From: Rhizomicrobium sp.
GTDB lineage: Bacteria > Pseudomonadota > Alphaproteobacteria > Micropepsales > Micropepsaceae
Assembly: GCA_037200985.1 (NCBI GenBank)
Contig: JBBCGJ010000001.1
Coordinates: 1,154,756-1,218,755, forward strand
DNA length: 64,000 nt
Direction of reading: 5' to 3'
Shown: positions 1 to 64,000 of the stretch, one piece after another
Position numbering within the stretch: position 1 is the stretch's first letter
How the letters are laid out: every line of letters begins with the position of its first letter
Program-made: the position numbers and the translations under genes
Notes under the pieces: model-generated
What the model saw: only the letters and a program-made list of their open reading frames with translations
What the model was told of the DNA's origin: nothing
The model's database searches: none

Positions 1-11
1 CCTTGCGAAAG

Positions 12-950
12 ATGCCGATGCGGCCCGTCCTGAAGACCAACGATCCCGTCCTGCTCAGCTTCGCGCAAAGCCTGCTTGCGCAGGAAGATATCGCCAGCGT
101 CGTGTTCGACGAGAATGCGAGCGTGATGGACGGCAGTCTGGGCATTTTGCCGCGTCGGCTGATGGTGGCCGACGAGGACGCCGAACGCGGCATGACCTTG
201 CTGCGCGAGGGGCTGGCGCGGCGTGCCGCGCCGCAGGAGATCAGCGAGGACCGGTTCCTGGGCGGCAAGCTCGTCTTGCAGCAGTTCAAGGACGGATTTC
301 GCGCCGGGCTCGATGCCGTGATGCTGGCGGCGGCGGTTCCGGCGGGCGACGGCGACGAGGTGCTGGAACTCGGCAGCGGCGCGGGCACGGCGAGCCTGTG
401 CCTCGCGACGCGCGTGCCGGGCGCGCGCCTGACCGGGGCGGAGATCGAAAGCGATCTCGTGACGCTCGCGAATCGCAACGCCACCGCCAACGGGCTGGGC
501 GAGCGCGCGGTGTTCGTGACCGTCGACGCGCTCGACCTGCCGGCGGACATGCGGCGGGACTACGATCACGTCCTGTGCAATCCGCCGTTCCACAGCGCGG
601 AGGGCGAGACCTCGCCCGACGCGGCGCGGGCGATGGCGATGCAGGACGAGGGGACCCTGCCGGCCTGGCTGGCTACGGGCCTGAAGCGCACGGCCTCGGG
701 CGGGACCTTCACGGCGATCCTGCGCGCCGACCGGCTGGGCGAGGCGCTGGCGGCGCTGCCGCAGACCGGCGTGCGGGTCATCCCGCTCTGGCCGCGCCGG
801 GACGAGCCGGCCAAGCGCGTCATCGTGCAGGCCAGGAAGGGCGCGCGGACGCCCTTCGCGCTGCTGCCGGGGCTGGTGCTGCACGAAGCCGACGGTTCCT
901 ATACCCCGCAGGCCGACGCCATCCTGCGCGGAGAGGAGGCGATTGCATGA
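12..950 (+). CDS. DUF2007 domain fused to TrmN6-like N6-adenine methyltransferase
   Basis: The first ~70 residues look like the small DUF2007 (putative signal-transducing) domain, with the block GSLGILPRRLMV. From about residue 80 a class I SAM methyltransferase follows, with the SAM loop ELGSGAGTASL and the catalytic NPPF motif typical of N6-adenine/tRNA1(Val) methyltransferases (TrmN6/YfiC group). In many alphaproteobacteria these are, from memory, two separate neighbouring genes; here one uninterrupted frame joins them. The next gene overlaps the stop by ATGA, suggesting translational coupling. The start is uncertain: ATG at 12 or 18 fit the DUF2007 N-terminus, but the frame is open to the window edge. 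Confidence 0.8.
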   Translation: MPMRPVLKTNDPVLLSFAQSLLAQEDIASVVFDENASVMDGSLGILPRRLMVADEDAERGMTLLREGLARRAAPQEISEDRFLGGKLVLQQFKDGFRAGLDAVMLAAAVPAGDGDEVLELGSGAGTASLCLATRVPGARLTGAEIESDLVTLANRNATANGLGERAVFVTVDALDLPADMRRDYDHVLCNPPFHSAEGETSPDAARAMAMQDEGTLPAWLATGLKRTASGGTFTAILRADRLGEALAALPQTGVRVIPLWPRRDEPAKRVIVQARKGARTPFALLPGLVLHEADGSYTPQADAILRGEEAIA

Positions 951-1703
951 CCCGCGGCGCGGTTGCGAGCAAGGTCCCGGCCGTCACGCTGACCTTCTGG
1001 ATCGTCAAGATCCTTGCGACCACGCTGGGCGAGACGGCCGGCGACACGGTCTCCATGACCATGCATCTCGGCTATCTCGTCGGCACCGCGATCTTTCTTG
1101 GGGCGCTTGTCGTGCTCGTCGCGCTGCAGATCGCGGCCCGCAAATTCCATCCCTTCCTCTACTGGCTGACGATCATCGCCTCGACGACGGCGGGCACCAC
1201 GATGGCGGATTTCGCCGACCGCTCGCTCGGCATCGGCTATCCCGGCGGCTCGATCCTGCTGTTCGCCGCCGTTCTGGCATCGCTCGGCGCCTGGTACTGG
1301 TCGGAGGGCGCGGTCTCGGTGCAGTCGGTGAACACGCCCCGGGTCGAGGCGTTCTACTGGCTGACCATCACCTTCTCGCAGACGCTGGGCACCGCGCTGG
1401 GGGGACTGGGCGGCGGATTCGGGCTTGGGCTATGGCGGCGGCGCGCTGGTGTTCGGCGCGGCCATCGCGGTCGTCGCCGCGCTCCATTTCTGGGCTCGCC
1501 TTTCGCCCGTCCTCTTGTTCTGGCTGGCCTTTATCCTGACGCGGCCGCTGGGCGCGACGGTGGGCGATTTCTTCGACAAGCCGCCGGAGCAGGGCGGGCT
1601 GGACGTCAGCCGGCCGATCGCCAGCGCGATTCTGGCGGCGGTCATCGTAGTATGCATTCTCATCTTCCCGCAGCGCGCCGGATCGCATCCGGGCGCCGCC
1701 TGA
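947..1703 (+). pseudogene. COG4705-like integral membrane protein, frameshifted
   Basis: The start ATG overlaps the preceding stop. The product is a multi-span membrane protein of about 250 residues with the repeated pattern FWxxK/T...TLGxTxGDxxS seen in COG4705-type proteins. The frame runs from 947 to about 1400, then continues in another frame from about 1412 to the TGA at 1701-1703. The break is at a run of six G (1399-1404): removing one G restores the expected LGDWAADSGLGYGGG continuation. This is either a real homopolymer frameshift or a sequencing error. Function is unknown. Confidence 0.7.
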
Positions 1704-1719
1704 GCTTGTTCTCGGACAA

Positions 1720-1748
1720 GCCGGACTGTAGCGTCCGGCCCTCTTTTT
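1720..1748 (+). terminator. rho-independent terminator upstream of glyQ
   Basis: The stem GCCGGAC (1720-1726) pairs with GTCCGGC (1733-1739) around a six-base loop and is followed by CCTCTTTTT. A second small hairpin, GCTTGT...ACAAGC, lies just before it. It separates the membrane-protein operon from glyQ. Confidence 0.75.
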
Positions 1749-1762
1749 GAACGGGCATTGCC

Positions 1763-2641
1763 GTGGCCAAGACATTCCAGGACCTGATTCTGACGCTCCA
1801 GAATTTCTGGGCATCGAAAGGTTGCCTGATCCTCCAGCCTTACGACGACCAGATGGGCGCGGGCACCTTCCATCCGGCGACGACGCTGCGCGCGCTGGGG
1901 CCGCGGCCGTGGCGCGCCGCCTATGTCCAGCCGTCGCGGCGGCCCAAGGACGGGCGCTATGGCGAGAACCCGAACCGGCTGCAGCACTATTACCAGTTCC
2001 AGGTGATCATGAAGCCGGCGCCTTCCGACATCCAGGACCTTTATCTGGAAAGCGTGCGCGCCATCGGGCTCGATCCGGCGCTGCACGACGTCCGTTTCGT
2101 GGAAGATGATTGGGAAAGCCCGACGCTGGGCGCCTGGGGGCTCGGCTGGGAGGTGTGGTGCGACGGGATGGAGATTTCCCAGTTCACGTACTTTCAGCAG
2201 GTCGGCGGCATCGATTGCGATCCGGTGTCGGCGGAGATCACCTACGGCCTCGAGCGGCTCGCGATGTATGTGCAGAACGTCGAGTTCGTCTACGACCTCG
2301 CCTTCAATGAGCAGTTCCGCTACGGCGAGGTGTTCCACCAGGCCGAGCAGGAATTCTCCGCCTACAATTTCGAGATGGCGGATACGGACATCCTGTTCCA
2401 GCACTTCAAGGATGCCGAGAAGCAGTGCCAGGAGCTGATCGCCGGCAACAAGAAGCTGGCGCTGCCGGCCTATGACCAGTGCATCAAGGCTAGCCACACC
2501 TTCAACCTGCTCGACGCGCGCGGCGTGATCAGCGTGACGGAGCGCGCCGCCTATATCGGCCGCGTGCGGGCGCTGGCGAAGGCGTGCTGCGAGGCCTGGC
2601 TGGCGACGCCGATGGGCGACTACAAGCCGAGGTTCGGGTGA
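1763..2641 (+). CDS. glyQ: glycyl-tRNA synthetase alpha subunit
   Basis: Catalytic (class II) subunit of the alpha2beta2 bacterial glycyl-tRNA synthetase, which charges tRNA-Gly in the cytoplasm. The 292-residue product has the family-typical N-terminus with [12 protein letters not shown], then [16 protein letters not shown] and the conserved YVQPSRRP block. The start is a GTG at 1763, which matches the usual N-terminus exactly; no ATG fits. glyS follows after 3 bases, so the two subunits are in one operon. Confidence 0.97.
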
Positions 2642-2644
2642 GCG

Positions 2645-4888
2645 ATGTCTGACCTTCTGCTCGAACTTTTCAGCGAAGAAATCCCGGCGCGCATGCAGGC
2701 GCAGGCGGCGCGGGACTTGGAACGGCTGGTCGTCGGCGCGCTGTCGGATCGCGGGCTGTTGTTCGAGGGTGTCAAGGCCTTCGCGGGGCCGCGGCGGCTG
2801 ACGCTGGCGGTGAGCGGCCTGCCGGCGAAGCAGCCGGACGTCTCGGAAGAGAAGAAGGGCCCGCGCGTCGGCGCGCCGGACAAGGCGGTGCAGGGCTTCC
2901 TGCGCTCGGCCGGCGTGAAGCTCAAGGATTGCGAGACGCGCGACGACGGCAAGGGGCCGTTCTATGTCGCTGTGATCGCGTTGAAGGGTCGCGCGACCGC
3001 CGACGTGATCGCGGACTTTCTGCCCGATTTGCTGGCCAAGCTGCCCTGGCCGAAATCGATGCGCTGGCCGCAGGAGTCTTTAACGCCAGCCGGGCAAGGC
3101 CCGTCTGGCGCGAACGCACCGGTGCGCTGGGTGCGGCCGCTGCATTCCATATTGTGCACGCTGGACGGCGAGGTCGTGTCGTTCACGTTTGCTGGGGTGG
3201 CCAGCAATAACCGCACGCGCGGCCACCGGTTCCTGTCGAGCGGCGAGATCGCGGTCAAAAGGTTCGAGGATTACGCCAGGAAGCTGCGCGAGGCGCATGT
3301 CGTGCTCGACGCCGAGGAACGCAAGGCGATCATCTTCGAGGGCGTGAAGGGCGCCGCCTTCGTGCACGGGCTGGAGATGATCCCGGATGAGGGGCTGCTG
3401 GACGAGGTCTGCGGCCTGGTGGAATGGCCGGTGGTGCTGATCGGCGCCATCGAGGACCAGTTCATGGACGTGCCGCCGGAAATTTTGCAAACGGCGATGC
3501 GGACGCATCAAAAGTATTTCAGCCTGCGCGATCCCGCGACCGGAAAATTCGCGAACCGCTTCGCGCTGGTTGCGAACATGATCGCCGAGGACGGCGGCAT
3601 CAAGATCGTGGCGGGCAATGAGCGGGTGTTGCGGGCGCGGTTGAGCGACGCGAGCTTCTTTTGGTTCCGAGATAAGCAATGGAGGCTAAACAATCGAGTT
3701 ATCGATCTGGCAGAGGTTGTTTTTCATGGCGAGCTTGGGAGTCAGTTTGCTCGTACTCTTCGTGTCAGTGCTCTTTCAGGCCTTATCGCGACTGCGATTG
3801 GCGCCGACTCGGTGTTGGCACGAAGAGCCGGTTGGCTGGCCAAAGTCGATCTTGTCAGCGACGTGGTTGGAGAGTTCCCTGAGCTGCAAGGTGTCATGGG
3901 AAGCTACTATGCATTGAATGATGGCGAGCCGCCGGAGATCGCCGCCGCGATCCGCGAACAATATCGTCCGCAAGGACCTAGCGATGTTGTCCCGAACTCG
4001 CCGGTATCGGTCGCCTTGTCTCTTGCCGACAAGATTGACACTGCGGTCGGATTTTTCGGAATTGGACTGAAGCCAACTGGCTCAAGTGATCCGTATGCAT
4101 TGCGAAGATCTGCTCTTGGAGTCATCCGCATAATTCTTGCCAACGAAATCAGGCTCGAGCTTCGCAAGGTAATTGCGATGGCTTTCTCCCTGCACGTGCA
4201 AAAGAGAGTTGAACCGGCTTACTTCGCGCGAAGCACTAAAATTCCGCTGTCGCTGTTAGGCACGCCGAAACATGCAGAGGCGGAGCTGGAGGCATTAAAC
4301 GGCGCGCTGGATGAAGCCATTGCTCTTGCGCGATCAAGCACTTCTCAGCCCGTTGATCAGTTAGACGAAATTCTTTCTTTCTTTGAAGAGAGGCTGAAGG
4401 TTGCCCTCCGCGAAAAAGGCACACGTCACGATCTGATCGATGCGGTGTTCTCGCTTGGTAATGAGGACGATTTGGTTCGGTTGGTGGCCCGCGTCGAGGT
4501 GTTGCAGGCCTTCCTGAAGACCGACGACGGCGCGAACCTGCTCACGGCTTATCGCCGCGCGGCGAATATCCTGAAAGCCGAGGAGAAGAAGGACAAGATC
4601 GCCTATGACGGCGAACCCGATCCGGAGGCGTTCGCCCTCCGGGAGGAGAAGGCGCTGTTTGTCGAACTCGCCACCGCTTCGGAACTAATCAAGGCCGAGA
4701 TCGAGCGCGAGCGCTTCGCCGAGGCGATGGGCGTGATGGCGCGGCTGCGCGGGCCGGTCGATGCCTTCTTCGAGAAGGTCACGGTGAACGACAAGGACGC
4801 GAACCTGCGCAAGAACCGGCTGCTGTTGCTGTCGCGGCTGCGCGCGACGCTGCACACGGTCGCTGATTTTTCGAAGATGGAGGGCTGA
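2645..4888 (+). CDS. glyS: glycyl-tRNA synthetase beta subunit (mosaic gene)
   Basis: The beta subunit carries the tRNA-recognition and HD-like domains of bacterial GlyRS. It is 747 residues, close to family length, and full-length in frame. Conserved blocks include LLLELFSEEIPARMQ at the start, HQKYFSL in the middle and KPTGSSDPYALRR. It is co-transcribed with glyQ. Residues about 341-612 (DNA ~3665-4480) are encoded by DNA with clearly lower GC and different codon choice from both flanks, although the protein remains conserved. This points to replacement of an internal segment by recombination or to an assembly chimera. Confidence 0.95.
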   Translation: MSDLLLELFSEEIPARMQAQAARDLERLVVGALSDRGLLFEGVKAFAGPRRLTLAVSGLPAKQPDVSEEKKGPRVGAPDKAVQGFLRSAGVKLKDCETRDDGKGPFYVAVIALKGRATADVIADFLPDLLAKLPWPKSMRWPQESLTPAGQGPSGANAPVRWVRPLHSILCTLDGEVVSFTFAGVASNNRTRGHRFLSSGEIAVKRFEDYARKLREAHVVLDAEERKAIIFEGVKGAAFVHGLEMIPDEGLLDEVCGLVEWPVVLIGAIEDQFMDVPPEILQTAMRTHQKYFSLRDPATGKFANRFALVANMIAEDGGIKIVAGNERVLRARLSDASFFWFRDKQWRLNNRVIDLAEVVFHGELGSQFARTLRVSALSGLIATAIGADSVLARRAGWLAKVDLVSDVVGEFPELQGVMGSYYALNDGEPPEIAAAIREQYRPQGPSDVVPNSPVSVALSLADKIDTAVGFFGIGLKPTGSSDPYALRRSALGVIRIILANEIRLELRKVIAMAFSLHVQKRVEPAYFARSTKIPLSLLGTPKHAEAELEALNGALDEAIALARSSTSQPVDQLDEILSFFEERLKVALREKGTRHDLIDAVFSLGNEDDLVRLVARVEVLQAFLKTDDGANLLTAYRRAANILKAEEKKDKIAYDGEPDPEAFALREEKALFVELATASELIKAEIERERFAEAMGVMARLRGPVDAFFEKVTVNDKDANLRKNRLLLLSRLRATLHTVADFSKMEG
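3665..4480 (+). other. low-GC recombinant-looking block inside glyS
   Basis: Sampled 60-base lines here have roughly 45-53% GC, against well above 60% in the flanking parts of the same gene. Codons such as TTA, AAT, TCT and CTT, rare elsewhere, are common. The reading frame and conserved GlyRS-beta motifs are intact. The edges were placed by eye and may be off by some tens of bases. Confidence 0.6.
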
Positions 4889-4890
4889 AT

Positions 4891-5040
4891 TTCCTCCCCC
4901 GCTGTTGCGGGGAGGTGGCACGCCGTAGCGCAGCGGAGGCGTGACGGAGGGGGCCAACCACCGCGGGCGCCGCTCGGCGGCGCCAGGGCCCCTCCGCCTC
5001 GCTGCGCTCGGCACCTCCCCCGCAAACGCGGGGGAGGAAA
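4891..5040. repeat. large palindromic intergenic element
   Basis: An imperfect inverted repeat of about 150 bases with end arms TTCCTCCCCCGC (4891-4902) and GCGGGGGAGGAA (5028-5039). Each end also folds as its own small hairpin, and a GC-rich inner palindrome lies near 4960. It fills the gap between convergent glyS and the DUF4242 gene and could act as a bidirectional terminator. Confidence 0.75.
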
Positions 5041-5041
5041 A

Positions 5042-5329
5042 CTATGCCCCGTCCTTCTCCGTCGTCGGATCGATCATCTTGCGGACCTCTGTGATCTTGG
5101 TCGCGGGGAAGCCGCTCTGCTCGGCGTGCTTGCGGATGATCGCCTCGTCCTTGGCGAGATAGACGCAGAACGTCTTGTCGGCCGCGACATAGCTTTCCTG
5201 CCACTGGATGTCCGGCCCCAGCGCCTTCAGCACCTCGTTGGACTTGGCGGCGGCGCCCTTGAGCTGCTCGCGCTCGAAGGAGCCGACGGCGGGAATGTCG
5301 CGTTCGATGATGAATTTTCTCAACGTCAT
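5042..5329 (-). CDS. DUF4242 domain protein
   Basis: A 95-residue protein with the DUF4242 pattern: N-terminal FIIERDIPAVG, central YVAADKTFCVYLA and a C-terminal helix ending KITEVRKMIDP. The family is small, cytosolic and ferredoxin-like in fold, and some members are annotated as nickel-binding; no role can be assigned here. The gene lies 18 bases downstream of the MAPEG gene on the same strand, so the two probably form an operon. Confidence 0.8.
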   Translation of the reverse strand: MTLRKFIIERDIPAVGSFEREQLKGAAAKSNEVLKALGPDIQWQESYVAADKTFCVYLAKDEAIIRKHAEQSGFPATKITEVRKMIDPTTEKDGA

Positions 5330-5347
5330 GGCATCGCTCCTTTTCGG

Positions 5348-5746
5348 TTAGCCGCCGAGCGGCGGAAGGAAGAAGAACACCCACATCGCCAGCACCGCGA
5401 AATTCGACAGCGCGAACAGCGCGGCGCGGTGCGAGCGCTTGTCGTAGGTCAGGTGCACGGCGCTGTGTGCGGCGCGCAGGGCGACGTAGATCCAGGCCAG
5501 CCAGAGCATCGTGTCGTCGACCCGCCCGGCAAGGATCGCCATCAGGCAGACGATATAGAACAGGACCGGCATTTCCAGCAGGTCGGCGAAATTGGGATTG
5601 TGCGTGCCGCCGGGGATATCGCCCGTGGCGCTGTTCTGCACCTCGGACCGGCCGCCGAACATGCGCCGGGCGGGAACGAAGAGCAGGACGAAGAAGGTGA
5701 TTCCGGCGAGTACGCCCATGGGCGCGAAAAGGGGACTTTGGGTCAT
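5348..5746 (-). CDS. MAPEG-family membrane protein
   Basis: A 132-residue protein with four hydrophobic segments, the usual size and topology of the MAPEG family (microsomal glutathione S-transferase-like). The NPNFADLLEMPVLFY region matches the conserved second helix, and RAAHSAVHL the third. In bacteria these proteins have mostly undefined roles, with some acting on lipid or electrophile substrates. It is the first gene of a two-gene operon with DUF4242. Confidence 0.8.
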   Translation of the reverse strand: MTQSPLFAPMGVLAGITFFVLLFVPARRMFGGRSEVQNSATGDIPGGTHNPNFADLLEMPVLFYIVCLMAILAGRVDDTMLWLAWIYVALRAAHSAVHLTYDKRSHRAALFALSNFAVLAMWVFFFLPPLGG

Positions 5747-5793
5747 GAACGATTCCCGGGTGGCGGCGGGACGTTAGCGCCGCCACACCCCTC

Positions 5794-5922
5794 TGTCATG
5801 GCCCGCGAATGCGGGCCACCCGGTTGTCGACCCGTACCGGCATCGGGCGTGTTGTCATCTCCCCAGGTGCCGAGAATAGTGCTCTACGATCATCTGGGTG
5901 CCCGCATTCGCGGGCCATGACA
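5794..5922. repeat. GTCAT/ATGAC palindromic repeat pair
   Basis: TGTCATGGCCCGCGAATGCG begins at 5794 and its reverse complement ends at 5922 (GCATTCGCGGGCCATGACA). Each half is itself a hairpin (CCCGC..GCGGG). It lies upstream of ppdK. It belongs to the dispersed repeat family described in the findings. Confidence 0.8.
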
Positions 5923-5953
5923 CTTTTTTGAGAACCACGGCACGGACAAGGCA

Positions 5954-8629
5954 ATGGCAAAGTGGGTCTATTCGTTCGGTAACGGCACCGCTGAGGGGGA
6001 GGCCGGGATGCGGAACCTGCTCGGCGGCAAGGGCGCCAACCTCGCCGAGATGAGCAATCTGGGGCTTCCCGTCCCGCCCGGTTTTTCGATCACCACCGAG
6101 GTCTGCACCTATTACTACGCCCATGGCGAGAGCTATCCGGCCGACCTGAAGCCGGAGGTCGAGGCGGCGCTGGCGCGCGTCGGCGATCTGGCGGGCGGCC
6201 GGCTCGGCGATCCGGCGCGGCCGCTGCTGGTCTCGGTCCGCTCGGGCGCGCGGGTTTCGATGCCCGGCATGATGGACACGGTGCTCAATCTCGGCCTCAA
6301 CGCCGAAACGACCGAAGGGCTGGCCCGCATCACCGGCGACGCGCGTTTCGCCTACGATTCCTATCGCCGTTTCATCCAGATGTATTCCGATGTCGTGCTC
6401 GGCGTCGAGCATTCGGTGTTCGAGGAAATCCTGGACAGCGAGAAGGAGGATCGGGGGTTCGAGCTCGACACCGAATTGTCCGCCGAGGATCTCAAGAAGA
6501 TCGCCGGCCTGTTCAAGGCCCGTGTCGCCAAGACGCTGGGTCGGCCGTTCCCGGAAGACGTGCATGAGCAGCTCTGGGGCGCGATCGGCGCGGTGTTCGG
6601 CTCCTGGCAGAGCCCGCGCGCCAACACCTATCGCCGCATCCACAACATCCCGGAGGACTGGGGAACGGCGGTGACGGTGCAGGCGATGGTGTTCGGCAAT
6701 CGCGGCGAGACCTCGGCCACCGGCGTCGCCTTCACGCGCGACCCCTCCACGGGTGAAAAACTCCTCTACGGCGAGTTCCTGATCAACGCCCAGGGCGAGG
6801 ACGTCGTCGCCGGCATCCGCACGCCGCAGTCGATCTCGAAGGTGGTGCGCGAGCGCCAAGGCGCCAAACGGCTCTCGATGGAAGAGGCGATGCCGAAGGC
6901 CTTCGCCGAGCTGAAGGCGATCTGCGACCGGCTGGAGACCCACTATCGCGACATGCAGGACCTCGAATTTACCGTGCAGGAAGGCACGCTCTTCATGCTC
7001 CAGACCCGCGGCGGCAAGCGCACCGCGGAAGCCGCGCTCAAGATCGCAGTCGACATGGAGCGCGAAGGCCTGATCGACAAGCACGCCGCGGTGGCGCGTG
7101 TCGATCCGTCGGCGCTGGACCAGCTACTGCATCCGACGCTCGATCCCAACTCCCCGCGCGAGCAGATCGCGGCCGGCCTGGCGGCGTCGCCGGGAGCGGC
7201 CACCGGCGAGGCCGTGTTCACCGCCGACGAGGCGGAGAAGCTCGCGGCCGAGAACCGCGACGTCATCCTGGTGCGCACCGAGACGAGCCCCGAGGACATC
7301 CACGGCATGCATGCGGCGCGGGGCATCCTCACCGCGCGCGGCGGCATGACGAGCCATGCCGCCGTGGTGGCGCGCGGCATGGGGCGGCCCTGCGTCTCCG
7401 GCGCGGGCGCGATCAAGATCGACGTCGCGGGCGGCGTGATGGTCTGCGGCCGCCACACGGTGAGGCGCGGCGACATCATCACGATCGACGGCAGCAGCGG
7501 CACCGTGTTCAAGGGCCGGGTCGAGCTGCGCCAGCCCGAGCTCACCGGCGATTTCGGCGTGCTGATGGGCTGGGCGGATTCGATCCGTACCCTGAAGGTC
7601 CGCACCAATGCCGACACGCCGGAGGACGCCGCGACGGCGCGGAAGTTTGGAGCCGAAGGCATAGGATTGTGCCGCACCGAGCACATGTTCTTCGACTCCG
7701 ATCGCATCGTCGCGGTGCGCCAGATGATCCTGGCCGACGCGAAGGCCGACCGCGAGGCGGCGCTGGCCAAATTGCTGCCGATGCAGCGCCAGGATTTCGA
7801 GGGCATCTTCAAGGCGATGGAAGGGCTTCCCGTCACCATCCGCCTGCTCGATCCGCCGCTGCACGAATTTTTGCCGCAGAAGGACGAGGAGATCGCCGAG
7901 GTGGCGCGCGCCGCCGGCAGCGATCCCGGCAAGCTGCGCGCCCGCGCCATCGCGCTGCACGAATCCAATCCGATGCTCGGCCATCGCGGCGTGCGCCTCG
8001 GCATCACCTATCCCGAGATCTACGAGATGCAGGTGCGCGCCATACTGGAGGCGGCGCTGAACGTACGGGATGCGGGCGGGGCGCCGGTGCAGCTCGAGAT
8101 CATGGTGCCGCTGGTGGCGTTCAAGACCGAGCTCGACCGCATCAAGGAGCGCATCGACGCGGTGGCCGCCGCGGTGGCGTCCGAGCGCGGAAAATCGCCG
8201 GATTACATGGTTGGAACGATGATCGAGCTGCCGCGCGCCGCTCTGCGCGCGAAGGAGATCGCGGAGAGCGCGGAATTCTTCTCCTTTGGCACCAACGATC
8301 TGACGCAGACGACCATCGGAATCAGCCGCGACGACGCCGGCGGCTTCCTCACGGAGTATCTCAACAAGGGCGTGATCGCGCGCGATCCCTTCGTGAGCAT
8401 CGACGTCGACGGCGTCGGCGAGCTCGTGCGCATCGCAGCGGAGCGGGGACGCGCTGCACGCGCGAACCTCAAGCTCGGCATCTGCGGCGAGCATGGCGGC
8501 GATCCGGATTCGATCCGATTCTGCCACGACTGCGGGTTGGATTACGTGTCGTGCTCGCCGTTCCGCGTGCCCGTCGCGCGTCTCGCCGCGGCGCAGGCGG
8601 CGCTCGCAAACCGCAAGTCCGACGATTGA
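5954..8629 (+). CDS. ppdK: pyruvate, phosphate dikinase
   Basis: Interconverts pyruvate + ATP + Pi and PEP + AMP + PPi in the cytoplasm. The 891-residue length is normal. Seen in order: an N-terminal ATP-grasp domain beginning KWVYSFGNG with GGKGANLAEM, the swivelling phosphohistidine domain with GGMTSHAAVVARG (catalytic His about residue 468), and the C-terminal PEP-binding TIM barrel with GLCRTEHMF and GICGEHGGDP containing the active-site Cys. It stands alone between repeat-rich spacers, so it is probably monocistronic. Confidence 0.97.
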   Translation: MAKWVYSFGNGTAEGEAGMRNLLGGKGANLAEMSNLGLPVPPGFSITTEVCTYYYAHGESYPADLKPEVEAALARVGDLAGGRLGDPARPLLVSVRSGARVSMPGMMDTVLNLGLNAETTEGLARITGDARFAYDSYRRFIQMYSDVVLGVEHSVFEEILDSEKEDRGFELDTELSAEDLKKIAGLFKARVAKTLGRPFPEDVHEQLWGAIGAVFGSWQSPRANTYRRIHNIPEDWGTAVTVQAMVFGNRGETSATGVAFTRDPSTGEKLLYGEFLINAQGEDVVAGIRTPQSISKVVRERQGAKRLSMEEAMPKAFAELKAICDRLETHYRDMQDLEFTVQEGTLFMLQTRGGKRTAEAALKIAVDMEREGLIDKHAAVARVDPSALDQLLHPTLDPNSPREQIAAGLAASPGAATGEAVFTADEAEKLAAENRDVILVRTETSPEDIHGMHAARGILTARGGMTSHAAVVARGMGRPCVSGAGAIKIDVAGGVMVCGRHTVRRGDIITIDGSSGTVFKGRVELRQPELTGDFGVLMGWADSIRTLKVRTNADTPEDAATARKFGAEGIGLCRTEHMFFDSDRIVAVRQMILADAKADREAALAKLLPMQRQDFEGIFKAMEGLPVTIRLLDPPLHEFLPQKDEEIAEVARAAGSDPGKLRARAIALHESNPMLGHRGVRLGITYPEIYEMQVRAILEAALNVRDAGGAPVQLEIMVPLVAFKTELDRIKERIDAVAAAVASERGKSPDYMVGTMIELPRAALRAKEIAESAEFFSFGTNDLTQTTIGISRDDAGGFLTEYLNKGVIARDPFVSIDVDGVGELVRIAAERGRAARANLKLGICGEHGGDPDSIRFCHDCGLDYVSCSPFRVPVARLAAAQAALANRKSDD

Positions 8630-8648
8630 TCCCTGTACGGACGATGCA

Positions 8649-8667
8649 GGAAAACCCTGGGTTTTTC
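8649..8667 (+). terminator. possible terminator after ppdK
   Basis: A short palindrome, GAAAACCC tg GGTTTTTC, lies 20 bases after the ppdK stop and ends in a run of T. The stem is short and AT-rich, so this is only a candidate. Confidence 0.4.
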
Positions 8668-8821
8668 GACGTCAAATGACGCGGCGTCACGAATAAGCAA
8701 TTTTTGATTTGACGATTCGATTTTTTGTCGGCACAAGCCGCGCTCACATCGAGGGCGGGGACCATTCGGAATTGCTTTTTTATCGTGAACTGAAATCCGA
8801 AAGAGTCAGAGAGCCGAAATC

Positions 8822-9472
8822 ATGAAAACCAGAGATGCCTTGTCGCGATCCGATCGCGTGCTTGTGGGTGCGCTTGCCATCGTGCTCGCCACCGCGAGCG
8901 CCGCCGTCGGCGCGTCGCTCAACGCTCGTCCGCATACGGATCAAATCCGGATCATCAAGGTCGAGAAGCCCGTGGTGAAGGTCGTGCAGGCGCCGGCGAT
9001 CCCGGCGACGATCCCGATGCAGGGCACGTCGACCAACGTCGTGCTGACGCGCCTCCTGCAGGAACACAAATGTCTCGCCGAGGTGATGTATTACGAGGCG
9101 CGCGGCGAAGGCGCGGAAGGCCAGAAGGCGGTCGCCGAAGTCGTGTTCCACCGCATGAACACGGGCAATTACGGTCATTCGATCTGTGCCGTGGTCTACG
9201 AGGGCGTGGGCACCGGCACCTGCCAGTTCAGCTTCGCCTGCGACGGCGCACGCGAGGCCAGCCATGAGCCCGGTCCGTGGCGCGAGGCGCAGGCCATTGC
9301 CGCCCGCATCATGGTCGGCGAGGAGCAGCTCCAGAACGCCACAAACGGCGCGGTCAATTTTCACACGACCGCGGTGCAGCCCGAATGGTCGGACTCCGGC
9401 CACTATGTCCGCACCGTGCAGATCGGCAACCACGTTTTCTATCGCCGCGGCCGCAAGCTGAACGGCGCCTGA
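8822..9472 (+). CDS. SleB-like cell wall hydrolase (Hydrolase_2)
   Basis: A 216-residue protein with an N-terminal hydrophobic segment (residues ~12-32, VLVGALAIVLATASA), consistent with a signal anchor or signal peptide. The C-terminal half has the Hydrolase_2/SleB pattern: LAEVMYYEARGEGAEGQKAV with the catalytic Glu, then VYEGVGTGTCQFSFACDG and VNFHTTAVQPEW. It likely cleaves peptidoglycan in the periplasm. It is single, with a strong terminator just downstream. Confidence 0.88.
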   Translation: MKTRDALSRSDRVLVGALAIVLATASAAVGASLNARPHTDQIRIIKVEKPVVKVVQAPAIPATIPMQGTSTNVVLTRLLQEHKCLAEVMYYEARGEGAEGQKAVAEVVFHRMNTGNYGHSICAVVYEGVGTGTCQFSFACDGAREASHEPGPWREAQAIAARIMVGEEQLQNATNGAVNFHTTAVQPEWSDSGHYVRTVQIGNHVFYRRGRKLNGA

Positions 9473-9496
9473 TCAATCCACGCTCGTTCGAATAGA

Positions 9497-9531
9497 AAAC
9501 GCCGGAGCGCGACAAACGCTCCGGCGTTTTT
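9497..9531. terminator. bidirectional rho-independent terminator
   Basis: AAAACGCCGGAGCG (9497-9510) pairs with CGCTCCGGCGTTTT (9517-9530), with T runs on both strands. It lies between the convergent wall hydrolase and SDR genes and can serve both. Confidence 0.88.
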
Positions 9532-9549
9532 GCTTGCGGGTTCCGGCCG

Positions 9550-10320
9550 TCAGAAATTCACGCGCCGGCTGACCGTGCCGTCGACCAGCATGTTGATGCC
9601 CGTGGTGTAGGACGAGACGGGGCTGGCGAGGAACACGGCCGCGCTCGCGATTTCCTGGGGCGTGGCGCAGCGGCCCGTGGGATTGCGCGCGACCGCCTGC
9701 TTGAAATAGTCGGGCATGTTCTTCTCGACATTGTGCCACACGCCCCCCTCGAAATAGACCATGCCGGGCGAGACGACGTTGGTACGGATGCGCTGCTTGG
9801 CGTATTGGCGCGCCAGGCCCTTGGCGTAATGGATCAACGCTGCCTTGATCGGGCCGTAGGAGCTGGCGTTGTCGGATTCCGCCGCCGACACCGAGGAGAT
9901 GATCACGAAGGCGGCGTCGCCGCTCGCCGCGGCGGCCTTTTCAAGGAACGGCTTGGCCGCGTCGAACGCGTTGACCATGCCGAGCACGTCGAGCTTGAAG
10001 TTCTGCTCCCACGACGCCGGATCGCCGCCGATCGCCATCGCGCCGGCATTGGAGACGAGGATGTCGATGCCGCCGAGCTCGCCGCCGGCGCCGGCGATCC
10101 ACGCCTTGAGCGCGTCGCCGTCCATGATGTCGACCGGGGCGCCGGTCGCCTTGACGCCCTTGTCCTTGAGCGCCGCGACCGCGTCCTTCACTTGATCCGC
10201 GTTGCGGGCGCAGACCGCGACATTGGCGCCTTCGTCCGCCAGCGTGTCGGCGATAGCCCGCCCGATGCCGCGCGTGCCGCCGAGGATGACGGCGTTCTTG
10301 CCTTTGAGATGTAAATCCAT
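9550..10320 (-). CDS. SDR-family NAD(P)-dependent oxidoreductase
   Basis: A 256-residue Rossmann-fold short-chain dehydrogenase. It has the cofactor loop GGTRGIGRAI, the motif VSNAGA (NAG), the catalytic Ser in VIISSVSA and YGPIKAALIHYAKGLA with the Tyr-x3-Lys pair. Substrate unknown. It lies 33 bases downstream of nadC on the same strand with a GGAG ribosome site, so it may be the last gene of the nad operon. Confidence 0.9.
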   Translation of the reverse strand: MDLHLKGKNAVILGGTRGIGRAIADTLADEGANVAVCARNADQVKDAVAALKDKGVKATGAPVDIMDGDALKAWIAGAGGELGGIDILVSNAGAMAIGGDPASWEQNFKLDVLGMVNAFDAAKPFLEKAAAASGDAAFVIISSVSAAESDNASSYGPIKAALIHYAKGLARQYAKQRIRTNVVSPGMVYFEGGVWHNVEKNMPDYFKQAVARNPTGRCATPQEIASAAVFLASPVSSYTTGINMLVDGTVSRRVNF

Positions 10321-10353
10321 GTGCGTCTCCGGAATGTTCCGGGCGCACTCTAT

Positions 10354-11211
10354 CTAGAAGTCGAGCGCGACGTCGAGGTTCGGCGCGCTATGCGTGATCG
10401 CGCCGCTCGATATGTAGTCGACGCCGGTTTCGGCGATGGCGCGGACGGTGGCGAGCGTGACGTTGCCGGACGCCTCCAGCGTCGCGCGGCCTTTCGCCAT
10501 CGCGACGGCCTCGCGGAGCGTCTCGGGCTTCATGTTGTCCAGCAGGATGGTGTCGATGCCGAACGCCAGCGCTTCTTCGAGTTGCGCCAGGCGATCGACC
10601 TCAAGCTCGATCTTCGCCATATGGCCGAGGCCGGCGCGCACGCGCTCGATGGCGGGTCTTATTCCACCGGCGGCCACAAGATGATTGTCCTTGATCAGCA
10701 CCGCGTCGTCGAGGCCGAAGCGATGGTTGAACCCGCCGCCACAGCGCACCGCGTATTTCTCCAGCAGGCGCAGGCCCGGCGTCGTCTTGCGGGTGCAGAC
10801 GATGCGCGCCTTCGTGCCCGCGACCGCGTCGACCAGCGCCCGCGTGGCGGTGGCGATACCGGAGAGTTGACCGGCGAAGTTCAAGGCGACGCGCTCGCCG
10901 GTCAGAACGCCGCGCGCGCGGCCGGCGATCACGGCGAGCACCGCTCCGGCCTCCACGCTCGAACCGTCCGGCGTCTCGACCTCGAAGGCCAGCGCGGGAT
11001 CGGAGAGGCGGAATGCGATCTCGGCGGCGATCAGCCCGGCGACGGTGCCCGGCCTGCGCGCGACGAGCCTGGCTTTGGCGCGCGCGTCCGCGGCGACCGT
11101 GAGATCGCTCGTGATGTCGCCGGCGCGGCCGAGATCCTCTTCGAGCGCGTGGCGTACGACGGGCTCGACCAGCAGCGGATGCGGCGGGCGCGTGACGGGC
11201 AGGGCGATCAT
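10354..11211 (-). CDS. nadC: nicotinate-nucleotide diphosphorylase (carboxylating)
   Basis: Quinolinate phosphoribosyltransferase, making nicotinate mononucleotide from quinolinate and PRPP. The 285-residue protein has [13 protein letters not shown] at the start, [15 protein letters not shown] and LIKDNHL with substrate-binding residues, and ends [12 protein letters not shown]. The chosen ATG (11211-11209) overlaps the nadB stop by one base; the open frame extends upstream but only inside nadB. Third step of the pathway in this operon. Confidence 0.96.
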
Positions 11212-12794
11212 CAGACGGCGGCGCGGACGCGTTGCGGACCGGCGCTCTCCGCATCGATGCGCTCGGCATCGGCCAGCGTCATGAAGGTGCGCCTGGGCGC
11301 CGCGTCGGTCGCGGGATAGTCGGTACGATAATGACCGCCGCGGCTTTCGTGGCGGGCGAGCGCCGCCGCCGTCACCAGGCGCGCCGCCGATGTCATGTTG
11401 AGCAGGGCGGGCTCGCTGCCGCCGGCGCGCTCGACCTGACCGATCACCGCGAGGGCTTCGCGCAGCCCCGCCGCGTCGCGTTCCAGGCCGACATGGCGCG
11501 TCATCGCATCGCGCAGGACGTGCGGCGGCGCGGGCGAGGCGAAGCGCTCGGGCGCCGGCGGATTGCCGCGTCCCGGCCGCGCCGGCACGGTGGCGGCGAT
11601 GTCGTCGGCGGCACGGGCGCCGAACACGATGGCTTCGAGCAGCGAATTGGAGGCGAGGCGGTTGGCGCCGTGCAGGCCGGTCGCGGCGCACTCGCCCACG
11701 ACCCAGAGGCCGTCGAGCGAGGACCGGGCGCGTTCGTCGCTGGCGACGCCGCCCATGTGGTAGTGCGCGGCGGGCGCGACGGGGATGGCCTGCGTCGCCG
11801 GATCGATGCCGGCGGCGATGCAGGCGGCGTAGACGGTCGGGAAGCGCTGGGCGAAAGACGCGCCGATCGCCATGGTGCAGTCGAGGAAGGTCTTGTGGCC
11901 GGCGGCGCGCTCGCGGTGCAGGGCGCGGGCGACGACGTCGCGCGGCGCCAGTTCGGCGTCTGGATGCACCTCCGGCATGAAGCGGCGGCCGGCCTCGTCG
12001 ACCAGGATCGCGCCTTCGCCGCGCAGGGCCTCGGTCGCCAGCGGCGCGGGGTCCTTGCCGATGTCGATGGCGGTCGGATGGAACTGGACGAATTCCGGGT
12101 CGGCGATCAACGCGCCGGCACGCGCTGCCATACCGAGGCCTTCGCCGCGCGCCTCCAAGGGATTGGTCGTCACGGCATAAAGCGCGCCGACGCCGCCGGT
12201 CGCGAACACGATGGCGGGGGCGCGGAACAGGACGAGGCGCGTATGCGGGCCGTAGCCGGTGCGCGCGAACAGGCCGGTGACGCGACCGTCCTCGATGGCC
12301 AGCTCGACGGCGTGGAAGCCCTCGCGCAGCGTGATGGACGTCGTCGCCAGCGCGCGCTCGGCGAGCGTGCGGGAAATCTCCGCCCCGGCGCGGTCGCCGC
12401 GGACATGGACGATGCGGTTATGGGCATGCGCCGCCTCGCGGCCCAACGCCAGCGTACCGTCGGGCTTGCGGTCGAACGGCGCGCCATAGGCCAGAAGGTC
12501 GTCGATCCGCGCCGGCGCCTCGCGCGCAACCAAGGCCGCGACGGCGGGGTCGCAGAGACCGGCACCGGCCGTCAGCGTATCGGCGGCATGGCTTTCCCAC
12601 GAGTCGTCGGCGCCCATCGCCGCGGCGATGCCGCCCTGCGCCCAGGCGCTCGAACCGGAAAGGCCCGGCCGCGTTCCGGCCAGCACGGTGACGGGAAAGG
12701 GGCTGAGCTTGAGCGCGGTGAACAGTCCGGCGATGCCGGCGCCCAGGATGAGCGCGCCCTTGCAGGCGATGACGCTGTCGACGTTGTGGGCCAT
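11211..12794 (-). CDS. nadB: L-aspartate oxidase
   Basis: Flavoprotein oxidising aspartate to iminoaspartate, the first step of de novo NAD synthesis. The 527-residue protein has the FAD loop [24 protein letters not shown], the HTRLV and [10 protein letters not shown] blocks, and [18 protein letters not shown] before the C-terminal helical domain. It starts one base after the nadA stop and overlaps the nadC start, indicating tight coupling. Confidence 0.96.
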
Positions 12795-12795
12795 T

Positions 12796-13827
12796 TTAAG
12801 CGGCTTTCTTGACCGGAAGCTGGACCGCCAGCATGCGGTCGATGGCGCGTTTGGCGCGGCGCGAAATCTCGGGATCGACCGTCACCTCGACCGTCATCGT
12901 CTGCAGCGCGTGCAGGATCTTGTCGAGCGTGATGCGCTTCATATGCGGGCACAGATTGCACGGCCGCACGAACTCGATGTCGGGATATTCGGCGGCGACG
13001 TTGTCGCTCATCGAGCACTCCGTGACCATCACCACGCTGCGCGGCCGGTGGCTGCCGACATAGCCGATCAGCGCCGCGGTCGAGCCGGCGAAATCGGCTT
13101 CGGCGACCACGTCCGGCGGGCATTCGGGATGCGCCAGGACGACGATGCCGGGATGCGCCTTGCGGTAATCGCGGATCTCGGCGGCGGTGAAGCGCTCATG
13201 CACCTCGCAGGCGCCTTCCCAGGTGATGACCTTCACGCCGGTCAGATTGGCGACGTTCTGCGCCAGATATTTGTCCGGGATCATGATCACCGTGTCGGTG
13301 CCGAATTCGCGCGCGATCTCCTCGACCACCGCGACGGCGTTGGACGAGGTGCAGCACACGTCGCTCTCGGCCTTCACGTCGGCGGTGGTGTTCACATAGG
13401 TCACCACCGGCAGGCCGGGATATTTCTGCTTCAGAAGGCGCACATCGGCGCCGGTGATCGAGGCCGCCAGCGAACAGCCGGCGCGCGGATCGGGGATAAG
13501 GACGGTCTTGCCGGGCGAGAGGATCTTCGAGGTTTCCGCCATGAAGTGCACGCCGGCCTGGACGATGACCTTGGCATCGGTGCGCGCGGCTTCGCGCGCG
13601 AGCGCCAGGCTGTCGCCGACGAAATCGGACACGCAATGGAAGATCTCCGGCGTCATGTAGTTGTGGCCGAGGATCACCGCGTTCCGCTCGCGCTTGAGGC
13701 GATTGATCTCGGCGATGAGCGGGGCGAACACCGGCCACTCGATCTCGGGGATCACATGGCTGACTTTACGGTACAGTGGCTCGGTCGCCCTTGCGACGGC
13801 GGCGGTATAAGCCAGTTCGACACCCAT
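12796..13827 (-). CDS. nadA: quinolinate synthase
   Basis: Condenses iminoaspartate with dihydroxyacetone phosphate to quinolinate using a [4Fe-4S] cluster. Conserved parts: [31 protein letters not shown], and [15 protein letters not shown] with a cluster Cys. The frame opens at 13866, but that ATG sits inside the palindromic operator candidate. The internal ATG at 13827 has a GGGAGA ribosome site and gives a 343-residue protein of normal length, so it is preferred. First gene of nadABC; probably under NadQ control. Confidence 0.96.
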
Positions 13828-13855
13828 TTTTCGTCTCCCGTGCCTGCCGATATTA

Positions 13856-13872
13856 ATGCTCAACATGAGTAT
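13856..13872. promoter_or_regulatory. operator candidate 1 upstream of nadA
   Basis: ATGCTCA-ACA-TGAGTAT is a palindrome with one mismatch, 29 bases before the nadA start. It resembles the second palindrome at 13922. A nadQ gene lies 3.6 kb away, so this is a plausible NadQ binding site; that is inference. Confidence 0.6.
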
Positions 13873-13883
13873 ATATGTAGGGC

Positions 13884-13908
13884 AAAAAGACCGGCCTTCA
13901 AGGGCCGG
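13884..13908 (-). terminator. rho-independent terminator between two operator candidates
   Basis: The stem CCGGCC (13891-13896) and GGCCGG (13903-13908), with A5 at 13884-13888, reads on the minus strand as hairpin followed by TTTTT. It would end transcription from the 571-residue-frame gene upstream, or attenuate a nad transcript starting near the distal operator. Confidence 0.7.
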
Positions 13909-13921
13909 CTCTTCTTGGCAG

Positions 13922-13942
13922 TTATGCTACATCTGAGCATAA
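13922..13942. promoter_or_regulatory. operator candidate 2 upstream of nadA
   Basis: TTATGCT-ACATCTG-AGCATAA has perfect 7-base arms and shares ATGCT/AGCAT with site 1. It lies 95 bases upstream of the nadA start, just after the stop of the preceding gene. Confidence 0.6.
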
Positions 13943-13947
13943 ATCTG

Positions 13948-15633
13948 TCAAGCAGGATCGTCGCGACGCCTCCAGCTCAGGATGGACATCGCGCCGCGGC
14001 AGAAAACGTAAATGACAGCGGCACTTAAGTAGGTGAAGCCATTCGGCTCCCGGATGCTGGGAGGAAACGCCGCGGCCAGCCAGGTCCAGCAAGCGACCGA
14101 ATGACATACCCCCGGCACGAACGACATCAGGATGTGGGTGGCGTAGTAGATGAAGGCGACGGCGCCGATGGGTTCGGCGAAAAACTGAAGCTTCCACAGC
14201 TCCTTTTGCACCGCGAACGCGTCGCGCTGGGTGCGCCGGATGCTTTCGCCAAGTTCCTGGTCGCGCAGGCGGTCGACCCGGTCTCCGAGCAGGGCATAGC
14301 GCGTGCCCAGGCGGTCGATGAAATCGAAGTCGCGGTAAATCGTCCGGCGCACGAATTCGTCGTAAGGCTGCCAGCCTTCGATCCGCACGAGCCTGAGATC
14401 CTGCAGTCTTTCGCGATAGACCTGTGCGTAATAGCGGGATTGATTTATGCGGTAGAGCAGTCCGCCGGTGCACATCTCGCCGATGGACGTGTAGAGGGGG
14501 CTCAGCTCCGATAAGTTCGACTGGTCTCCGGCGGCGCGGATCCGTCCGCTCGCCTTGCGCATGTCGTCGATGTCGACCAGCGCCGCCATGCGGAGCTCGG
14601 CCACGACATGGAGACGACGGATCATCCGGCCGAGCTGCTCCGACTTGAAGCCGTCATAGATGATGAAATAGCGCAGCGGCGATGTCGGCGCGCCCGGCTT
14701 CTGCCGCAGGCTGGTTCCGAAGATCGCGGCGCCGTCCAGCATGCCGCACATGACCTTGTTCGCGTCGCGGATCGAAATCTCCGAACCCTCTGAGCTGGAG
14801 CCGAGCGCGGCCGCGAAGAAGTTCGGCCGGCGATCCACGAACTGCCGCAGCACGTCGTTCACGATGCGGGCCTGCCGCTGCGCCGTCATCTCGCTGGTCG
14901 GGACTTCCGTTTCGCGGTGCGGCCGCGGCGAGAGCGGCCGATTGACATGGGGATGGCACAGCGCCAAGCCCCGGATGTTGATGAACACGCGGCCCGGCAG
15001 GTCCGAAAAGCCGATCGCATCGACGCGCGCCTCGAGGTCGAGCCAGAATTCGTCATAGATGTCGTCCAGCGTGGCAGCGACATGGGCGGCGCCCAGATCG
15101 CCGGCATCGAGCGAGTCGAGCGCCTCGCGCACCTGTTGGCCGGGGCCGCTCTGGCAATTCTCGAACCCATCCGCGAGAAACGTCAGCGTGTAATATTCGT
15201 CGTGCACATCGGCGCGCAGCCTCAGGCGGACGCAATCGAACTTGCCGACCGTGACGAACAGGGAGTCGCGCTCCGAGATCAGCGTGTGGGCCGCCGCTTC
15301 CTCCACGTCGGAGGCCTTTTCCTCGACGTCGAAGGCCTTGGTCGGGACGATGCCGTGCCGCTTCTGCAGGCGCGCCAGATAGGCGTTGATCGCCTTCATC
15401 GCCTCGTGCTTGCGACTGCCCGGCTGATCTTTTTCCTTCGCGGCGGAATCCGGCGAATCCTTTCCCGTCGGGTCGGGATCTGCGCCCAAGCGCATCCCGA
15501 TATGCCAGGTGAGGGCGGGCGCGTTGACGGCGATGGCCGAGCGCCGGTGCGGCAGACGCGACAGTTCGTAATATTCGCCTGCGTAAGGCGGTTGGTATTG
15601 CTGCGGATCGCGCCGCCCCCCGACACCGTTCAT
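13948..15633 (-). CDS. membrane-anchored protein of unknown function
   Basis: About 561 residues. The first 450 are soluble and rich in charged residues, with motifs such as RQFVDRRPNFFAAALGSSS and RYFIIYDGF. The C-terminal 80 hold two to three hydrophobic segments (LQFFAEPIGAVAFIYYATHI and a last one near the C-terminus), preceded by a charged helix. This soluble-then-membrane layout recalls DUF3422-type proteins, but I cannot confirm that. The start may be the ATG at 15633 or upstream TTG/GTG codons (to 15663). It is upstream of nadA, separated by a terminator. Confidence 0.75.
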   Translation of the reverse strand: MNGVGGRRDPQQYQPPYAGEYYELSRLPHRRSAIAVNAPALTWHIGMRLGADPDPTGKDSPDSAAKEKDQPGSRKHEAMKAINAYLARLQKRHGIVPTKAFDVEEKASDVEEAAAHTLISERDSLFVTVGKFDCVRLRLRADVHDEYYTLTFLADGFENCQSGPGQQVREALDSLDAGDLGAAHVAATLDDIYDEFWLDLEARVDAIGFSDLPGRVFINIRGLALCHPHVNRPLSPRPHRETEVPTSEMTAQRQARIVNDVLRQFVDRRPNFFAAALGSSSEGSEISIRDANKVMCGMLDGAAIFGTSLRQKPGAPTSPLRYFIIYDGFKSEQLGRMIRRLHVVAELRMAALVDIDDMRKASGRIRAAGDQSNLSELSPLYTSIGEMCTGGLLYRINQSRYYAQVYRERLQDLRLVRIEGWQPYDEFVRRTIYRDFDFIDRLGTRYALLGDRVDRLRDQELGESIRRTQRDAFAVQKELWKLQFFAEPIGAVAFIYYATHILMSFVPGVCHSVACWTWLAAAFPPSIREPNGFTYLSAAVIYVFCRGAMSILSWRRRDDPA

Positions 15634-15743
15634 ATCCCCGATTGCCCCCACAACCGACAACAACCTTAGAGGGAATTGGGCGCGTTGGCGAGGCGGCGCG
15701 GAATGCGCCGTCCCGCCAGTCCGTCGCGGACAAACTTGGCCGT

Positions 15744-16271
15744 CTAGTTCGAGATCGACGTGTAGGGATCGTCGCTCGCGGCCGCCAGCGAGCCGAAATT
15801 GAAATGTTCGGTGACCTTCGCGAGTTCGCCCAGCATCTGGGCGGCGTGTTCCGGCGACAGCGTCATGGCCCCCGGCGCCAGCAGGTGCATGGTCTGCACA
15901 TGCACCGAGACCGGTGCGCGATCATACTGGCCCGACCGCAGCAATCCGTCGGCCAGGTCGCACAGGCTGCGCGCCGCGGTGTCGAGCGCGGCATAGCCGA
16001 ACATCCCGGCCAGCGTGACGATCTGGTCGGCGTGTTTGAGGATGGCCGTCAGGCGTTGCGCATCCAGGAAATCGCCGACGTCGCGGGCGAACGCGATCTC
16101 TTCCATCGCGGCGATTGCGGTCCGGATCGCGGCCTCGGATTCCGCCCGCATGGATTCGAGGCTGTCGGCCGCGGCGCTGATCGCCTCGTCGCGCATCAAG
16201 CCGCCTGGGCGCGCCGCGAGCTCGGCGAGCCTTGTGGTGGGGAAGAACACCTTCTTCTTTGCCTTGGCCAT
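15744..16271 (-). CDS. CheE-like helical protein
   Basis: A 175-residue, mostly alpha-helical protein with a basic N-terminus. The segment MFGYAALDTAARSLCDLADGLL and spacing resemble the alphaproteobacterial CheE/HPt-like family, though no clear phosphorylatable His motif stands out. It is 16 bases downstream of a receiver-domain gene, so the two probably form one signalling operon. Assignment is by resemblance only. Confidence 0.55.
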   Translation of the reverse strand: MAKAKKKVFFPTTRLAELAARPGGLMRDEAISAAADSLESMRAESEAAIRTAIAAMEEIAFARDVGDFLDAQRLTAILKHADQIVTLAGMFGYAALDTAARSLCDLADGLLRSGQYDRAPVSVHVQTMHLLAPGAMTLSPEHAAQMLGELAKVTEHFNFGSLAAASDDPYTSISN

Positions 16272-16287
16272 GATGTTGCCGCTCCTT

Positions 16288-16842
16288 TCAGGCCGCGGAA
16301 TTTATCGTCTGTTGCTCGGCGACAGTATCGGCGTCCGATGCTTGATTATCGGTTTCGCGCTTGTAGTTGCCGTCCAGCGGCGGCAGATCCCGGAACCGGC
16401 GATCCGGGCCGGTGAACTCGCCCGCTTCGATGAAGGGACGCGAATTGCGCGCGATCCAGTTGATGCGATCGAACAGCGCCGCGGGCGAGAACGGCTTCTT
16501 GACGACGAGATTGGCGCCCGCGTCGCGTGCCGCGGCGACAAGGCGCAGCTGGGTGTAGCCGCTCATCACGATGACCGGCACGAAGCGGAAGGGACTCTTC
16601 TCCTGGCGCCGGATCCAGCGGATGAAGTCGGCGCTCGTCATGTCGGGAAGCGCGCCCTCGACCACGACGAGATCGGCGTAGTGATGCGTGAGATGATGCT
16701 TGGCCTGCGCGCCGGTCTCGCAGACCTTGGGCGAGTCCATGCCGAAGCCACGGAACATCTGCGCGACAAGTCCACGGGTGAAGTGGTCGCTGTCTATCAA
16801 GATCGTCGTGACGCTACGCAAGTTCAGGCGAGGTTGTGCCAT
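16288..16842 (-). CDS. receiver-domain protein with Glu at the phosphoacceptor site
   Basis: A single-domain response regulator of 184 residues, with an extended C-terminal tail containing GPDRRFRD. Strand 1 reads TTILIDSD, so one acidic pocket residue is changed to Ser. The position expected to be the phosphorylated Asp reads VVVEGALPDM, placing Glu at about residue 62. The conserved Ser (IVMSGY) and Lys (VVKKPFSP) are kept. The ATG at 16842 is preferred over the upstream one at 16881. Glu for Asp can mimic phosphorylation, so it may be constitutively active; that is inference. Confidence 0.85.
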   Translation of the reverse strand: MAQPRLNLRSVTTILIDSDHFTRGLVAQMFRGFGMDSPKVCETGAQAKHHLTHHYADLVVVEGALPDMTSADFIRWIRRQEKSPFRFVPVIVMSGYTQLRLVAAARDAGANLVVKKPFSPAALFDRINWIARNSRPFIEAGEFTGPDRRFRDLPPLDGNYKRETDNQASDADTVAEQQTINSAA

Positions 16843-16972
16843 GCTGAGCCGCCCCGGGGCCGTGATCGCACTTGAAAGCAAGCGATCCTAAGTGGGGATT
16901 GGTTAACGAGTGCTGAGCACCGCACATTGAAAAACAGGCGTGTACCCACTTTGGGTAGCTGATGTTGACGCG

Positions 16973-17515
16973 TCACGCCCGTGCCATCGCCGACAGCTTC
17001 GCGACGGTGTTCCAATTCCGTGCCGTACCCGGCATTCCCAAATGGCGTGCGAGCACCGCAGGCGTCAGTTTCGAGCGCCCCATGCCGTCGGGATAGAGCA
17101 TGTAGGCGTGGCGCCCGCCGCCCAGCACGACCTCGGGTCCCTTGATCACGGCCTGCAGCGCCGCATAGGCCGCCGCCGGCGGCGCCGCGCGCAGGAACAG
17201 CACATGGACATGGCCGGGATCGGCCTCGGCTTCTTTCGCGAAAGGGTTCGCCGCGACGATCGCCGCGAACGCCTTGGGCGTCCGCACATGGATGTCGATC
17301 GTCAGTCCGAACGCCTTGGTGCAGAGCGCTTCGAGCTTCTTCTCCGTCGCGGCGGCGGTCAGCGCGCCGGCGTCGAACACCAGATTGCCGCTTTGCAGAA
17401 GGCTGCGAACCTCGCCGAAGCCGGCCTTCTCGACCGCCGCGCGCAATTGCGCCATCGGCAGGACTGCCGTGCCACCGACGTTGACCGCGCGGAGCAGGGC
17501 GATCTGGACGCTCAT
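16973..17515 (-). CDS. DUF1697 domain protein
   Basis: A 180-residue protein with the family signature at the start, ALLRAVNVGG, followed by LRSLLQSGNLVF-type residues and a C-terminal WNTVAKL segment. The function of the family is unknown. Its ATG overlaps the nadQ stop by ATGA, so it is the last gene of a three-gene operon. Confidence 0.9.
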   Translation of the reverse strand: MSVQIALLRAVNVGGTAVLPMAQLRAAVEKAGFGEVRSLLQSGNLVFDAGALTAAATEKKLEALCTKAFGLTIDIHVRTPKAFAAIVAANPFAKEAEADPGHVHVLFLRAAPPAAAYAALQAVIKGPEVVLGGGRHAYMLYPDGMGRSKLTPAVLARHLGMPGTARNWNTVAKLSAMARA

Positions 17516-18477
17516 GATGCCTTGCGCGCGCCCAACCGCACGCCGGGCGCGGGGCGCTCGCGCAGCACTTCGCGGCGGAAGCGGAACAACTCGGCCGGTC
17601 GGCCGCGCGCCTGGCTCGCGAATTTGCCGGTGCCTTCGACCAGGCCCTGGCCCTCCATCAGGCGGCGGAAATTCTGCTTGTGCAGGCGGATGCCCGAGAT
17701 CGCCTCCACCGTGCGCTGCAGCTCGAGCAGCGTGAAGCTCGGCGGCATCAGCTCGAACACGACGGGGCGGTACTTCATCTTGCCGCGCAGCCGCGCAATG
17801 GCGGTCGCCAGGATGCGGCGATGGTCGAACATCATGCTGGTGCCCAGCGCGGGCAGCGGGTTCGCCATCACGGGCTTTCGCCCGTCGCGCATCGCCTCAT
17901 GGACGAGGCCGGCCTCGTAAAGAAGCTCGTAGCGCTCGAGCACCTTTTCCTCGTCCCAGGCGAGACCGTCGATGCCGAAGCAAAGCCGCGTCCTTTCGCG
18001 CCGCGTTTCCGCGACCTCGCCGCTGGCGGCCGCCTTGGCGAACTGCCTGAGCGCGGGAACGATGACGGTGTCGATCAGCGTGGGCCTGGCGTCGCGCCAA
18101 TCCTCCCAGGGGAAATAGCGATACCAGTCGCTCCATTGCGTGTCGGGGCTTTTGCGCTCGCCCGCCTGCCGCGTCAGCGCGAGATAGCCGACGGAGACCA
18201 CGCGCGCGCCTTCGTCCGGCTTGGGCAGATGGCGGCCGCGATCGCCGAAGGTGTAGAGCTGCTCGGCATAGCCGAGCTCGAGCTGGGCCTGCTCGCCCAC
18301 CCATTTGCGCAGCCCGCTGTCGAGGGTGCGGTGATTCAGCGGATCGAAGGGGCCGAAGGGCAGGGCGTCCTCGGCGCCGGGATGCTGCACCACCAGCACG
18401 GAAGGCCGCTCGTCGGCGACCGAAACGATGGCGGCCGACAGGCCGATGCTGACGACGTGTTCCGCGACCGCGCTCAC
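17512..18477 (-). CDS. nadQ: NadQ-type NAD biosynthesis regulator (Nudix-like + winged helix)
   Basis: A 321-residue protein of the COG4111/NadQ family, known as a transcriptional regulator of NAD synthesis genes in Alphaproteobacteria. The N-terminal Nudix-like domain includes LPFGPFDPLNHRTLDSGLRKWV and EQLYTFGDRGRH; the catalytic Nudix box is not evident. FFPWEDW-like residues (YFPWEDWRDARP) and LERYELLYEAGLVHEA lead to a C-terminal winged helix with SFTLLELQRTVEAISG. A GTG start at 18477 overlaps the phosphatase stop by four bases; the longer open frame upstream is rejected. It probably binds the two palindromes before nadA. Confidence 0.88.
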   Translation of the reverse strand: MSAVAEHVVSIGLSAAIVSVADERPSVLVVQHPGAEDALPFGPFDPLNHRTLDSGLRKWVGEQAQLELGYAEQLYTFGDRGRHLPKPDEGARVVSVGYLALTRQAGERKSPDTQWSDWYRYFPWEDWRDARPTLIDTVIVPALRQFAKAAASGEVAETRRERTRLCFGIDGLAWDEEKVLERYELLYEAGLVHEAMRDGRKPVMANPLPALGTSMMFDHRRILATAIARLRGKMKYRPVVFELMPPSFTLLELQRTVEAISGIRLHKQNFRRLMEGQGLVEGTGKFASQARGRPAELFRFRREVLRERPAPGVRLGARKAS

Positions 18478-18992
18478 AGGCCCACCAGGGGAAATTCGAC
18501 CACATCCCCTTCCGCAACCATCTTGCCGGCGCCGATGCTCTTGATCGCCTCGACCATGCGGCCCTGGCGGCCGAGCAGTTCGTCGGCGTGGCGCACGAGC
18601 AGGGCGTTGGGATAGGCGTGCGGCGCGCGGCTGCGGATCGCCTTGGCGGCATAGAGTTCGCTGCCGCGGCCGAGCCGGTCGCACAGGACGATATAGGTCG
18701 CCGCCATCGACCGGCTGATCCCGGCCCAGCAATGGACCAGCATCGGGTCTTCCGCCGGCCAGGTGCGGGCGAAGGACAGCAGCTCCTCGACATGGGTCTG
18801 TTCGGGCGGCGTGTCGCCGGCGGCCGAATCCACCACGTCGTTCATGCCCAGGCGGAGATGGCGGTCCGCCGGGAACCCGGCCGGGGTCTCGATCATGTGG
18901 TCCGGCGAAAGCAGCGTCACGATGTGGGACGGGCGGTGAAGCCGGATGACGTCCTCTACGGCGGAAAGCGGCGTGACCAGGATGCGCGGCAT
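18474..18992 (-). CDS. protein tyrosine phosphatase family protein
   Basis: A 172-residue cytosolic protein with the Cys-x5-Arg P-loop HCWAGISRSMAA, where Cys is the nucleophile, and an upstream Asp-rich region (RLGMNDVVD) that may supply the acid. Its size fits small dual-specificity-like bacterial phosphatases. First gene of the phosphatase-nadQ-DUF1697 operon, with four-base overlaps throughout. The substrate is unknown. Confidence 0.87.
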   Translation of the reverse strand: MPRILVTPLSAVEDVIRLHRPSHIVTLLSPDHMIETPAGFPADRHLRLGMNDVVDSAAGDTPPEQTHVEELLSFARTWPAEDPMLVHCWAGISRSMAATYIVLCDRLGRGSELYAAKAIRSRAPHAYPNALLVRHADELLGRQGRMVEAIKSIGAGKMVAEGDVVEFPLVGL

Positions 18993-19029
18993 GGCCCCTT
19001 GCTAGCCGAGGAAAGCGACAGGAGGAAGG

Positions 19030-19617
19030 CTATGCCGCCAGCTTCTTGAACCTGTCCAGAAATTGGGCCTGCGCCTCGGACGTCGGAAGGGGCACCAGCT
19101 TGGGGGTGCGTACCGAGGGAGGCGGCACGACGAAAATCTTGCGGGCGACCTCCCATTCGAAGCCGGCAAGCTGGGTGGCTTCGAAATAGGCGGCGATCAG
19201 ATCTGCCTTCTTGAAGAGCTTCGCAAGGACTAGGGGAAGCGTGGCCGGCAGTCCAAATCGCAGGTGGATCGCAGTCTGAAGTTTGAGCTCCAAAGCTTTG
19301 TAATTCATACCGATTACGATCTTGAACGGCGAAATGAGGTCACCGATCACATACTCCGGCGCGTCGTGCAGGAGCGCCATCAGGCGGGTCTCTCGGGTCA
19401 GGCCGGGCCGAAGCTCCGACGTGATCCGCTCGACCAGGACGCAATGCTGGGCGACTGAGAAGGCGTGCTCGCCCTTGGTCTGGCCGTTCCAGCGGGCAAC
19501 CCGGGCGAGGCCATGGGCAATGTCCTCGATCTCCACGTCCACCGGGGATGGGTCTAGCAGATCGAGGCGGCGGCCGCTCAGCATGCGCTGCCAGGCGCGG
19601 GGTTTGTCCTTGGCCAT
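19030..19617 (-). CDS. HD-domain phosphohydrolase (YfbR-like)
   Basis: A 195-residue HD protein with GEHAFSVAQHCVLV providing the first His, ALLHDAPEYVIGDLISPFK containing the His-Asp pair, and a later Asp in KKADLIAAYFEA. This layout is that of YfbR-type 5'-nucleotidases and related metal-dependent phosphohydrolases. Monocistronic as far as can be seen, and divergent from the Lon-like gene. Confidence 0.85.
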   Translation of the reverse strand: MAKDKPRAWQRMLSGRRLDLLDPSPVDVEIEDIAHGLARVARWNGQTKGEHAFSVAQHCVLVERITSELRPGLTRETRLMALLHDAPEYVIGDLISPFKIVIGMNYKALELKLQTAIHLRFGLPATLPLVLAKLFKKADLIAAYFEATQLAGFEWEVARKIFVVPPPSVRTPKLVPLPTSEAQAQFLDRFKKLAA

Positions 19618-19753
19618 CCGGGGTTTTCCAGTGATTCGGAGGGTGACGGTTTAACGAAACCGCCCCCTCGGCGCGAGCCTTGCTTTGTATCCCCGGCAAC
19701 GAGCCGGACCCGTGCCGAAAAGGTGCGGTCTTCCGGCCGCGTGGGGAAAACGG

Positions 19754-22144
19754 ATGAGCATGAAGCCCCTGGGGGCGGAGAGGCTGCGGCTGGTCACCGA
19801 TCCCGACCGGCTGCCTTTCGAGAGCACGGCCAGCCTGCCCGAGCCTGTCGGGCCGGTCGGGCAGGACCGCGCCATGCGGGCGCTCCATTTCGGGGCCGGA
19901 ATGGCCCAGCCGGGGTTCAATCTCTTCGTCACCGGCCCGCAAGGGTCCGGCAAGCGCAATTCCGTCCGCCGGGCGCTGGAGCGGCTGGCCGCGTCCATGC
20001 CCGCGGCGCCCGACATCGCCTATGTGTTCAATTTCGAGCAGCCGCACCGGCCACGCGCGCTGCGCTTCGCGGCCGGCGACGGGGTACGCTTCAAGGCGGC
20101 TCTGGCGGAGTTCGTCGCGGCCCTGAAGATCTGCATGCCCCGCCTGTTCGAAAGCGAGGACTACCGGGGCCGGCGCGCGGGGCTGGAACAGGACTTCCAC
20201 CAGGCCGCCGAGGCGGCCATCGACCGGCTGCGCCGCGACGCCGAAGCCCAGGGACTGGCGCTGGTCGAACGCGACCGCGGCTTCGATTTCCGTCCGACAC
20301 GCGACGGGCTGGTGATGTCGGAGGATGACTACCGCGCCCTCGCCAAGGAAGAACGCGAGCGTCTGGCCGAAGAGACCCGCCTGCTGCGCGGCGCGCTCGA
20401 AAAGACGATGGAGCGGCTCGAAGCCCTGCGCCTCGCCACGGTGGAGAAGATCAAGGTTCTGGAGCGCCAGCTCGGCGAGAGCGCGATCGGCGCCCTTGTC
20501 GCGCCCCTGGCGCAGCACTTCGCCCAGCACCGCGAAGCGCACGCCCATCTGGCGGCGATCTACAAGGATGTGCTCAGCCAGATCGAGGCGCTGCAGGCGC
20601 TCGCACGCGGGGAGGAGCGGCGCGACGGCGTCCCGCTCCACCGCTACGAGGTCAACCTGATCGTCGACAATGCCAAGGCGACGGGCGCGCCGGTCGTCAC
20701 GCTCGGCCTGCCGTCGCTGACGCAACTGGTCGGCAAGGTAGAGCATGTGACGGTGATGATGACAGTCGTCACCGATTTTCGTCACATCAAGGCCGGCGCG
20801 CTGCACCACGCCAATGGCGGGTTCCTGTTGATCGACGCGCTGGATCTGGCGCGCCAGGAGGTCTCCTGGGAGGCGCTGAAGCGCGCGCTCGCGGCGCGCA
20901 AGGTGAAAATCGAGAGCCTGTCGGAGATCCACGACCGTGGCGCGTCCGTGACCATCCAGCCCGAGCCGGTGCCGCTGGACGTCAAGATCGTTCTGTTCGG
21001 CGAGGCCTGGGTCTATCAGCGGCTCGGCCAGGTCGATCCGGAATTCGCCGACCTGTTCAAGGTGCAGGCGGACTTCTCCGCCACCGCGCTGCGCACCGAC
21101 GAGAATTGCGTGGGCCTACTCGCCGCCATGGCGTCGATGGCCCGGACCGAAGGGCTGAAGCAGCTCGACCGCGGCGGCGCGGCGCGGCTCGTCGACGAGG
21201 CGGCGCGGCAGGCCGGCGATGCCGAGAAGATCAGCGTGCGCACCGGCCGTCTCGCCGACCTGGTACGCGAAGCCGATCACTATGCGGCGCTGTCGGGCAT
21301 GACTCTGATCGGGGCGGAAGACATCGCTTCGGCGGTTGCGGCCCGCGACGACCGCTCCGGGCGGCTGAAAGCGCTGGAGCACGAACTGGTGCAGCGGCGC
21401 ATCCTGTTCATCGACACCGAGGGCGAGAAGCCGGGCCAGGTGAACGGCCTCACCGTGCTGAGCGCCGCCGGTTTCGCCTTCGGCATGCCGGCGCGCATCA
21501 CCGCGCAGGTCGCACCGGGGGAAGGCCGCATCGTCGACATCGAGCGCGTCGCCAGGTTCAGCGGACCCAGCCACGTCAAGGGCGTGCAGATCCTGTCAGG
21601 CTATCTGAGCGGCGCCTATGCCACCGGCCGGCCGCTTTCGATCCATGCCAGCGTCGCCTTCGAGCAGTCCTACGGGCCGATCGACGGCGACAGCGCCTCC
21701 GCCGCCGAACTGATCGCGATCCTGTCGGCCATCGCGCAGGTGCCGGTGCGCCAGTCCATCGCCATCACCGGCTCGATCAACCAGCACGGCCAGATGCAGC
21801 CCATCGGCGGCGCCAACGAGAAGATCGAGGGCTTCTTCGACATCTGCGCGGCGCGCGGGCTCGGCGGCCATCACGGCGTCATCATCCCCAAGGCTAATGT
21901 CGTGACGCTGATGCTGCGCGAGGATGTGGTCGCGGCGGCGCGGACGGGCGCCTTCGCCGTCTACGCGGTCGAAACGGTGGACGAGGCGATCGGCGTGCTC
22001 ACCGGCATGGCGGCCGGACCCCGCCGCCGCGACGGCAATTTCCCCCGCCGCAGCTTCAACCGCCGGGTCCAGGACAGGCTGATCGACTTCGCCCGGCCGC
22101 GCCTCCTGAAGCCGGTGCACCTTGACGGCTGGTGGCGGATTTAG
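19754..22144 (+). CDS. LonB-type ATP-dependent protease (AAA + S16 domain)
   Basis: A 796-residue protein of the COG1067 group. The N-terminal AAA region has a Walker A-like loop GPQGSGKRNS (residues 61-70), where the usual Thr/Ser after Lys is Arg. A long coiled region, rich in E/R, spans ~140-260. HHANGGFLLIDALDL is a Walker B-like part. The C-terminal S16 protease domain has the Ser in DGDSASAAE (about 647) and Lys in ANEKIEG (about 690). It lacks the N-terminal domain of classical LonA. The ATG at 19754 follows a GGGG ribosome site; the open frame begins earlier. Confidence 0.92.
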   Translation: MSMKPLGAERLRLVTDPDRLPFESTASLPEPVGPVGQDRAMRALHFGAGMAQPGFNLFVTGPQGSGKRNSVRRALERLAASMPAAPDIAYVFNFEQPHRPRALRFAAGDGVRFKAALAEFVAALKICMPRLFESEDYRGRRAGLEQDFHQAAEAAIDRLRRDAEAQGLALVERDRGFDFRPTRDGLVMSEDDYRALAKEERERLAEETRLLRGALEKTMERLEALRLATVEKIKVLERQLGESAIGALVAPLAQHFAQHREAHAHLAAIYKDVLSQIEALQALARGEERRDGVPLHRYEVNLIVDNAKATGAPVVTLGLPSLTQLVGKVEHVTVMMTVVTDFRHIKAGALHHANGGFLLIDALDLARQEVSWEALKRALAARKVKIESLSEIHDRGASVTIQPEPVPLDVKIVLFGEAWVYQRLGQVDPEFADLFKVQADFSATALRTDENCVGLLAAMASMARTEGLKQLDRGGAARLVDEAARQAGDAEKISVRTGRLADLVREADHYAALSGMTLIGAEDIASAVAARDDRSGRLKALEHELVQRRILFIDTEGEKPGQVNGLTVLSAAGFAFGMPARITAQVAPGEGRIVDIERVARFSGPSHVKGVQILSGYLSGAYATGRPLSIHASVAFEQSYGPIDGDSASAAELIAILSAIAQVPVRQSIAITGSINQHGQMQPIGGANEKIEGFFDICAARGLGGHHGVIIPKANVVTLMLREDVVAAARTGAFAVYAVETVDEAIGVLTGMAAGPRRRDGNFPRRSFNRRVQDRLIDFARPRLLKPVHLDGWWRI

Positions 22145-22191
22145 GAACGCTGCTCCGCGACAGCGCGTTTCCTAGCGCACCGGAGGCACCC

Positions 22192-23061
22192 ATGACGTTC
22201 GTGAAGATATTGGCGCCGCTCACCGGCGGGGCCCGCGACGCGGCGGTGCTGGCAAGCGCCTTCGCCGCCGCAAAGCCGTTCAACGCCCATGTCGCGGCCC
22301 TCTTCGTGCGGCCCGATGCGATGGAAGCGCTGCCGTTTTACGGCGAAAGCATTTCGAGCGTCGTGATGCAGGAAATCAGCGAAGCGACGGCAAAGGCCTC
22401 GGACGAGGCGAGCCTGAAGGCGCAGGCGACCCTGCAGGCGGCGGCGACGGCAGCCGACGCGGTCGTCACGGCGGCACCGGAACTGCGGGACGTGCCGACC
22501 GCGTCCTTCAAGGACGTCACCGGCAACTTCGCCGACCAGGTGACGATGGCGGCGCGGCTCAGCGACCTGGTCGTGCTCGGCGCGCTCAAGGAGGACGATC
22601 GTCCGGGCCTGACCGAGGCATTCGAGGCGACGCTGCTGGAAACCGGCCGCCCGGTCCTGATCAGCGCCCACGCCGCGCCGGCCAGCTTCTGCCACAACAA
22701 GATCGCGCTCGCCTGGAACGACAGCGTGGCTTCGGCGCACGCGGTGACGGCCGCGCTGCCGTTCCTCGGCTGCGCGGCGACGGTCGAGATCCTGAGCATC
22801 CGGCGCGGCAAGGACGAGGCGATCGACGCAAGCGAACTCAAGACCTATCTGAAGCTGCGCGGCATCGACGCAAGCGAGCGGACGGTCGACGCCGGAACGC
22901 GGGTCGTGGGCGACGTGCTTCTCGAAGAGGCTTTGAAGGGCGGGGCGGGCCTGCTGGTGGCCGGCGGTTACGGCCACAGCCGGCTGCGTGAGATGTTCTT
23001 CGCCGGCGTCACGCGCCATGTCGTGAGCCACGCGGCGCTGCCGCTGTTTCTGGTGCATTGA
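22192..23061 (+). CDS. universal stress protein family
   Basis: A 289-residue tandem-USP-like protein. It begins TFVKILAPLTGGARDAAVLAS, and the second half ends with LVAGGYGHSRLREMFFAGVTRHV, close to the GxxGxSR(x)9GS nucleotide-binding signature, although the family Ser is replaced here (GVTRHV). The ATG at 22192 follows GGAGG. It lies 47 bases after the Lon-type protease and may be co-transcribed. Confidence 0.88.
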   Translation: MTFVKILAPLTGGARDAAVLASAFAAAKPFNAHVAALFVRPDAMEALPFYGESISSVVMQEISEATAKASDEASLKAQATLQAAATAADAVVTAAPELRDVPTASFKDVTGNFADQVTMAARLSDLVVLGALKEDDRPGLTEAFEATLLETGRPVLISAHAAPASFCHNKIALAWNDSVASAHAVTAALPFLGCAATVEILSIRRGKDEAIDASELKTYLKLRGIDASERTVDAGTRVVGDVLLEEALKGGAGLLVAGGYGHSRLREMFFAGVTRHVVSHAALPLFLVH

Positions 23062-23094
23062 GGCGGTCTGATCGCGATCGGATCATTTCCAGAT

Positions 23095-23172
23095 TGTCAT
23101 TCCCGCGCAGGCGGGAATCCACTCTTGGCGGATCGCTCCAGTCACTGGATGCCCGCCTTCGCGGGCATGACA
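23095..23172. repeat. GTCAT/ATGAC palindromic repeat
   Basis: TGTCATTCCCGCGCAGGCGG at the left end is mirrored by CCGCCTTCGCGGGCATGACA ending at 23172. It lies between two convergent genes. Confidence 0.8.
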
Positions 23173-23192
23173 AACAAGAGAAGGGGTTGGCT

Positions 23193-24323
23193 CTACAACT
23201 TCCGCAAGATCACGCTGCCCGCCGAATAGCCCGCGCCGAAGGAACACAGCAGGCCGATATCGCCCGTCTTGAGGTCGGCGCTGTATCTGTGGAACGCGAT
23301 CACCGAACCCGCCGAGCTCGTATTGGCGTACTCCTCCAGGATGTTCGGCGCCTCGCCCGGAAACGGATCGCGGCCCAGGACACGCCGCGCGATCATCTCG
23401 TTCATGCCGAGATTGGCCTGGTGCAGCCATAGCCGCTTCAGCGCCGCCGGCGCGATGCCGTTCTCCGCCAGATGGCTCACGATCAGCTCCGCCACCATCG
23501 GAACGACTTCCTTGAACACCTTGCGGCCCTCCTGAACGAAGAGCTTGTCGGGTTTGCCGACGCCCTCCGGCGCGGCGCGGTTCAGGAAGCCGAAATTGTT
23601 GCGGATGTTGTTCGAGAATTTGGTCTTCAGCCGCGTCGCCAGGATTTCCCAGGCATTGCCGCCCTGCGCGGTCTCGCTGCGCTCGACCACGAAAGCGGTC
23701 GCCACGTCGCCGAAGATAAAATGGCTGTCGCGGTCGCGGAAGTTCAGATGGCCCGAGCAGATCTCCGGATTGCACACCAGGATGGCGCGGGCGTGGCCGG
23801 CCGATACCGTGTCGGCGGCGGTCTGCAGCGCGAAGGTCGCCGAGGAGCAGGCGACGTTCATGTCGAAGCCGAAGCCGTCGATGCCGAGCGCGTCCTGCAC
23901 CTCGACCGCCATGGCCGGATAGGCGCGCTGCATGTTGGAGGCGCCGACCAGGACGCCGTCGATGTCGGCCGCCGTGCGGTCGGCGGCCTTCAGCGCGTCG
24001 CGCGCCGCGGTCACAGCCATCTCGGCCATGAGCGATATCTGGTCGTTCGGCCGCTCGGGAATGCGCGGACACATGACGTCCGGATCGAGCACGCCCGTCC
24101 TGTCCACGACATAGCGCGCCTTGATGCCCGACGCCTTGACGATGAAGTCGGCGGAGGATTCGACCAGCGCCGTCGCCGTGCCGGCGGCAATGGCCTGCGC
24201 ATTGGCCGCATTGGTGTTGCGGACATAGGTGTTGAAGGCCGTCACCAGTTCGTCGTTCGAGATCGAATTGGGCGGCGTGTATAGGCCGGTGCCGCTTACG
24301 GCGAGCGTCGTCACGCGTGCCAT
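23193..24323 (-). CDS. beta-ketoacyl-ACP synthase III-like enzyme
   Basis: A 376-residue thiolase-fold protein with the KAS III triad: Cys159 in NVACSSATF, His in RLWLHQANLGMN, and Asn in EYANTSSAGS. Longer than typical FabH (~320), with an insert near residues 35-60, so it belongs to the FabH-like group acting on special starter units rather than certain housekeeping FabH. No fatty acid genes are nearby to name a substrate. Confidence 0.85.
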   Translation of the reverse strand: MARVTTLAVSGTGLYTPPNSISNDELVTAFNTYVRNTNAANAQAIAAGTATALVESSADFIVKASGIKARYVVDRTGVLDPDVMCPRIPERPNDQISLMAEMAVTAARDALKAADRTAADIDGVLVGASNMQRAYPAMAVEVQDALGIDGFGFDMNVACSSATFALQTAADTVSAGHARAILVCNPEICSGHLNFRDRDSHFIFGDVATAFVVERSETAQGGNAWEILATRLKTKFSNNIRNNFGFLNRAAPEGVGKPDKLFVQEGRKVFKEVVPMVAELIVSHLAENGIAPAALKRLWLHQANLGMNEMIARRVLGRDPFPGEAPNILEEYANTSSAGSVIAFHRYSADLKTGDIGLLCSFGAGYSAGSVILRKL

Positions 24324-24446
24324 CCCCTTGAAACACTTGCCGGTTGAGGCTGGCGCAGGGCACCGCCAAAGGCAAGCAATTCACCACCTGATAAACCCGG
24401 CGTTCAGACATTGGGCCTAAGAATTCAACCCATTGTGGTGTAGCGG

Positions 24447-25805
24447 GTGCGGTGCGGCGTGGATTTGGCCTGGACGGCGAGCAGGACGGCTGCGCGCGAG
24501 ACCCGACCCGGGCTCGCCGGCGCGCTGCTGGCGCTCGGACTGGGTGCGGTGTTGGCCGCCGCCGCGGCGCAGGCGCCGGCCGGCGAGGCGATCGCGGGAG
24601 TCGTGATCTTCGCGTTGCTCGGCGGCGCCGTGTTCTTCCTGACGCGGCTGGCGGAGCGCAGCGACGAGCGGCTGCTCACAGCGGAATCGAGCTACCGCGC
24701 CTTTTTCGAGCACGCGCTTGAAGGCATTTTCCGCACCACGCCGGACGGCCGCTATATCGACGCCAACCCGGCGCTTGCCCGCATCTACGGCTATGGCAGC
24801 GTGACGGCGCTGAAGGCCGGGCTGACCAACATCGCGGACCAGCTCTATGTCGATCCGGGCCGGCGCGCCCAGTTCCAGGCGCTGATGCAGGCCAACGACC
24901 AGGTGAGCGCCTTCGAATCGGAAATCCGCCGCCGCGACGGCGCGACGATCTGGATCTCCGAGAACGCGCGCGCGGTGCGCGACTGGACGGGGCGCATCGT
25001 TTGCTACGAGGGCACGGTCGAGGACGTCACCGCGCGCTACGCGGCGCAGCGCGCCCTGCGCAAGGCGCTGGCGGAAGCCGAAGAGGCGAGCCGCGCCAAG
25101 AGCGCCTTCCTGGCGGCGATGAGCCATGAACTCAAGACGCCCCTCAACGCCGTGCTCGGCTTCTCCGAGATCATCAGGGACGAGATCCTGGGGCCCATCC
25201 AGCCGCAGCGCTACCGCGCCTATGCGAGCGACATCCATGCCAGCGGCACGCGGCTCCTCGCCATCATCTCCGACGTGCTCGACGTCGCGCGACTATCGGG
25301 CGGCGCGATCACGCTGAACGCGCGGCCCTGCTCGGTGGCGGTGCTCGCCGACGAAGCGGTGGCGATGGCCCGCATCGCGACCGAGGATCGCCGCGAGATC
25401 GCGATCGACGTGGCGGCCGGATTGCCGCAGGTGGATGTCGACCCGCAGCGGCTGCGCCAGAGCCTCGCCAATCTCCTGAGCAACGCGCTCAAATTCACGC
25501 CCGAGGGCGGCCGGATCGCGCTCAGGGCCTGGCTGGACGCGGGTGGCGGTATCTGCTTTTCGGTGCGCGACACCGGGATCGGGATGGATCGCGGCAAGAT
25601 CGCGGCCGCGCTGGAGCCGTTCCGCCAGCTTGACGGCAGCCTGGCACGGCGCTTCGAAGGGGCGGGCCTGGGTCTTGCGATCACCAAATCGCTGGTCGAG
25701 CTGCATGGCGGCACGCTGGCCATCGAAAGCGCGGTCGGCGCGGGAACGACCGTCACCATCGCGCTGCCGCCGGTGCGCACGCACACGCTGGCCTTGACGG
25801 GGTAG
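24447..25805 (+). CDS. PAS-domain membrane sensor histidine kinase
   Basis: 452 residues with two N-terminal hydrophobic helices (about 25-65), a PAS domain (YRAFFEHALEGIFRTTPDG to VEDVTARY), HisKA with AAMSHELKTPLNAVLGFSEI (phospho-His about 227), and a HATPase with NLLSNALKFTP, DTGIGM and GAGLGLAI. The GTG at 24447 is the only apparent start giving both membrane helices. No response regulator is adjacent, so the partner is unknown. Confidence 0.92.
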   Translation: MRCGVDLAWTASRTAARETRPGLAGALLALGLGAVLAAAAAQAPAGEAIAGVVIFALLGGAVFFLTRLAERSDERLLTAESSYRAFFEHALEGIFRTTPDGRYIDANPALARIYGYGSVTALKAGLTNIADQLYVDPGRRAQFQALMQANDQVSAFESEIRRRDGATIWISENARAVRDWTGRIVCYEGTVEDVTARYAAQRALRKALAEAEEASRAKSAFLAAMSHELKTPLNAVLGFSEIIRDEILGPIQPQRYRAYASDIHASGTRLLAIISDVLDVARLSGGAITLNARPCSVAVLADEAVAMARIATEDRREIAIDVAAGLPQVDVDPQRLRQSLANLLSNALKFTPEGGRIALRAWLDAGGGICFSVRDTGIGMDRGKIAAALEPFRQLDGSLARRFEGAGLGLAITKSLVELHGGTLAIESAVGAGTTVTIALPPVRTHTLALTG

Positions 25806-25843
25806 CTCTCGCCTTGGCGCGCGCAGGGCGCTAAAAGCCGCGG

Positions 25844-26530
25844 ATGAAAACGGCACTGGTACTCTTTTCCGGCGGACAGGATTCAACGACCTGTCTCGCC
25901 TGGGCGCTTTCCAATTTCGAGCTTGTCGAAACGGTCGGCTTCGACTACGGCCAGCGCCATCGGGTGGAACTCGACGCGCGACCGGGCCTGCGCGCGGCGC
26001 TGGCGGCGTTCCCGCAATGGACGGGGCGGCTTGGCGACGATCACCTGCTACCGCTCGATACACTGCGCGCTATCGGCGGCACGGCGCTGACCGGCGATAT
26101 AGCGATCGAGATGGGCGCCAACGGGCTGCCAACGACTTTCGTACCGGGACGCAACGTGCTGTTCCTGACCGCAGCGGCGGCGCTCGGCTATCGGCGCGGC
26201 ATCGCCGACCTGGTCGGCGGTATGTGCGAGACCGATTTTTCCGGCTATCCCGATTGCCGCGACGAGACGATCCAGGCGACGGCGCGGGCGCTGTCGCTGG
26301 GCCTGGCGCGCGAGACGCGGGTGCACACGCCGCTGATGTGGCTCGACAAGGCCGCGACGTGGAAGCTGGCGGAGGCGCTCGGCGGCGCGGCGCTGGTCGA
26401 CCTCATCGTGCGCGAGACGGTCACTTGCTATGAAGGCAATCCGGCGCCGCATGCCTGGGGCAAGGGCTGCGGCACCTGTCCGGCCTGCGAGTTGCGGGCG
26501 AAGGGCTACGAAAAGTACCGCGCGGCATGA
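25844..26530 (+). CDS. queC: 7-cyano-7-deazaguanine synthase
   Basis: Converts 7-carboxy-7-deazaguanine to preQ0 with ATP and ammonia. 228 residues with the N-type PP-loop [26 protein letters not shown] and a C-terminal zinc site (CxGNP..CGTCPAC). queE follows 119 bases downstream on the same strand, with a repeat between. queD is not in this neighbourhood. Confidence 0.96.
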
Positions 26531-26542
26531 CCTCCAACTGAA

Positions 26543-26636
26543 TTGTCATGGCCCGCGAATGCGGGCCATCCAGTTGGGATGAAATTGCCGCCGGCATGGA
26601 AAATGGATGGCCCGGACAAGCCGGGCCATGACGAAT
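26543..26636. repeat. GTCAT/ATGAC palindromic repeat between queC and queE
   Basis: ATTGTCATGGCCCGCGAATG at the left pairs with GGCCATGACGAAT at the right; inner hairpins CCCGC..GCGGG and GGCCCGG..CCGGGCC are clear. It separates two genes that would otherwise be adjacent in an operon. Confidence 0.8.
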
Positions 26637-26649
26637 TGGAATTGGTCCG

Positions 26650-27279
26650 ATGACCTATTCGGTGAAAGAAATCTACTACACGCTGCAAGGCGAAGGCGCG
26701 CAAGCGGGGCGCGCGGCGGTGTTCCTGCGCTTCGCGGGCTGCAATCTGTGGAGCGGGCTGGAACGCGACCGCGCGACGGCGCAATGCCGGTTCTGCGACA
26801 CCGATTTCGTCGGCGTCGACGGACCGGGCGGCGGCAAGTTCGCGACGGCGGAGGAATTGGCCACGGCAGTCGCAGACAAATGGCCGGGCGGCGGCAAGCC
26901 CTATGCCGTCTGCACCGGCGGCGAGCCGCTGTTGCAGCTCGACGATGCGGCCATCGCGGCGCTGCACGCGCGAGGCTTCGAGATCGGCATCGAGACCAAC
27001 GGCACGCAGGAGCCGCCGGCGGGGATCGACTGGATCTGCGTCAGCCCCAAGGCGCGCGCCGATCTTGTCCTGACGCGCGGCAACGAGTTGAAGCTCGTCT
27101 ACCCGCAGGAAGGCGCAGAGCCGGAACGCTATGCCGGTCTCGCCTTCGAGAACTTCTTCCTTCAGCCGATGGACGACGACGCGCGTGCCGCGAACACGCA
27201 GGCGGCGACCGAATACTGTCTCGCCCATCCGCAATGGCGGCTGAGCCTGCAAACCCACAAGCTGATTGGAATTCGATAA
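26650..27279 (+). CDS. queE: 7-carboxy-7-deazaguanine synthase
   Basis: Radical SAM enzyme of queuosine biosynthesis. 209 residues; starts YSVKEIYYTLQGEGAQAG. The cluster motif is the modified type seen in QueE: FAGCNLWSG followed by CRFCDTDF, with an insert between the first and second Cys. VCTGGEPLLQLD and SPKARADLV follow. Same pathway as queC just upstream. Confidence 0.95.
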   Translation: MTYSVKEIYYTLQGEGAQAGRAAVFLRFAGCNLWSGLERDRATAQCRFCDTDFVGVDGPGGGKFATAEELATAVADKWPGGGKPYAVCTGGEPLLQLDDAAIAALHARGFEIGIETNGTQEPPAGIDWICVSPKARADLVLTRGNELKLVYPQEGAEPERYAGLAFENFFLQPMDDDARAANTQAATEYCLAHPQWRLSLQTHKLIGIR

Positions 27280-27283
27280 GAAG

Positions 27284-27303
27284 CACCTCCCCGCAAGGGG
27301 GTG
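27284..27303. terminator. short hairpin between convergent genes
   Basis: CACCTCCCCGCAAGGGGGTG is a near-perfect hairpin in the 28-base gap between queE and the sulfatase. It lacks a T run, so its termination activity is uncertain. It resembles the ends of the palindromic element at 4891. Confidence 0.45.
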
Positions 27304-27307
27304 AGTT

Positions 27308-28840
27308 TCACACCGACGCCTCGACCTTGCGGCGCCGCGTTTCGCCCTTCGGCCTGCGGGCGGCGAGGTCTTCCAGCAGGTCGCGCTTCATCGCCGCCGC
27401 GGACGGCTCGTTCCACAGATTGCGCCATTGCCGGGGATCGTTCTTCAGATCGTAGAGTTCGCCTTCGGTACCTTCGTAAATCGAGGTCTTGCCATAGGCC
27501 GTGATCGTCCAGCCGTCGCGATGGAGCGTGCGCAGCGACACCGAGACGCCTTCGAACTCGCTGTCCCATTCGGTGAAGACGGCTTCGCGCCTGCCGGCAG
27601 CCGACGCATCGCGGGGCAGGGCGGCGCCTTCCATCCAGTCCGGCTTCTCGACGCCGGCGATCTCGCAGAAGGTGGGCGCAAAATCGACCTGGCCCACCGG
27701 CGCCGTAAAGCTTGCGGGCGCTATCTTCGCGTTCGGCGCCGGCCGCCAAATCAAAGGCAGGCGCATCAGGCTGTCGACATGATGCGGCCCTTTGAACAGA
27801 AGGCCGAAATCGCCCTGGAACTCGCCGTGGTCGGTGGAGAAGATCACATCGGTATCGCCGTCCCAGCCGCGCGCCGCGATGCGGCCCATGACGCGGCCGA
27901 CCGCCTCGTCGATCAGCTCGTTCTTGATATGCGTCATCGCGTCGATCTCGCGGAGCTGGTCGGTTGTCAGGCTCGACGGCACCCAGGCCGGCGGCGCCTC
28001 GAAGCAGGTCATGCGTTTGCCGGTCCACCAATCGCGCCAGTGATGCGGCTTGTCGGACAGGATCGCGTCGATTTTCTCTTGGCTGCCGGGATAGCCTTCC
28101 GGGATCGGAAGGTCGCGCCAGTCGTGCCGGCCAAGCTCGTTCTGCGGCGGATCCCACGGGTGATGCGGATCGGGAAAACTCATCCACACGAACCAGTCCT
28201 CGTTCGCATCCAATGAGTCGAGATAGGCGATGGTGCGGTCGGCGACCCAGTCGGTGTGATAGAGCCCGCGCGGCGTCGGATTGTGCTTGACCTGCACACC
28301 GCCGGTGTCGCCTTCGCCGTAGGAATTCTGGTGCAGGTCCATGCCGAGCACCGGATAGAAATTGTCCAGCACTTCGGAATGCGTCTTCATCAGCCACTGC
28401 GCGTAGTGCAGCGGCCCGCGCGCCCCATGCGCCGCCAGCTCCATGTGATCGAAGCCGCGATGCGGGCCGAACGTGCCCTCGCGGCCCATGCGGTTCTCGG
28501 CAAATTTGCCCATCAGATCGAGGAAGGGCTCGAAATGCGCCTTGCCGATCAGCGCGGTGCGGTAGTTCTTCTTCTCCTTCAGCAGCCGCGCGACGGAGGG
28601 CGCGTCCTCGGGCAACGGCACGCCGTTCATCCACACGCCATGCGTGGTGACGTATTGCCCGGTGATCATGGTGGCGCGCGCGGGCATGCAGACGACATTC
28701 TGCGCATGGCAGCGCGTGTAGTTGAGGCCGGCCTTCGCCAGCGCGTCGATATGCGGCGTGCGCGCGATCCTCTGGCCGTTCGCGCCAATGGCGTCGAAGC
28801 GCATCTGGTCGGTGGTGATGAAGAGGATTTTGCGGCCCAT
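27308..28840 (-). CDS. sulfatase (formylglycine-dependent)
   Basis: 510 residues of the alkaline phosphatase/sulfatase superfamily. The N-terminal metal site is ITTDQMRFDA; the maturation motif is VVCMPARATMITGQ (C-x-P-x-R), where Cys would become formylglycine. Later metal residues are in FSTDHGEFQG. No signal peptide is evident, so a cytoplasmic enzyme is likely. The ATG at 28840 is preferred; the open frame extends into the upstream nitroreductase gene. It lies 14 bases after that gene, in the same operon. Confidence 0.9.
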   Translation of the reverse strand: MGRKILFITTDQMRFDAIGANGQRIARTPHIDALAKAGLNYTRCHAQNVVCMPARATMITGQYVTTHGVWMNGVPLPEDAPSVARLLKEKKNYRTALIGKAHFEPFLDLMGKFAENRMGREGTFGPHRGFDHMELAAHGARGPLHYAQWLMKTHSEVLDNFYPVLGMDLHQNSYGEGDTGGVQVKHNPTPRGLYHTDWVADRTIAYLDSLDANEDWFVWMSFPDPHHPWDPPQNELGRHDWRDLPIPEGYPGSQEKIDAILSDKPHHWRDWWTGKRMTCFEAPPAWVPSSLTTDQLREIDAMTHIKNELIDEAVGRVMGRIAARGWDGDTDVIFSTDHGEFQGDFGLLFKGPHHVDSLMRLPLIWRPAPNAKIAPASFTAPVGQVDFAPTFCEIAGVEKPDWMEGAALPRDASAAGRREAVFTEWDSEFEGVSVSLRTLHRDGWTITAYGKTSIYEGTEGELYDLKNDPRQWRNLWNEPSAAAMKRDLLEDLAARRPKGETRRRKVEASV

Positions 28841-28854
28841 GTCGTGTCCGATTG

Positions 28855-29451
28855 TTAGAACCGCGTGACGATCTTCGTCATGTCGGGCCGCACGCGCTCC
28901 TCGAGCGGCTGCGCCGGCTGGCCGATATAGACATAGCCCGCGATGCGCTCGCCGGATTTGAGCCCGAGGCGGTCGCGCACGCCCAGATGGAAGGCGCACC
29001 ACTCGGTCAGCCAGTTGGCGACGAAGCCCATCGCATGTGCGGCGATCAGCAGATTCTGGCAGACGGCGCCGGCGGACAGCACCTGCTCCCATTCCGGAAT
29101 CGGGATCGCCTCGCGGGTGCGGCTGACCACGGCCACGACGACCGGGGCACGCAGGAAGCGGTGGCGCTCCAGGTCGAGGCGCTCCGGCCCCGCCTGCGGC
29201 TCGGTCTCCAGGATGCTCTCGACGAGGAGTTCGCCCATGCGACGGCAGGCTTCGCCCTCGAACACGATGAAGCGCCAGGGGAACAGCTTGCCGTGGTCCG
29301 GCACCCGCGCGGCGGCGGTCAGGATCGTGTCGAGCTGGCCCGGCGAAGGCCCCGGTCCCGTCATGGTCTTGGCGGAGCCCGAGCGGCGCGACAGAAGCAG
29401 GTCGATGGCATCGGGAGCGGGTCGGTTGAGAGCGGGGGTTGCGGAGTCCAT
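28855..29451 (-). CDS. nitroreductase family protein (YdjA-like)
   Basis: 198-residue FMN-dependent reductase. Starts with LLLSRRSGSAKTM, the FMN-binding Arg-Arg-Ser region, then PDHGKLFPWRFIVFEG and a C-terminal GYVYIGQPAQP motif. Close to YdjA in size. Function on a physiological substrate is unknown. It is the first gene of an operon with the sulfatase. Confidence 0.88.
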   Translation of the reverse strand: MDSATPALNRPAPDAIDLLLSRRSGSAKTMTGPGPSPGQLDTILTAAARVPDHGKLFPWRFIVFEGEACRRMGELLVESILETEPQAGPERLDLERHRFLRAPVVVAVVSRTREAIPIPEWEQVLSAGAVCQNLLIAAHAMGFVANWLTEWCAFHLGVRDRLGLKSGERIAGYVYIGQPAQPLEERVRPDMTKIVTRF

Positions 29452-29608
29452 ATCGGGCCTATGCGGAGCGGGTGGGTTGGTTACGCGGCAGCGAAGCTTT
29501 ATTTAGCAGAAGGGGCGCGGGTCCTCGCGGGGCTTTTCACGCGTTCGACGCGTTGTTTTGTCATACACCTGGAACCGCTGCTATAAGGCGGGCAAATCGG
29601 GAGCGAAC

Positions 29609-30430
29609 ATGGCCGTCAAACGCGAGAAAATCGCCACCTGCGATCCGATCTGGCATGCCCTGCGGGAGCAGGCGGAGACCCTCTCCGAGCGGGAGCCGGC
29701 GCTGGCCAGCTTCGTGCACGGCGCCGTGCTCAAGCACGACCGGCTGGAGAACGCGGTCTCCTATCACCTGGCCAAGAAGATCGGCTCGGAAGACCTCTCG
29801 CCGATGATGATGCGCGAGATCTTCGAGGAGGCGATGACGGCCGACCCGGCGATCGGCGACGCGGTGCGCGCCGACCTCGCGGCGGTGTTCGACCGCGACC
29901 CGGCCTGCAAGGCGCATATCGAGGCCCTGCTGTTCTACAAGGGCTTCCAGGCGCTCGAATGCCACCGCATTGCTCACTGGCTGTGGCACCAGAACCGCCG
30001 CGCCATGGCCCGCTTCTTCCAGAGCCGCATCTCGGAATTGTTCGGGGTCGACATCCATCCCGCCGCGAAGATGGGCAAGGGCATCATGATCGATCACGCC
30101 ACCGGCGTGGTGATCGGCGAGACCGCGGTGGTGGAGGACGACGTCTCCATCATGCAGGGCGTGACGCTCGGCGGCACGGGCAAGGAGTCCGGCGATCGCC
30201 ATCCCAAGGTGCGCCGCGGCGTGCTGATTTCGCTCGGCGCCAAGATCCTCGGCAATATCGAGATCGGCGAGTATTCGCGCATCGGCGCCGGCAGCGTGGT
30301 CCTGAAGGCGGTGCCGCCGGGCTGCACCGCGGTCGGCGTGCCGGCCCGGCTCACCAACTGCGCCGCCGGCGGCCGCCCGTCGCACGAGATGAACCAGGTC
30401 ATCGAATACGACCAGGACAAGAGCGGCTGA
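29609..30430 (+). CDS. cysE: serine O-acetyltransferase
   Basis: Makes O-acetylserine, the cysteine precursor. 273 residues: an N-terminal helical domain with WHALREQAE, then the left-handed beta helix of hexapeptide repeats with DIHPAAKMGKGIMIDHATGVVIGE, IMQGVTLGGTGK and the catalytic His. ATG 29609 follows a GGGAG site; the upstream ATG in the frame is less likely. It is the last chromosomal gene before the transposon. Confidence 0.94.
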   Translation: MAVKREKIATCDPIWHALREQAETLSEREPALASFVHGAVLKHDRLENAVSYHLAKKIGSEDLSPMMMREIFEEAMTADPAIGDAVRADLAAVFDRDPACKAHIEALLFYKGFQALECHRIAHWLWHQNRRAMARFFQSRISELFGVDIHPAAKMGKGIMIDHATGVVIGETAVVEDDVSIMQGVTLGGTGKESGDRHPKVRRGVLISLGAKILGNIEIGEYSRIGAGSVVLKAVPPGCTAVGVPARLTNCAAGGRPSHEMNQVIEYDQDKSG

Positions 30431-30436
30431 GGTCGA

Positions 30437-30466
30437 TTCACGCGGAGCCGCGGAAAACGCGGAGTT
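30437..30466. repeat. outer inverted repeat, left copy
   Basis: TTCACGCGGAGCCGCGGA followed by AAACGCGGAGTT. The reverse complement recurs at 37906-37936 with about two differences, outside the transposon. It is chromosomal and predates the insertion. Confidence 0.65.
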
Positions 30467-30506
30467 CTGGCGTGGTTTGTTTTGAGTCGATCATCATAAG
30501 AAGGTC

Positions 30507-30584
30507 GTCATTGCCCGGCTTGTCCGGGCAACCCATTTTTCTCGCCGCCAAATTGGGTCGCCCGCATGAAGCGGGCGATGACGG
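30507..30584. repeat. GTCAT/ATGAC palindromic repeat near the transposon
   Basis: CGTCATTGCCCGGCTTGTCC at the left end and CGGGCGATGACG at the right, with inner hairpins CCCGG..CCGGG and GCCCGC..GCGGGC. It lies 30 bases before the transposon insertion site. Confidence 0.75.
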
Positions 30585-30606
30585 TTTTATTTTCAAGCAA
30601 GTGATC

Positions 30607-30614
30607 TGAACCTC
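30607..30614. repeat. left 8-bp target-site duplication
   Basis: TGAACCTC immediately before the left terminal repeat. The identical octamer is at 37904-37911 immediately after the right terminal repeat. Confidence 0.9.
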
Positions 30615-30639
30615 CGCCATTATGGCGCAAACACACCTT
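30615..30639. repeat. left terminal inverted repeat (25 bp)
   Basis: Starts CGCCATTATGGCG and continues CAAACACACCTT. The outer 13 bases are themselves a palindrome. It is an exact reverse complement of the right end. Confidence 0.93.
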
Positions 30640-30681
30640 ACGCTCCTAGGTTCCTGAAACGTTCGGCGCTATTTAGTTGGA

Positions 30682-31068
30682 ATGGCCGAACGTCACGTCA
30701 TCACCGCATTAACCGCAAAACGTAAGCAGATCGAACGGCTGGTCCGGCTACTTACGAAGAAATTGCAGGTAGCAAACGCTGAACTGGAAGCTATCGAAGC
30801 CGCATTTCGCATCTTCAAGGCCGACATCGCTCTATCTGCGCCGCCAACAAGCCGTCCGGCGTTTGGAATATCTAAAGGTGATTCTTTGCGGGCCGTATTT
30901 CGGGTTCTCCGCGCAGCACCTAAGCCTCTTAACACGTGGCATCTCACCGAACTCCTCATGCGGGAGCGCGGATTACCGCCAGACGACACAAAGCTCTACC
31001 GCACCATGGAACAGCGTTTGCGCGCATCACTGAATTACTATCGGCGGACGAAAGGTGTTCTCAAATAG
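30682..31068 (+). CDS. coiled-coil plus winged-helix-like accessory protein
   Basis: 128 residues: an N-terminal helical, coiled-coil-like region with a repeating heptad look (KRKQIERLVRLLTKKL, ELEAIEAAFRIF), then a compact C-terminal domain SLRAVFRVLRAAPKPLNTWH with a predicted winged helix. The same architecture is seen at 36583-37239, with alignable blocks KG..R.V...LR.A..PL and ELEAIEAA/LSAIETV. I recall this as a common uncharacterised alphaproteobacterial family. First gene inside the transposon. Confidence 0.7.
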   Translation: MAERHVITALTAKRKQIERLVRLLTKKLQVANAELEAIEAAFRIFKADIALSAPPTSRPAFGISKGDSLRAVFRVLRAAPKPLNTWHLTELLMRERGLPPDDTKLYRTMEQRLRASLNYYRRTKGVLK

Positions 31069-31153
31069 TCGCGAGGGCCTGACGGACTGGTAGTATGGGA
31101 AATAGCGCCACGCTAGAACGAGAATGGTTGCGGGACAATGTCGGTACGCGGAA

Positions 31154-31621
31154 CTAAGGCTTGATCCGAAGGTACATTTCGAAAACGTCCCATGCGATGA
31201 AGAAGATCGCCCCGATGATGAGGAAATAGAATTGCAAACGAGCGTAAGTGCTTGTCCGTTTCGAGTTTGATTCGATTGCATCGCGAATGCCGCCGCCAGC
31301 GGCTTCCATCATCTGCGGATGACTCCCGACTTTGGGATGTCGTCCACTTTCAACCTTGAGAAGCTCGAAATTCGCAAACAGGGTTGAATCAACGTACCGC
31401 AGATTCATACACCCAGAAAAGAAGCTAAAGCCCCAACACAACACGGCAGTCCCGAGCGGAATCTGAGAAAGAGACAGAACCATGTCCTGACTTCTTGTCA
31501 CTGCGAAAGCGATGGCGGCACCGGCAGCCGCGAGCATAAAATAGGTGTAGCGTTCTTGGGAGGCGCGTTGGGTTCGATACAGTTCAATTTCCATGTCGCT
31601 GGACATGTGCGCCGCTTTCAT
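31154..31621 (-). CDS. small membrane protein, three hydrophobic segments
   Basis: 155 residues with hydrophobic helices at about 26-40 (YFMLAAAGAAIAFAV), 54-69 (IPLGTAVLCWGFSFF) and 131-146 (FYFLIIGAIFFIAW), with a ~60-residue soluble stretch before the last. The start may be the ATG at 31621 or 31606; neither has a strong ribosome site. No family was recognised; the layout of two close helices plus a soluble part is seen in several effector families, but I do not claim membership. Confidence 0.6.
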   Translation of the reverse strand: MKAAHMSSDMEIELYRTQRASQERYTYFMLAAAGAAIAFAVTRSQDMVLSLSQIPLGTAVLCWGFSFFSGCMNLRYVDSTLFANFELLKVESGRHPKVGSHPQMMEAAGGGIRDAIESNSKRTSTYARLQFYFLIIGAIFFIAWDVFEMYLRIKP

Positions 31622-31728
31622 ATTTGGGCTGTAGATGATGTTGGGCGGACGCTATTTCGGTTTGCGTCCACTCGAAAGCGGGTTCGGCAATTTATCCACG
31701 GCTCATGCGCTTTGAACCGACGTTCCGT

Positions 31729-31932
31729 CTATTGAAGCAGGTCCAACGGCTTCACGCCCAGCACCTTCGCGAACTTCTCAACGACTTCCAGAGTCGGATT
31801 GCGCAGGCCGCGCTCGATCTGCCCGACATAGGTGACGGCAAGATCAACCTCGTCTGCCAACACCTCCTGACTTAACCCGCGCTCTTTGCGGATTCGCCGG
31901 ACATTGATCCCAAGGACTCGCGCCAGTCGCAT
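31729..31932 (-). CDS. XRE-family helix-turn-helix regulator
   Basis: 67 residues, almost entirely a Cro/CI-type HTH: RRIRKERGLSQEVLADEVDL, then YVGQIERGLRNPTLEVVEKFAKVLG. It is likely a local repressor. It is divergent from the membrane protein at 32008 with a 75-base gap that would hold both promoters. Confidence 0.85.
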   Translation of the reverse strand: MRLARVLGINVRRIRKERGLSQEVLADEVDLAVTYVGQIERGLRNPTLEVVEKFAKVLGVKPLDLLQ

Positions 31933-32007
31933 AGGCGAAGGCGGAACGATTTGTTAAGGCCACACCAGTCACTATAGTGATGACTTTTGGTTGTAAGCGA
32001 GCCGGAC

Positions 32008-32496
32008 ATGATCCGCTGGTCGTTCGTCTGGAAAGGGGCCCTCATTGGCGCGGCGCTCTATGTGCCGTTGATCATATTCGTCAGGCTGAACTCTCAGCCA
32101 TCGCCGCAGTCTTCTTCCGAGCGTCACAGCTTCGGCATCGATCCCCGGAATACCGAACTGCACTCAGACAATATCAGACGGATGCCGGGCGACATATTGG
32201 GGTCTCGGCTGTACCTCTCAATTTACAGCGCAAACAGCATTGTCGGGCTGAAAATTCGGGATGGCGTGGTCGCTTGCGGCGTTGGCGAGGATATAGAGGT
32301 TCAGTTCGATGATGGCCCTGTGGAGGTCTACACCTGCCATCAGGAGCGAGAGGCGGAAGTAACGTTGTCGGATGGACCAGCGATCCTCGACAACGCCGAG
32401 CAGTTCATTGCGGGGATAAGAAAGGCGTCATCCGTGACGATCAGCCCGTTGCTCATGGGCAAAGGTCGCGCCGACTTTCATTTTACGGCGCGCTAG
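32008..32496 (+). CDS. hypothetical protein with N-terminal membrane anchor
   Basis: 162 residues. The N-terminal helix (about residues 5-25, FVWKGALIGAALYVPLIIFV) anchors it, leaving a periplasmic domain with a conserved-looking region VEVYTCHQER and a C-terminal SVTISPLLMGKGRADFHF. ATG at 32008 is chosen; a TTG at 31987 is also open. The stop overlaps the 3' end of the next minus-strand gene by 14 bases. Function unknown. Confidence 0.6.
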   Translation: MIRWSFVWKGALIGAALYVPLIIFVRLNSQPSPQSSSERHSFGIDPRNTELHSDNIRRMPGDILGSRLYLSIYSANSIVGLKIRDGVVACGVGEDIEVQFDDGPVEVYTCHQEREAEVTLSDGPAILDNAEQFIAGIRKASSVTISPLLMGKGRADFHFTAR

Positions 32497-32893
32497 AGGG
32501 CGAACACCATGCTTCCGGATTACGGCGGCGAATTGTGTGAAATGAATCTTCGTTCCCGCTGTGTGGCAGAAACTTGAAGCTCCGCCGTTCACTCTCGATG
32601 CCTAGTGGCGTTATGTCGAAAATTGTGCCGTCCGGACGCCGCACGATGGAATGAGCCACGATCTTCCACATCCAGAATTGGTCATGTTCCTGTAACAGCC
32701 AGCCCCGAACTGAATCGCAATCCGGATTGTCCGAGACATATTTATCGGCATTGTCGTGGCAGTGTGCGACCTCCGGCTTCGATCCGTCATGGAATATTAC
32801 ATTCGGATCAAACGAAACGGAGACCGCTTGCAGGCGAGATTTGAGGAGGTCCTGAAAGAACTCCTCGTCTGAAGGAAGCACACCACAACGCAT
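32483..32893 (-). CDS. hypothetical protein with a CHDN/AHS/D motif set
   Basis: 136 residues. The pattern CHDNADKYV, then VRGWL, then WKIVAHSIVRRPDGTIFDITP recalls a family of small accessory proteins with conserved Cys/His-Asn, His and Asp positions, which could be an active site. I cannot name the family. Last gene of the minus-strand cargo operon; it overlaps tail to tail with the gene at 32008. Confidence 0.6.
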   Translation of the reverse strand: MRCGVLPSDEEFFQDLLKSRLQAVSVSFDPNVIFHDGSKPEVAHCHDNADKYVSDNPDCDSVRGWLLQEHDQFWMWKIVAHSIVRRPDGTIFDITPLGIESERRSFKFLPHSGNEDSFHTIRRRNPEAWCSPSSAP

Positions 32894-32917
32894 CTCAAGC
32901 GTCCCAATTTGATCAGG

Positions 32918-33250
32918 CTAAACGAAGCGGATGAAGAACAAATACGCTCCGGCCAGCAAGCTCACGCTCGCCAAGATCGACAGTATCCCGTCCCAGCGCG
33001 TTCTAATCGCGCTCGCAACAGCAGCTAGAATGAGACCCGACACAAACCAAATCGCCAAGCCAGTGAGCCAGCCTTCGGCCGCTACCGATGCGTAAATAGC
33101 AGCAAAACCGGCGAGGATACCGCCTAAGATCAGAGGCACGCTCAAAATCTGCGACACTTGGGATATGTTCTCATAGCCCGCTCGACGGACCATCGTGCCT
33201 GTGACGGCGGCGAAGTTCAGAAGTAACGCGGGCAATATTATATCGATCAT
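32918..33250 (-). CDS. small four-helix membrane protein
   Basis: 110 residues with about four hydrophobic helices (LPALLLNFAAVTG, VPLILGGILAGFAAIY, LTGLAIWFVSGLILAAV, ILASVSLLAGAYLFF). The ATG at 33250 is preferred over 33271, as GGGACGG sits just upstream. Unknown function; part of the minus-strand operon. Confidence 0.6.
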   Translation of the reverse strand: MIDIILPALLLNFAAVTGTMVRRAGYENISQVSQILSVPLILGGILAGFAAIYASVAAEGWLTGLAIWFVSGLILAAVASAIRTRWDGILSILASVSLLAGAYLFFIRFV

Positions 33251-33518
33251 TTCCGTCCCGCCCATTCGCATAACGTCCCGAGCCTATCAGAAATGCCAGC
33301 CACCAGAGGCATGTGCGTTGATTCATCTAAGGTCATTGCGTGTACGCTAGTGCGCCAAATTCTTGACTTTTCCGATAGGTGTGATAGTGATTTTCATGCG
33401 ATGAATCGCGCGGCGCGCATCTCGCATCTCAAACACCAATACGGAGATTCAGTTGGCTGACGCAGTCGATGCGCCAATGACGCATCTATCCGGCATACGA
33501 GAGATCGGTGCCGAATCG

Positions 33519-34292
33519 TCACAGGACGCTCGAAATGCTCCTAATGAACTCAACGACAAGCTCGCGCGCTTCCGCGAGCGTTTGCGTAGCCGTCTTACCT
33601 GCGCGAACCTTGATCCCCCGAAACACTACGTTGAGCGGGATGGCTTTGAAGTCATCATTCAGTTCGAGATTGTGGGGAGCAACGAGCAATACGAGGCACT
33701 GATTAGTCGGGTGCCAGTGCATGCTACCGATGCGAACTCCGCGCCGTGCCTTGAGCCGGGCCACAAGGTGTTCGCTGGGAACGGGCGCTACTTCGAGAAT
33801 CTGCTTCATGTGCCCTCCGGCAACGCTTCTGAGAATCCAGAATGGCTCGCCATCCCTTCCGCCGTGCGGATCAAGCGAGCGGATAAGTTCACCAACGTCC
33901 TCGGGAAATCTCGCTATTTCTCGTTGGAAACGAGCCGGTTCCTGTGGTCCCTTACCAAAAGACGCGGGGAACGCAGCACGCCCCTCACCGGGAAGTGCGA
34001 TGCGCTGCACGATGTCATCGAGAACGCCCCACAGTCCGACCATGATGGACTTGGCGTCGGCACTGAGGGTGCGGAGAGCAGCGTCAGTTTCTTCGTAAGC
34101 CCGGATTGGATTTCTGCGGACCACGAGATTTACCTGCTGATGGGCCGCATGAGGTTGTTTCTCGGCTTCCATCGAGAACGGTTTGAGTTTGAGGAAGGCA
34201 TTGACCGCCTTATCGAAGTTCGCGATGTCCATTTCGGCCCGCTCGGCTTTCCCGAGCGCGTCCAATAGGCAATCTTCGAGATCGATGTCCAT
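33519..34292 (-). CDS. uncharacterised accessory protein, related in layout to the next gene
   Basis: 257 residues. The N-terminal half (FDKAVNAFLKLKPFSM, then LWGVLDDIVQRIALP) resembles an accessory family with a HNLRSALDHL-like helix, in which here ..GLWGVLDDIV takes that place. PFWILRSVAGGH follows. The opposite strand also carries an open frame, but this strand fits better in context and in composition of the protein. 82 bases downstream of a probable paralogue at 34374. Confidence 0.6.
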   Translation of the reverse strand: MDIDLEDCLLDALGKAERAEMDIANFDKAVNAFLKLKPFSMEAEKQPHAAHQQVNLVVRRNPIRAYEETDAALRTLSADAKSIMVGLWGVLDDIVQRIALPGEGRAAFPASFGKGPQEPARFQREIARFPEDVGELIRSLDPHGGRDGEPFWILRSVAGGHMKQILEVAPVPSEHLVARLKARRGVRIGSMHWHPTNQCLVLLVAPHNLELNDDFKAIPLNVVFRGIKVRAGKTATQTLAEARELVVEFIRSISSVL

Positions 34293-34373
34293 GTCGGCGC
34301 TCTCGCAGGATTCGGCTTGGCCCCATGCGCCGAAGCTGCTTCGTAAAATGCCCTGATGCCGACTAATGTTCTC

Positions 34374-35090
34374 TTAAGGCGACCCCAAGAGCTTCTCAGC
34401 ATTCTCGACGACATCCCGCAAATGTGCCGACGTTGACGAGAAAATCGTCGTCGGATCGCAATTCGCCTTCGTTGCGATGCCTTCGATCCTGAACTGAATC
34501 AGCGTCAGCACGGGTTGTGCCGGATCGGCGTCAACCGCCTGAAATGTGAATTCATCGTTCTTGGTGAAATGGTCGCCGGGAATCTCGACGACGCTTTGGC
34601 TCTTGTCGGGTTTGAAGTAGGCAACCCCGCATGCGCTCGATGTCGTCGGCGACAAGCTCCAGTGCTTCGCACTATTGGAAAGCTGCTTCACGAGGATAAT
34701 GTGTGACAGCCACATCTTGTGCTTTTTTCTGGCGTCCGCGATGACGCCGCTGAATGCGGGACCGACGCGAACACCAATCGCCAGCATGCGTGTGGCAAAC
34801 TCACCGTCATCCTCGCAGAACGGGTAATAGAGGTTCGGCTTCTGCGCACCGCCATTCAGTTTCAAGCAAGCCGCCAGAGCTTGGTCATGCGCGTGGACAA
34901 GATTGTTTGCAACATCAGAGACAATGGGCTTTAGCCCGTTCAGTACTTCTCGGTCGATGCATAATCGGTAGTGAGGGCCTGAGTAATGAACCTTCCAAAC
35001 CGACTGCGTGGTTCGATTGTATTCAGCGACATGAGCCTGCGCCCTCGTCAGCAGCGCCTTTGCATCGACGAATGGATCAGGCTTTTGCAT
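34374..35090 (-). CDS. uncharacterised accessory protein
   Basis: 238 residues, predicted soluble. Contains VANNLVHAHDQALAACLKLNG, a helix reminiscent of the HNLRSALDH-type helix of the accessory family suggested for its neighbour, and later NSAKHWSLSPTTSS. The pair at 33519 and 34374 may be distant paralogues. It begins 18 bases after the DUF6471 gene, in the same operon. Function unknown. Confidence 0.6.
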   Translation of the reverse strand: MQKPDPFVDAKALLTRAQAHVAEYNRTTQSVWKVHYSGPHYRLCIDREVLNGLKPIVSDVANNLVHAHDQALAACLKLNGGAQKPNLYYPFCEDDGEFATRMLAIGVRVGPAFSGVIADARKKHKMWLSHIILVKQLSNSAKHWSLSPTTSSACGVAYFKPDKSQSVVEIPGDHFTKNDEFTFQAVDADPAQPVLTLIQFRIEGIATKANCDPTTIFSSTSAHLRDVVENAEKLLGSP

Positions 35091-35108
35091 CAGGATTTGT
35101 GCCGCCTG

Positions 35109-35366
35109 CTAGGCCAGGTCACGCAGATCAAGTGAAGCACAGCCCATCACCTTCAAACACATCAACAGGAACGCCGCCGAGAACTCACCCCGCGCTACCT
35201 TGTTCCGGAGGTTGCGCTCATTCTCATGGACGCCCGCTTTATCTAGTAACTCCGCAAGCTCCCCATAGCTGAGATCGCGCTTCGCCATCTCGACGCGGAT
35301 GATCCGGCGCGCCCAATCGTGAGCCTCGCTCGCCACCTCTTTATCGATCTCGATTTGCTTTGGCAT
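35109..35366 (-). CDS. DUF6471 HTH-like regulator
   Basis: 85 residues matching DUF6471: WARRIIRVEMAKRDLSYGEL, LLDKAGVHENERNLRNKVARGEF, then SAAFLLMCLKVMG. The arrangement is helix-turn-helix-like. It heads the minus-strand operon and faces the transposase gene across a 67-base gap with a palindrome, so it may regulate both itself and transposition. Confidence 0.75.
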   Translation of the reverse strand: MPKQIEIDKEVASEAHDWARRIIRVEMAKRDLSYGELAELLDKAGVHENERNLRNKVARGEFSAAFLLMCLKVMGCASLDLRDLA

Positions 35367-35382
35367 CGTTAACCTTAAGCCT

Positions 35383-35409
35383 ATCTATGGTGCATAATTC
35401 ATCATAGAT
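35383..35409. promoter_or_regulatory. operator candidate between DUF6471 and transposase
   Basis: ATCTATGGTG (35383-35392) and CATCATAGAT (35400-35409) form a 10-base inverted repeat with one mismatch and a 7-base spacer. A related half, CATCATCTACGATG, appears again near 35449. The site is in the divergent promoter gap. Confidence 0.55.
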
Positions 35410-35433
35410 GCTGCTTTTGTTTGATATACGTTC

Positions 35434-36459
35434 ATGTTTCGTGCTATAGCATCATCTACGATGCAAAAGCGCAGGCGGGCACGATCTCAGCATTTTCTTC
35501 TCTCGGCCAAGGCCCGGACCCTGAGTCTGATGGAGGTCGCCCGGATGTCGGATGACGACGCCTACAAACGGTTCCGGAGCGTGCGGTTCGCTCAGAATGA
35601 CGGCGAGCCATTCTGCTCTCTGTGCGGCTCTCTCGGGGTCTATGAGTTCGAGTGCCGCCACATTTTCAAGTGCAAGGGCTGTGGGAAGCAATTCTCGCTA
35701 ACGACCGGTACGATCTTCCACGGTCGCAAGATGGCCTATCGCGATCTCCTGATGGCGATTGCGGTGTTTGTGAATGGCGTAAACGGTCATGCCGCGCTCC
35801 GCCTCAGCCGCGATCTTTGCGTCTCCTAAAAGACGGCTTTCGTCCTCGCGCACAAGCTGCGGGAGGTGTTTGGCGCGCTCCAGACTCCGCACAAGCTCAC
35901 CGGCATTGTCGAGATCGACGGTATCGTGGTTGGCGGACACATAACGAAGGCCAATCAGAAGAAGGACCGGCGGGATCGGCGCAAGAACACGCTGAAGCGC
36001 CAAACAATTGTGAACATGCGAGAACGGCGTCCCGGTGGGCGCACAATTTCGTTTGTGTGCAAGAACGAAGCTGACGCACTGCCGGTCATCCTCGCGCACG
36101 TTGATAAAGCGGCCAAGGTTCGCACGGACGAGGGCGCGTCTTGGCAGATTTTCCCCGCGTATTTTACGGACTGGAAAGCTGTCAATCACTCCGTCGCTTA
36201 CATGATCGACGGAATTCATACCAATTGGGTTGAAGGCTTTCACTCGCGTATCCGGCGTGCGGAGCGCGGCATTCACTGCCGTATCTCAGGTCGGCATTTG
36301 CAGGGCTACGCTGATGAATTCGCGTGGCGCGAGGATCATCGCCGTATCGATAACGGCACGCAGTTCGCCATGCTGATGAAGGCGAGCGCGGGCCAGCCCA
36401 AGTCAGCGAAGTGGGGCGGATACTGGCAACGCCATTTGCCGAAGCCGGTGCCCGCATGA
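35434..36459 (+). pseudogene. IS1595-family transposase with in-frame stop
   Basis: The N-terminal zinc ribbon has FCSLCG and FKCKGCGKQFSLTTGTIF. The first part ends at TAA 35827-35829; the same frame resumes with KTAFVLAHKLREVF and carries the DDE-type core (VEIDGIVVGGH, RTDEGASW, HTNWVEGFHSRIRR) to the stop at 36457. The context TCC TAA AAG suggests a Tyr codon (TAC or TAT) turned to TAA in a conserved SYKTAF block. Length otherwise normal (~341 codons). Start ATG at 35434 or 35461. Confidence 0.88.
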
Positions 36460-36656
36460 TTATCGAGTTCAAGCGCGGCAAGCAGCGGTACGAGATCAAA
36501 CCACAGGGTTGCGTCTTCGTGGGTTATGTCGATGGCGTACCAACCATTATCGGAAAAAGAATCGAAGTCGTTACTCGTATGCTCATCGAGAAGCGTATGG
36601 GAGGTCGGACGATGGCTGAGATTGTCCCGTTTCCGAAGGAGCCTGCGGAGCGTTAG
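36456..36656 (+). CDS. small protein coupled to transposase
   Basis: 66 residues, IIEFKRGKQRYEIKPQG at the start and AEIVPFPKEP at the end. Its ATG overlaps the transposase stop (ATGA), suggesting translational coupling. It overlaps the 3' end of the minus-strand gene at 36583 by 74 bases. No family was recognised. Confidence 0.55.
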   Translation: MIIEFKRGKQRYEIKPQGCVFVGYVDGVPTIIGKRIEVVTRMLIEKRMGGRTMAEIVPFPKEPAER

Positions 36657-37239
36657 GTGGACGCTTCAAGCGCATCCGCGCTGCGGGGTTCGGTAGCACG
36701 ATGCCGATTTTTGCGTTCGGTTTGGATTGACGATTTCTTCCCGCCCTAGCTTGTTCTTTTGGAATCGCGACCCACCGCATCGGTTTATAGCTGACGACTT
36801 GAGCAGTTCGCCCTTCCCGACCCTTTAGCGTCAGGTGTATGTCACTTTCGATTCGTGAAATCTCTCGTTCGTCTGGCGGTTCAATTCTCAGCCGTGCCGC
36901 CACCATGCGAGCCAGTTCCCGTCGAGAAAGCGGAACCGTCGCGTCGCGAAGTATCGCATAGACAGTCCGACTGATCGCCCCCTTTGTTACATGCTGCTTG
37001 CGTGGGTAAGTCGGCCTGACTTTCGCCGGGTCCCAATCGGGATCGAAAAGCCAAATCACCGTTTCGATGGCCGAAAGCTTTTCATCGAGGTCCTTCTTAC
37101 GAAGATCGCAGCGGTTGGTCGCCTCAATGATTGCGTCAAGGCCAACGGCATCCTCGGTTAGCCGCTCGGCGAATTCATATTCACCGAGGAGTTTTGCGTA
37201 TTTCTTCGATAGGATGGAGACGACTAGCGGCACGGCCAT
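36583..37239 (-). CDS. coiled-coil plus winged-helix-like protein, paralogue of 30682
   Basis: 218 residues. Helical N-terminus with CDLRKKDLDEKLSAIETVIW and LFDPDWDP, then KGAISRTVYAILRDATVPLS, a winged-helix-like domain also found at 30682-31068. A basic, proline-rich tail of ~60 residues is extra. Sits at the other end of the transposon from its paralogue. The 3' end overlaps the small plus-strand gene, which adds doubt to the exact length. Confidence 0.65.
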   Translation of the reverse strand: MAVPLVVSILSKKYAKLLGEYEFAERLTEDAVGLDAIIEATNRCDLRKKDLDEKLSAIETVIWLFDPDWDPAKVRPTYPRKQHVTKGAISRTVYAILRDATVPLSRRELARMVAARLRIEPPDEREISRIESDIHLTLKGREGRTAQVVSYKPMRWVAIPKEQARAGRNRQSKPNAKIGIVLPNPAARMRLKRPPNAPQAPSETGQSQPSSDLPYASR

Positions 37240-37345
37240 ACGCTTAGAGTGCAGCGCCAGACGTTAAATCTAGGCAAGTAAAGTTGGTTAAGAGTCGGCG
37301 ACCGGATACAATGGGCAAGAATCGCGACGCGGACTGAGTATTCTA

Positions 37346-37867
37346 ATGAGCAACGACTGGATGCTTGGAGGCAGTCGCGAAGTGCGATCATGGCACGACC
37401 AGATGCAGGTGTGCTTGAACGGCCACCGCATTACTGCCAACGCGCTGGGATCGCCTGAATTCCGCGAAGATTTTTGTTCGCGCTGCGGCATGCGCACAAT
37501 CATGGCATGCGAAAAGTGCCGGACACCGATCCAAGGCGAATACCATGTGGAAAACGTATTTGCCGTGGGCATGAATACGCCCGTTCCCAAATATTGCACG
37601 AAGTGTGGCTCGCCCTATCCGTGGCAAGAAGCAGCCATAGAGAATCTGAAAGAGGCACTGCGCGAGGGCGGCTTAGACAGCGCCGACATTCAGGCGGCTG
37701 AGTTGGCCCTTCCGGACATCATGCACGACACGCCGAAAACTGAACTGGCATCGCTGAAGTTCGGGCGGATTCTCAAGAAACTTGGCAAACCGGTTTACGA
37801 GGTTGCGATCAAGGTCGTCACCGATGTGGCGTCGGAGGCCGCGAAGAAGGCGCTTGGTCTCGGCTAG
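37346..37867 (+). CDS. DUF2321 zinc-ribbon protein
   Basis: 173 residues. Four Cys-x2-Cys-like pairs in the first half: QVCLNGHRIT, FCSRCGMRTI, CEKCRTPIQG and YCTKCGSPYPW, matching DUF2321 (zinc-ribbon). The C-terminal half is helical and ends with a hydrophobic VYEVAIKVVTDVASEAAKKAL. Function of the family is unknown. Last gene of the transposon, 12 bases before the right terminal repeat. Confidence 0.8.
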   Translation: MSNDWMLGGSREVRSWHDQMQVCLNGHRITANALGSPEFREDFCSRCGMRTIMACEKCRTPIQGEYHVENVFAVGMNTPVPKYCTKCGSPYPWQEAAIENLKEALREGGLDSADIQAAELALPDIMHDTPKTELASLKFGRILKKLGKPVYEVAIKVVTDVASEAAKKALGLG

Positions 37868-37878
37868 GGTGTTTGCCC

Positions 37879-37903
37879 AAGGTGTGTTTGCGCCATAATG
37901 GCG
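37879..37903. repeat. right terminal inverted repeat (25 bp)
   Basis: Starts AAGGTGTGTTTGCG and ends CCATAATGGCG, exact reverse complement of the left end. A near copy of GTGTTTGC precedes it at 37869-37876. Confidence 0.93.
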
Positions 37904-37911
37904 TGAACCTC
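37904..37911. repeat. right 8-bp target-site duplication
   Basis: TGAACCTC directly after the right terminal repeat, identical to 30607-30614. Confidence 0.9.
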
Positions 37912-37936
37912 CGCGTTCTCCGCGGCTCCGCGTGAA
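37906..37936. repeat. outer inverted repeat, right copy
   Basis: AACCTCCGCGTTCTCCGCGG then CTCCGCGTGAA, the reverse complement of 30437-30466 with about two differences. It overlaps the right target duplication by 6 bases, so the target site lay at the edge of this older repeat. Confidence 0.65.
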
Positions 37937-37967
37937 AATATCGGTGCCGTTGCCCACCGGCTCAGGC

Positions 37968-39224
37968 TCAAAACAGATCCGCCCACTTCAGCAGCGTCAG
38001 CGCTGCCGTGACCATCGGCTTGCGCAGCAGCGGACCGCCGGGGAATTTGCGCGGCGGCACGCGCGCCAGGATGTCGAACCGCTCCGCCCGGCCGAGCGCC
38101 GCTTCCGCCAGTGCCTTGCCGCCCAAGACCGACAGAGCGACGCCATGACCGGAATAACCGTGGCCGAACAGGACGCGCGATCCGAGGCGTCCGAAATGCG
38201 GCATGCGCGTGCGCGTGATGCCGACCGTGCCGCGCCAGCCATATTCGACGGCAACATCCGCCAGGCCGGGAAACACCTTGAGCATGCGCGGCCGAACCAG
38301 CGCCATGATGTCCGACGGCGGGCTCCAATAGCTTTCTCGCCCCGCGAAGATCAGCCTTCCGTCGGCGCTCTTGCGGTAATAGTCGAGGACATGCCGCGTA
38401 TCGGCGACGGCGACGTCGCTGGGCAAGACGTTCGCGTTTATCGCGCCGAGCGGCTCGGTTGCGATGAGGAAGCTCTCGACATGCGCAATATAGGGCGCGA
38501 GTTCGGGCGCCAGCGCGCCGCCGAAGGCGTCGCAGGCCAGCACGATATGATCGGCGCGAATGCGGCCATAGGCGGTCGCAACCACACCGTCGTCGCGGCC
38601 GATGGCGAGGGCAGGGCTGTCCTCATGCAGAACGGCGCCGGCCGCCGCTGCAAGCGCCGCAAGCCGCCGCGCGAATTTCAGCGGATGAAGATGGCCGCCG
38701 CCGCCGTCGAACCGCGCGGCGGGATAGGCCGTCGCGCCGAGCGTCGCCGCGGTCTCGCCACCGTCCAGCATGCGCAATTCGTGATAGCCGTACCGTGCTT
38801 CGAGATACGCGGCCTCTTCGGACAGATCCCGCGCGGCACGCGCATTATGCGCGGCGATCACGAGGCCGCGCTTCAGGTCGCAGCCTTCGCGCGCCAGTTC
38901 GAACACGAGCGCGCGCGCCTCCTCGCTCAGCCGCCACAGATCGCGCGCCTGGCTTTCGCCGAGCCAGGCTCCGAGTTCCGTCTGCTCCTTGCGGTGGCCG
39001 GGATGGATCTGGCCGCCATTGCGGCCCGAGGCCGCGAAACCGATGGTCTCGGCCTCGATGAGCACGACCCTGGCGCCGGCCTGCGCGGCATGGAGCGCCG
39101 CGGACAGGCCTGTGTAGCCGCCGCCGACGACGCAGATATCGGCGCGGATCTCGCCCGCCAGCGGCGGCCGCGGCGGCGATACCGCGGCGCTGGCGGCGTA
39201 GTAGCCCTGGGGTTGCGCGTTCAT
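37968..39224 (-). CDS. FAD-dependent amine/D-amino acid oxidoreductase
   Basis: 418 residues, DAO-type flavoprotein: VVGGGYTGLSAALHAAQAGARVVLIEAE dinucleotide fold (first 50 residues), ASGRNGGQIHPG, and C-terminal GHGYSGHGVALSVLGGKALAE. The layout matches gamma-glutamylputrescine oxidase (PuuB)-like enzymes, but the substrate cannot be set. First gene beyond the transposon's right end; no neighbouring catabolic operon. Confidence 0.9.
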   Translation of the reverse strand: MNAQPQGYYAASAAVSPPRPPLAGEIRADICVVGGGYTGLSAALHAAQAGARVVLIEAETIGFAASGRNGGQIHPGHRKEQTELGAWLGESQARDLWRLSEEARALVFELAREGCDLKRGLVIAAHNARAARDLSEEAAYLEARYGYHELRMLDGGETAATLGATAYPAARFDGGGGHLHPLKFARRLAALAAAAGAVLHEDSPALAIGRDDGVVATAYGRIRADHIVLACDAFGGALAPELAPYIAHVESFLIATEPLGAINANVLPSDVAVADTRHVLDYYRKSADGRLIFAGRESYWSPPSDIMALVRPRMLKVFPGLADVAVEYGWRGTVGITRTRMPHFGRLGSRVLFGHGYSGHGVALSVLGGKALAEAALGRAERFDILARVPPRKFPGGPLLRKPMVTAALTLLKWADLF

Positions 39225-39328
39225 GGCTGCGTCCTTGCGCGAGCCTGGGGCGCAAGGTCAAGCTCGGGCCTTGACCGGGCCCGGCACGCGTGCAAGTTGG
39301 ACCTTCCCTTCTTCTTCCGGAGACACCG

Positions 39329-39559
39329 TTGACCCGCAGCGAAATCTGGCGCCTCGAGAAATATCTGCGCAACCTGTTCCGCCTCGACACGATCACCATC
39401 GTGGAGCGGCCCAAGCAGGCGGATTCGGTCGAGGTCCAGGTGGCCGGCGAATTCATCGGCGTGATCTTCAAGGACGAGGAAGACGGCGAGACCTCCTATG
39501 CCTTCAACATGGCGATCCTGGAAATGGATCTGCCGGAAGCGCCGTCGAGCCGGACGTAA
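39329..39559 (+). CDS. DUF3126 family protein
   Basis: 76 residues: starts TRSEIWRLEKYLRNLF, then ITIVERPKQADSVEVQVAGE and VIFKDEEDGETSYAFNMAILEMDL, the whole of the DUF3126 family. The start is a TTG at 39329 preceded by CCGGAGA; the longer open frame upstream is not conserved with the family length. Function unknown; common in Alphaproteobacteria. Confidence 0.88.
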   Translation: MTRSEIWRLEKYLRNLFRLDTITIVERPKQADSVEVQVAGEFIGVIFKDEEDGETSYAFNMAILEMDLPEAPSSRT

Positions 39560-39561
39560 GC

Positions 39562-39673
39562 CGTCATCCTTCGAGGGCCGCTACGCGGCCACCTCAGGAT
39601 GACGAATTCGATATCTCGCCCGTTCTCATTCGCGTCATCCTGAGGTGAGAGCGAAGCGAGCCTCGAAGGATGA
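39562..39673. repeat. tandem GTCATCCTTCGAGG-type palindromes
   Basis: Two hairpin units: 39563-39603 (GTCATCCTTCGAGG to CCTCAGGATGAC) and 39634-39673 (GTCATCCTGAGG to CCTCGAAGGATGAC). The outermost arms are also complementary. It lies between convergent DUF3126 and recQ. Confidence 0.8.
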
Positions 39674-39717
39674 CGCGCCGCTCGATGTTTTTCGACTTCC
39701 CCACAAGGGGGATGTGG

Positions 39718-41523
39718 TTATCCTTCCCGTATCGCCTTCAAGAACACTTCTCCGAACTCCTGCAGCTTCTTCGCGCCGACGCCGTTGATCTCGGCGAACT
39801 CGGCGGTGGTTTGCGGACGGCGTTCGACCATGTCCTGCAGCGTGCGGTCGGGGAAGATCGCATAGGCGGGCACGCGGCGCTGTTTGGCGAGGCGCAGGCG
39901 CAGATCTTTCAGCGCAGCCAGAAGCGGCGCGTCGGCATCGTCCGATTGGGCCGCGGCGATGGCGCGGATCGAACGCTTGGTCGGTGCGCGGGGCGGCGCC
40001 GGGCGGTGGTGAAACGCCCCTATTCCGCGCAGCAGGGCGCGGCCCTTGTCCGACAGCGTCAGCCCGCCATAGCCGGCGATGTCGAGCGCCAGGAATCCGC
40101 CCGCCACGAGCTGGCGCAGGATGGTCTGCCATTCGGCCTGGGTCTGCGCCGCGCCGCTGCCGAAGGCGGCAAGCCGGTCGTGGCCGGCGCCGGCGACCTT
40201 CTCGCCCGTCATGCCGCGCAGCACATTGGCGATGTGCACCGCGCCGTACCGTTCGCCGGTCTGGCGCACGGCTTCGAGCGCGAGCCGCGCCAGCGGCGTC
40301 GCGTCGATCATCGCGCCAGGCTCGCGGCAGATATCGCAATTGCCGCAGGGCTCGGCGGTCTCGCCGAAATAATGCAGCAGGATCTGGCGGCGGCAGCCTG
40401 TGGCCTCGCAATAGCCGATCAGCGCGTTCAGCCGCTGATGCTCGCGGCGGCGGCGGTCCTCGCCCGCTTCCTCCTGGTCGATGAACATCCGCCGCAGGCG
40501 GATGTCGCCGAGCCCGAACAGCATATGCGCCTCGGCCTCGCCGCCGTCGCGTCCGGCGCGGCCGATCTCCTGGTAATAGGCCTCGACGCTGCCGGGCAGG
40601 TCGGCATGGAACACAAAGCGCACGTCGGATTTGTCGATCCCCATGCCGAAGGCGATGGTCGCGACCATCACGATGGCGGGCTCGGTCATGAACAGGTTCT
40701 GGTTCGCCTCGCGCGCCTCCTTCTCCATGCCGGCATGATAGGCGAGGGCGCGGATGCCGTGCTTGTTCAGCATCTCGGCGGTCGCGTCGGTCTTCTTGCG
40801 CGACAGGCAATAGACGATGCCGCTGTGGCCGCGATGGCGTTCCAGGAAGCGCAGCAATTGCGCGGTGCCGTCGCGCTTGGGCTCGAGGGTGAGGCGGATG
40901 TTCGGCCGGTCGAAACCGAGCACGACCTGCTCGGCATCGCCGCCGAACAGCTTGGCCACGACGTCGGCGCGGGTCGCGTCGTCGGCCGTGGCGGTCAGCG
41001 CCGCGATGGGCACGCGCGGGAATATCTCGCGCAGCCGCGACAGCGCCTCGTATTCGGGACGGAAGGCCGGGCCCCATTGCGAGATGCAATGCGCCTCGTC
41101 GATGGCGATGAGGCGGACGTCGAGCTTCGCCAGCGCCTCCAGCATGCGCTCGGTCATCAGCCGCTCGGGCGCCAGATAGAGCAGGCGGGTCTCGCCCGAA
41201 GCGGCGCGGCGCCACGCCGCCACATTGGCCTCGCGGGTCTGCGCCGAGTTGATCGAATCCGCCGCGACGCCGGCCAGGCGCAGCGCCGAGACCTGGTCCT
41301 GCATCAGCGCGACGAGCGGCGAGACGACGAGCGTCAGCCCGCCCCTGACCAGCGCGGGCACCTGGAAGCACAGCGACTTGCCCGAGCCGGTCGGCATCAC
41401 GGTCAGCACATTGCGCCCGGCCAAGAGCGCGTCCATCGCCGCTTCCTGCCCGGGGCGAAACGCCTCGTAGCCGAACACGTCCTTCAGCACTCGCCGCTTG
41501 GAATCGACGGGGTGGAAATTCAT
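39718..41523 (-). CDS. recQ: ATP-dependent DNA helicase RecQ
   Basis: 3'-5' DNA helicase of recombination repair. 601 residues with RPGQEAAMDALLAGRNVLTV and the Walker A MPTGSGKSLCFQ, DEAH box IDEAHCISQWGPAFRPEY, QEIGRAGRDG, zinc-binding Cys region CRRQILLHYFGE..CGNCDIC, and an HRDC domain at the end. The ATG at 41523 gives the normal N-terminus; the open frame runs longer upstream. Confidence 0.96.
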   Translation of the reverse strand: MNFHPVDSKRRVLKDVFGYEAFRPGQEAAMDALLAGRNVLTVMPTGSGKSLCFQVPALVRGGLTLVVSPLVALMQDQVSALRLAGVAADSINSAQTREANVAAWRRAASGETRLLYLAPERLMTERMLEALAKLDVRLIAIDEAHCISQWGPAFRPEYEALSRLREIFPRVPIAALTATADDATRADVVAKLFGGDAEQVVLGFDRPNIRLTLEPKRDGTAQLLRFLERHRGHSGIVYCLSRKKTDATAEMLNKHGIRALAYHAGMEKEAREANQNLFMTEPAIVMVATIAFGMGIDKSDVRFVFHADLPGSVEAYYQEIGRAGRDGGEAEAHMLFGLGDIRLRRMFIDQEEAGEDRRRREHQRLNALIGYCEATGCRRQILLHYFGETAEPCGNCDICREPGAMIDATPLARLALEAVRQTGERYGAVHIANVLRGMTGEKVAGAGHDRLAAFGSGAAQTQAEWQTILRQLVAGGFLALDIAGYGGLTLSDKGRALLRGIGAFHHRPAPPRAPTKRSIRAIAAAQSDDADAPLLAALKDLRLRLAKQRRVPAYAIFPDRTLQDMVERRPQTTAEFAEINGVGAKKLQEFGEVFLKAIREG

Positions 41524-41664
41524 GGCGCGAACCTGCCCGAGGCGCGGGGCCTGCGCAATCGGCGCGCTTGAGCGGGGTGTGCGCGAATGCGATCATGCCG
41601 CCATGCCGCATCGCGAACCGCGCCGCACGGAGCAAGCTTGGCGATCCTGACCTTTGCGTTCCGC

Positions 41665-42861
41665 ATGCGGTGGGCGATTCTGGCCCTGCTTGTCCTGGGC
41701 GCGGCGGCGGGCGGATATGCCGGGCTTCGGGACGTTGTCCCACCGGTCGCCGCGCTGTTGGCCGGCACGGCATCCTTCGCGATTGTCGCATGTGTGGGCT
41801 ACGTCCACGTCCGGCACGCCGGATTGGCCGTCATTGCGGCGCTGGCGCCCCTGCTGGGTATGGTCGCGGCGGCGCTGTCGGCGCGGGGCCTGGCGACAGC
41901 GGATTTGCTGGCGATCTATGGCCTGGGCGGCGTCGCGGCGGCGCTCACCGGCGGCGAAACGGTGCGCCGCGTGCTTGTCGAGGGTGCCGGGGATGCTGCG
42001 AAGCTCTCGCTCGCGCGGCTGTTCGTGCCGGCGATGCTGGCCGCGCTCGCGGCGGCGACCGTATCGGCAGCATGGCTGTTTCGCGGCGACCCGGCACTGA
42101 CGCTCCGCACCGCCTGCGTGCTTCTTGCGAGTGTCGTCTTCGCCGTCCTTGGCACGACGTTCGGGGCGTCGGTTCTTCCGTTCGCGGAAGGCTTCTTCAC
42201 GGCGGCGAACCGGGTGCGGGAGCGGCGCGAGCGCCTGCTGCGCCTGACGACCGGCGTCGTGCAATCGCGCTGGGCCTTGAGCATCGCGGGCATCGCGATG
42301 GTGCTGGCCGTGCTCGGCTGGTTCGGCGTCGAGCCGTTTCTCGTCCGCGGCGCATGGATCGCCAAGCCCGCGCTCTGGAGCGCATCGGCGCTGGGCGTCT
42401 TCCTGCTCGCCTTCGCGGCGGGGCGGGACTGGCGCGAGGCGCTCGCCGCGACGGCGGCGCTTGCCGTGTTCGTTCTGCTGGTGCTTTGGCTCTGGTGTCT
42501 GACCGTTGGGCGCCTACCGCCGCCGGCGCTTATCGCGATCGCGACGGCGGCGGGCGCGGCCTATCTGCCGATGCTGGCGCTTGCCGCGGGGAGGCATCGA
42601 TTTCTTGCGGCCGGCGACGAACCCACCGTGGCGCGGTTGCGCGCGCTGGAGGACCTCGGCGCATCGCCCTATTTCGGCGCGGCCGCCGCCGCGGCTTCGC
42701 TCCTGCCCTGGATCGCGCTGCACGGCTCCTTCGCGGTGCTGGCGGCGGCTTTCCTGCTGGCGGGCGGGGCAGCCGTGATCGTGCAGCCGGCCATCGCGGC
42801 CGCGCTGGAATGGTTCATCCCGCGCCGCCGCTCCCTGAACCAACTCTACGGGCGCGGCTGA
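41665..42861 (+). CDS. polytopic membrane protein of unknown function
   Basis: About 398 residues, with roughly ten hydrophobic helices (the first WAILALLVLGAAAGGYAG). The C-terminus is basic (RRRSLNQLYGRG). Start: ATG 41665 sits before the first helix; the frame is open from 41587. The stop overlaps the next minus-strand gene by 16 bases, tail to tail. No family was recognised. Confidence 0.7.
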   Translation: MRWAILALLVLGAAAGGYAGLRDVVPPVAALLAGTASFAIVACVGYVHVRHAGLAVIAALAPLLGMVAAALSARGLATADLLAIYGLGGVAAALTGGETVRRVLVEGAGDAAKLSLARLFVPAMLAALAAATVSAAWLFRGDPALTLRTACVLLASVVFAVLGTTFGASVLPFAEGFFTAANRVRERRERLLRLTTGVVQSRWALSIAGIAMVLAVLGWFGVEPFLVRGAWIAKPALWSASALGVFLLAFAAGRDWREALAATAALAVFVLLVLWLWCLTVGRLPPPALIAIATAAGAAYLPMLALAAGRHRFLAAGDEPTVARLRALEDLGASPYFGAAAAAASLLPWIALHGSFAVLAAAFLLAGGAAVIVQPAIAAALEWFIPRRRSLNQLYGRG

Positions 42862-43589
42862 GGTTCGGCCGGCGGCTTCTCGAAGCTTTCGATCAGGCGC
42901 GCGACGCCTTGGCCGATCTCCTGCCAGCGTGCCAGGTGTTCGCGCTTGAAGCGATAGGACAGCGCCACGGCGTGCGCGATCGGCATGTCGCGCAGGCAGC
43001 TTGGGCTCGGCACGTCGGGCGACAGCCGGTCGCAGCGCAGCAATTCAAGGCCGGCCGGCGTCTGGCCGACGAACAGGTCCTGGTTGCGGTAGCCGGAGTC
43101 CTCGCGGAACGTGTACTGGGTGAGGCCGAACGGGCCGGGCGTACCGCGCGGGTTGGCGAGATAGGCGGTGTAGACCCGCGACAGCCTGTCGGCCTCGGTC
43201 AGGTTCAACTGCTCTTCGCGGATCAAGAGGAAGACAACCGGCGAATCCGGCGTGTTGGCACTGAAATTGGACGCCTCCCAGTTCGACCAGCCGGCCATGT
43301 CGGGAAGGATCGCGAACAGGGCGATATCCTTGCGCGTGCCGCCCTGGCGGGCGCTCTCGAACTGCAGGTAGTTCGCGGGAACCCAGAGCTTCAGGTCATG
43401 GACCCGCAGGGCGATGAGATCGCCGCGCGATGTCGGGGCGACCTGTTCCTCCAGGAAATTCGGCGCCGTCGGGGCGAGATAATAGAGCAGCACCAGCGCC
43501 GACAGCGCCGCCGTCACCAGGAAAACGCCCAGGGGAATCAGCCAGCCGGAGCGCTTGCGGATCGTGCCGTCGGTATCGGAATACGTCAT
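42846..43589 (-). CDS. hypothetical single-pass membrane protein
   Basis: About 247 residues from ATG 43589 (upstream ATG at 43673 is less likely). A short N-terminal tail, one membrane helix (LIPLGVFLVTAALSALVLLYYL), then a periplasmic domain of ~200 residues with VHDLKLWVPANYLQFE and CDRLSPDVPSPSCLRDMP. No signal for a known family. Overlaps the 3' end of the plus-strand gene. Confidence 0.7.
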   Translation of the reverse strand: MTYSDTDGTIRKRSGWLIPLGVFLVTAALSALVLLYYLAPTAPNFLEEQVAPTSRGDLIALRVHDLKLWVPANYLQFESARQGGTRKDIALFAILPDMAGWSNWEASNFSANTPDSPVVFLLIREEQLNLTEADRLSRVYTAYLANPRGTPGPFGLTQYTFREDSGYRNQDLFVGQTPAGLELLRCDRLSPDVPSPSCLRDMPIAHAVALSYRFKREHLARWQEIGQGVARLIESFEKPPAEPQPRP

Positions 43590-43799
43590 CTTCGAGTCCA
43601 AGCCCGACCCGAACGAGTCGCGCGGACCATACTTAACATAGCGCGCGCAACGATCCGTTGTGACCTGTGTCACGCCGCGCCAATTTGTTCACGGCGTGGC
43701 GCAGATGCCGCGCCATATCCGTGTTCCGGAACCCCTGTTCCGCAGTCGGACGCATCGTAATGGCACAGAAGATGCGCAAATCCGCGCCAATCGGCAGGT

Positions 43800-44138
43800 A
43801 TGCCGCCTGCATCCGTGACGTTCAGCACAGCACGGGGGCAGAGATTGTATCGGGATATCCTTTTGGTCGCGTTCGCCACGCTCGCGGGGTTCACCGCCTC
43901 GGGCATTCTTGCCAACCTCTACCGGATGATCGCCAAAAAGCCGGAGACGCTGGGCGGGCGCCTGAGTTACGTCGCTGTCATGGTTATCGCGGGCCCGAAC
44001 GTGCTGTTCGAGAACGCGGCGAACTCGTTCCGCGCCAAGGATTGTTCCAGCTTCGCCTTCTGGCTGGCCGCATCGATCTCCGCCTATTGGAGCTTCGCGC
44101 TCGGCATGATCGTGATCCAGGTCGGGCTGGCGGTGTGA
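43800..44138 (+). CDS. small conserved membrane protein
   Basis: 112 residues, three to four hydrophobic segments (ILLVAFATLAGFTASGILA, YVAVMVIAGPNVLFENAA, FWLAASISAYWSFALGMIVI). The sequence around AGPNVLFENAANSFRAK looks conserved. Small membrane proteins of this kind occur in many Alphaproteobacteria without an assigned role. Convergent with the monooxygenase, with a hairpin between. Confidence 0.7.
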   Translation: MPPASVTFSTARGQRLYRDILLVAFATLAGFTASGILANLYRMIAKKPETLGGRLSYVAVMVIAGPNVLFENAANSFRAKDCSSFAFWLAASISAYWSFALGMIVIQVGLAV

Positions 44139-44146
44139 TTTAATCT

Positions 44147-44163
44147 CCCCATAAGGGGAGGTG
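44147..44163. terminator. hairpin between convergent genes
   Basis: ATCTCCCC ataa GGGGAGGT is a compact hairpin 8 bases after the stop at 44138, and 3 bases before the monooxygenase stop. T runs are weak. Confidence 0.5.
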
Positions 44164-44165
44164 AT

Positions 44166-45974
<1,809 letters not shown>

Positions 45975-46081
45975 GTGCGGTGTCTCCCGATATTCTGACT
46001 TTTTGTCAGTATGCCGAAAGCCACGCGCAATGCCAGCGCAATCTTCGAAGAACGGGTACGGTTTGGGCCGCTTCCGTGGCG

Positions 46082-46729
46082 TTACGCGGCCGGAAACATC
46101 GCGAAATAGGGCTCGGCCTCCTTCAGCACCCGCGCGAAGGACGGGCGCTCGCTCAGACGCTTCAGATAGGCGGCCGTCCTGGGGAAGGCGCCGGCCAACG
46201 GCATCACCTTGTCGGCATAGAAGAGGGCCGGCGCCGCGGCGCAATCGGCCATGGTGAAGACCTCGCCCATCACCCAGCGCTCGCCGATGCCGCTCTCGAG
46301 CAGCGCCAGCGCCGTACGGAGCTGCGCGCGTGCCTGTTCCGTGCCGAGCGCATCCTTCCGGCCCGCGGGCCGCAACCGGTCGCCGACGATCTTCTGCATC
46401 GGGACGTGAATATAGAGATCGAAGAAACGGTCGCGCATGCGCATCTGCCGCGCCGCATCGCGATCGGCCGGAACGAGCGTCGTGGGGCCTGCGTGATGCT
46501 GGTCGAGATATTCGATGATGATGCTGGACTCCGGCACCATCCACTCGCGCGCCGTGTCTTCCAGCACCGGGAATTTGCCGATGGGCCAGAGCTTGTAGAA
46601 GGCGTCGCGATCGGCCTCCTTGCCGAGATCGACCAGCACCGGTTCGAACGGTGTGCCGTTCTCGTAGAGCGCGACCAGCACCTTCCAGCAGAAGGACGAC
46701 AGCGGATGACAATGAAGCCGCAGCGCCAT
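46082..46729 (-). CDS. glutathione S-transferase family protein
   Basis: 215 residues: thioredoxin-like N-terminal domain ([23 protein letters not shown], Ser/Cys near the start; [11 protein letters not shown] glutathione contact), all-helical C-terminal domain with [16 protein letters not shown]. The ATG at 46729 is chosen; the frame is open upstream into YceI. Last gene of a six-gene cluster beginning with ArsR at 48962. Confidence 0.9.
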
Positions 46730-46733
46730 GGCC

Positions 46734-47366
46734 TCAGCCCTTGCGGTCGAACTCGGTGTCGATGACGAGCTGGATAGGCGCGGTGATGAACGGGCCCATG
46801 TTGAACGGCACGGGATCGATCCAGCCTTCGGCATGGATGCCGATGACGTCGCCGCCCTCGAAGCCGGGTCCGGCACCGATCAGCGTCACGTCGAAGGTAA
46901 GCGGCACCGTCTTGCCCTTGAGCGTGAACGTGCCCTCGACCTCGCCATGCGTGGCGTCGGTCTGGTGGAAGGCGGTAGAGACAAAAGTGGCCTGCGGGAA
47001 AGCGGCCGCGTCGAGATAGTCGTGGCCGGAGAGCTGCGTCGCGAAGCCGGGGACGTTGGTGGCGATCGACCCGGTCTCGACCGTCGCCGTGAGTTTCGAT
47101 CTGGCGACCGCCGCCGGATCCCATTCCAGCGTTCCGGTCGCCTTGTCGAAGCGGAAGATGCTGATCGAGAAGCCGAGATGCGAGACCCGCGCGACGACGC
47201 CGACATGCTTGGTATCGAGCGTATAGGTGCCCGCGCCGGCCTTTGCGAGGTCGGCGGTGCCGTGCGGGATGGTTCCCGGCGCGGGCGCATCCGCGGCGTG
47301 GGCGCCGCAGATGACGCAGGCGGCCAGGATCGCTCCCAGCAGCGGCGCAAACTTTCTTAACGTCAT
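46734..47366 (-). CDS. YceI family periplasmic protein
   Basis: 210 residues with a signal peptide (LLGAILAACVICGAHA, cleavage after AHAA) and the YceI lipocalin-like fold: YTLDTKHVGVVARVSHLGFS, VTGNLT-like LTATVETGSI, FVSTAFHQTD and VEGTFTLKGKTVPLTFDV. Family members bind isoprenoid-like lipids. Four bases before the GST gene, so co-transcribed. Confidence 0.92.
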   Translation of the reverse strand: MTLRKFAPLLGAILAACVICGAHAADAPAPGTIPHGTADLAKAGAGTYTLDTKHVGVVARVSHLGFSISIFRFDKATGTLEWDPAAVARSKLTATVETGSIATNVPGFATQLSGHDYLDAAAFPQATFVSTAFHQTDATHGEVEGTFTLKGKTVPLTFDVTLIGAGPGFEGGDVIGIHAEGWIDPVPFNMGPFITAPIQLVIDTEFDRKG

Positions 47367-47386
47367 CCTTTTCTCCTCTATCGCCG

Positions 47387-47878
47387 CTAGATCGTCGCCA
47401 GGTAATCGGCGAGCTGGTCGAGCGTGCCCTTGAAGCCCTGATCCATGCTCGGCAGCATGGAATCGAAGAATGCCTGCTCCTTGTCCGTCGCGTTGATCGG
47501 CGTGCCGGTCATCGCCAACGTAGTCTTGCCGCCGCGCTCTGTGAAGACGACGGTGTTCAGGACCTCGAGCGGCCAGATCGGCGAATAGGGCGAGCGGACC
47601 GTGTTGGCGTCCTCATCCGAAAACGACGTGACGAACGATATCCGTTCGGGCGCGACGATCTCGCGATAGACGAACTTGCCCCACATCTCCTGGCCCGTCG
47701 GCGAACGCATGCCGTAGTGGAACAGACCGCCCGGTTTCAGATCGAGCGTTCCCTTGATCCAGGTGAAGCCCTTCGGTCCCCACCAGCGCGAGAGGTGATC
47801 GATCTCGGTATAGACTTGCCAGACGAGCGCGCGGGGCGCGTCGAAGCTGCGGTCGAGCGAAAAGACGGGCGTGGTCAT
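47387..47878 (-). CDS. SRPBCC/AHSA1 domain protein
   Basis: 163 residues, helix-grip fold of the AHSA1 type: DRSFDAPRALVWQVYTEIDHL, SRWWGPKGFTW, and a last helix MDQGFKGTLDQLADYLATI. Intact, unlike the shorter copy immediately upstream at 47913. Likely binds a small hydrophobic ligand; role unknown. Confidence 0.9.
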   Translation of the reverse strand: MTTPVFSLDRSFDAPRALVWQVYTEIDHLSRWWGPKGFTWIKGTLDLKPGGLFHYGMRSPTGQEMWGKFVYREIVAPERISFVTSFSDEDANTVRSPYSPIWPLEVLNTVVFTERGGKTTLAMTGTPINATDKEQAFFDSMLPSMDQGFKGTLDQLADYLATI

Positions 47879-47912
47879 GACGTCATTGTTCTCCTTTTAT
47901 CCCTGGATGCGA

Positions 47913-48152
47913 TCACAAAGTCGCCAGCAGATCGGCGAGGGGGTCGAGGCTGCCGCTCACGCCCTCTTCCATGCCGTCGAGCGCCGGAATGAGATTGCCG
48001 CCGACGCGCAGGTCGAGACGCGTCTCGCCATTGTCGGAGCCCTTGGGCCCCCACCAGCGGCGGAAATGCTTCGGATCGGTCCACATCTCGAAGACCAGTT
48101 CGCGCGGCGCATCGAGAATGCGCGTCAGCGTATATTTGGCAAGATCGGCCAT
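47913..48152 (-). CDS. internally deleted AHSA1 domain remnant
   Basis: 79 residues. The N-terminal part (TRILDAPRELVFEMWTDPKH, RRWWGPKG) and the C-terminal helix (ALDGMEEGVSGSLDPLADLL) match AHSA1 proteins, but the roughly 80 residues between them are missing. The join, WWGPKG-SDNGETRL, is in frame. It probably makes no functional fold. Ribosome site and start look normal, so it may still be translated. Confidence 0.75.
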   Translation of the reverse strand: MADLAKYTLTRILDAPRELVFEMWTDPKHFRRWWGPKGSDNGETRLDLRVGGNLIPALDGMEEGVSGSLDPLADLLATL

Positions 48153-48181
48153 CGTCGGTTTCCCACTACCGTTTTCGTGTT

Positions 48182-48517
48182 TCAGGATTGCGGCGGCTGG
48201 CCCATCAGCGGATGCACGACGGACTCGCCGTCGCCGGCCACGGCGAGAAATTCCTTCACCATCCGCTCGGCGTCGGCCCTGTCCCTCGCGTTCAGGATGG
48301 CGAAGCCGTGCTCGCCGGTCTTCGGCAGATCGTTCACGGCATATGAGCCCTTGGCGAGCCGCACCGTGAAGGCGCCGGGCGCGGTCGCGCCCATGGCCGC
48401 CAGCGCGTCGCGGGCTTTCATGCGTTCGATGAACCTGCCCATCTCGGCCATGTGTTCGGGGCTCGGCGGGCCGCTCGACGGACTGGCGGGGCTGTAGATC
48501 GTAAGGAATTGCGGCAT
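48182..48517 (-). CDS. YciI/DGPF-type protein
   Basis: 111 residues of the YCII-related family: QFLTIYSPASPSS, HMAEMGRFIERM, then FAILNARDRADAERMVKEFL. Often paired with ArsR and AHSA1 genes, as here, and sometimes with ECF sigma factors. Function unknown. Confidence 0.85.
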   Translation of the reverse strand: MPQFLTIYSPASPSSGPPSPEHMAEMGRFIERMKARDALAAMGATAPGAFTVRLAKGSYAVNDLPKTGEHGFAILNARDRADAERMVKEFLAVAGDGESVVHPLMGQPPQS

Positions 48518-48614
48518 GGCGGCCTCCTATTGCTGCTGCGCGAGATAGGCTTTGAGGCGCCGTCTTCGACGGCGCCGAATTCGTGCGCGGGCCGCGACTG
48601 AAGGGAAGCGGGTT

Positions 48615-48962
48615 TCACTTCCGGGCGCGGCCACGTTTCTTCCCCTTCGCCTGAATTTCCTTGAGATAGTCCTCGAGCCGGTCGAGCCGCTGGTTCCAGA
48701 GCCGGCGGTATTCATCCAGCCAGGTGTCGACGGGCATCAGCGCCTGCGGTTCGAGCTTGCAGGGCCGCCATTGCGCCTCGCGGCTGCGGCTGATGAGGCC
48801 GGCATGCTCCAGCACCTTCAGATGCTTGGAGATGCCCGGCAGGCTCATGTCGAACGGCGCCGCCAGTTCGGTGACAGAACGCTCGCCTGAGGCGAGTTGG
48901 GCGAGGATAGCGCGCCGCGTCGGATCGGCGAGGGCCTGGAAGGTGGCGGAGAGGGCGTCCAT
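48615..48962 (-). CDS. ArsR-family transcriptional regulator
   Basis: 115 residues: QALADPTRRAILAQLASGE, SVTELAAPFDMSLPGISKHLKVLEHAG winged helix, and a basic tail. No Cys pair for arsenic or metal is present, so this is the SRPBCC-linked type rather than a metal sensor. First gene of the cluster running down to the GST gene; its own promoter would lie between here and the repeat at 49027. Confidence 0.9.
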   Translation of the reverse strand: MDALSATFQALADPTRRAILAQLASGERSVTELAAPFDMSLPGISKHLKVLEHAGLISRSREAQWRPCKLEPQALMPVDTWLDEYRRLWNQRLDRLEDYLKEIQAKGKKRGRARK

Positions 48963-49026
48963 GCGTGCTTTGCCGATTATCTATTTAGCTTATTAGTTAA
49001 ATGAAGGGCGTGAGTCAATCCCAACC

Positions 49027-49207
49027 TGTCATCCCGGCCGAGCATCGCGAAGCGATGCGAGGGGACGGGGACCCAGGCCGCGCAACGTGAAAGGTGCCGA
49101 CCGGATTTGATGAAATATCGCACGAACCTGCGAGATCGCGCGGCTTGCGCCACCTGGGTCCCCTTACCGCCCATCGCGCTTTCGCGCGATGGGCGCCGGG
49201 GATGACA
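49027..49207. repeat. long GTCAT/ATGAC palindromic element
   Basis: TGTCATCCCGGCCGAGC at the left and CGCCGGGGATGACA at the right. GATCGCGAAGCGATG and GCGCTTTCGCGCGA-type hairpins and a GGGGACGGGGACCCAGG / CACCTGGGTCCCC pair lie inside. It fills most of the 251-base gap between the ArsR and phoH genes. Confidence 0.75.
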
Positions 49208-49213
49208 GATACG

Positions 49214-49954
49214 TTACAGCACCGTCAGCATGCCCGCGACCAGTGGGTGCCTCACGATGTCGGCGTCGGAGAGGCGCACGACCGCGATCTCCGGCACGCG
49301 TTCCAGCCGGTCGGCGATGTCGCCCAGGCCCGACATACCCTTCAGCAGATCAGTCTGGTCGGGATCGCCGGTCAGCACCATGGTCGAGCGCCAGCCCAGA
49401 CGCGTCAAAAGCATCTTGAGCTGGGTGTAGGTGCAGTTCTGCGCCTCGTCGATCACGACATAGCAATCGCTGAGCGTGCGGCCGCGCATATAGGCGACGG
49501 GCGCGATCTCGATCACGCCGTCAGCGAGCAGGGCCTTGAGGCGCTTGGTGCCGAGCCGCTCGGTCAAAGCGTCGTAGAGCGGGCGCAGATAGGGCGCGAG
49601 CTTCTCGTTGAGGTCGCCGGGTAGGAAGCCGAGATTTTCGCCCGCCTCCACCGCGGGACGCGACAACACGATGCGGCCGCAGCGCCCGGCTTCGAGCGCT
49701 TCGACGGCTTTGGCGATGGCGAGATAGGTCTTGCCGGTGCCGGCCGGTCCGAGCGCGAGAACGACGGAGCGCTCTTCGATGGCGTCCAGCAGCAGCTGCT
49801 GCGTCGCGCTCATCGCGCGGATGTTCTTTACGTATTTGCGGTCGCGGACGTCGTCTTCGCCGCGCGGATTCCAGCCGCCGCGGGAAGGGAAGGGGTGGAC
49901 GTTTTCGGATTCCTGAAAGTCGCGAGCTTTGTAACGCGCGGAACGCTTGGCCAT
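49214..49954 (-). CDS. PhoH-like ATPase
   Basis: 246 residues of the PhoH family. Walker A is ALGPAGTGKTYLAIAKA; the Walker B is VVIDEAQNCTYTQLKMLLTR, and there is a sensor TGDPDQTDL. Family members are linked to RNA metabolism. ATG 49954 with a GGGAG ribosome site; the open frame extends further upstream. Differs from the PhoH that is normally beside ybeY. Confidence 0.9.
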   Translation of the reverse strand: MAKRSARYKARDFQESENVHPFPSRGGWNPRGEDDVRDRKYVKNIRAMSATQQLLLDAIEERSVVLALGPAGTGKTYLAIAKAVEALEAGRCGRIVLSRPAVEAGENLGFLPGDLNEKLAPYLRPLYDALTERLGTKRLKALLADGVIEIAPVAYMRGRTLSDCYVVIDEAQNCTYTQLKMLLTRLGWRSTMVLTGDPDQTDLLKGMSGLGDIADRLERVPEIAVVRLSDADIVRHPLVAGMLTVL

Positions 49955-50260
49955 GGAGACTCCCTGGTCAGGAACGGAATGCTGGGGTTGATGGAGATGT
50001 CGGCGTGCGTGGAAGGGCGGACGACGTTGCCCGGGTATTTCGGGAATGAAGTGCAAAGCTGCACTAAATCCGGCCCCCTCTATGTCGAATCACGCTCCGA
50101 CAAGAAAAGCGTAGCAGCGTTCGTGCGACGGCGATGTGAAATCTGTGGATTGTTCCGTTTTGAAATTCGTTCGTTATCGCCGGGCTTGTCCCGGCAACCC
50201 ATAAGCACGGACGGTGCACTGGAATATGGGCGGCCTGCCCAAGGCCGGCCATGACGCGGG
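49955..50260. other. 306-base gene-free spacer with palindromes
   Basis: Holds the promoter region of the phoH-like gene. A perfect palindrome AGTGCA-AAGC-TGCACT lies at 50050-50065, about 96 bases upstream of that gene, and a GTCAT-like repeat fills 50172-50256. No convincing gene or RNA was seen in it. Confidence 0.5.
50172..50256. repeat. GTTAT/ATGAC palindromic repeat
   Basis: CGTTATCGCCGGGCTTGTCC at the left, and GGCCGGCCATGACG at the right; inner hairpins GCCGGG..CCCGGC and GGCCTG..AAGGCC. Diverged member of the dispersed repeat family. Confidence 0.65.
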
Positions 50261-51178
50261 TTACGTCCGCATATGTCCAGCGATCGACACGATCGCGTCG
50301 ACGAGATCGATGAGCCGCGCCGCGTATTGTTCCGGAATCGCCAGCCGCGCATCGCCGCCGAGGAAGGCGCTTTCCAGCGTGTCGAGCAGCGCGATCAGGC
50401 GCAGGTGATGGATGCCGAGCGCGCTCTGGATCGGATCGGTGACGACGCCGGCAAACGCCGCGGCCGTGGCGCTCGCGGCCAGCACGGCGCCGGTCACGGT
50501 GAACGCCGCGACGCCGCCGATCTTGGCGCCCAGCGCCTGGGCCAGCGCCGGGCCGAGCGTGAGGAACCCCGGCGTCGCCTGATGCAGGAAGGCGCCGCCG
50601 GCCGCCATCGTCACGCCGGCGCTGACGACTTCGCCGGCCGCGCCGCGGGCGTTGAGATAGATCGCCAACTGCTGCGCCAGCTTCGCGTCCATCATCAGGC
50701 GCTGCTTTTCGCCCCAGGGTCCGTTGAGCGCGCCCAAGGCGCCGTCGAGCCGGCTGTCGCCCAGGATCTCGACCGCCAGCGCGTCGTGGAAGCTCGGCTC
50801 GCCGAAACCGGTATAGGGAAGTTCCAGGAGATCGACGATCAGCCGCCGCTCGATCTCGACCGTCACGGTGGTGCGGAAGAACAGCTCGCGGGCGCGCAGG
50901 CGTTCCGCCGTTTCCTTCCGCCCCGCCATCTTGAGCACGGACGCCGCGGCGTTGAGGCCGAGCTGCGGCCCGGCCAGCGCCGCGTTCAGCGGCGCGCGCC
51001 ACAGATCGTGACCGAAGGCATGGCGATGGGTCTCCAGCGCGCCCTTCAGCGAGAAGGTGCGCTCCACGAAGCCCGGCACGCGGCTGCGCCGCTTGCGGAA
51101 ATAGGTGCGGATCGAATCCTCGACGATGCTGTGCGCGATCGCGTGGTCCAGGGCGGGCAGGCGCGAAGCAGGGGCCAT
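50261..51178 (-). CDS. hypothetical protein (DUF6635-like)
   Basis: 305 residues. N-terminal HAIAHSIVEDSIRTYFRKRRSRVPGFVERTFSLKG then a long helical body and a hydrophobic, Ala/Gly-rich stretch (residues ~245-265, FTVTGAVLAASATAAAFAGVV) that may be membrane-inserted. I associate the N-terminal block with DUF6635, without certainty. ATG 51178 is chosen. Function unknown. Confidence 0.7.
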   Translation of the reverse strand: MAPASRLPALDHAIAHSIVEDSIRTYFRKRRSRVPGFVERTFSLKGALETHRHAFGHDLWRAPLNAALAGPQLGLNAAASVLKMAGRKETAERLRARELFFRTTVTVEIERRLIVDLLELPYTGFGEPSFHDALAVEILGDSRLDGALGALNGPWGEKQRLMMDAKLAQQLAIYLNARGAAGEVVSAGVTMAAGGAFLHQATPGFLTLGPALAQALGAKIGGVAAFTVTGAVLAASATAAAFAGVVTDPIQSALGIHHLRLIALLDTLESAFLGGDARLAIPEQYAARLIDLVDAIVSIAGHMRT

Positions 51179-51257
51179 GGCGCGAGTATGCCTTGAAGCC
51201 TCGCCTTCGCAAAATTGTCCTGCCACAATGGCGGCGCCCACCTGTCACGAGATGTTC

Positions 51258-51785
51258 ATGCCGATCTATGCCCTGGACGATGCGACCCCCGTGCTTCCGC
51301 CCGAAGGCGACTATTGGGTCGCGCCCACGGCGGTTCTGATCGGCAGGGTCCGGCTCCTGAAGGGTGCCAGCGTCTGGTGGGGTGCGGTGCTGCGCGGCGA
51401 CAATGACTGGATCGTGATCGGCGAGAATTCCAACATCCAGGACAATTCGGTGATCCACACCGATCCGGGCCAACCCGTGACCGTCGGCGCCAACTGCACC
51501 GTCGGCCATCGCGTGATCCTGCATTCGACCACCATCGGCGACGGCACGCTGATCGGCATGGGCTCGACGCTGCTCAACCGCACGCGGATCGGAAACAACT
51601 GCCTGGTCGGCGCCAATTCGCTGGTGACGGAAGGCAAGGAATTCGAGGACGGCTCGATGATCCTGGGTGCCCCGGCGCGCCGCGCGCGGGCGCTGCTCGA
51701 CGAAGAGTTGACGGGCCTGAAGATCGCCGCCGCCGGTTACGTCTACAATCACCAGCGCTACATCGCGGCCCTGCGGTCGGTGTGA
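51258..51785 (+). CDS. gamma carbonic anhydrase family protein
   Basis: 175 residues of left-handed beta helix: WVAPTAVLIGRVRLLKGASVWWGAVLRGD, NIQDNSVIHTDPG, VTVGANCTVGHRVILHSTTIG with metal-binding His residues, GMGSTLLN. Similar to CaiE/PaaY/YrdA-type proteins; true carbonic anhydrase activity is not shown. ATG 51258 is preferred over 51252. Divergent from the DUF6635-like gene. Confidence 0.92.
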   Translation: MPIYALDDATPVLPPEGDYWVAPTAVLIGRVRLLKGASVWWGAVLRGDNDWIVIGENSNIQDNSVIHTDPGQPVTVGANCTVGHRVILHSTTIGDGTLIGMGSTLLNRTRIGNNCLVGANSLVTEGKEFEDGSMILGAPARRARALLDEELTGLKIAAAGYVYNHQRYIAALRSV

Positions 51786-51788
51786 CGC

Positions 51789-52388
51789 CTATCCGGCCTT
51801 GGCGATCACGTCGTGCTGCGCGGTCCACACGCGGCGGATTCGGGTGTCGGCTTCGGGGCCGAAATTGAACCAGGCCGCCTTGTTGTGCGTCGCGTCGACG
51901 ATGAACAGCATGTCCATCTTGCCGAGCTTCTGGACCAGGGCGTTGCGGATCTGGTTGATCGGCTGCTCGCTGATCAGGAGCCAGGCCTGCGGCATCAGGG
52001 GATAGGCCGGGCCCATATTCATGATCTCTTCCTCGAGGCCGGAGATCGACCGCGACTTCATGTCGGCCATGACGACGAAGCGGCCGCGCTCGCCGCTGCG
52101 CGGCTCGTCATTGCTGCGTCCGAAGGTGGGCGAGATCGTATCGTCCTCGCTTTCGACGCCGCTGGCGGTCACGAACTTGCCCGTCGCCGAGGGCGCGGGC
52201 GCGTTGGCGGGCGCGAACAGGCGCGCCAGCATGGGATAGGAGCCGGCGGCGCGGAACTGGTCGTGGCCCGTGGGCGCCACGAGCGAATGCGCCGCCAGCC
52301 GGCCCTCTCCGACGAAGGTTTGGAGCTGCTGCTCGGTATAGGGGCCATAGAGCTGGCCCGCCGCGTTGATGGTCCAGGTGTCCGACAT
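51789..52388 (-). CDS. GYF_2 (DUF4339) domain protein
   Basis: 199 residues. The N-terminal 50 residues form the DUF4339/GYF_2 domain (TWTINAAGQLYGPYTEQQLQTFV, then GRLAAHSLV). The middle is a low-complexity linker, and the C-terminal ~100 residues (MADMKSRSISGLEEEIMN, then DATHNKAAWFNFGPEADTRI) look like a separate unknown domain. ATG 52388. Confidence 0.8.
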   Translation of the reverse strand: MSDTWTINAAGQLYGPYTEQQLQTFVGEGRLAAHSLVAPTGHDQFRAAGSYPMLARLFAPANAPAPSATGKFVTASGVESEDDTISPTFGRSNDEPRSGERGRFVVMADMKSRSISGLEEEIMNMGPAYPLMPQAWLLISEQPINQIRNALVQKLGKMDMLFIVDATHNKAAWFNFGPEADTRIRRVWTAQHDVIAKAG

Positions 52389-52495
52389 GAGAACTTTCCG
52401 TTGCTGCGGAAAAGTTACGTTCAAATGGTTACGCAAGCCTTGCCGCCGCCCGGGGGGCACGGGACACTTGGGCGAAAAACCAGGGAAACCGCGCC

Positions 52496-53296
52496 ATGAG
52501 CACCTACGAATTCTGCAAGGTCGAGCGGGAAGGGCGGCTGACGATCGTCACCTTGAACCGGCCGGAGGTGATGAACGCGCTGCACGCCCCGGCCCATGCC
52601 GAGCTGGGCGCGGTGTTCGACGCCTTCGCCGCCGACCCCGAGCAATGGGTAGCCATCGTCACCGGCGCGGGGGAGCGCGCCTTCTCGGCCGGAAACGATC
52701 TCAAGGTCACGGCGGCGGGCGGCGGCAGCACGGCCAACCTTCTGCCGCACCATCGCGGCGGCTTCGGCGGCCTCGTCTCGCGCTTCGATCTCGACAAGCC
52801 GCTGATCGCGGCGGTCAACGGCATCGCGATGGGCGGCGGCTTCGAGATCGCGCTCGCCTGCGACATCATCCTGGCATCGGACGCGGCGGTGTTCGCCCTG
52901 CCGGAGCCGCGCGTCGGGCTGGCGGCGCTGGCCGGCGGGCTGCATCGCCTGCCGCGCGAGATCGGCACCAAGCGGGCGCTCGGCATGATCCTGACCGGGC
53001 GACGCGTCGGCGCGGCGGAAGGCAAGGAGCTCGGCTTCGTCAACGAGGTCGTGCCGGCGGCGGATCTGATGACGCGCGCCCGGGCGCTGGCGGCACAGAT
53101 CATGGAGCTGTCGCCGATGTCGGTGCGCGCGTCCAAGCAGGCGGTTTATCGCGGCTTGAACGAGCCCTCCATCGCCGACGCGCTCAAGAACCAGAACGGC
53201 TATCCCGCCATCGCGGCCATGTACCGGAGCGAGGACCTGCGCGAGGGGCCCAAGGCCTTCGCCGAGAAGCGCGCGCCGCAATGGAAGGGCAAGTAG
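52496..53296 (+). CDS. enoyl-CoA hydratase/isomerase family protein
   Basis: 266 residues of the crotonase fold: LTIVTLNRPEVMNALHAP, GAGERAFSAGNDLKVTA (oxyanion region), NGIAMGGGFEIALACD and EPRVGLAALAGG containing the usual catalytic Glu position (PEPRVGL). A typical soluble hydratase or isomerase; the exact acyl-CoA substrate is unknown. Stands alone. Confidence 0.92.
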   Translation: MSTYEFCKVEREGRLTIVTLNRPEVMNALHAPAHAELGAVFDAFAADPEQWVAIVTGAGERAFSAGNDLKVTAAGGGSTANLLPHHRGGFGGLVSRFDLDKPLIAAVNGIAMGGGFEIALACDIILASDAAVFALPEPRVGLAALAGGLHRLPREIGTKRALGMILTGRRVGAAEGKELGFVNEVVPAADLMTRARALAAQIMELSPMSVRASKQAVYRGLNEPSIADALKNQNGYPAIAAMYRSEDLREGPKAFAEKRAPQWKGK

Positions 53297-53307
53297 CGGC
53301 GCAAACG

Positions 53308-53334
53308 AAAACCCCGCGCCGGCGAAGCGCGGGG
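53308..53334 (-). terminator. terminator for convergent genes
   Basis: CCCCGCGC (53312-53319) pairs with GCGCGGGG (53327-53334). On the minus strand it is followed by TTTTC, so it mainly ends the glycine-zipper transcript, and may also stop the enoyl-CoA hydratase transcript. Confidence 0.7.
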
Positions 53335-53361
53335 TCGCGTAATATTATCGAACGGTAACGT

Positions 53362-53832
53362 TCAGTCCACGAATTGCCATTCGTGATGGCGGCGGCACAC
53401 CGTGCCGTTGCGCTCCAGGCGATCGCCGTGACGCCACACGACCTGCGTGAAGTCGCGGCAGCGACGGCCGTTGCGGCGATACTCGTTGTTTACGACGATA
53501 TAGCCATGGCCGCCATGGCGGCCGGACCACTCATAGCGGCGGCCGATATCGCCGTCGAAAGCGTCCTCATACGCGCGGCCGGCATAGTCGCGGTCGTCGC
53601 AATCGATGTCGCGGCTGAGCGCATTGCCCGCCAGACCGCCGAAGATGGCGCCGCCGGCGATCGCCAGGCCGTTGCCGTGGCCCGCCACGCCGCCGAGCAC
53701 GCCGCCCGCAATGGCGCCGAGCACCGTGCCGCCCGTGTGATCGCTGTGGCAATCGTCCGCCCAGGCGGCGCTTGTGCCGAAGCTCAGCACCAGCAACGCC
53801 GCGCCTGCGGCCAATACGGTTTTCTTCAACAT
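53362..53832 (-). CDS. secreted glycine-zipper protein (paralogue 1)
   Basis: 156 residues. A signal peptide (TVLAAGAALLVLSFGTSAAWA), then TVLGAIAGGVLGGVAGHGNG and a second Gly-rich helix forming a glycine-zipper. The C-terminal part is Arg/Asp-rich with RDIDCDDRDYAGRAYED, GDIGRRYEW, and CRDFTQVVWRHGDRLERNGT. Same domains as 57579-58274. Likely periplasmic or outer-membrane associated; function unknown. Confidence 0.85.
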   Translation of the reverse strand: MLKKTVLAAGAALLVLSFGTSAAWADDCHSDHTGGTVLGAIAGGVLGGVAGHGNGLAIAGGAIFGGLAGNALSRDIDCDDRDYAGRAYEDAFDGDIGRRYEWSGRHGGHGYIVVNNEYRRNGRRCRDFTQVVWRHGDRLERNGTVCRRHHEWQFVD

Positions 53833-54014
53833 ATCGTCCTCTCTCCTTTTTGGGGGGCGGTCTTGCGGGACCGACCCGTTGTCGAAATCGCTTTATGCCT
53901 GCCGGCCATGAACTCCGCCTGAACAAAATGGGGCAGAATCAGGACAGTATGGACAGGCCCACCCGGAAAACCTTCAATAGGCGGGATTGTTCCCATAGCG
54001 CCGGAGCACGTCAC

Positions 54015-56711
54015 TTGATTGCAGTGCACAAGATCGGGCGCGCCGTCGCGCTCGCCGTCCTCGCCGCCGTTCTATGCCTGTCCGGCTGCGGCAAGGAGCC
54101 TGAGAAACGTGCGGCGCCGCGCAAGGGACTCTCGCTCGGCGGCGAAACCGTCCCGCGCGGAAAATTGCCGCGCGACGCGATTCCGCAACGCTATCGCATC
54201 GCGCTTCGCATCGATCCCAGAACCGATCGCTTCGCCGGCCATGTCGAGATCGACGTCCTTTTTCCGAAAGCGCGGCGCTCGCTCTATCTGCACGGCCTGG
54301 ACCTGAACGTTTCGGGCGTGACGGTGCGGCTCAAATCGGGCCAGAGCTTCGCGGCGCATTACGACCAGGTCGATCCGTCCGGCGTGGCGCGGCTGATCTT
54401 CGTCGACAAGGTGCCGGCCGGCGCTGCGACGCTGATCTTCGATTACGACGCGCCGTTCGATCGCTCGCTGGCGGGACTCTACAAGGTCGTCGACCGCGGC
54501 GATTCCTACGCCTTCACCCAGTTCGAATCGACCGATGCGCGCCGCGCCTTCCCGTCCTTCGACGAGCCCGGCTTCAAGACGCCGTTCGACATGACCGTGA
54601 TCGCGCCCAAGGGCATGCGGGTCATCGGCAACACGCCCATCGTCGCCGCCGCGCCCGCCGCGCACGGCATGGTCGACACCGTGTTCGAGACGACCAAGCC
54701 CCTGCCGACCTATCTGGTGGCGCTGGCGGTGGGTCCGCTCGACGTCGTCGACGGCGGCACCGCGCCGCCCAATGCCTATCGCTCGCGCCCGCTGCACATC
54801 CGCGGCATCGCGGCGCGCGGCGACGGCAAGCGCATCGCCTATGCGCTGGCGCTGACGCCCAAGATCGTCGTCGCGCTCGAGACCTATTTCGGCATCGGCT
54901 ATCCGTTCCAGAAGCTCGACATCCTGGCGGTGCCGGATTTCGCGGCCGGCGCGATGGAGAACGCCGGCGCCATCACCTTCCGCGAGCGCTATCTGCTGCT
55001 CGATCCCGACGCGCCGCTCGACCAGAAGCGCGGCAGCCTGACGGTCCAGGCGCACGAGCTGGCGCATCAATGGTTCGGCGATCTCGTCACGCCCGCCTGG
55101 TGGGACGACACCTGGCTCAACGAATCCTTCGCCAATTGGGCGGAATACAAGGCGTCCGCCGCCGTGCTGCCGCAGATGGATTTCGCCACCGACACGCTGC
55201 GCGGCGGTTTCGACGTGATGGACCTCGACGAGCTGCCCTCGGCGCGGCAGATCCACCAGCCGATCGCCAATACCGACGATCTCGAAAACGCCTTCGACGC
55301 CATCACCTACGACAAGGGCGCGTCGGTGCTGCGCATGTTCGAAACTTATGTGGGGCCTGCGAACTGGCAGCGCGGCATCCATGCCTATCTGACGAAATTC
55401 GCGCGCGGCAATGCGACGGCGCGGGATTTCGTCGGCACCATCGCCGCCACCACGGGGCATCCCGAAATCGTGCCGGCCTTCGGCGATTTCATCGACCGCT
55501 CCGGCGTGCCGCTGCTGAAGGCCTCGTTGCGCTGCGCGCCGCCGGCACTGGATTTCGCGCAGTCGGCCTATGCGCCGTTCGGCTTCTCCGCCCCGCAGCG
55601 CAGTTGGCACGTGCCCGTCTGCGCGATGGACGGTGCGTCGCGCGCCTGCCGGGTCGGCGAAGGCGCGCATTTCGCGCTGGCCTTGACGGCGGGCTGCACG
55701 GCGATGCCGCTGCCGAACGCGGACGGCGCCGGCTATTACCGCTTCGCGCTGGGCGAGGCCGATTGGCAGAAGCAGATCGCGCTGGCGCCGAAGATGGACG
55801 CCACCGGCCAGATCACGCTCCTGGCCAACGTCTTCGCCGGATTGCGCAACGGCCAAGCGCGCGCCGCAGACGCGTTCGCGCTCATCCATGCGCTGGCGCC
55901 GGCCGCGCGCTGGGACGTGCTGGCAAGCCTCGCCAACAGGCTCATGCCGCTGCGCCACAGTCTGGCGGCCAGCGACCTTCCCGCCTATCGCGCCTTCCTC
56001 AGCCGGAACTTCCTGGCGCGCCTCAAGACGGCGGGCGTCTCGCCGCGCAAGGGCGAAGCGCCGGCCGATGCGTTCGCGCGCGAATATCTCGCGATCCTGC
56101 TCGTCACCGAAGCGCACGATCCCGACGCGATCGCCATGCTGGCGCGTCCGATCCAGGTCTCGACGGGACAGGGCGAAGCCAAATGGCAGGCGCTGGCGCC
56201 CGAGGTGCGGGCCGAGGCGCTGCGTGCGGCGCTTCTGTCGGACAAGGCCTATGCCGACGACCTGGTCGCGGTGTTCCAGACCACGAATCAGGAAACCGTG
56301 CGGCGGAGCATCGTCTATGCCTTCGCCGGCAGCGACGATCCGGCGGTGATCGCCAAGCTTCTGGCGCTGGCGCCCGCCCGAATGCGGATCGGCGAATTGC
56401 GCTATCTGAACGCCTATATGCCGGAGGAGGCGGTGGCCCGCGCGGCGCTCTGGGCCTATGTGGGCGCGCATTTCGACGCCTTCGCGCAGCGCCTCAGCCT
56501 GTCCAACATGGCCGGCATGGCGGGTATTCTCAGCGGCGCCTGCGGCGCGGGCGCGCGCGCCGACGCCGAGGCTTTCCAGCAGGAGAGGCTCAGCGCCGCG
56601 CTCGGCGCGGCACGGCGAACCGCGCATACGGAAGAACAGATCGACCGCTGCATCGCGCTGCGCCGGAACGCGGGTGCCGATATCGCCGCGGCGCTGGCGA
56701 CGGCGAAGTAG
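54015..56711 (+). CDS. M1 family metallopeptidase lipoprotein
   Basis: About 898 residues. The lipobox LSGC is near residue 20 after a hydrophobic segment, so it is predicted to be lipid-anchored. GAMENAGAITFRE, the zinc motif HELAHQWFGD and the downstream Glu in NESFANWAEYK are the aminopeptidase N set. The ERAP1-like C-terminal domain follows. The start is uncertain: TTG 54015 has GGAG 8 bases ahead, ATG 53949 and GTG 54024 are alternatives. Confidence 0.9.
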   Translation: MIAVHKIGRAVALAVLAAVLCLSGCGKEPEKRAAPRKGLSLGGETVPRGKLPRDAIPQRYRIALRIDPRTDRFAGHVEIDVLFPKARRSLYLHGLDLNVSGVTVRLKSGQSFAAHYDQVDPSGVARLIFVDKVPAGAATLIFDYDAPFDRSLAGLYKVVDRGDSYAFTQFESTDARRAFPSFDEPGFKTPFDMTVIAPKGMRVIGNTPIVAAAPAAHGMVDTVFETTKPLPTYLVALAVGPLDVVDGGTAPPNAYRSRPLHIRGIAARGDGKRIAYALALTPKIVVALETYFGIGYPFQKLDILAVPDFAAGAMENAGAITFRERYLLLDPDAPLDQKRGSLTVQAHELAHQWFGDLVTPAWWDDTWLNESFANWAEYKASAAVLPQMDFATDTLRGGFDVMDLDELPSARQIHQPIANTDDLENAFDAITYDKGASVLRMFETYVGPANWQRGIHAYLTKFARGNATARDFVGTIAATTGHPEIVPAFGDFIDRSGVPLLKASLRCAPPALDFAQSAYAPFGFSAPQRSWHVPVCAMDGASRACRVGEGAHFALALTAGCTAMPLPNADGAGYYRFALGEADWQKQIALAPKMDATGQITLLANVFAGLRNGQARAADAFALIHALAPAARWDVLASLANRLMPLRHSLAASDLPAYRAFLSRNFLARLKTAGVSPRKGEAPADAFAREYLAILLVTEAHDPDAIAMLARPIQVSTGQGEAKWQALAPEVRAEALRAALLSDKAYADDLVAVFQTTNQETVRRSIVYAFAGSDDPAVIAKLLALAPARMRIGELRYLNAYMPEEAVARAALWAYVGAHFDAFAQRLSLSNMAGMAGILSGACGAGARADAEAFQQERLSAALGAARRTAHTEEQIDRCIALRRNAGADIAAALATAK

Positions 56712-56717
56712 CACGCC

Positions 56718-57509
56718 TCAAGCCTTGTGGCCGCGCGCCACCATGTAGCCGGCAATGCGCGTGATCGGGAAGAGGCCGTCCTGGGCGGCCATCCGCTCCG
56801 CCAATTCGCGGTCGAGATTTCGCAGCGTCGCCTCGTCGGCTCGGTCGCCGGGCGGAAACGAGCGCAGGCAGTTCACGACATCCTGCGCATCGGTCACGCG
56901 CAGGATGTCGGTCTTCGCATGGACTTCGACATCGCGGAAATGGCGGCGCAGGATCGGCTCGCCGCTCTCCAGGCTGAACGGCGCGGAGCCGACGTCATAG
57001 GGCGGCGTGCCGAAAACGGCATGCGAAAGCCGGTTCATCTCCGCCATCGACGCGGCGCCGTTGGTGGTGACGATGAGCGTGCCGCCGGGCTTCAGCACGC
57101 GGGCGATTTCCGCGACGGCGCGGTCTTTGTCCGGCGCGTGATAGAGCATGTGCATCGCCGTCACGATGTCGAAACCATCGTCGGCGAAGGGCAGGACGCA
57201 GACATCGGCCACCGCACCGGTCACGGAGCGCCACATGCCGCCTGCGCCGGTTGCGTTCTTTACGGCCTCCCCCACCATTCCGGGCGACAGATCGGCGAGC
57301 GTCAGCGCGATGCCGGGCGGCAATGCCTTGGCGGCGGCCGCCCAGAACCGGCCGGGTCCGCAGCCGATGTCGAGCACGCTTGCGCCGGCGGCGAACAGAC
57401 CGGTATCAGCGAGCGACCACGGCCTGCCTTGCGGCGCGTATTTGATGTGGATGAGGGCGCGCGCCATCATCCGGCTGCTGTCCTGGTACTGGCGCCGTAT
57501 CTCGCTCAT
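56718..57509 (-). CDS. class I SAM-dependent methyltransferase
   Basis: 263 residues: VLDIGCGPGRFWAAAA SAM loop, LPFADDGFDIVTAMHMLYHAPD, and VLKPGGTLIVTTNG. Substrate unknown. Converges with the M1 peptidase gene, 6 bases apart. Confidence 0.9.
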   Translation of the reverse strand: MSEIRRQYQDSSRMMARALIHIKYAPQGRPWSLADTGLFAAGASVLDIGCGPGRFWAAAAKALPPGIALTLADLSPGMVGEAVKNATGAGGMWRSVTGAVADVCVLPFADDGFDIVTAMHMLYHAPDKDRAVAEIARVLKPGGTLIVTTNGAASMAEMNRLSHAVFGTPPYDVGSAPFSLESGEPILRRHFRDVEVHAKTDILRVTDAQDVVNCLRSFPPGDRADEATLRNLDRELAERMAAQDGLFPITRIAGYMVARGHKA

Positions 57510-57578
57510 GACGAACCGCCCGGCCGGAGTCGCGCGCGGACGATAGCGCCGCTCCGGCCGTCGCGCTACGCGAGCGGT

Positions 57579-58274
57579 TCAATCGTCGAAGTGCCAGTAG
57601 CCGTCGCGGCCGTAGCAGGCGGCGCCGTCATGGCGAAATTCCTCGCCGTGCCGGTACGTCACGGTGGTGAATTCGCGGCAGCGCAGTCCGTCCTCGGAAT
57701 ATTCGCGCGTCGGCGTGAAGTAGCCATAGCTGTCGCCATGGCGCCATTCGTAGCGTCGGCCGATATCGCCGTTGAGGCCGACCGCGTATTCGTTGAAGGC
57801 ATAGCGCTGGTCGTCGCAGTCGATGTCGTGCGTCACGGCATGGCCGAACAGTCCGCCGAGCAGGATGCCGCCGACGATGGCCGCGGGATTGCCGTGGCTC
57901 GCGACGCCGCCGATCAGCCCGCCGCCGGCCGCGCCGAACACGGTGCCCGCCGCATTGCCGGCGTGGCAATCGCGCTCGTAATCGCCTTCATGATAATAGC
58001 GCGGCGGCGGAGGAGGGGGACCGCGGTCGTCGTCCGGCGGAGGCGGTCCGCGATCGTCGGCATCCGGCGGCGAACCGCGGTCATCGGGCGGCGGACGGTC
58101 GGCATCCGTGAAATGTTGGTAATGACCGTTGCGGTCGTAATAACCGTCGCGGTCGCTGCGGCTGTAATAGCCGTCGGGATCAGGCCCGGCCTGCGCGAAG
58201 GCTGCGCCGCCGCTGATCGCAAGCACGGCGGCCGCCGCCAGGAACAGGGTTCTCGTCCGCATATAAATCTCCAT
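57579..58274 (-). CDS. secreted glycine-zipper protein (paralogue 2)
   Basis: 231 residues (227 if ATG 58262 is used). A signal peptide (TLFLAAAAVLAISGGAAFA), then a Pro/Asp-rich linker with DDRGPPPP repeats, a glycine zipper (GTVFGAAGGGLIGGVASHGN) and THDIDCDDQRYAFNEYA, GDIGRRYEW, CREFTTVTYRHGEEF, shared with the protein at 53362. The linker is unique to this copy. Function unknown. Confidence 0.85.
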   Translation of the reverse strand: MEIYMRTRTLFLAAAAVLAISGGAAFAQAGPDPDGYYSRSDRDGYYDRNGHYQHFTDADRPPPDDRGSPPDADDRGPPPPDDDRGPPPPPPRYYHEGDYERDCHAGNAAGTVFGAAGGGLIGGVASHGNPAAIVGGILLGGLFGHAVTHDIDCDDQRYAFNEYAVGLNGDIGRRYEWRHGDSYGYFTPTREYSEDGLRCREFTTVTYRHGEEFRHDGAACYGRDGYWHFDD

Positions 58275-58348
58275 CGCAAACGCCCTCCACCCCAGCGATG
58301 GATACGTCGGAAGATAGGATTTGTTCCGGTTTGCGGCGGCACCGCGCG

Positions 58349-58759
58349 TCAGGAGCCGAAGGCGACCGCGTGCATGATGCGGCCGGGGAGGAAGGTGAGC
58401 GTTCCGGCGATCAGCATGCCGCCGACGTAGAGCGTGATCATCGCGCGCTTGTGCATCGCGACGTTGTGCGTCCAGGCCCCGCGCAGCGCGCCGACGACCG
58501 CGAACAAGGTCAGCGGCACCAGAAGATGGATCGGGCTGAGACCCCAGAACGGGCTGTGCGGCATGAGCTGGTGGACGAACAAGGTCGTGATCGCCGTGAT
58601 GCTCATCAGCACGAGATAGAGATAGCCGAGCGCACGATGCAGCGGAGCGCCCTTGCGGCTGGCAAATATCAGGAAGGTGCCGATCAGGAATGCAGGCGCC
58701 ACGGTCGCGACGTGAACCTGCACGGCCGTCGGCGCGTGCAGCAGCGGCTCCAAAGTCAT
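58349..58759 (-). CDS. DUF2306 family membrane protein
   Basis: 136 residues with four hydrophobic helices. HVATVAPAFLIGTFLIF, the HRALGYLYLVLMSITA block and AMHKRAMITLYVGGMLIAG match DUF2306-type proteins, including conserved His residues. The ATG at 58759 is preferred. It lies where sdhB would normally be expected, downstream of sdhA, on the same strand. Confidence 0.85.
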   Translation of the reverse strand: MTLEPLLHAPTAVQVHVATVAPAFLIGTFLIFASRKGAPLHRALGYLYLVLMSITAITTLFVHQLMPHSPFWGLSPIHLLVPLTLFAVVGALRGAWTHNVAMHKRAMITLYVGGMLIAGTLTFLPGRIMHAVAFGS

Positions 58760-58839
58760 GCCGGCCCCCTTTTTCCTTACGTCGTAAATGATCTGGGTGG
58801 CAGCGTTCGCCTTTTCAAGAGCCGAACGATCGGAGGCTT

Positions 58840-60630
58840 TCAATACGTCCGCGCCTTGGGCGGGATGTATTCGACTTCGTTGGTCAGCGTGTAGGTGTGT
58901 ACCGGGCGATAGTCGAGCCGCGCCACGCCGGTCGCGGGATCGAGCCAGGACAGTGTGTGCTTCATCCAGTTCGCGTCGTCGCGGTTGGGGAAGTCCTCGC
59001 GGGCATGGGCGCCGCGGCTTTCGTGGCGCACCACCGCGCCCTCCAGCGCGACGATGGCCTGCTGGATCAGGTTCTCGAATTCCAGCGTCTCGACCAGATC
59101 GGTGTTCCAGATCAGCGAGCGGTCGGAGACCTTGACGTCCTTCAGCCGGGCATAGATCGCGTCGATGTTCTTCTGGCCGCTTTTGAGCGTGTCGCCGGTG
59201 CGGAACACGGCGGCGTCCTCCTGCATCGCCCTTTGCATCGCAAGGCGCAGCTCGGCAGTCGGCGTGCCGCCCTTGGCGTTACGATATTTGTCGAGCCGGG
59301 CGATGGCTTCGTCGCCCGCGCCCTTGGGCAGGTCGTGATGGCCGGTGACGCCCTTGAGCGACTCCGCGGCGTGCATGCCGGCGGCCTTGCCGAACACGAC
59401 GAGATCGATCAGCGAGTTGGAGCCCAGCCGGTTGGCGCCGTGCACCGAAACGCAGGCCGCCTCGCCGACGGCCATCAGGCCTTGGATGGGCGTGTCGGGA
59501 TTGCCGTTCTTCAGCGTCACCGCATCGCCGGTGTAATGGCAGGGAATGCCGCCCATGTTGTAGTGCACCGTCGGCAGAACCGGGATCGGCTCCTTGGTGA
59601 CGTCGACGCCGGCGAAGATGCGCGCGCTTTCCGAGATGCCGGGCAGGCGCTCATGGATGATCTTCGGATCGAGATGGGACAGGTGCAGGAAGATGTGGTC
59701 CTTGTTCGGCCCGACGCCGCGGCCTTCGCGGATCTCGATGGTCATGGCGCGGCTGACCACGTCGCGCGACGCGAGGTCCTTCGCATTGGGCGCATAGCGC
59801 TCCATGAAGCGCTCGCCCTCCGAATTGGTGAGATAGCCGCCTTCGCCGCGCACGCCCTCGGTGATCAGCACGCCGGCGCCGTAGATGCCGGTCGGATGGA
59901 ACTGGATGAACTCCATGTCCTGGAGCGGCAGCCCGGCGCGCAGCACCATGGCGTTGCCGTCGCCGGTCTGGGTGTGGGCGCCGGTGCAGGAGAGGTAGAT
60001 GCGGCCATAGCCGCCGGTCGCCAGGATCACTTTATGGGCGCGGAAGCGGTGCAGCGTGCCGTCGTCCAGATTCCACGCCATCAGCCCGACGATGGCGTCG
60101 CCGTCCTTGATCAGGTCGAGCGCGAAATACTCGATGAAGAAATTCACCTCGTGCTTCACGCATTGGCCGTACAATGTGTGCAGCATCGCATGGCCGGTGC
60201 GGTCGGCGGCGGCGCATGTGCGCTGCGCGATGCCCTGGCCGTAGTTCGAGGTCATGCCGCCGAAGGCGCGCTGGTAGATCTTGCCGTCTTCGGTGCGCGA
60301 GAAGGGCAGGCCGAAATGCTCGAGCTCGTAAACCGCCTCGGGCGCGTTGCGGCAGAGATATTCGATGGCGTCCTGGTCGCCCAGCCAGTCCGACCCCTTC
60401 ACGGTGTCGTACATGTGCCAGCGCCAGTCGTCCTCGCCCATGTTTCCGAGCGCGGCCGCGACGCCGCCCTGGGCGGCGACGGTATGGCTGCGGGTCGGGA
60501 AGACCTTGGTGATGCAGGCCGTCTTGAGGCCGAGGCGGGCGCATTCCAGCGTGGCCCGGAGGCCCGAGCCGCCGGCGCCGACGACGACGACGTCGAATGT
60601 GTGGTCGACGATGGTGTATCCGGCGGTCAT
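58840..60630 (-). CDS. sdhA: succinate dehydrogenase flavoprotein subunit
   Basis: 596 residues. FAD loop [17 protein letters not shown], the His carrying covalent FAD in [21 protein letters not shown], and an active-site Arg in [12 protein letters not shown]. Oxidises succinate at the membrane in the TCA cycle and respiratory chain. ATG 60630 overlaps the sdhD stop by ATGA. The gene for the iron-sulfur subunit sdhB is not next to it. Confidence 0.97.
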
Positions 60631-61010
60631 ACGATGGGTCCAGCGATGCGGAGCAGGGCATAGAGGCAGGCGGCGGCGACGGCGATCGCGAAGCCGCGCA
60701 TGAGCAGCATCAGCGAGAGCTTCTGCCAGGAGACGTAGACGTAGTCGTCGATGACGACCTGCATGCCGAGCGCCATGTGATAGACCGCGATGAGCACGAA
60801 GGCGGCCATCAGGATCGCGTTGAGCGGCTTGGACAGGAAGGCCAGCGTGGCGGCCTCGTGCGCGCCCACCAGTCCGAGCGCCGAGACGCCGAACCAGATC
60901 GCCAGCGGGATCAGCGCCGCGGCGGTGACGCGCTGGCGCCAGAAATGCGTCACGCCGGAATGGGCGGAGCCGAGGCCCTCGACCTTGTGCAGCGGGGTTT
61001 CGAGGCTCAC
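60627..61010 (-). CDS. sdhD: succinate dehydrogenase membrane anchor subunit
   Basis: 127 residues with three membrane helices: [36 protein letters not shown] (with heme-ligand His) and [29 protein letters not shown]-like DDYVYVSWQ residues follow helix 2. A GTG start at 61010 overlaps the sdhC stop by four bases. Confidence 0.93.
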
Positions 61011-61426
61011 TGGTAGTATCCCCCATAGCCGCCATAGGCGAGCGCGAAGAAGCCGGCGGCGACCAGGATCGAGGCCGCGATCACCAGGATGGAATTGGTC
61101 TGCGCCGTCTCTTTCGAGAAGCCGAAGCCCATGTCCCAGGCGAGATGGCGGATGCCGTTGAGCAGGTGGAAGGCGAGCGACCACACGACCAGGAACAGGA
61201 TGACCTGGCCGAGCGGCGTGCCGGCGAGATCGGTGAACTCACGGAACGAGTCGGGCCCGCTCGCCACCGCATAGAGCCACCAGGCGAGAAGGACGGTGCC
61301 CGCGGCCAGCCCCATGCCGGTGAAGCGATGGGTGATCGACGTCGCCATGGTGACGGGCCAGTGATAGATCGTCACGAAGGGCGACAAGGGGCGCGGGCGC
61401 TGCGCCCTGTGCGGGGTATCCGCCAT
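61007..61426 (-). CDS. sdhC: succinate dehydrogenase cytochrome b556 subunit
   Basis: 139 residues: [32 protein letters not shown] (signature with heme ligand), and [17 protein letters not shown]. Three membrane helices. First gene of sdhCDA; ATG at 61426 matches the family start. Confidence 0.95.
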
Positions 61427-61627
61427 GAATTTCCTCGAGAAAGCGGGTATGCGAAGCGGGCCGGAGTGTAGGGCGGGGCGACCGCCTGTCAACCGCGCCG
61501 ATGCCAGCGAATCGGCAGGATTTCCGCGCCGTTTCTCCCCAGTGTTGCGCCTGTCCATTTTGTCACTTTGCAGTGCAGCATTGGTTGCGGCATTGTTCGC
61601 ACACGAGTTGGGGGCGTCCGCCGGGCA

Positions 61628-63070
61628 ATGAGCGAGTTGGGAAGCACCGTTGCGGGGTTACGCCCGTTTCGCTTCGTGTTCCCGGCCGCGCCGATTGCGC
61701 GGCCGCGCAACGAGCTTCTCGGCGTTCTTCTTCTCACCCCGATCCTGTTGTCCGTGGCCGCCTGGAACGGCTTCCCGATCATCTTCTACGATACCGGCGC
61801 CTACATGCTGCAGGGGCTGGGGCATCTCTTCATCGCCGAGCGGTCGCCGATCTATTCCGGCTTCCTGGCGGCGAGCGGCGGCGCGCTGAGCCTATGGCTG
61901 GTGGCGGCGGCGCAGTGCCTGATCACCGCCTTCGTCATGGTGGAATTCGCCCGCGCGATCCGGCCGCAGATGGCGCTCTGGGCGCTGCTGGCGATCGGCG
62001 CGGTCTTGTGCCTTACGACGGGACTTCCCTGGTATGCCGGCCAGATCGAGCCGGATTGCTTCGTCGCCGTGGCGCCGCTCGCGATCTATCTGCTGGCGTT
62101 CCATGGCGAGGAATTGGGGTCCGCGCGCAAGACCCTGCTCGTGGTCGCGGCGACCATCGCGATCGCCTGTCATTCCTCGCATGTCGCGCTCGCCGCGGGC
62201 CTGCTCGTCGTCCTGGCCGCGATGCGCTTCGCGCCGGTCGCCTGGATCGAGGCCAACGCGCTGCCGCGCCCGCGGCTCAGGCTTTCCGTGGCGAGCTTCG
62301 TTCTGGCGATCCTGTCGATCTATGCCGCGAACTACATCTTCACCAAGCACGTCTTCTTCAGCCGTTCGGGCATGGTTTTCCTGGAAGCGCGGCTGATGGA
62401 GGACGGACTGATCGCGCCGGTGCTCGACACCGATTGCCCCGCGGCCGGCTATGCGATCTGCCCCTATAAGGACCGTCTGCCGGTCCATGCCGATACCTGG
62501 CTTTGGATGGGCGGCATCGCCAGTCCGTTCCACAAGGCCGGCGGCTTCGAGAAACGGGCAAAGGAATCCGCGCACCTCGTGGGCCAGAGCCTGGCGCGCT
62601 ATCCGCTGGAGAACGCCATCGTCGCGGCTCAGGACGCGGGACTGCAGTTCTTCTGGTTCCAGACCGGCGACGGGATCGTGCCGCAGGAATGGGTGCTGAA
62701 CCGCGAGTTCAAGGTCGCCATTCCCCAGCAGCTCGACGACTACGACCACGCCTATCAGCAGGAAGGCGCGATCTGGTTCCTGCCGATCAACCTCGTGCAT
62801 GTGCCCGTCGCGATCCTGTCGCTGGCGGCGCTCTACCTCGTCCTGCGCAACGCGGTGCGGCGGCGCGACTGGCGCGGCAGCGTGCTGCCGGCCTTCGTCC
62901 TGCTCGCGCTCCTGGGCAACGCCTTCGTCTGCGGCGTGTTCTCCGGCCCGCATGGCCGCTACCAGTCGCGCATCATGTGGCTGCCGACCTTCGCGGTCAT
63001 TCTCATCGCCTGGCCCCGGATCGAGAGCGAAGCGCGGCGCCGGCTGGATACGAAAACACCCACCGCCTAG
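61628..63070 (+). CDS. polytopic membrane protein of unknown function
   Basis: 480 residues with about ten hydrophobic segments and a loop FPIIFYDTGAYMLQGLG near the start that recalls dolichyl-mannose-transferase-like (GT-C) membrane enzymes, though I cannot confirm that. A large loop with DTDCPAAGYAICPYKDRLP occurs mid-protein. ATG 61628. Divergent from sdhC; upstream of rpe. Confidence 0.75.
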   Translation: MSELGSTVAGLRPFRFVFPAAPIARPRNELLGVLLLTPILLSVAAWNGFPIIFYDTGAYMLQGLGHLFIAERSPIYSGFLAASGGALSLWLVAAAQCLITAFVMVEFARAIRPQMALWALLAIGAVLCLTTGLPWYAGQIEPDCFVAVAPLAIYLLAFHGEELGSARKTLLVVAATIAIACHSSHVALAAGLLVVLAAMRFAPVAWIEANALPRPRLRLSVASFVLAILSIYAANYIFTKHVFFSRSGMVFLEARLMEDGLIAPVLDTDCPAAGYAICPYKDRLPVHADTWLWMGGIASPFHKAGGFEKRAKESAHLVGQSLARYPLENAIVAAQDAGLQFFWFQTGDGIVPQEWVLNREFKVAIPQQLDDYDHAYQQEGAIWFLPINLVHVPVAILSLAALYLVLRNAVRRRDWRGSVLPAFVLLALLGNAFVCGVFSGPHGRYQSRIMWLPTFAVILIAWPRIESEARRRLDTKTPTA

Positions 63071-63112
63071 GCGCGTTCCCGCCTTGCGGGCAGGATCAGA
63101 ATCCGTCACTTA

Positions 63113-63781
63113 ATGGCCGCCATGGCCAGCAAAATCCGCATCGCTCCGTCGATCCTTTCGGCCGATTTCTCGCGGCTGGGCGCGGAGATCGAGGCGGTCG
63201 AGGCCGCCGGCGCCGATCTCATCCATGTGGATGTCATGGATGGCCATTATGTTCCCAACATCACGATCGGTCCGATGGTGGTGAAGGCGATCAAGCCGCA
63301 CGCCAAGAAGCCGCTCGACGTGCATCTGATGATCTCGCCGGTCGACCCTTATGTGCAGGATTTCGCGAGTGCCGGCGCCGACGGGATCACCGTCCACCCC
63401 GAGGCGGGGCCGCACGTCCATCGCACGCTGCAGTTGGTCAAGAGCCTGGGCAAGCGCGCCGGCGTGGTGCTCAATCCCGGAACCCCGGTCGAGATGCTCG
63501 ACAATCTCATGGACCTCGCGGATCTCATCCTGGTGATGAGCGTCAATCCCGGCTTCGGCGGCCAGACCTTCATCCACAGCCAGCTCCGGAAGATCGAGGC
63601 CATCGCGACGCGCATCGCCAAATCCGGCCGCGCCATCGATCTGGAGGTGGACGGCGGGATCAATCCCGAGACCGCGAGGCTCGCGGTCTCGGCCGGCGCG
63701 AACATCCTGGTCGCGGGAACCGCGGTGTTCACGGGCGGACCGTCGCGCTACGCGGCGAACATCGCCGCGCTGCGCGGCTGA
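63113..63781 (+). CDS. rpe: ribulose-phosphate 3-epimerase
   Basis: 222 residues of a TIM barrel. IRIAPSILSADFSRLG, HVDVMDGHYVPNI, VHLMI, VMSVNPGFGGQ and VDGGINPETARL are family motifs with catalytic Asp and metal His. Interconverts ribulose- and xylulose-5-phosphate. ATG 63113 or 63122 is possible. A heparinase-like gene follows after 4 bases. Confidence 0.95.
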   Translation: MAAMASKIRIAPSILSADFSRLGAEIEAVEAAGADLIHVDVMDGHYVPNITIGPMVVKAIKPHAKKPLDVHLMISPVDPYVQDFASAGADGITVHPEAGPHVHRTLQLVKSLGKRAGVVLNPGTPVEMLDNLMDLADLILVMSVNPGFGGQTFIHSQLRKIEAIATRIAKSGRAIDLEVDGGINPETARLAVSAGANILVAGTAVFTGGPSRYAANIAALRG

Positions 63782-63785
63782 TGCC

Positions 63786-64000
63786 GTGGCGGACAAGGCG
63801 ACGAGTTCCCTTCCCATCGGTCTTCTACCGGAGGTCCTGCGCGCCCTGCTGCGCGTCTGGCTCCGTCCCCTTCGCGTCTGGTATCGCCGCACCTGGCTCT
63901 ATCGCCGCTTCCTGAAAGGTCCGCTGTCGGACCGCATCCTGTTCCACCCCTACGACGCGCTGCCGCGCCGCCTGGAGGACGCCGATGCCCTGCTGCGCGG
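63786..64000 (+). CDS. heparinase II/III-like protein, 5' part
   Basis: From GTG 63786 to the window end (72 codons, cut). The N-terminus is basic and helical (VLRALLRVWLRPLRVWYRRT) followed by FLKGPLSDRILFHPYDALPRR, which looks like the start of the heparinase II/III-like genes found next to rpe in other Alphaproteobacteria. The catalytic part is outside the window. Confidence 0.65.
   Translation, partial: MADKATSSLPIGLLPEVLRALLRVWLRPLRVWYRRTWLYRRFLKGPLSDRILFHPYDALPRRLEDADALLR

Follow-up and report, generated by a model that had tools for sequence, protein, structure and literature searches.

Among insertion sequences (ISs) of the IS1595 family, ISNha5 has been described as a transporter IS (tIS) with a transcription-regulator passenger (review, PMC11891212). 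Here, we analysed a stretch of 64,000 nucleotides from Rhizomicrobium sp. (the window), in which an initial annotation had proposed a minus-strand operon of five cargo genes, headed by a DUF6471 regulator and lying inside a mobile element. The positions of all features are collected in Table 1, and ORFs are named by their first coordinate.

Boundaries and classification of the element

The mobile element is real and can be delimited exactly: it is bounded by perfect 25-bp inverted ends and by an 8-bp target duplication, TGAACCTC, on both sides. Its end sequence occurs at no second place in the 4.64-Mb genome, which leaves one copy, and GC content drops from ~0.66 outside to 0.55 within the element. 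The element inserted into an intergenic repeat of the host, and the sequence flanking it on the left has 48 whole or partial matches in the genome. An inverted repeat of 28 bp further out (30437-30464/37909-37936) belongs to this host repeat and was therefore not taken as the element end. The cargo is larger than the five genes initially recognised, since ORFs 30682, 31154, 31729, 31987, 36583 and 37346 are located within the same element.

The locus shows the hallmarks of the IS1595 family, namely a transposase with a Zn-ribbon and an ISXO2-like DDE domain (also matched by NF033547 above its cut-off), terminal inverted repeats and an 8-bp target duplication. It likewise has those of a tIS, with many non-transposase ORFs between IS-type ends and a content that varies among sister elements. 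We are highly confident, for the element and its core architecture, that this is an IS1595-family insertion sequence of the transporter type, similar to ISNha5 and very much enlarged. The likeness to the ISNha5 group is one of shared features and comprises the zinc-ribbon and DDE transposase, the inverted ends, the 8-bp target duplication and passengers that include a transcription regulator, in agreement with PMC11891212; the unusually large number of passengers, which are presumably dispensable for transposition, is a difference. Because an in-frame TAA at 35827-35829 splits the transposase, the window copy probably cannot move by itself.

Table 1 Features of the element in the window and of further elements carrying GD-HNLR family genes
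Feature	Position	Strand	Evidence or remark
Left target-site duplication, TGAACCTC	30607..30614	+	direct repeat
Whole IS1595-family transporter element	30615..37903	.	7,289 bp, one copy; bounded by terminal repeats and target duplication, with transposase
Left terminal inverted repeat, 25 bp	30615..30639	+	25/25 match to right end
Protein 'a', coiled-coil and winged-helix-like, element core	30682..31068	+	80.8 bits to sister-element profile
Membrane-protein passenger	31154..31621	-	hydropathy; no Pfam match
XRE-type HTH regulator passenger	31729..31932	-	NCBIfam HTH matches, below curated cut-offs
Single-TM passenger ORF	31987..32496	+	convergent with 32483 gene
136-aa protein, CHxN ... RGW ... 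HS ... (D/N)xT	32483..32893	-	plasmid homologues, alignment, phrog_6596
117-aa membrane protein	32918..33271	-	hydropathy; four to five hydrophobic segments
Probable diverged GD-HNLR family member, 257 aa, motif mostly lost	33519..34292	-	35.6 bits
Probable diverged GD-HNLR family member, 238 aa, motif partly kept	34374..35090	-	22.8 bits
DUF6471 regulator, 85 aa, element core gene	35109..35366	-	PF20075 E=1.8e-25
Operator-like repeat, weaker copy	35398..35413	-	4 mismatches to CATCATATNCGATGTA
IS1595-family transposase	35434..36459	+	PF12760 E=2.2e-8, PF12762 E=4.2e-34; ORFs in one frame
Operator-like repeat between DUF6471 and transposase	35450..35465	+	2 mismatches to sister-element motif; 0/200 shuffles reach
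Protein 'f', second copy of coiled-coil/winged-helix core family	36583..37239	-	39.7 bits
DUF2321 zinc-ribbon protein, right-end passenger	37346..37867	+	PF10083 E=1.1e-47
Right terminal inverted repeat, 25 bp	37879..37903	-	25/25 match to left end
Right target-site duplication, TGAACCTC	37904..37911	+	direct repeat
Complete IS1595 element with family gene	L141 5982-7970		2.0 kb
Complete IS1595 element with family gene	L112 240-3892		
Complete IS1595 element with family gene	L124 925-3850		

DUF6471 and the transposon core

The regulator was correctly identified as DUF6471, a domain present in 25 of the 385 genomes of the class (the window's own included); its assignment as head of a cargo operon did not hold. 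Retrieving the neighbourhoods of 27 other DUF6471 matches revealed 15 loci in which the gene is divergent from an adjoining IS1595 transposase, and a sixteenth (L052), judged by coordinates, whose DUF6471 was missed by tblastn. The two genes are spaced 69-148 bp apart between aligned ends in the divergent loci, except at L050 (8 bp), where the transposase is partial. No nearby transposase was detected by tblastn in 11 of the 27 loci, several of which are fragmentary or close to the end of a contig. Given the divergent arrangement in 15-16 of the 27 other loci, DUF6471 belongs to the transposon core.

Nine sister elements of 3.1-4.8 kb could be delimited by inverted ends and an exact 8-bp duplication; their ends start with CGG, whereas those of the window element start with CGCCATTA. 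Their recurring core consists of the transposase, a divergent DUF6471 and a small coiled-coil/winged-helix-like protein, which is found on the transposase side in all nine, usually just inside one end. Against a profile of these nine sister-element proteins, two proteins of the window element score as members of the family: a (80.8 bits) and f (39.7 bits, with shuffles reaching at most 12.3).

By its sequence, DUF6471 appears to be a Cro/C1-type HTH protein, and we think it probable that it serves as the element's own Cro-type repressor, which fits with the transcription-regulator passenger of ISNha5 (PMC11891212). Repeats of the form CATCATAT-N-CGATGTA occur in the DUF6471-transposase interval of most elements, and two operator-like copies are present in the window; as the consensus was derived from the same sister elements, these repeats are support for an operator rather than proof. 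The Cro-like DUF6471 would bind the putative repeats in the divergent promoter and thereby hold down the transposase as well as its own gene. ORF 34374, 18 bp behind DUF6471, and perhaps 33519 would be read from the DUF6471 promoter, so that the expression of these passengers would be tied to the state of the element. Overall, we consider it likely that the locus follows the transporter-IS model, with DUF6471 repressing the element.

All five minus-strand ORFs are placed as initially annotated, but a single operon was not confirmed. They are separated by intergenic gaps of 18, 81, 247 and 24 bp, and the 247-bp gap makes 3+2 transcription units just as likely as one operon. Neither a promoter consensus scan (1 promoter-like site versus 1.9 expected) nor a terminator scan (6 terminator-like sites versus 3.3 expected) decides the matter. 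A longer ORF on the plus strand (33453-34268) was rejected as a gene because the product of the competing minus-strand ORF, 33519, matches a conserved family.

The soluble pair and the GD-HNLR family

No close relative of 33519 or 34374 emerged from direct searches of plasmids, phages, viral contigs and three genome sets (96 from the order, 385 from the class and 85k species genomes), which yielded noise-level matches only. The layout of both proteins resembled HNLR-[ST]-ALDH, a motif of hypothetical proteins. Scanning for this motif, with a follow-up scan, uncovered ~20 distinct members of a family in viral contigs, hereafter GD-HNLR; the family was reached only through this motif and then tested by profile. 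Six scanned members had no Pfam match above cut-off. With a first profile from six members (A1), 34374 was the only match in the whole genome. The 20-member profile matched 33519 and 34374 over much of their length (Table 1), and none of 2,000 shuffles reached the real score of either protein (maxima of 5.1 and 7.4 bits, respectively). In addition, a direct tblastn with 33519 matched locus L113 at E=7e-6 in a small search set. Since both match the GD-HNLR profile, the two are very probably remote, diverged paralogues of one unannotated family and not an unrelated pair; the initial annotation was right about two soluble proteins.

In canonical members, G-D-x-x-H-N-L-R-x-A-L-D ... F-P ... D-K-H is invariant or nearly so. 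About half of these motif residues are retained in 34374 and few in 33519: both keep the D of GD, the L, the D of ALD and the P, while HN/R and DKH are lost in 33519 and partly kept in 34374. The family is otherwise made up of viral and bacterial hypothetical proteins, from which the window pair differs by the loss of invariant residues. Neither the AlphaFold2 model of 33519 (pLDDT 76, pTM 0.79) nor that of a canonical member (pLDDT 81, pTM 0.79) matched a PDB structure at better than E=0.27, and searches of the PDB by sequence gave nothing above noise; 33519 matched one unnamed viral protein model (E=4e-5). The long helices, together with an R-x4-H spacing in many canonical members, recall the HEPN superfamily (Rx4-6H ribonucleases). 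However, the His varies within the GD-HNLR family, and neither 33519 nor 34374 has Rx4-6H at the corresponding position. The HEPN assignment was dropped, as the motif is not conserved and no fold match was found in the PDB.

The eroded motifs could also mean that the passengers are decaying and have no present function, in a dead element that is slowly losing its load. The premature stop in the transposase, the single genomic copy and the absence of close relatives from all collections searched point the same way. All five ORFs are nevertheless open and of normal length, their GC content by codon position is coding-like, and the distant homology spans most of 33519, so its reading frame has survived extensive divergence. 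We regard decay as rather doubtful, though a serious alternative to a toxin-antitoxin (TA) or defence role.

Three further complete IS1595-family elements, each bounded by inverted ends and an 8-bp duplication (Table 1), also contain family members, and at L140, where the element is truncated, a family gene lies next to an IS1595 transposase at the end of a contig. The ends of the L112 and L124 elements read GG ... TAT ... CTTGAC; judging by end sequences, the family-carrying elements form a different IS1595 subgroup from that of the window element. The genomes concerned hold only 0-4 copies of IS1595 transposases, and the sole copy of one genome (G106) adjoins the family gene, so chance adjacency is unlikely. 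IS1595 elements have captured the GD-HNLR family repeatedly. The association might instead arise if GD-HNLR proteins assisted IS1595 transposition or its regulation rather than serving the host as cargo, and therefore travelled with the transposases. The presence of the family in elements of at least two subgroups would agree with such a role, as would the L141 element, in which the family gene and the transposase are accompanied by little else. On the other hand, the nine delimited DUF6471 sister elements contain no close relatives of 33519 or 34374, two other members from genomes of the class (L138, L139) stand solitary in chromosomes with no transposase nearby, and most viral-contig members also have no transposase in their vicinity. 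A helper role seems quite unlikely to us.

Remaining passengers and possible roles

The 117-aa protein is a multi-helix membrane protein, as initially annotated, for which no homologue or Pfam match was found. Homologues of the neighbouring 136-aa protein, 29-37% identical to it, are encoded on plasmids of Paraburkholderia, Rhizobium, Burkholderia and Caballeronia, and the protein also has a weak PHROG match (phrog_6596, E=5e-5). The active-site pattern suggested for it (Cys/His-Asn, His, Asp) is real: C45-H46 and H81-S82 are invariant across seven aligned homologues, as are R63-G64-W65 and T95, but the Asp before the T is replaced by Asn in one homologue. A putative Cys-His-Asp hydrolase, papain- or transglutaminase-like, is a reasonable guess from these residues. 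None of the other window genes lies beside the plasmid homologues, save chance-level matches. L048 ends in a weak match to the 136-aa protein (E=0.038), which we regard as fortuitous. Together, 32918 and 32483 look like a separate passenger pair of a membrane protein and a putative Cys-His enzyme.

Clues to function come from the passenger slots of the sister DUF6471/IS1595 elements, which in L043 hold a Panacea (SocA/Panacea) protein next to a membrane protein, in L047 a PemK/MazF-like toxin and in L041 an M78 (ImmA/IrrE-like) metallopeptidase. Because sister slots hold such genes, a toxin or defence role of the window passengers is possible by analogy, although none of these domains occurs in the five genes. 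The five genes might then constitute one functional TA or anti-phage operon, in which DUF6471 would exert control, the soluble pair would sense or neutralise, and the membrane protein and Cys-His enzyme, encoded 24 bp apart, would be the effector. Besides the sister-slot genes and this close spacing, the plasmid homologues of the 136-aa protein are consistent with such an operon. Yet a PADLOC search of the five genes returned 0 families at E<=10, Pfam gave no match except DUF6471 and no known toxin domain was seen; moreover, DUF6471 is a transposon core gene, the set is divided by the 247-bp gap, and relatives of the other four genes are not found near the plasmid homologues. A single functional operon of this kind is, in our view, unlikely.

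For the 33519/34374 pair by itself, a maintenance or defence role is a tentative possibility by analogy with the sister elements: the GD-HNLR family may confer a maintenance benefit on the element or on its host, as may the passengers of the Panacea, PemK and M78 types. It is very unlikely, though conceivable, that GD-HNLR is an unrecognised effector family that is repeatedly recruited by IS1595 transposons, and that the motif-diverged pair, the product of an old duplication, would form, with the membrane protein and the Cys-His enzyme, a new repressor-tied maintenance or defence module.

In conclusion, the transporter IS is an element kind already known, to which the locus adds a probable job for DUF6471 and a repeatedly captured unannotated family. 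DUF6471, a domain of unknown function, gains a testable job as the probable core repressor of a group of IS1595 transposons. A family for which no Pfam model or solved fold was found is now linked to repeated capture by IS1595 elements. The contents of the passenger slot include TA-type genes, and the slot can therefore be mined for new small modules.

Core gene family and other genes of the elements

The third core gene of the DUF6471/IS1595 elements is a coiled-coil/winged-helix-like protein family, which we found in the window element and in nine sister elements. Two copies are present in the window, one near the left end of the element (30682-31068) and one on its right (36583-37239), hinting at a composite origin. 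Inside the element, an XRE regulator (31729-31932) shares 87% identity with the one at 2332-2532 of L054, a locus from a genome of the same genus in which a DUF6471-containing ORF lies ~6 kb away. Further genes and passengers are listed below.

Additional genes of the window element and passengers of sister DUF6471/IS1595 elements
Feature	Coordinates	Location
DUF2321 zinc-ribbon protein	37346-37867 (window)	Right end of the element
Panacea protein with membrane protein	L043 3884-4772	Sister element
M78 (ImmA/IrrE-like) peptidase	L041 6096-6650	Sister element
PemK-like toxin	L047 6899-7300	Sister element

Possibly rearranged or reduced relatives

At L042, a neighbourhood locus from another genome, two element ends (7451 and 15465) have the same orientation and are flanked by 8-mers that are reverse complements of each other (CAGATCCG/CGGATCTG), a sequence pattern suggesting an inversion. 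A 1.1-kb end-to-end remnant at L060 (8109-9214) contains solely a DUF6471 fragment between near-identical 8-bp flanks and is possibly a transposase-less derivative. Two genomes from the window's own genus have DUF6471 inside longer open frames of 212-220 aa (G042:C47:46150-46335 and G018:C13:202968-203153), with no transposase nearby.

Insertion site

The element is inserted into a host intergenic repeat (30437-30606 and 37912-37936), which has 48 whole or partial matches across the genome and whose 28-bp outer arms resemble a second inverted repeat surrounding the element.

Follow-up and report, generated by a model that had tools for sequence, protein, structure and literature searches.

Organization of the locus

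Positions 30615-37903 of the window, the 64,000-nucleotide stretch of Rhizomicrobium DNA analyzed here, are occupied by a cargo transposon of 7,289 bp that, judged from its sequence, belongs to the IS1595 family and left an 8-bp duplication of its target on insertion. It carries a broken transposase gene, a divergently oriented gene with a DUF6471 domain, and further cargo. The features are given below in order along the window; c2 is our own label for the third recurrent gene of the related loci.

30607-30614, no strand: target duplication, left copy, 8 bp, identical to 37904-37911
30615-30639, plus strand: left terminal inverted repeat, 25 bp, a perfect inverted match to 37879-37903
30682-31068, plus strand: c2-type accessory gene adjoining the left end; clusters with transposase-adjacent genes of other loci; no Pfam match
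31154-31621, minus strand: cargo ORF (ORF call), no Pfam match
31987-32496, plus strand: cargo ORF (ORF call), no Pfam match
32483-32893, minus strand: cargo ORF (ORF call), no Pfam match
32918-33271, minus strand: cargo ORF (ORF call), no Pfam match
33519-34292, minus strand, and 33453-34268, plus strand: overlapping cargo ORFs (ORF calls), no Pfam match
34374-35090, minus strand: cargo ORF of 238 aa, without relatives among the loci compared; frame 34377-35108 has no Pfam match
35109-35366, minus strand: DUF6471 gene, intact, candidate XRE-type repressor (PF20075, predicted model, structure alignment)
35398-35480, no strand: operator-like array in the divergent promoter region, made up of two sites (35398 and 35441) plus a palindrome (35449-35464)
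35461-36459, plus strand: IS1595-family transposase, broken (PF12760, PF12762, NF033547)
35827-35829, plus strand: in-frame TAA (sequence; alignment to relatives)
36583-37239, minus strand: second c2-type accessory gene, convergent with the transposase (gene clustering); no Pfam match
37346-37867, plus strand: cargo gene, DUF2321 (PF10083, E 1.1e-47)
37879-37903, minus strand: right terminal inverted repeat, 25 bp, matching the left end at 25/25 positions
37904-37911, no strand: target duplication, right copy, 8 bp, identical to the left copy at 8/8 positions

At most one of the two overlapping ORFs is likely to be real. Since the window element has two c2-type genes where other elements have one, it may be a fusion of two elements. 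A single gene comprising DUF6471 and the 238-aa ORF, split by a TAG, was considered and rejected, because in the loci whose DUF6471 ends were read the frame stops 0-10 codons past the domain match and the 238-aa part is without relatives in the loci; longer DUF6471 frames do occur, in L026, L032 and a few others.

Element ends and insertion site

The terminal repeats of the window element score 25, compared with a maximum of 14 in shuffled sequence, and its GC content is 0.552, with values of 0.661 and 0.693 in the 5-kb flanks. For the insertion-site search, 10.5 kb of the window was compared with 69 genomes of the genus, among which G028 is the closest relative. In G028, the matches to window positions 30000-30583 (90%) and 37909-39558 (88%) lie only 42 bp apart, the 42-bp gap itself having diverged, so that it is not base-for-base the pre-insertion site. 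G046 and G022 are likewise uninterrupted, with longer unaligned gaps. Because the closest relative lacks an insertion at this site, the insertion is fairly recent, and the perfect ends and duplication, together with the three uninterrupted genomes, bear out the suggestion of the sequence-only reading that the element was mobile not long ago. The locus is no simple insertion sequence; a point that the sequence-only reading missed is that it is a cargo transposon of 7.3 kb carrying a candidate repressor.

Just outside the element ends, chromosomal sequence forms a near-perfect inverted pair of 28 bp (30437-30464 and 37909-37936), and on account of this pair the insertion may sit in an intergenic repeat. 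A domesticated transposase without ends was also considered, and was dropped when the uninterrupted sites in G028 and the other genomes put the ends further out. When terminal repeats were sought up to 800-900 bp beyond DUF6471 and the transposase, in the 45 of the 48 unique loci with enough sequence, none stood clearly above shuffled sequence; two loci, L093 and L127, beat their own shuffle maximum by one. The automatic list of inverted repeats for the window spanned 33300-38000 and fell short of the left end, placing the 25-bp ends outside its reach.

A stop codon within the transposase frame

The TAA at 35827-35829 can be read directly from the sequence, in frame with the transposase ORF. 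Apart from this codon the frame is open, with 122 codons ahead of the stop (counted from the ATG at 35461) and 209 behind it, and third-position GC is 0.738 before the stop and 0.708 after. Among the 33 non-window loci that are readable at the aligned position (4 further loci, unreadable there, stand outside this number), Tyr stands in 29, with two instances each of Gln and Ala, and none of the 33 has a stop; among the relatives that also carry DUF6471 it is Tyr in 34/37. The earlier description, of one nonsense codon at a place where Tyr is expected and a frame that is open apart from it, is thus accurate.

The zinc ribbon (PF12760) is matched upstream of the stop (E 2.2e-8, 34.4 bits, cut-off 25.4), while the IS1595 DDE domain (PF12762, E 4.9e-34) and the NF033547 match (105 bits, cut-off 75) lie wholly downstream. 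The stop cuts off the whole of the predicted catalytic domain, and transposase activity has presumably been lost through it.

Divergence of the transposase

Transposases with fewer than 240 matched residues and duplicates were removed before counting, which reduced 102 proteins to 68, and L102 was excluded from the tree. The sequence-only reading had also held that the transposase is conserved on both sides of the stop. This stands insofar as the frame is open and D, D and E, which we take to be the catalytic motif, are present when the alignment is read by eye, but the protein is an outlier of its group. Of the 69 columns with conservation of 95% or more across 37 DUF6471-bearing relatives, it departs from 10, where any single relative departs from at most 6, and it differs at 5 of the 46 columns that are invariant in the other rows, compared with at most 3 for any other row. 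Its end branch in the tree of 67 transposases is 0.9, the median being 0.23.

Neutral decay was examined as the source of this long branch and rejected. Of all amino-acid-changing single substitutions in the frame, 98/2279 (4.3%) yield a stop, and about 160 extra replacements, a rough estimate from branch lengths, would have brought about seven stops; despite the long branch, the frame contains one stop and no frameshift. From this we infer that the bulk of the divergence probably dates from the time when the frame was still maintained, and that a long-divergent transposase, its frame open until recently, then gained the TAA. The departures at near-invariant residues raise the possibility that the transposase was altered before the stop appeared, or that the element was moved to its present site in trans.

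Prospects for movement in trans

A 23-bp piece of the element end, searched for with up to 3 mismatches, occurs in this genome (G000) at the two ends of the element and nowhere else. This supports the earlier view that the element is fixed unless a transposase acts in trans, and with no other copy of the ends in the genome, such an enzyme would need to come from outside. The genome's two other IS1595 transposases (L003 and L004) are 29% identical to that of the window; the ends of L004 differ from those of the window element, and none were recognized for L003, making trans action by either enzyme unlikely. Without a second copy of the ends, and with both other IS1595 transposases distant, the element is probably stranded in this genome.

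The same end piece, at the same threshold, is present in 4 of the 69 genus genomes, G000 included. One of these, G046, carries an element of 3,748 bp (L197:2388-6135) whose ends match those of the window element over 23 bp, one exactly and the other with 1 mismatch, and which is flanked by a 9-bp direct repeat. Starting at its left end, 364 bp containing the c2 gene are 76% identical to window DNA, and neither the C-terminal half of the transposase nor DUF6471 finds a match in it. This element is likely to be a non-autonomous relative, and since it shares the ends and has no detected transposase, trans movement within the genus has probably occurred. A plasmid search with the whole element returned a single record, alike over 64 bp, and a scan of genome contigs with the transposase protein read through the stop returned one distant locus.

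DUF6471 and its association with the transposase

The window DUF6471 matches PF20075 at E 1.8e-25 (89 bits, cut-off 26.8). Its predicted model (pLDDT 93) is most like XRE and restriction-controller proteins, with Z up to 9.4 over 68 residues at ∼10% identity, and is to be read with VIA-align's own caveat that a Z below about 8-13 may stem from a common arrangement; Foldseek gave no match to the model at E ≤0.001 (best 0.28).

In all 48 unique loci that hold both genes (84 before removal of duplicates), DUF6471 lies upstream of the transposase, head to head on the opposite strand. Of the 67 transposases in the tree, 53 form one fully supported clade, of which 43 are accompanied by DUF6471 and 10 are not, and DUF6471 is absent from all 14 members outside it. 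Three of the 10 clade members without DUF6471 have an unrelated helix-turn-helix (HTH) gene in the same divergent place, identified by HTH_31 and HTH_3:

L014:757-1101, HTH gene in the place of DUF6471; HTH_3 barely at its cut-off, HTH_31 below
L050:1159-1455, HTH gene in the place of DUF6471; HTH_31 and HTH_3 above their cut-offs
L051:2326-2559, HTH gene in the place of DUF6471; HTH_31 and HTH_3 above their cut-offs

In the other seven, no regulator was recognized in 260 bp read by eye.

DUF6471 exceeds the cut-off in 34 of 398 phylum-sampled genomes, 25 of 69 genus genomes and 0 of 14 control genomes. After domains shorter than 50 residues or weaker than E 1e-12 were dropped, 71 unique DUF6471 domains were left, and for 23 of them the fetched stretch contains no transposase of this kind. 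The DUF6471 genes of family f190, which belongs to the same phylum and another class (L094, L098, L099, L101, L103, L104 and L105), likewise lack one in the stretches fetched for them, and may be regulators that stand alone.

The window DUF6471 departs from 1 of 10 columns at 95% conservation (others from up to 2), from 3 of 15 at 85% (others up to 4), and from 7 of 23 at 75% or more, the second highest number of 44 (others up to 8). The changes are largely conservative, and the protein would count as normal at the two stricter thresholds only.

An operator-like array between the divergent genes

The intergenic set covered 27 loci, and 26 of them, not the full 48 unique loci, entered the analysis; L041 yielded no intergenic stretch. 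Between the genes of these 26 loci there are 84 short palindromes, whereas 100 shuffles averaged 25.8 and never exceeded 45; because the count includes nested palindromes repeatedly and the shuffles were mononucleotide, we prefer a site scan as evidence. A 16-nt site, scanned as one direct plus one inverted copy, scored above all 156 dinucleotide shuffles in 21/26 loci. The direct sites start 42-44 bp apart in 20/26, and the inverted copy ends no more than 21 nt from the conserved transposase start in 25/26. In the window, the sites at 35398 and 35441, 43 bp apart, were placed by eye, the scan having picked another first site. Given the predicted fold, the gene arrangement and these sites, DUF6471 is most likely an XRE-type repressor of the transposase.

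Survey of related transposons

Terminal repeats enclosing the transposase were found in 17 of 20 wide stretches around loci with DUF6471 and transposase, and none were found in L152, L153 and L156. By our own summary, the sequence of these repeats is close to CGGYATTATGTAGCAAACGCACCAA. When shifts of up to 3 bases were allowed, exact direct repeats of at least 8 bp adjoin 16 of the 17 elements, and one of 7 bp adjoins L143. Among 10 further clade loci, four of them without DUF6471, 8 have ends, 6 of these with direct repeats of at least 8 bp. L203 and L208 have ends with no direct repeat found beside them, and no ends were found in L201 or in L205, the latter a 4.7-kb contig. The wide stretches revealed ends for the elements of L050 and L014 (L200 and L202), not for that of L051 (L201). 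Run over 800-900 bp, the same routine found ends in 8 of 12 loci lacking DUF6471, and for L077 it gave a different pair from that read by eye. A second element could be bounded by an uninterrupted relative, that of G734 (L160), whose site is uninterrupted in G808.

The elements range from 2.5 to 7.6 kb, and the c2 gene occurs in 16/21 loci, the window included, where it occurs twice. Pfam named few of 42 other cargo ORFs picked from the 17 elements, 9 families in all, among them two with the antitoxin-type Panacea domain and one each with an IrrE-like peptidase, DUF3800 and PBECR3. PADLOC gave 20 model matches in the cargo, each in one member, including capP, RmrA and PD-T4-9_A.

ARAGORN called tRNA genes within the terminal repeats of 6 of the 17 transposons:

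L143:7129-7220, tRNA gene, 92 nt, long variable arm, anticodon AAT (Ile)
L144:9441-9532, tRNA gene, 92 nt, long variable arm, anticodon CCT (Arg)
L146:7374-7465, tRNA gene, 92 nt, long variable arm, anticodon CCT (Arg)
L154:5551-5626, tRNA gene
L160:7137-7209, tRNA gene
L161:8743-8815, tRNA gene

Lying as they do inside the repeats, these tRNA genes may count as cargo. In L143, L144 and L146 they show an odd mix of body and anticodon. Two others, L145:6177-6250 and L151:5830-5906, stop short of the element's left end by 7 and 6 bp, respectively, and insertion beside tRNA genes may be favored.

Discussion

The reading that we consider probable is that a recent cargo transposon lost its transposase to the TAA, kept its ends and its predicted DUF6471 repressor, and became non-autonomous. 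An IS1595-family element inserted at 30615-37903, duplicating 8 bp, and its transposase frame has a stop after 122 codons that cuts off the catalytic domain. Retaining perfect ends and an intact DUF6471, the element would persist as a repressor-bearing one that is presumably unable to move itself, no partner enzyme having been found in the genome, and that a related transposase from outside could in principle move. DUF6471 would bind the array between the divergent genes and shut down transcription of the transposase, as its fold, the arrangement and the sites suggest.

By itself, the nonsense codon is commonplace, an ordinary inactivating mutation, and a sequencing error is possible. An error of sequencing or assembly in an intact transposase would account for a change confined to one codon where Tyr is expected, the rest of the frame being open, and the single assembly offers no independent check. 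However, the assembly consists of a single contig with a completeness rating of 100%, and an error in one codon leaves the transposase's near-invariant departures unexplained, so we regard this as unlikely. It is more improbable still that the TAA is read through, or that the 122-residue product with its zinc ribbon has a use of its own, such as competing for the transposon ends, and that the element is kept for that purpose. The N-terminal half, zinc ribbon included, is indeed intact, and the frame continues open for 209 codons past the stop; yet an open frame there is equally expected from a recent mutation, and with a stop in none of the 33 relatives, no conserved recoding signal is seen.

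A separate question is whether DUF6471 controls the transposase or is a mere passenger; the passenger role we think doubtful. Other cargo includes antitoxin- and defence-like genes, for about a third of the unique DUF6471 domains (23/71) the fetched stretch shows no transposase of this kind, and the domain is missing from 10 of the 53 clade rows. The presence of ends and duplications in several compact plasmid relatives without DUF6471 indicates that it is not needed for transposition as such. Against a passenger role, the two genes lie on opposite strands in 48/48 loci while other cargo varies, their shared promoter region contains a conserved array of sites, and an unrelated HTH gene takes the same place in L014, L050 and L051.

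If DUF6471 does regulate, a broader proposal can be made, which we offer tentatively and which may well prove wrong. DUF6471 would be a repressor devoted to controlling transposition in a widespread family of cargo transposons. It would act at a conserved operator of three sites, two of them direct and spaced by about four helical turns, the third inverted and located at the transposase start, and would have been replaced by other HTH genes more than once. The window element, its transposase dead, would now be an immunity-like locus, immobile yet repressing incoming relatives.

Following the TAA led to the true ends of a 7.3-kb element, suggested what the uncharacterized DUF6471 domain may do, and brought to light a set of small cargo transposons, several of which carry antitoxin- or defence-like genes and tRNA genes. 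The element is more interesting than its mutation, having kept its ends and candidate repressor while probably stranded, and the regulator hypothesis is directly testable. A literature search that reached few subscription journals found no paper naming DUF6471, and none that joined IS1595 with helix-turn-helix, divergently transcribed and transposase.

Comparison with known systems

The predicted DUF6471 fold resembles restriction-modification controllers of the C.Esp1396I type and phage-type XRE repressors (Z up to 9.4). Controllers and repressors of this kind work through paired operators located beside a divergent gene. DUF6471 shares ∼10% identity with them, and its target, if it regulates at all, would be the transposase.

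Within the genus, the G046 element (L197:2388-6135) is like that of the window in its ends and c2 gene, and differs in its size of 3,748 bp and in having no match to the transposase or DUF6471. Compact IS1595 copies on plasmids (L075-L078 and L080-L083, from Rhodovastum, Skermanella, Limimaricola, Tritonibacter and Paracoccus) belong to the same transposase clade and have similar ends; 8-bp duplications are visible by eye in L075 and L076, and in several copies a c2-type gene is convergent with the transposase, as in the window. In contrast to the window element, no DUF6471 was found in them, their ends lie near the transposase, and they have little or no cargo.

The window element has the DDE_Tnp_IS1595 domain, an N-terminal zinc ribbon, inverted repeats and an 8-bp duplication. 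In the IS1595 literature, the zinc ribbon is described for all groups of the family but IS1016, and 8-bp target duplications are described as usual (PMC8101967). The usual form, a single transposase gene and nothing else, is not what the window contains, since cargo is present; this leaves family membership unaffected. Passenger-carrying insertion sequences are termed tIS (PMC7986276), and MTnSag1 and tISCpe8 are described as carrying cargo and having 25-bp terminal inverted repeats (PMC5704250). Like these two, the window element combines an IS1595 transposase, 25-bp inverted repeats and cargo; unlike them as described, it has a divergent DUF6471, an operator-like array, c2-type genes and other cargo, and its transposase is broken. 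Because cargo-bearing IS1595 members or relatives with 25-bp ends are already known, the window element is best viewed as a variant within the tIS type.
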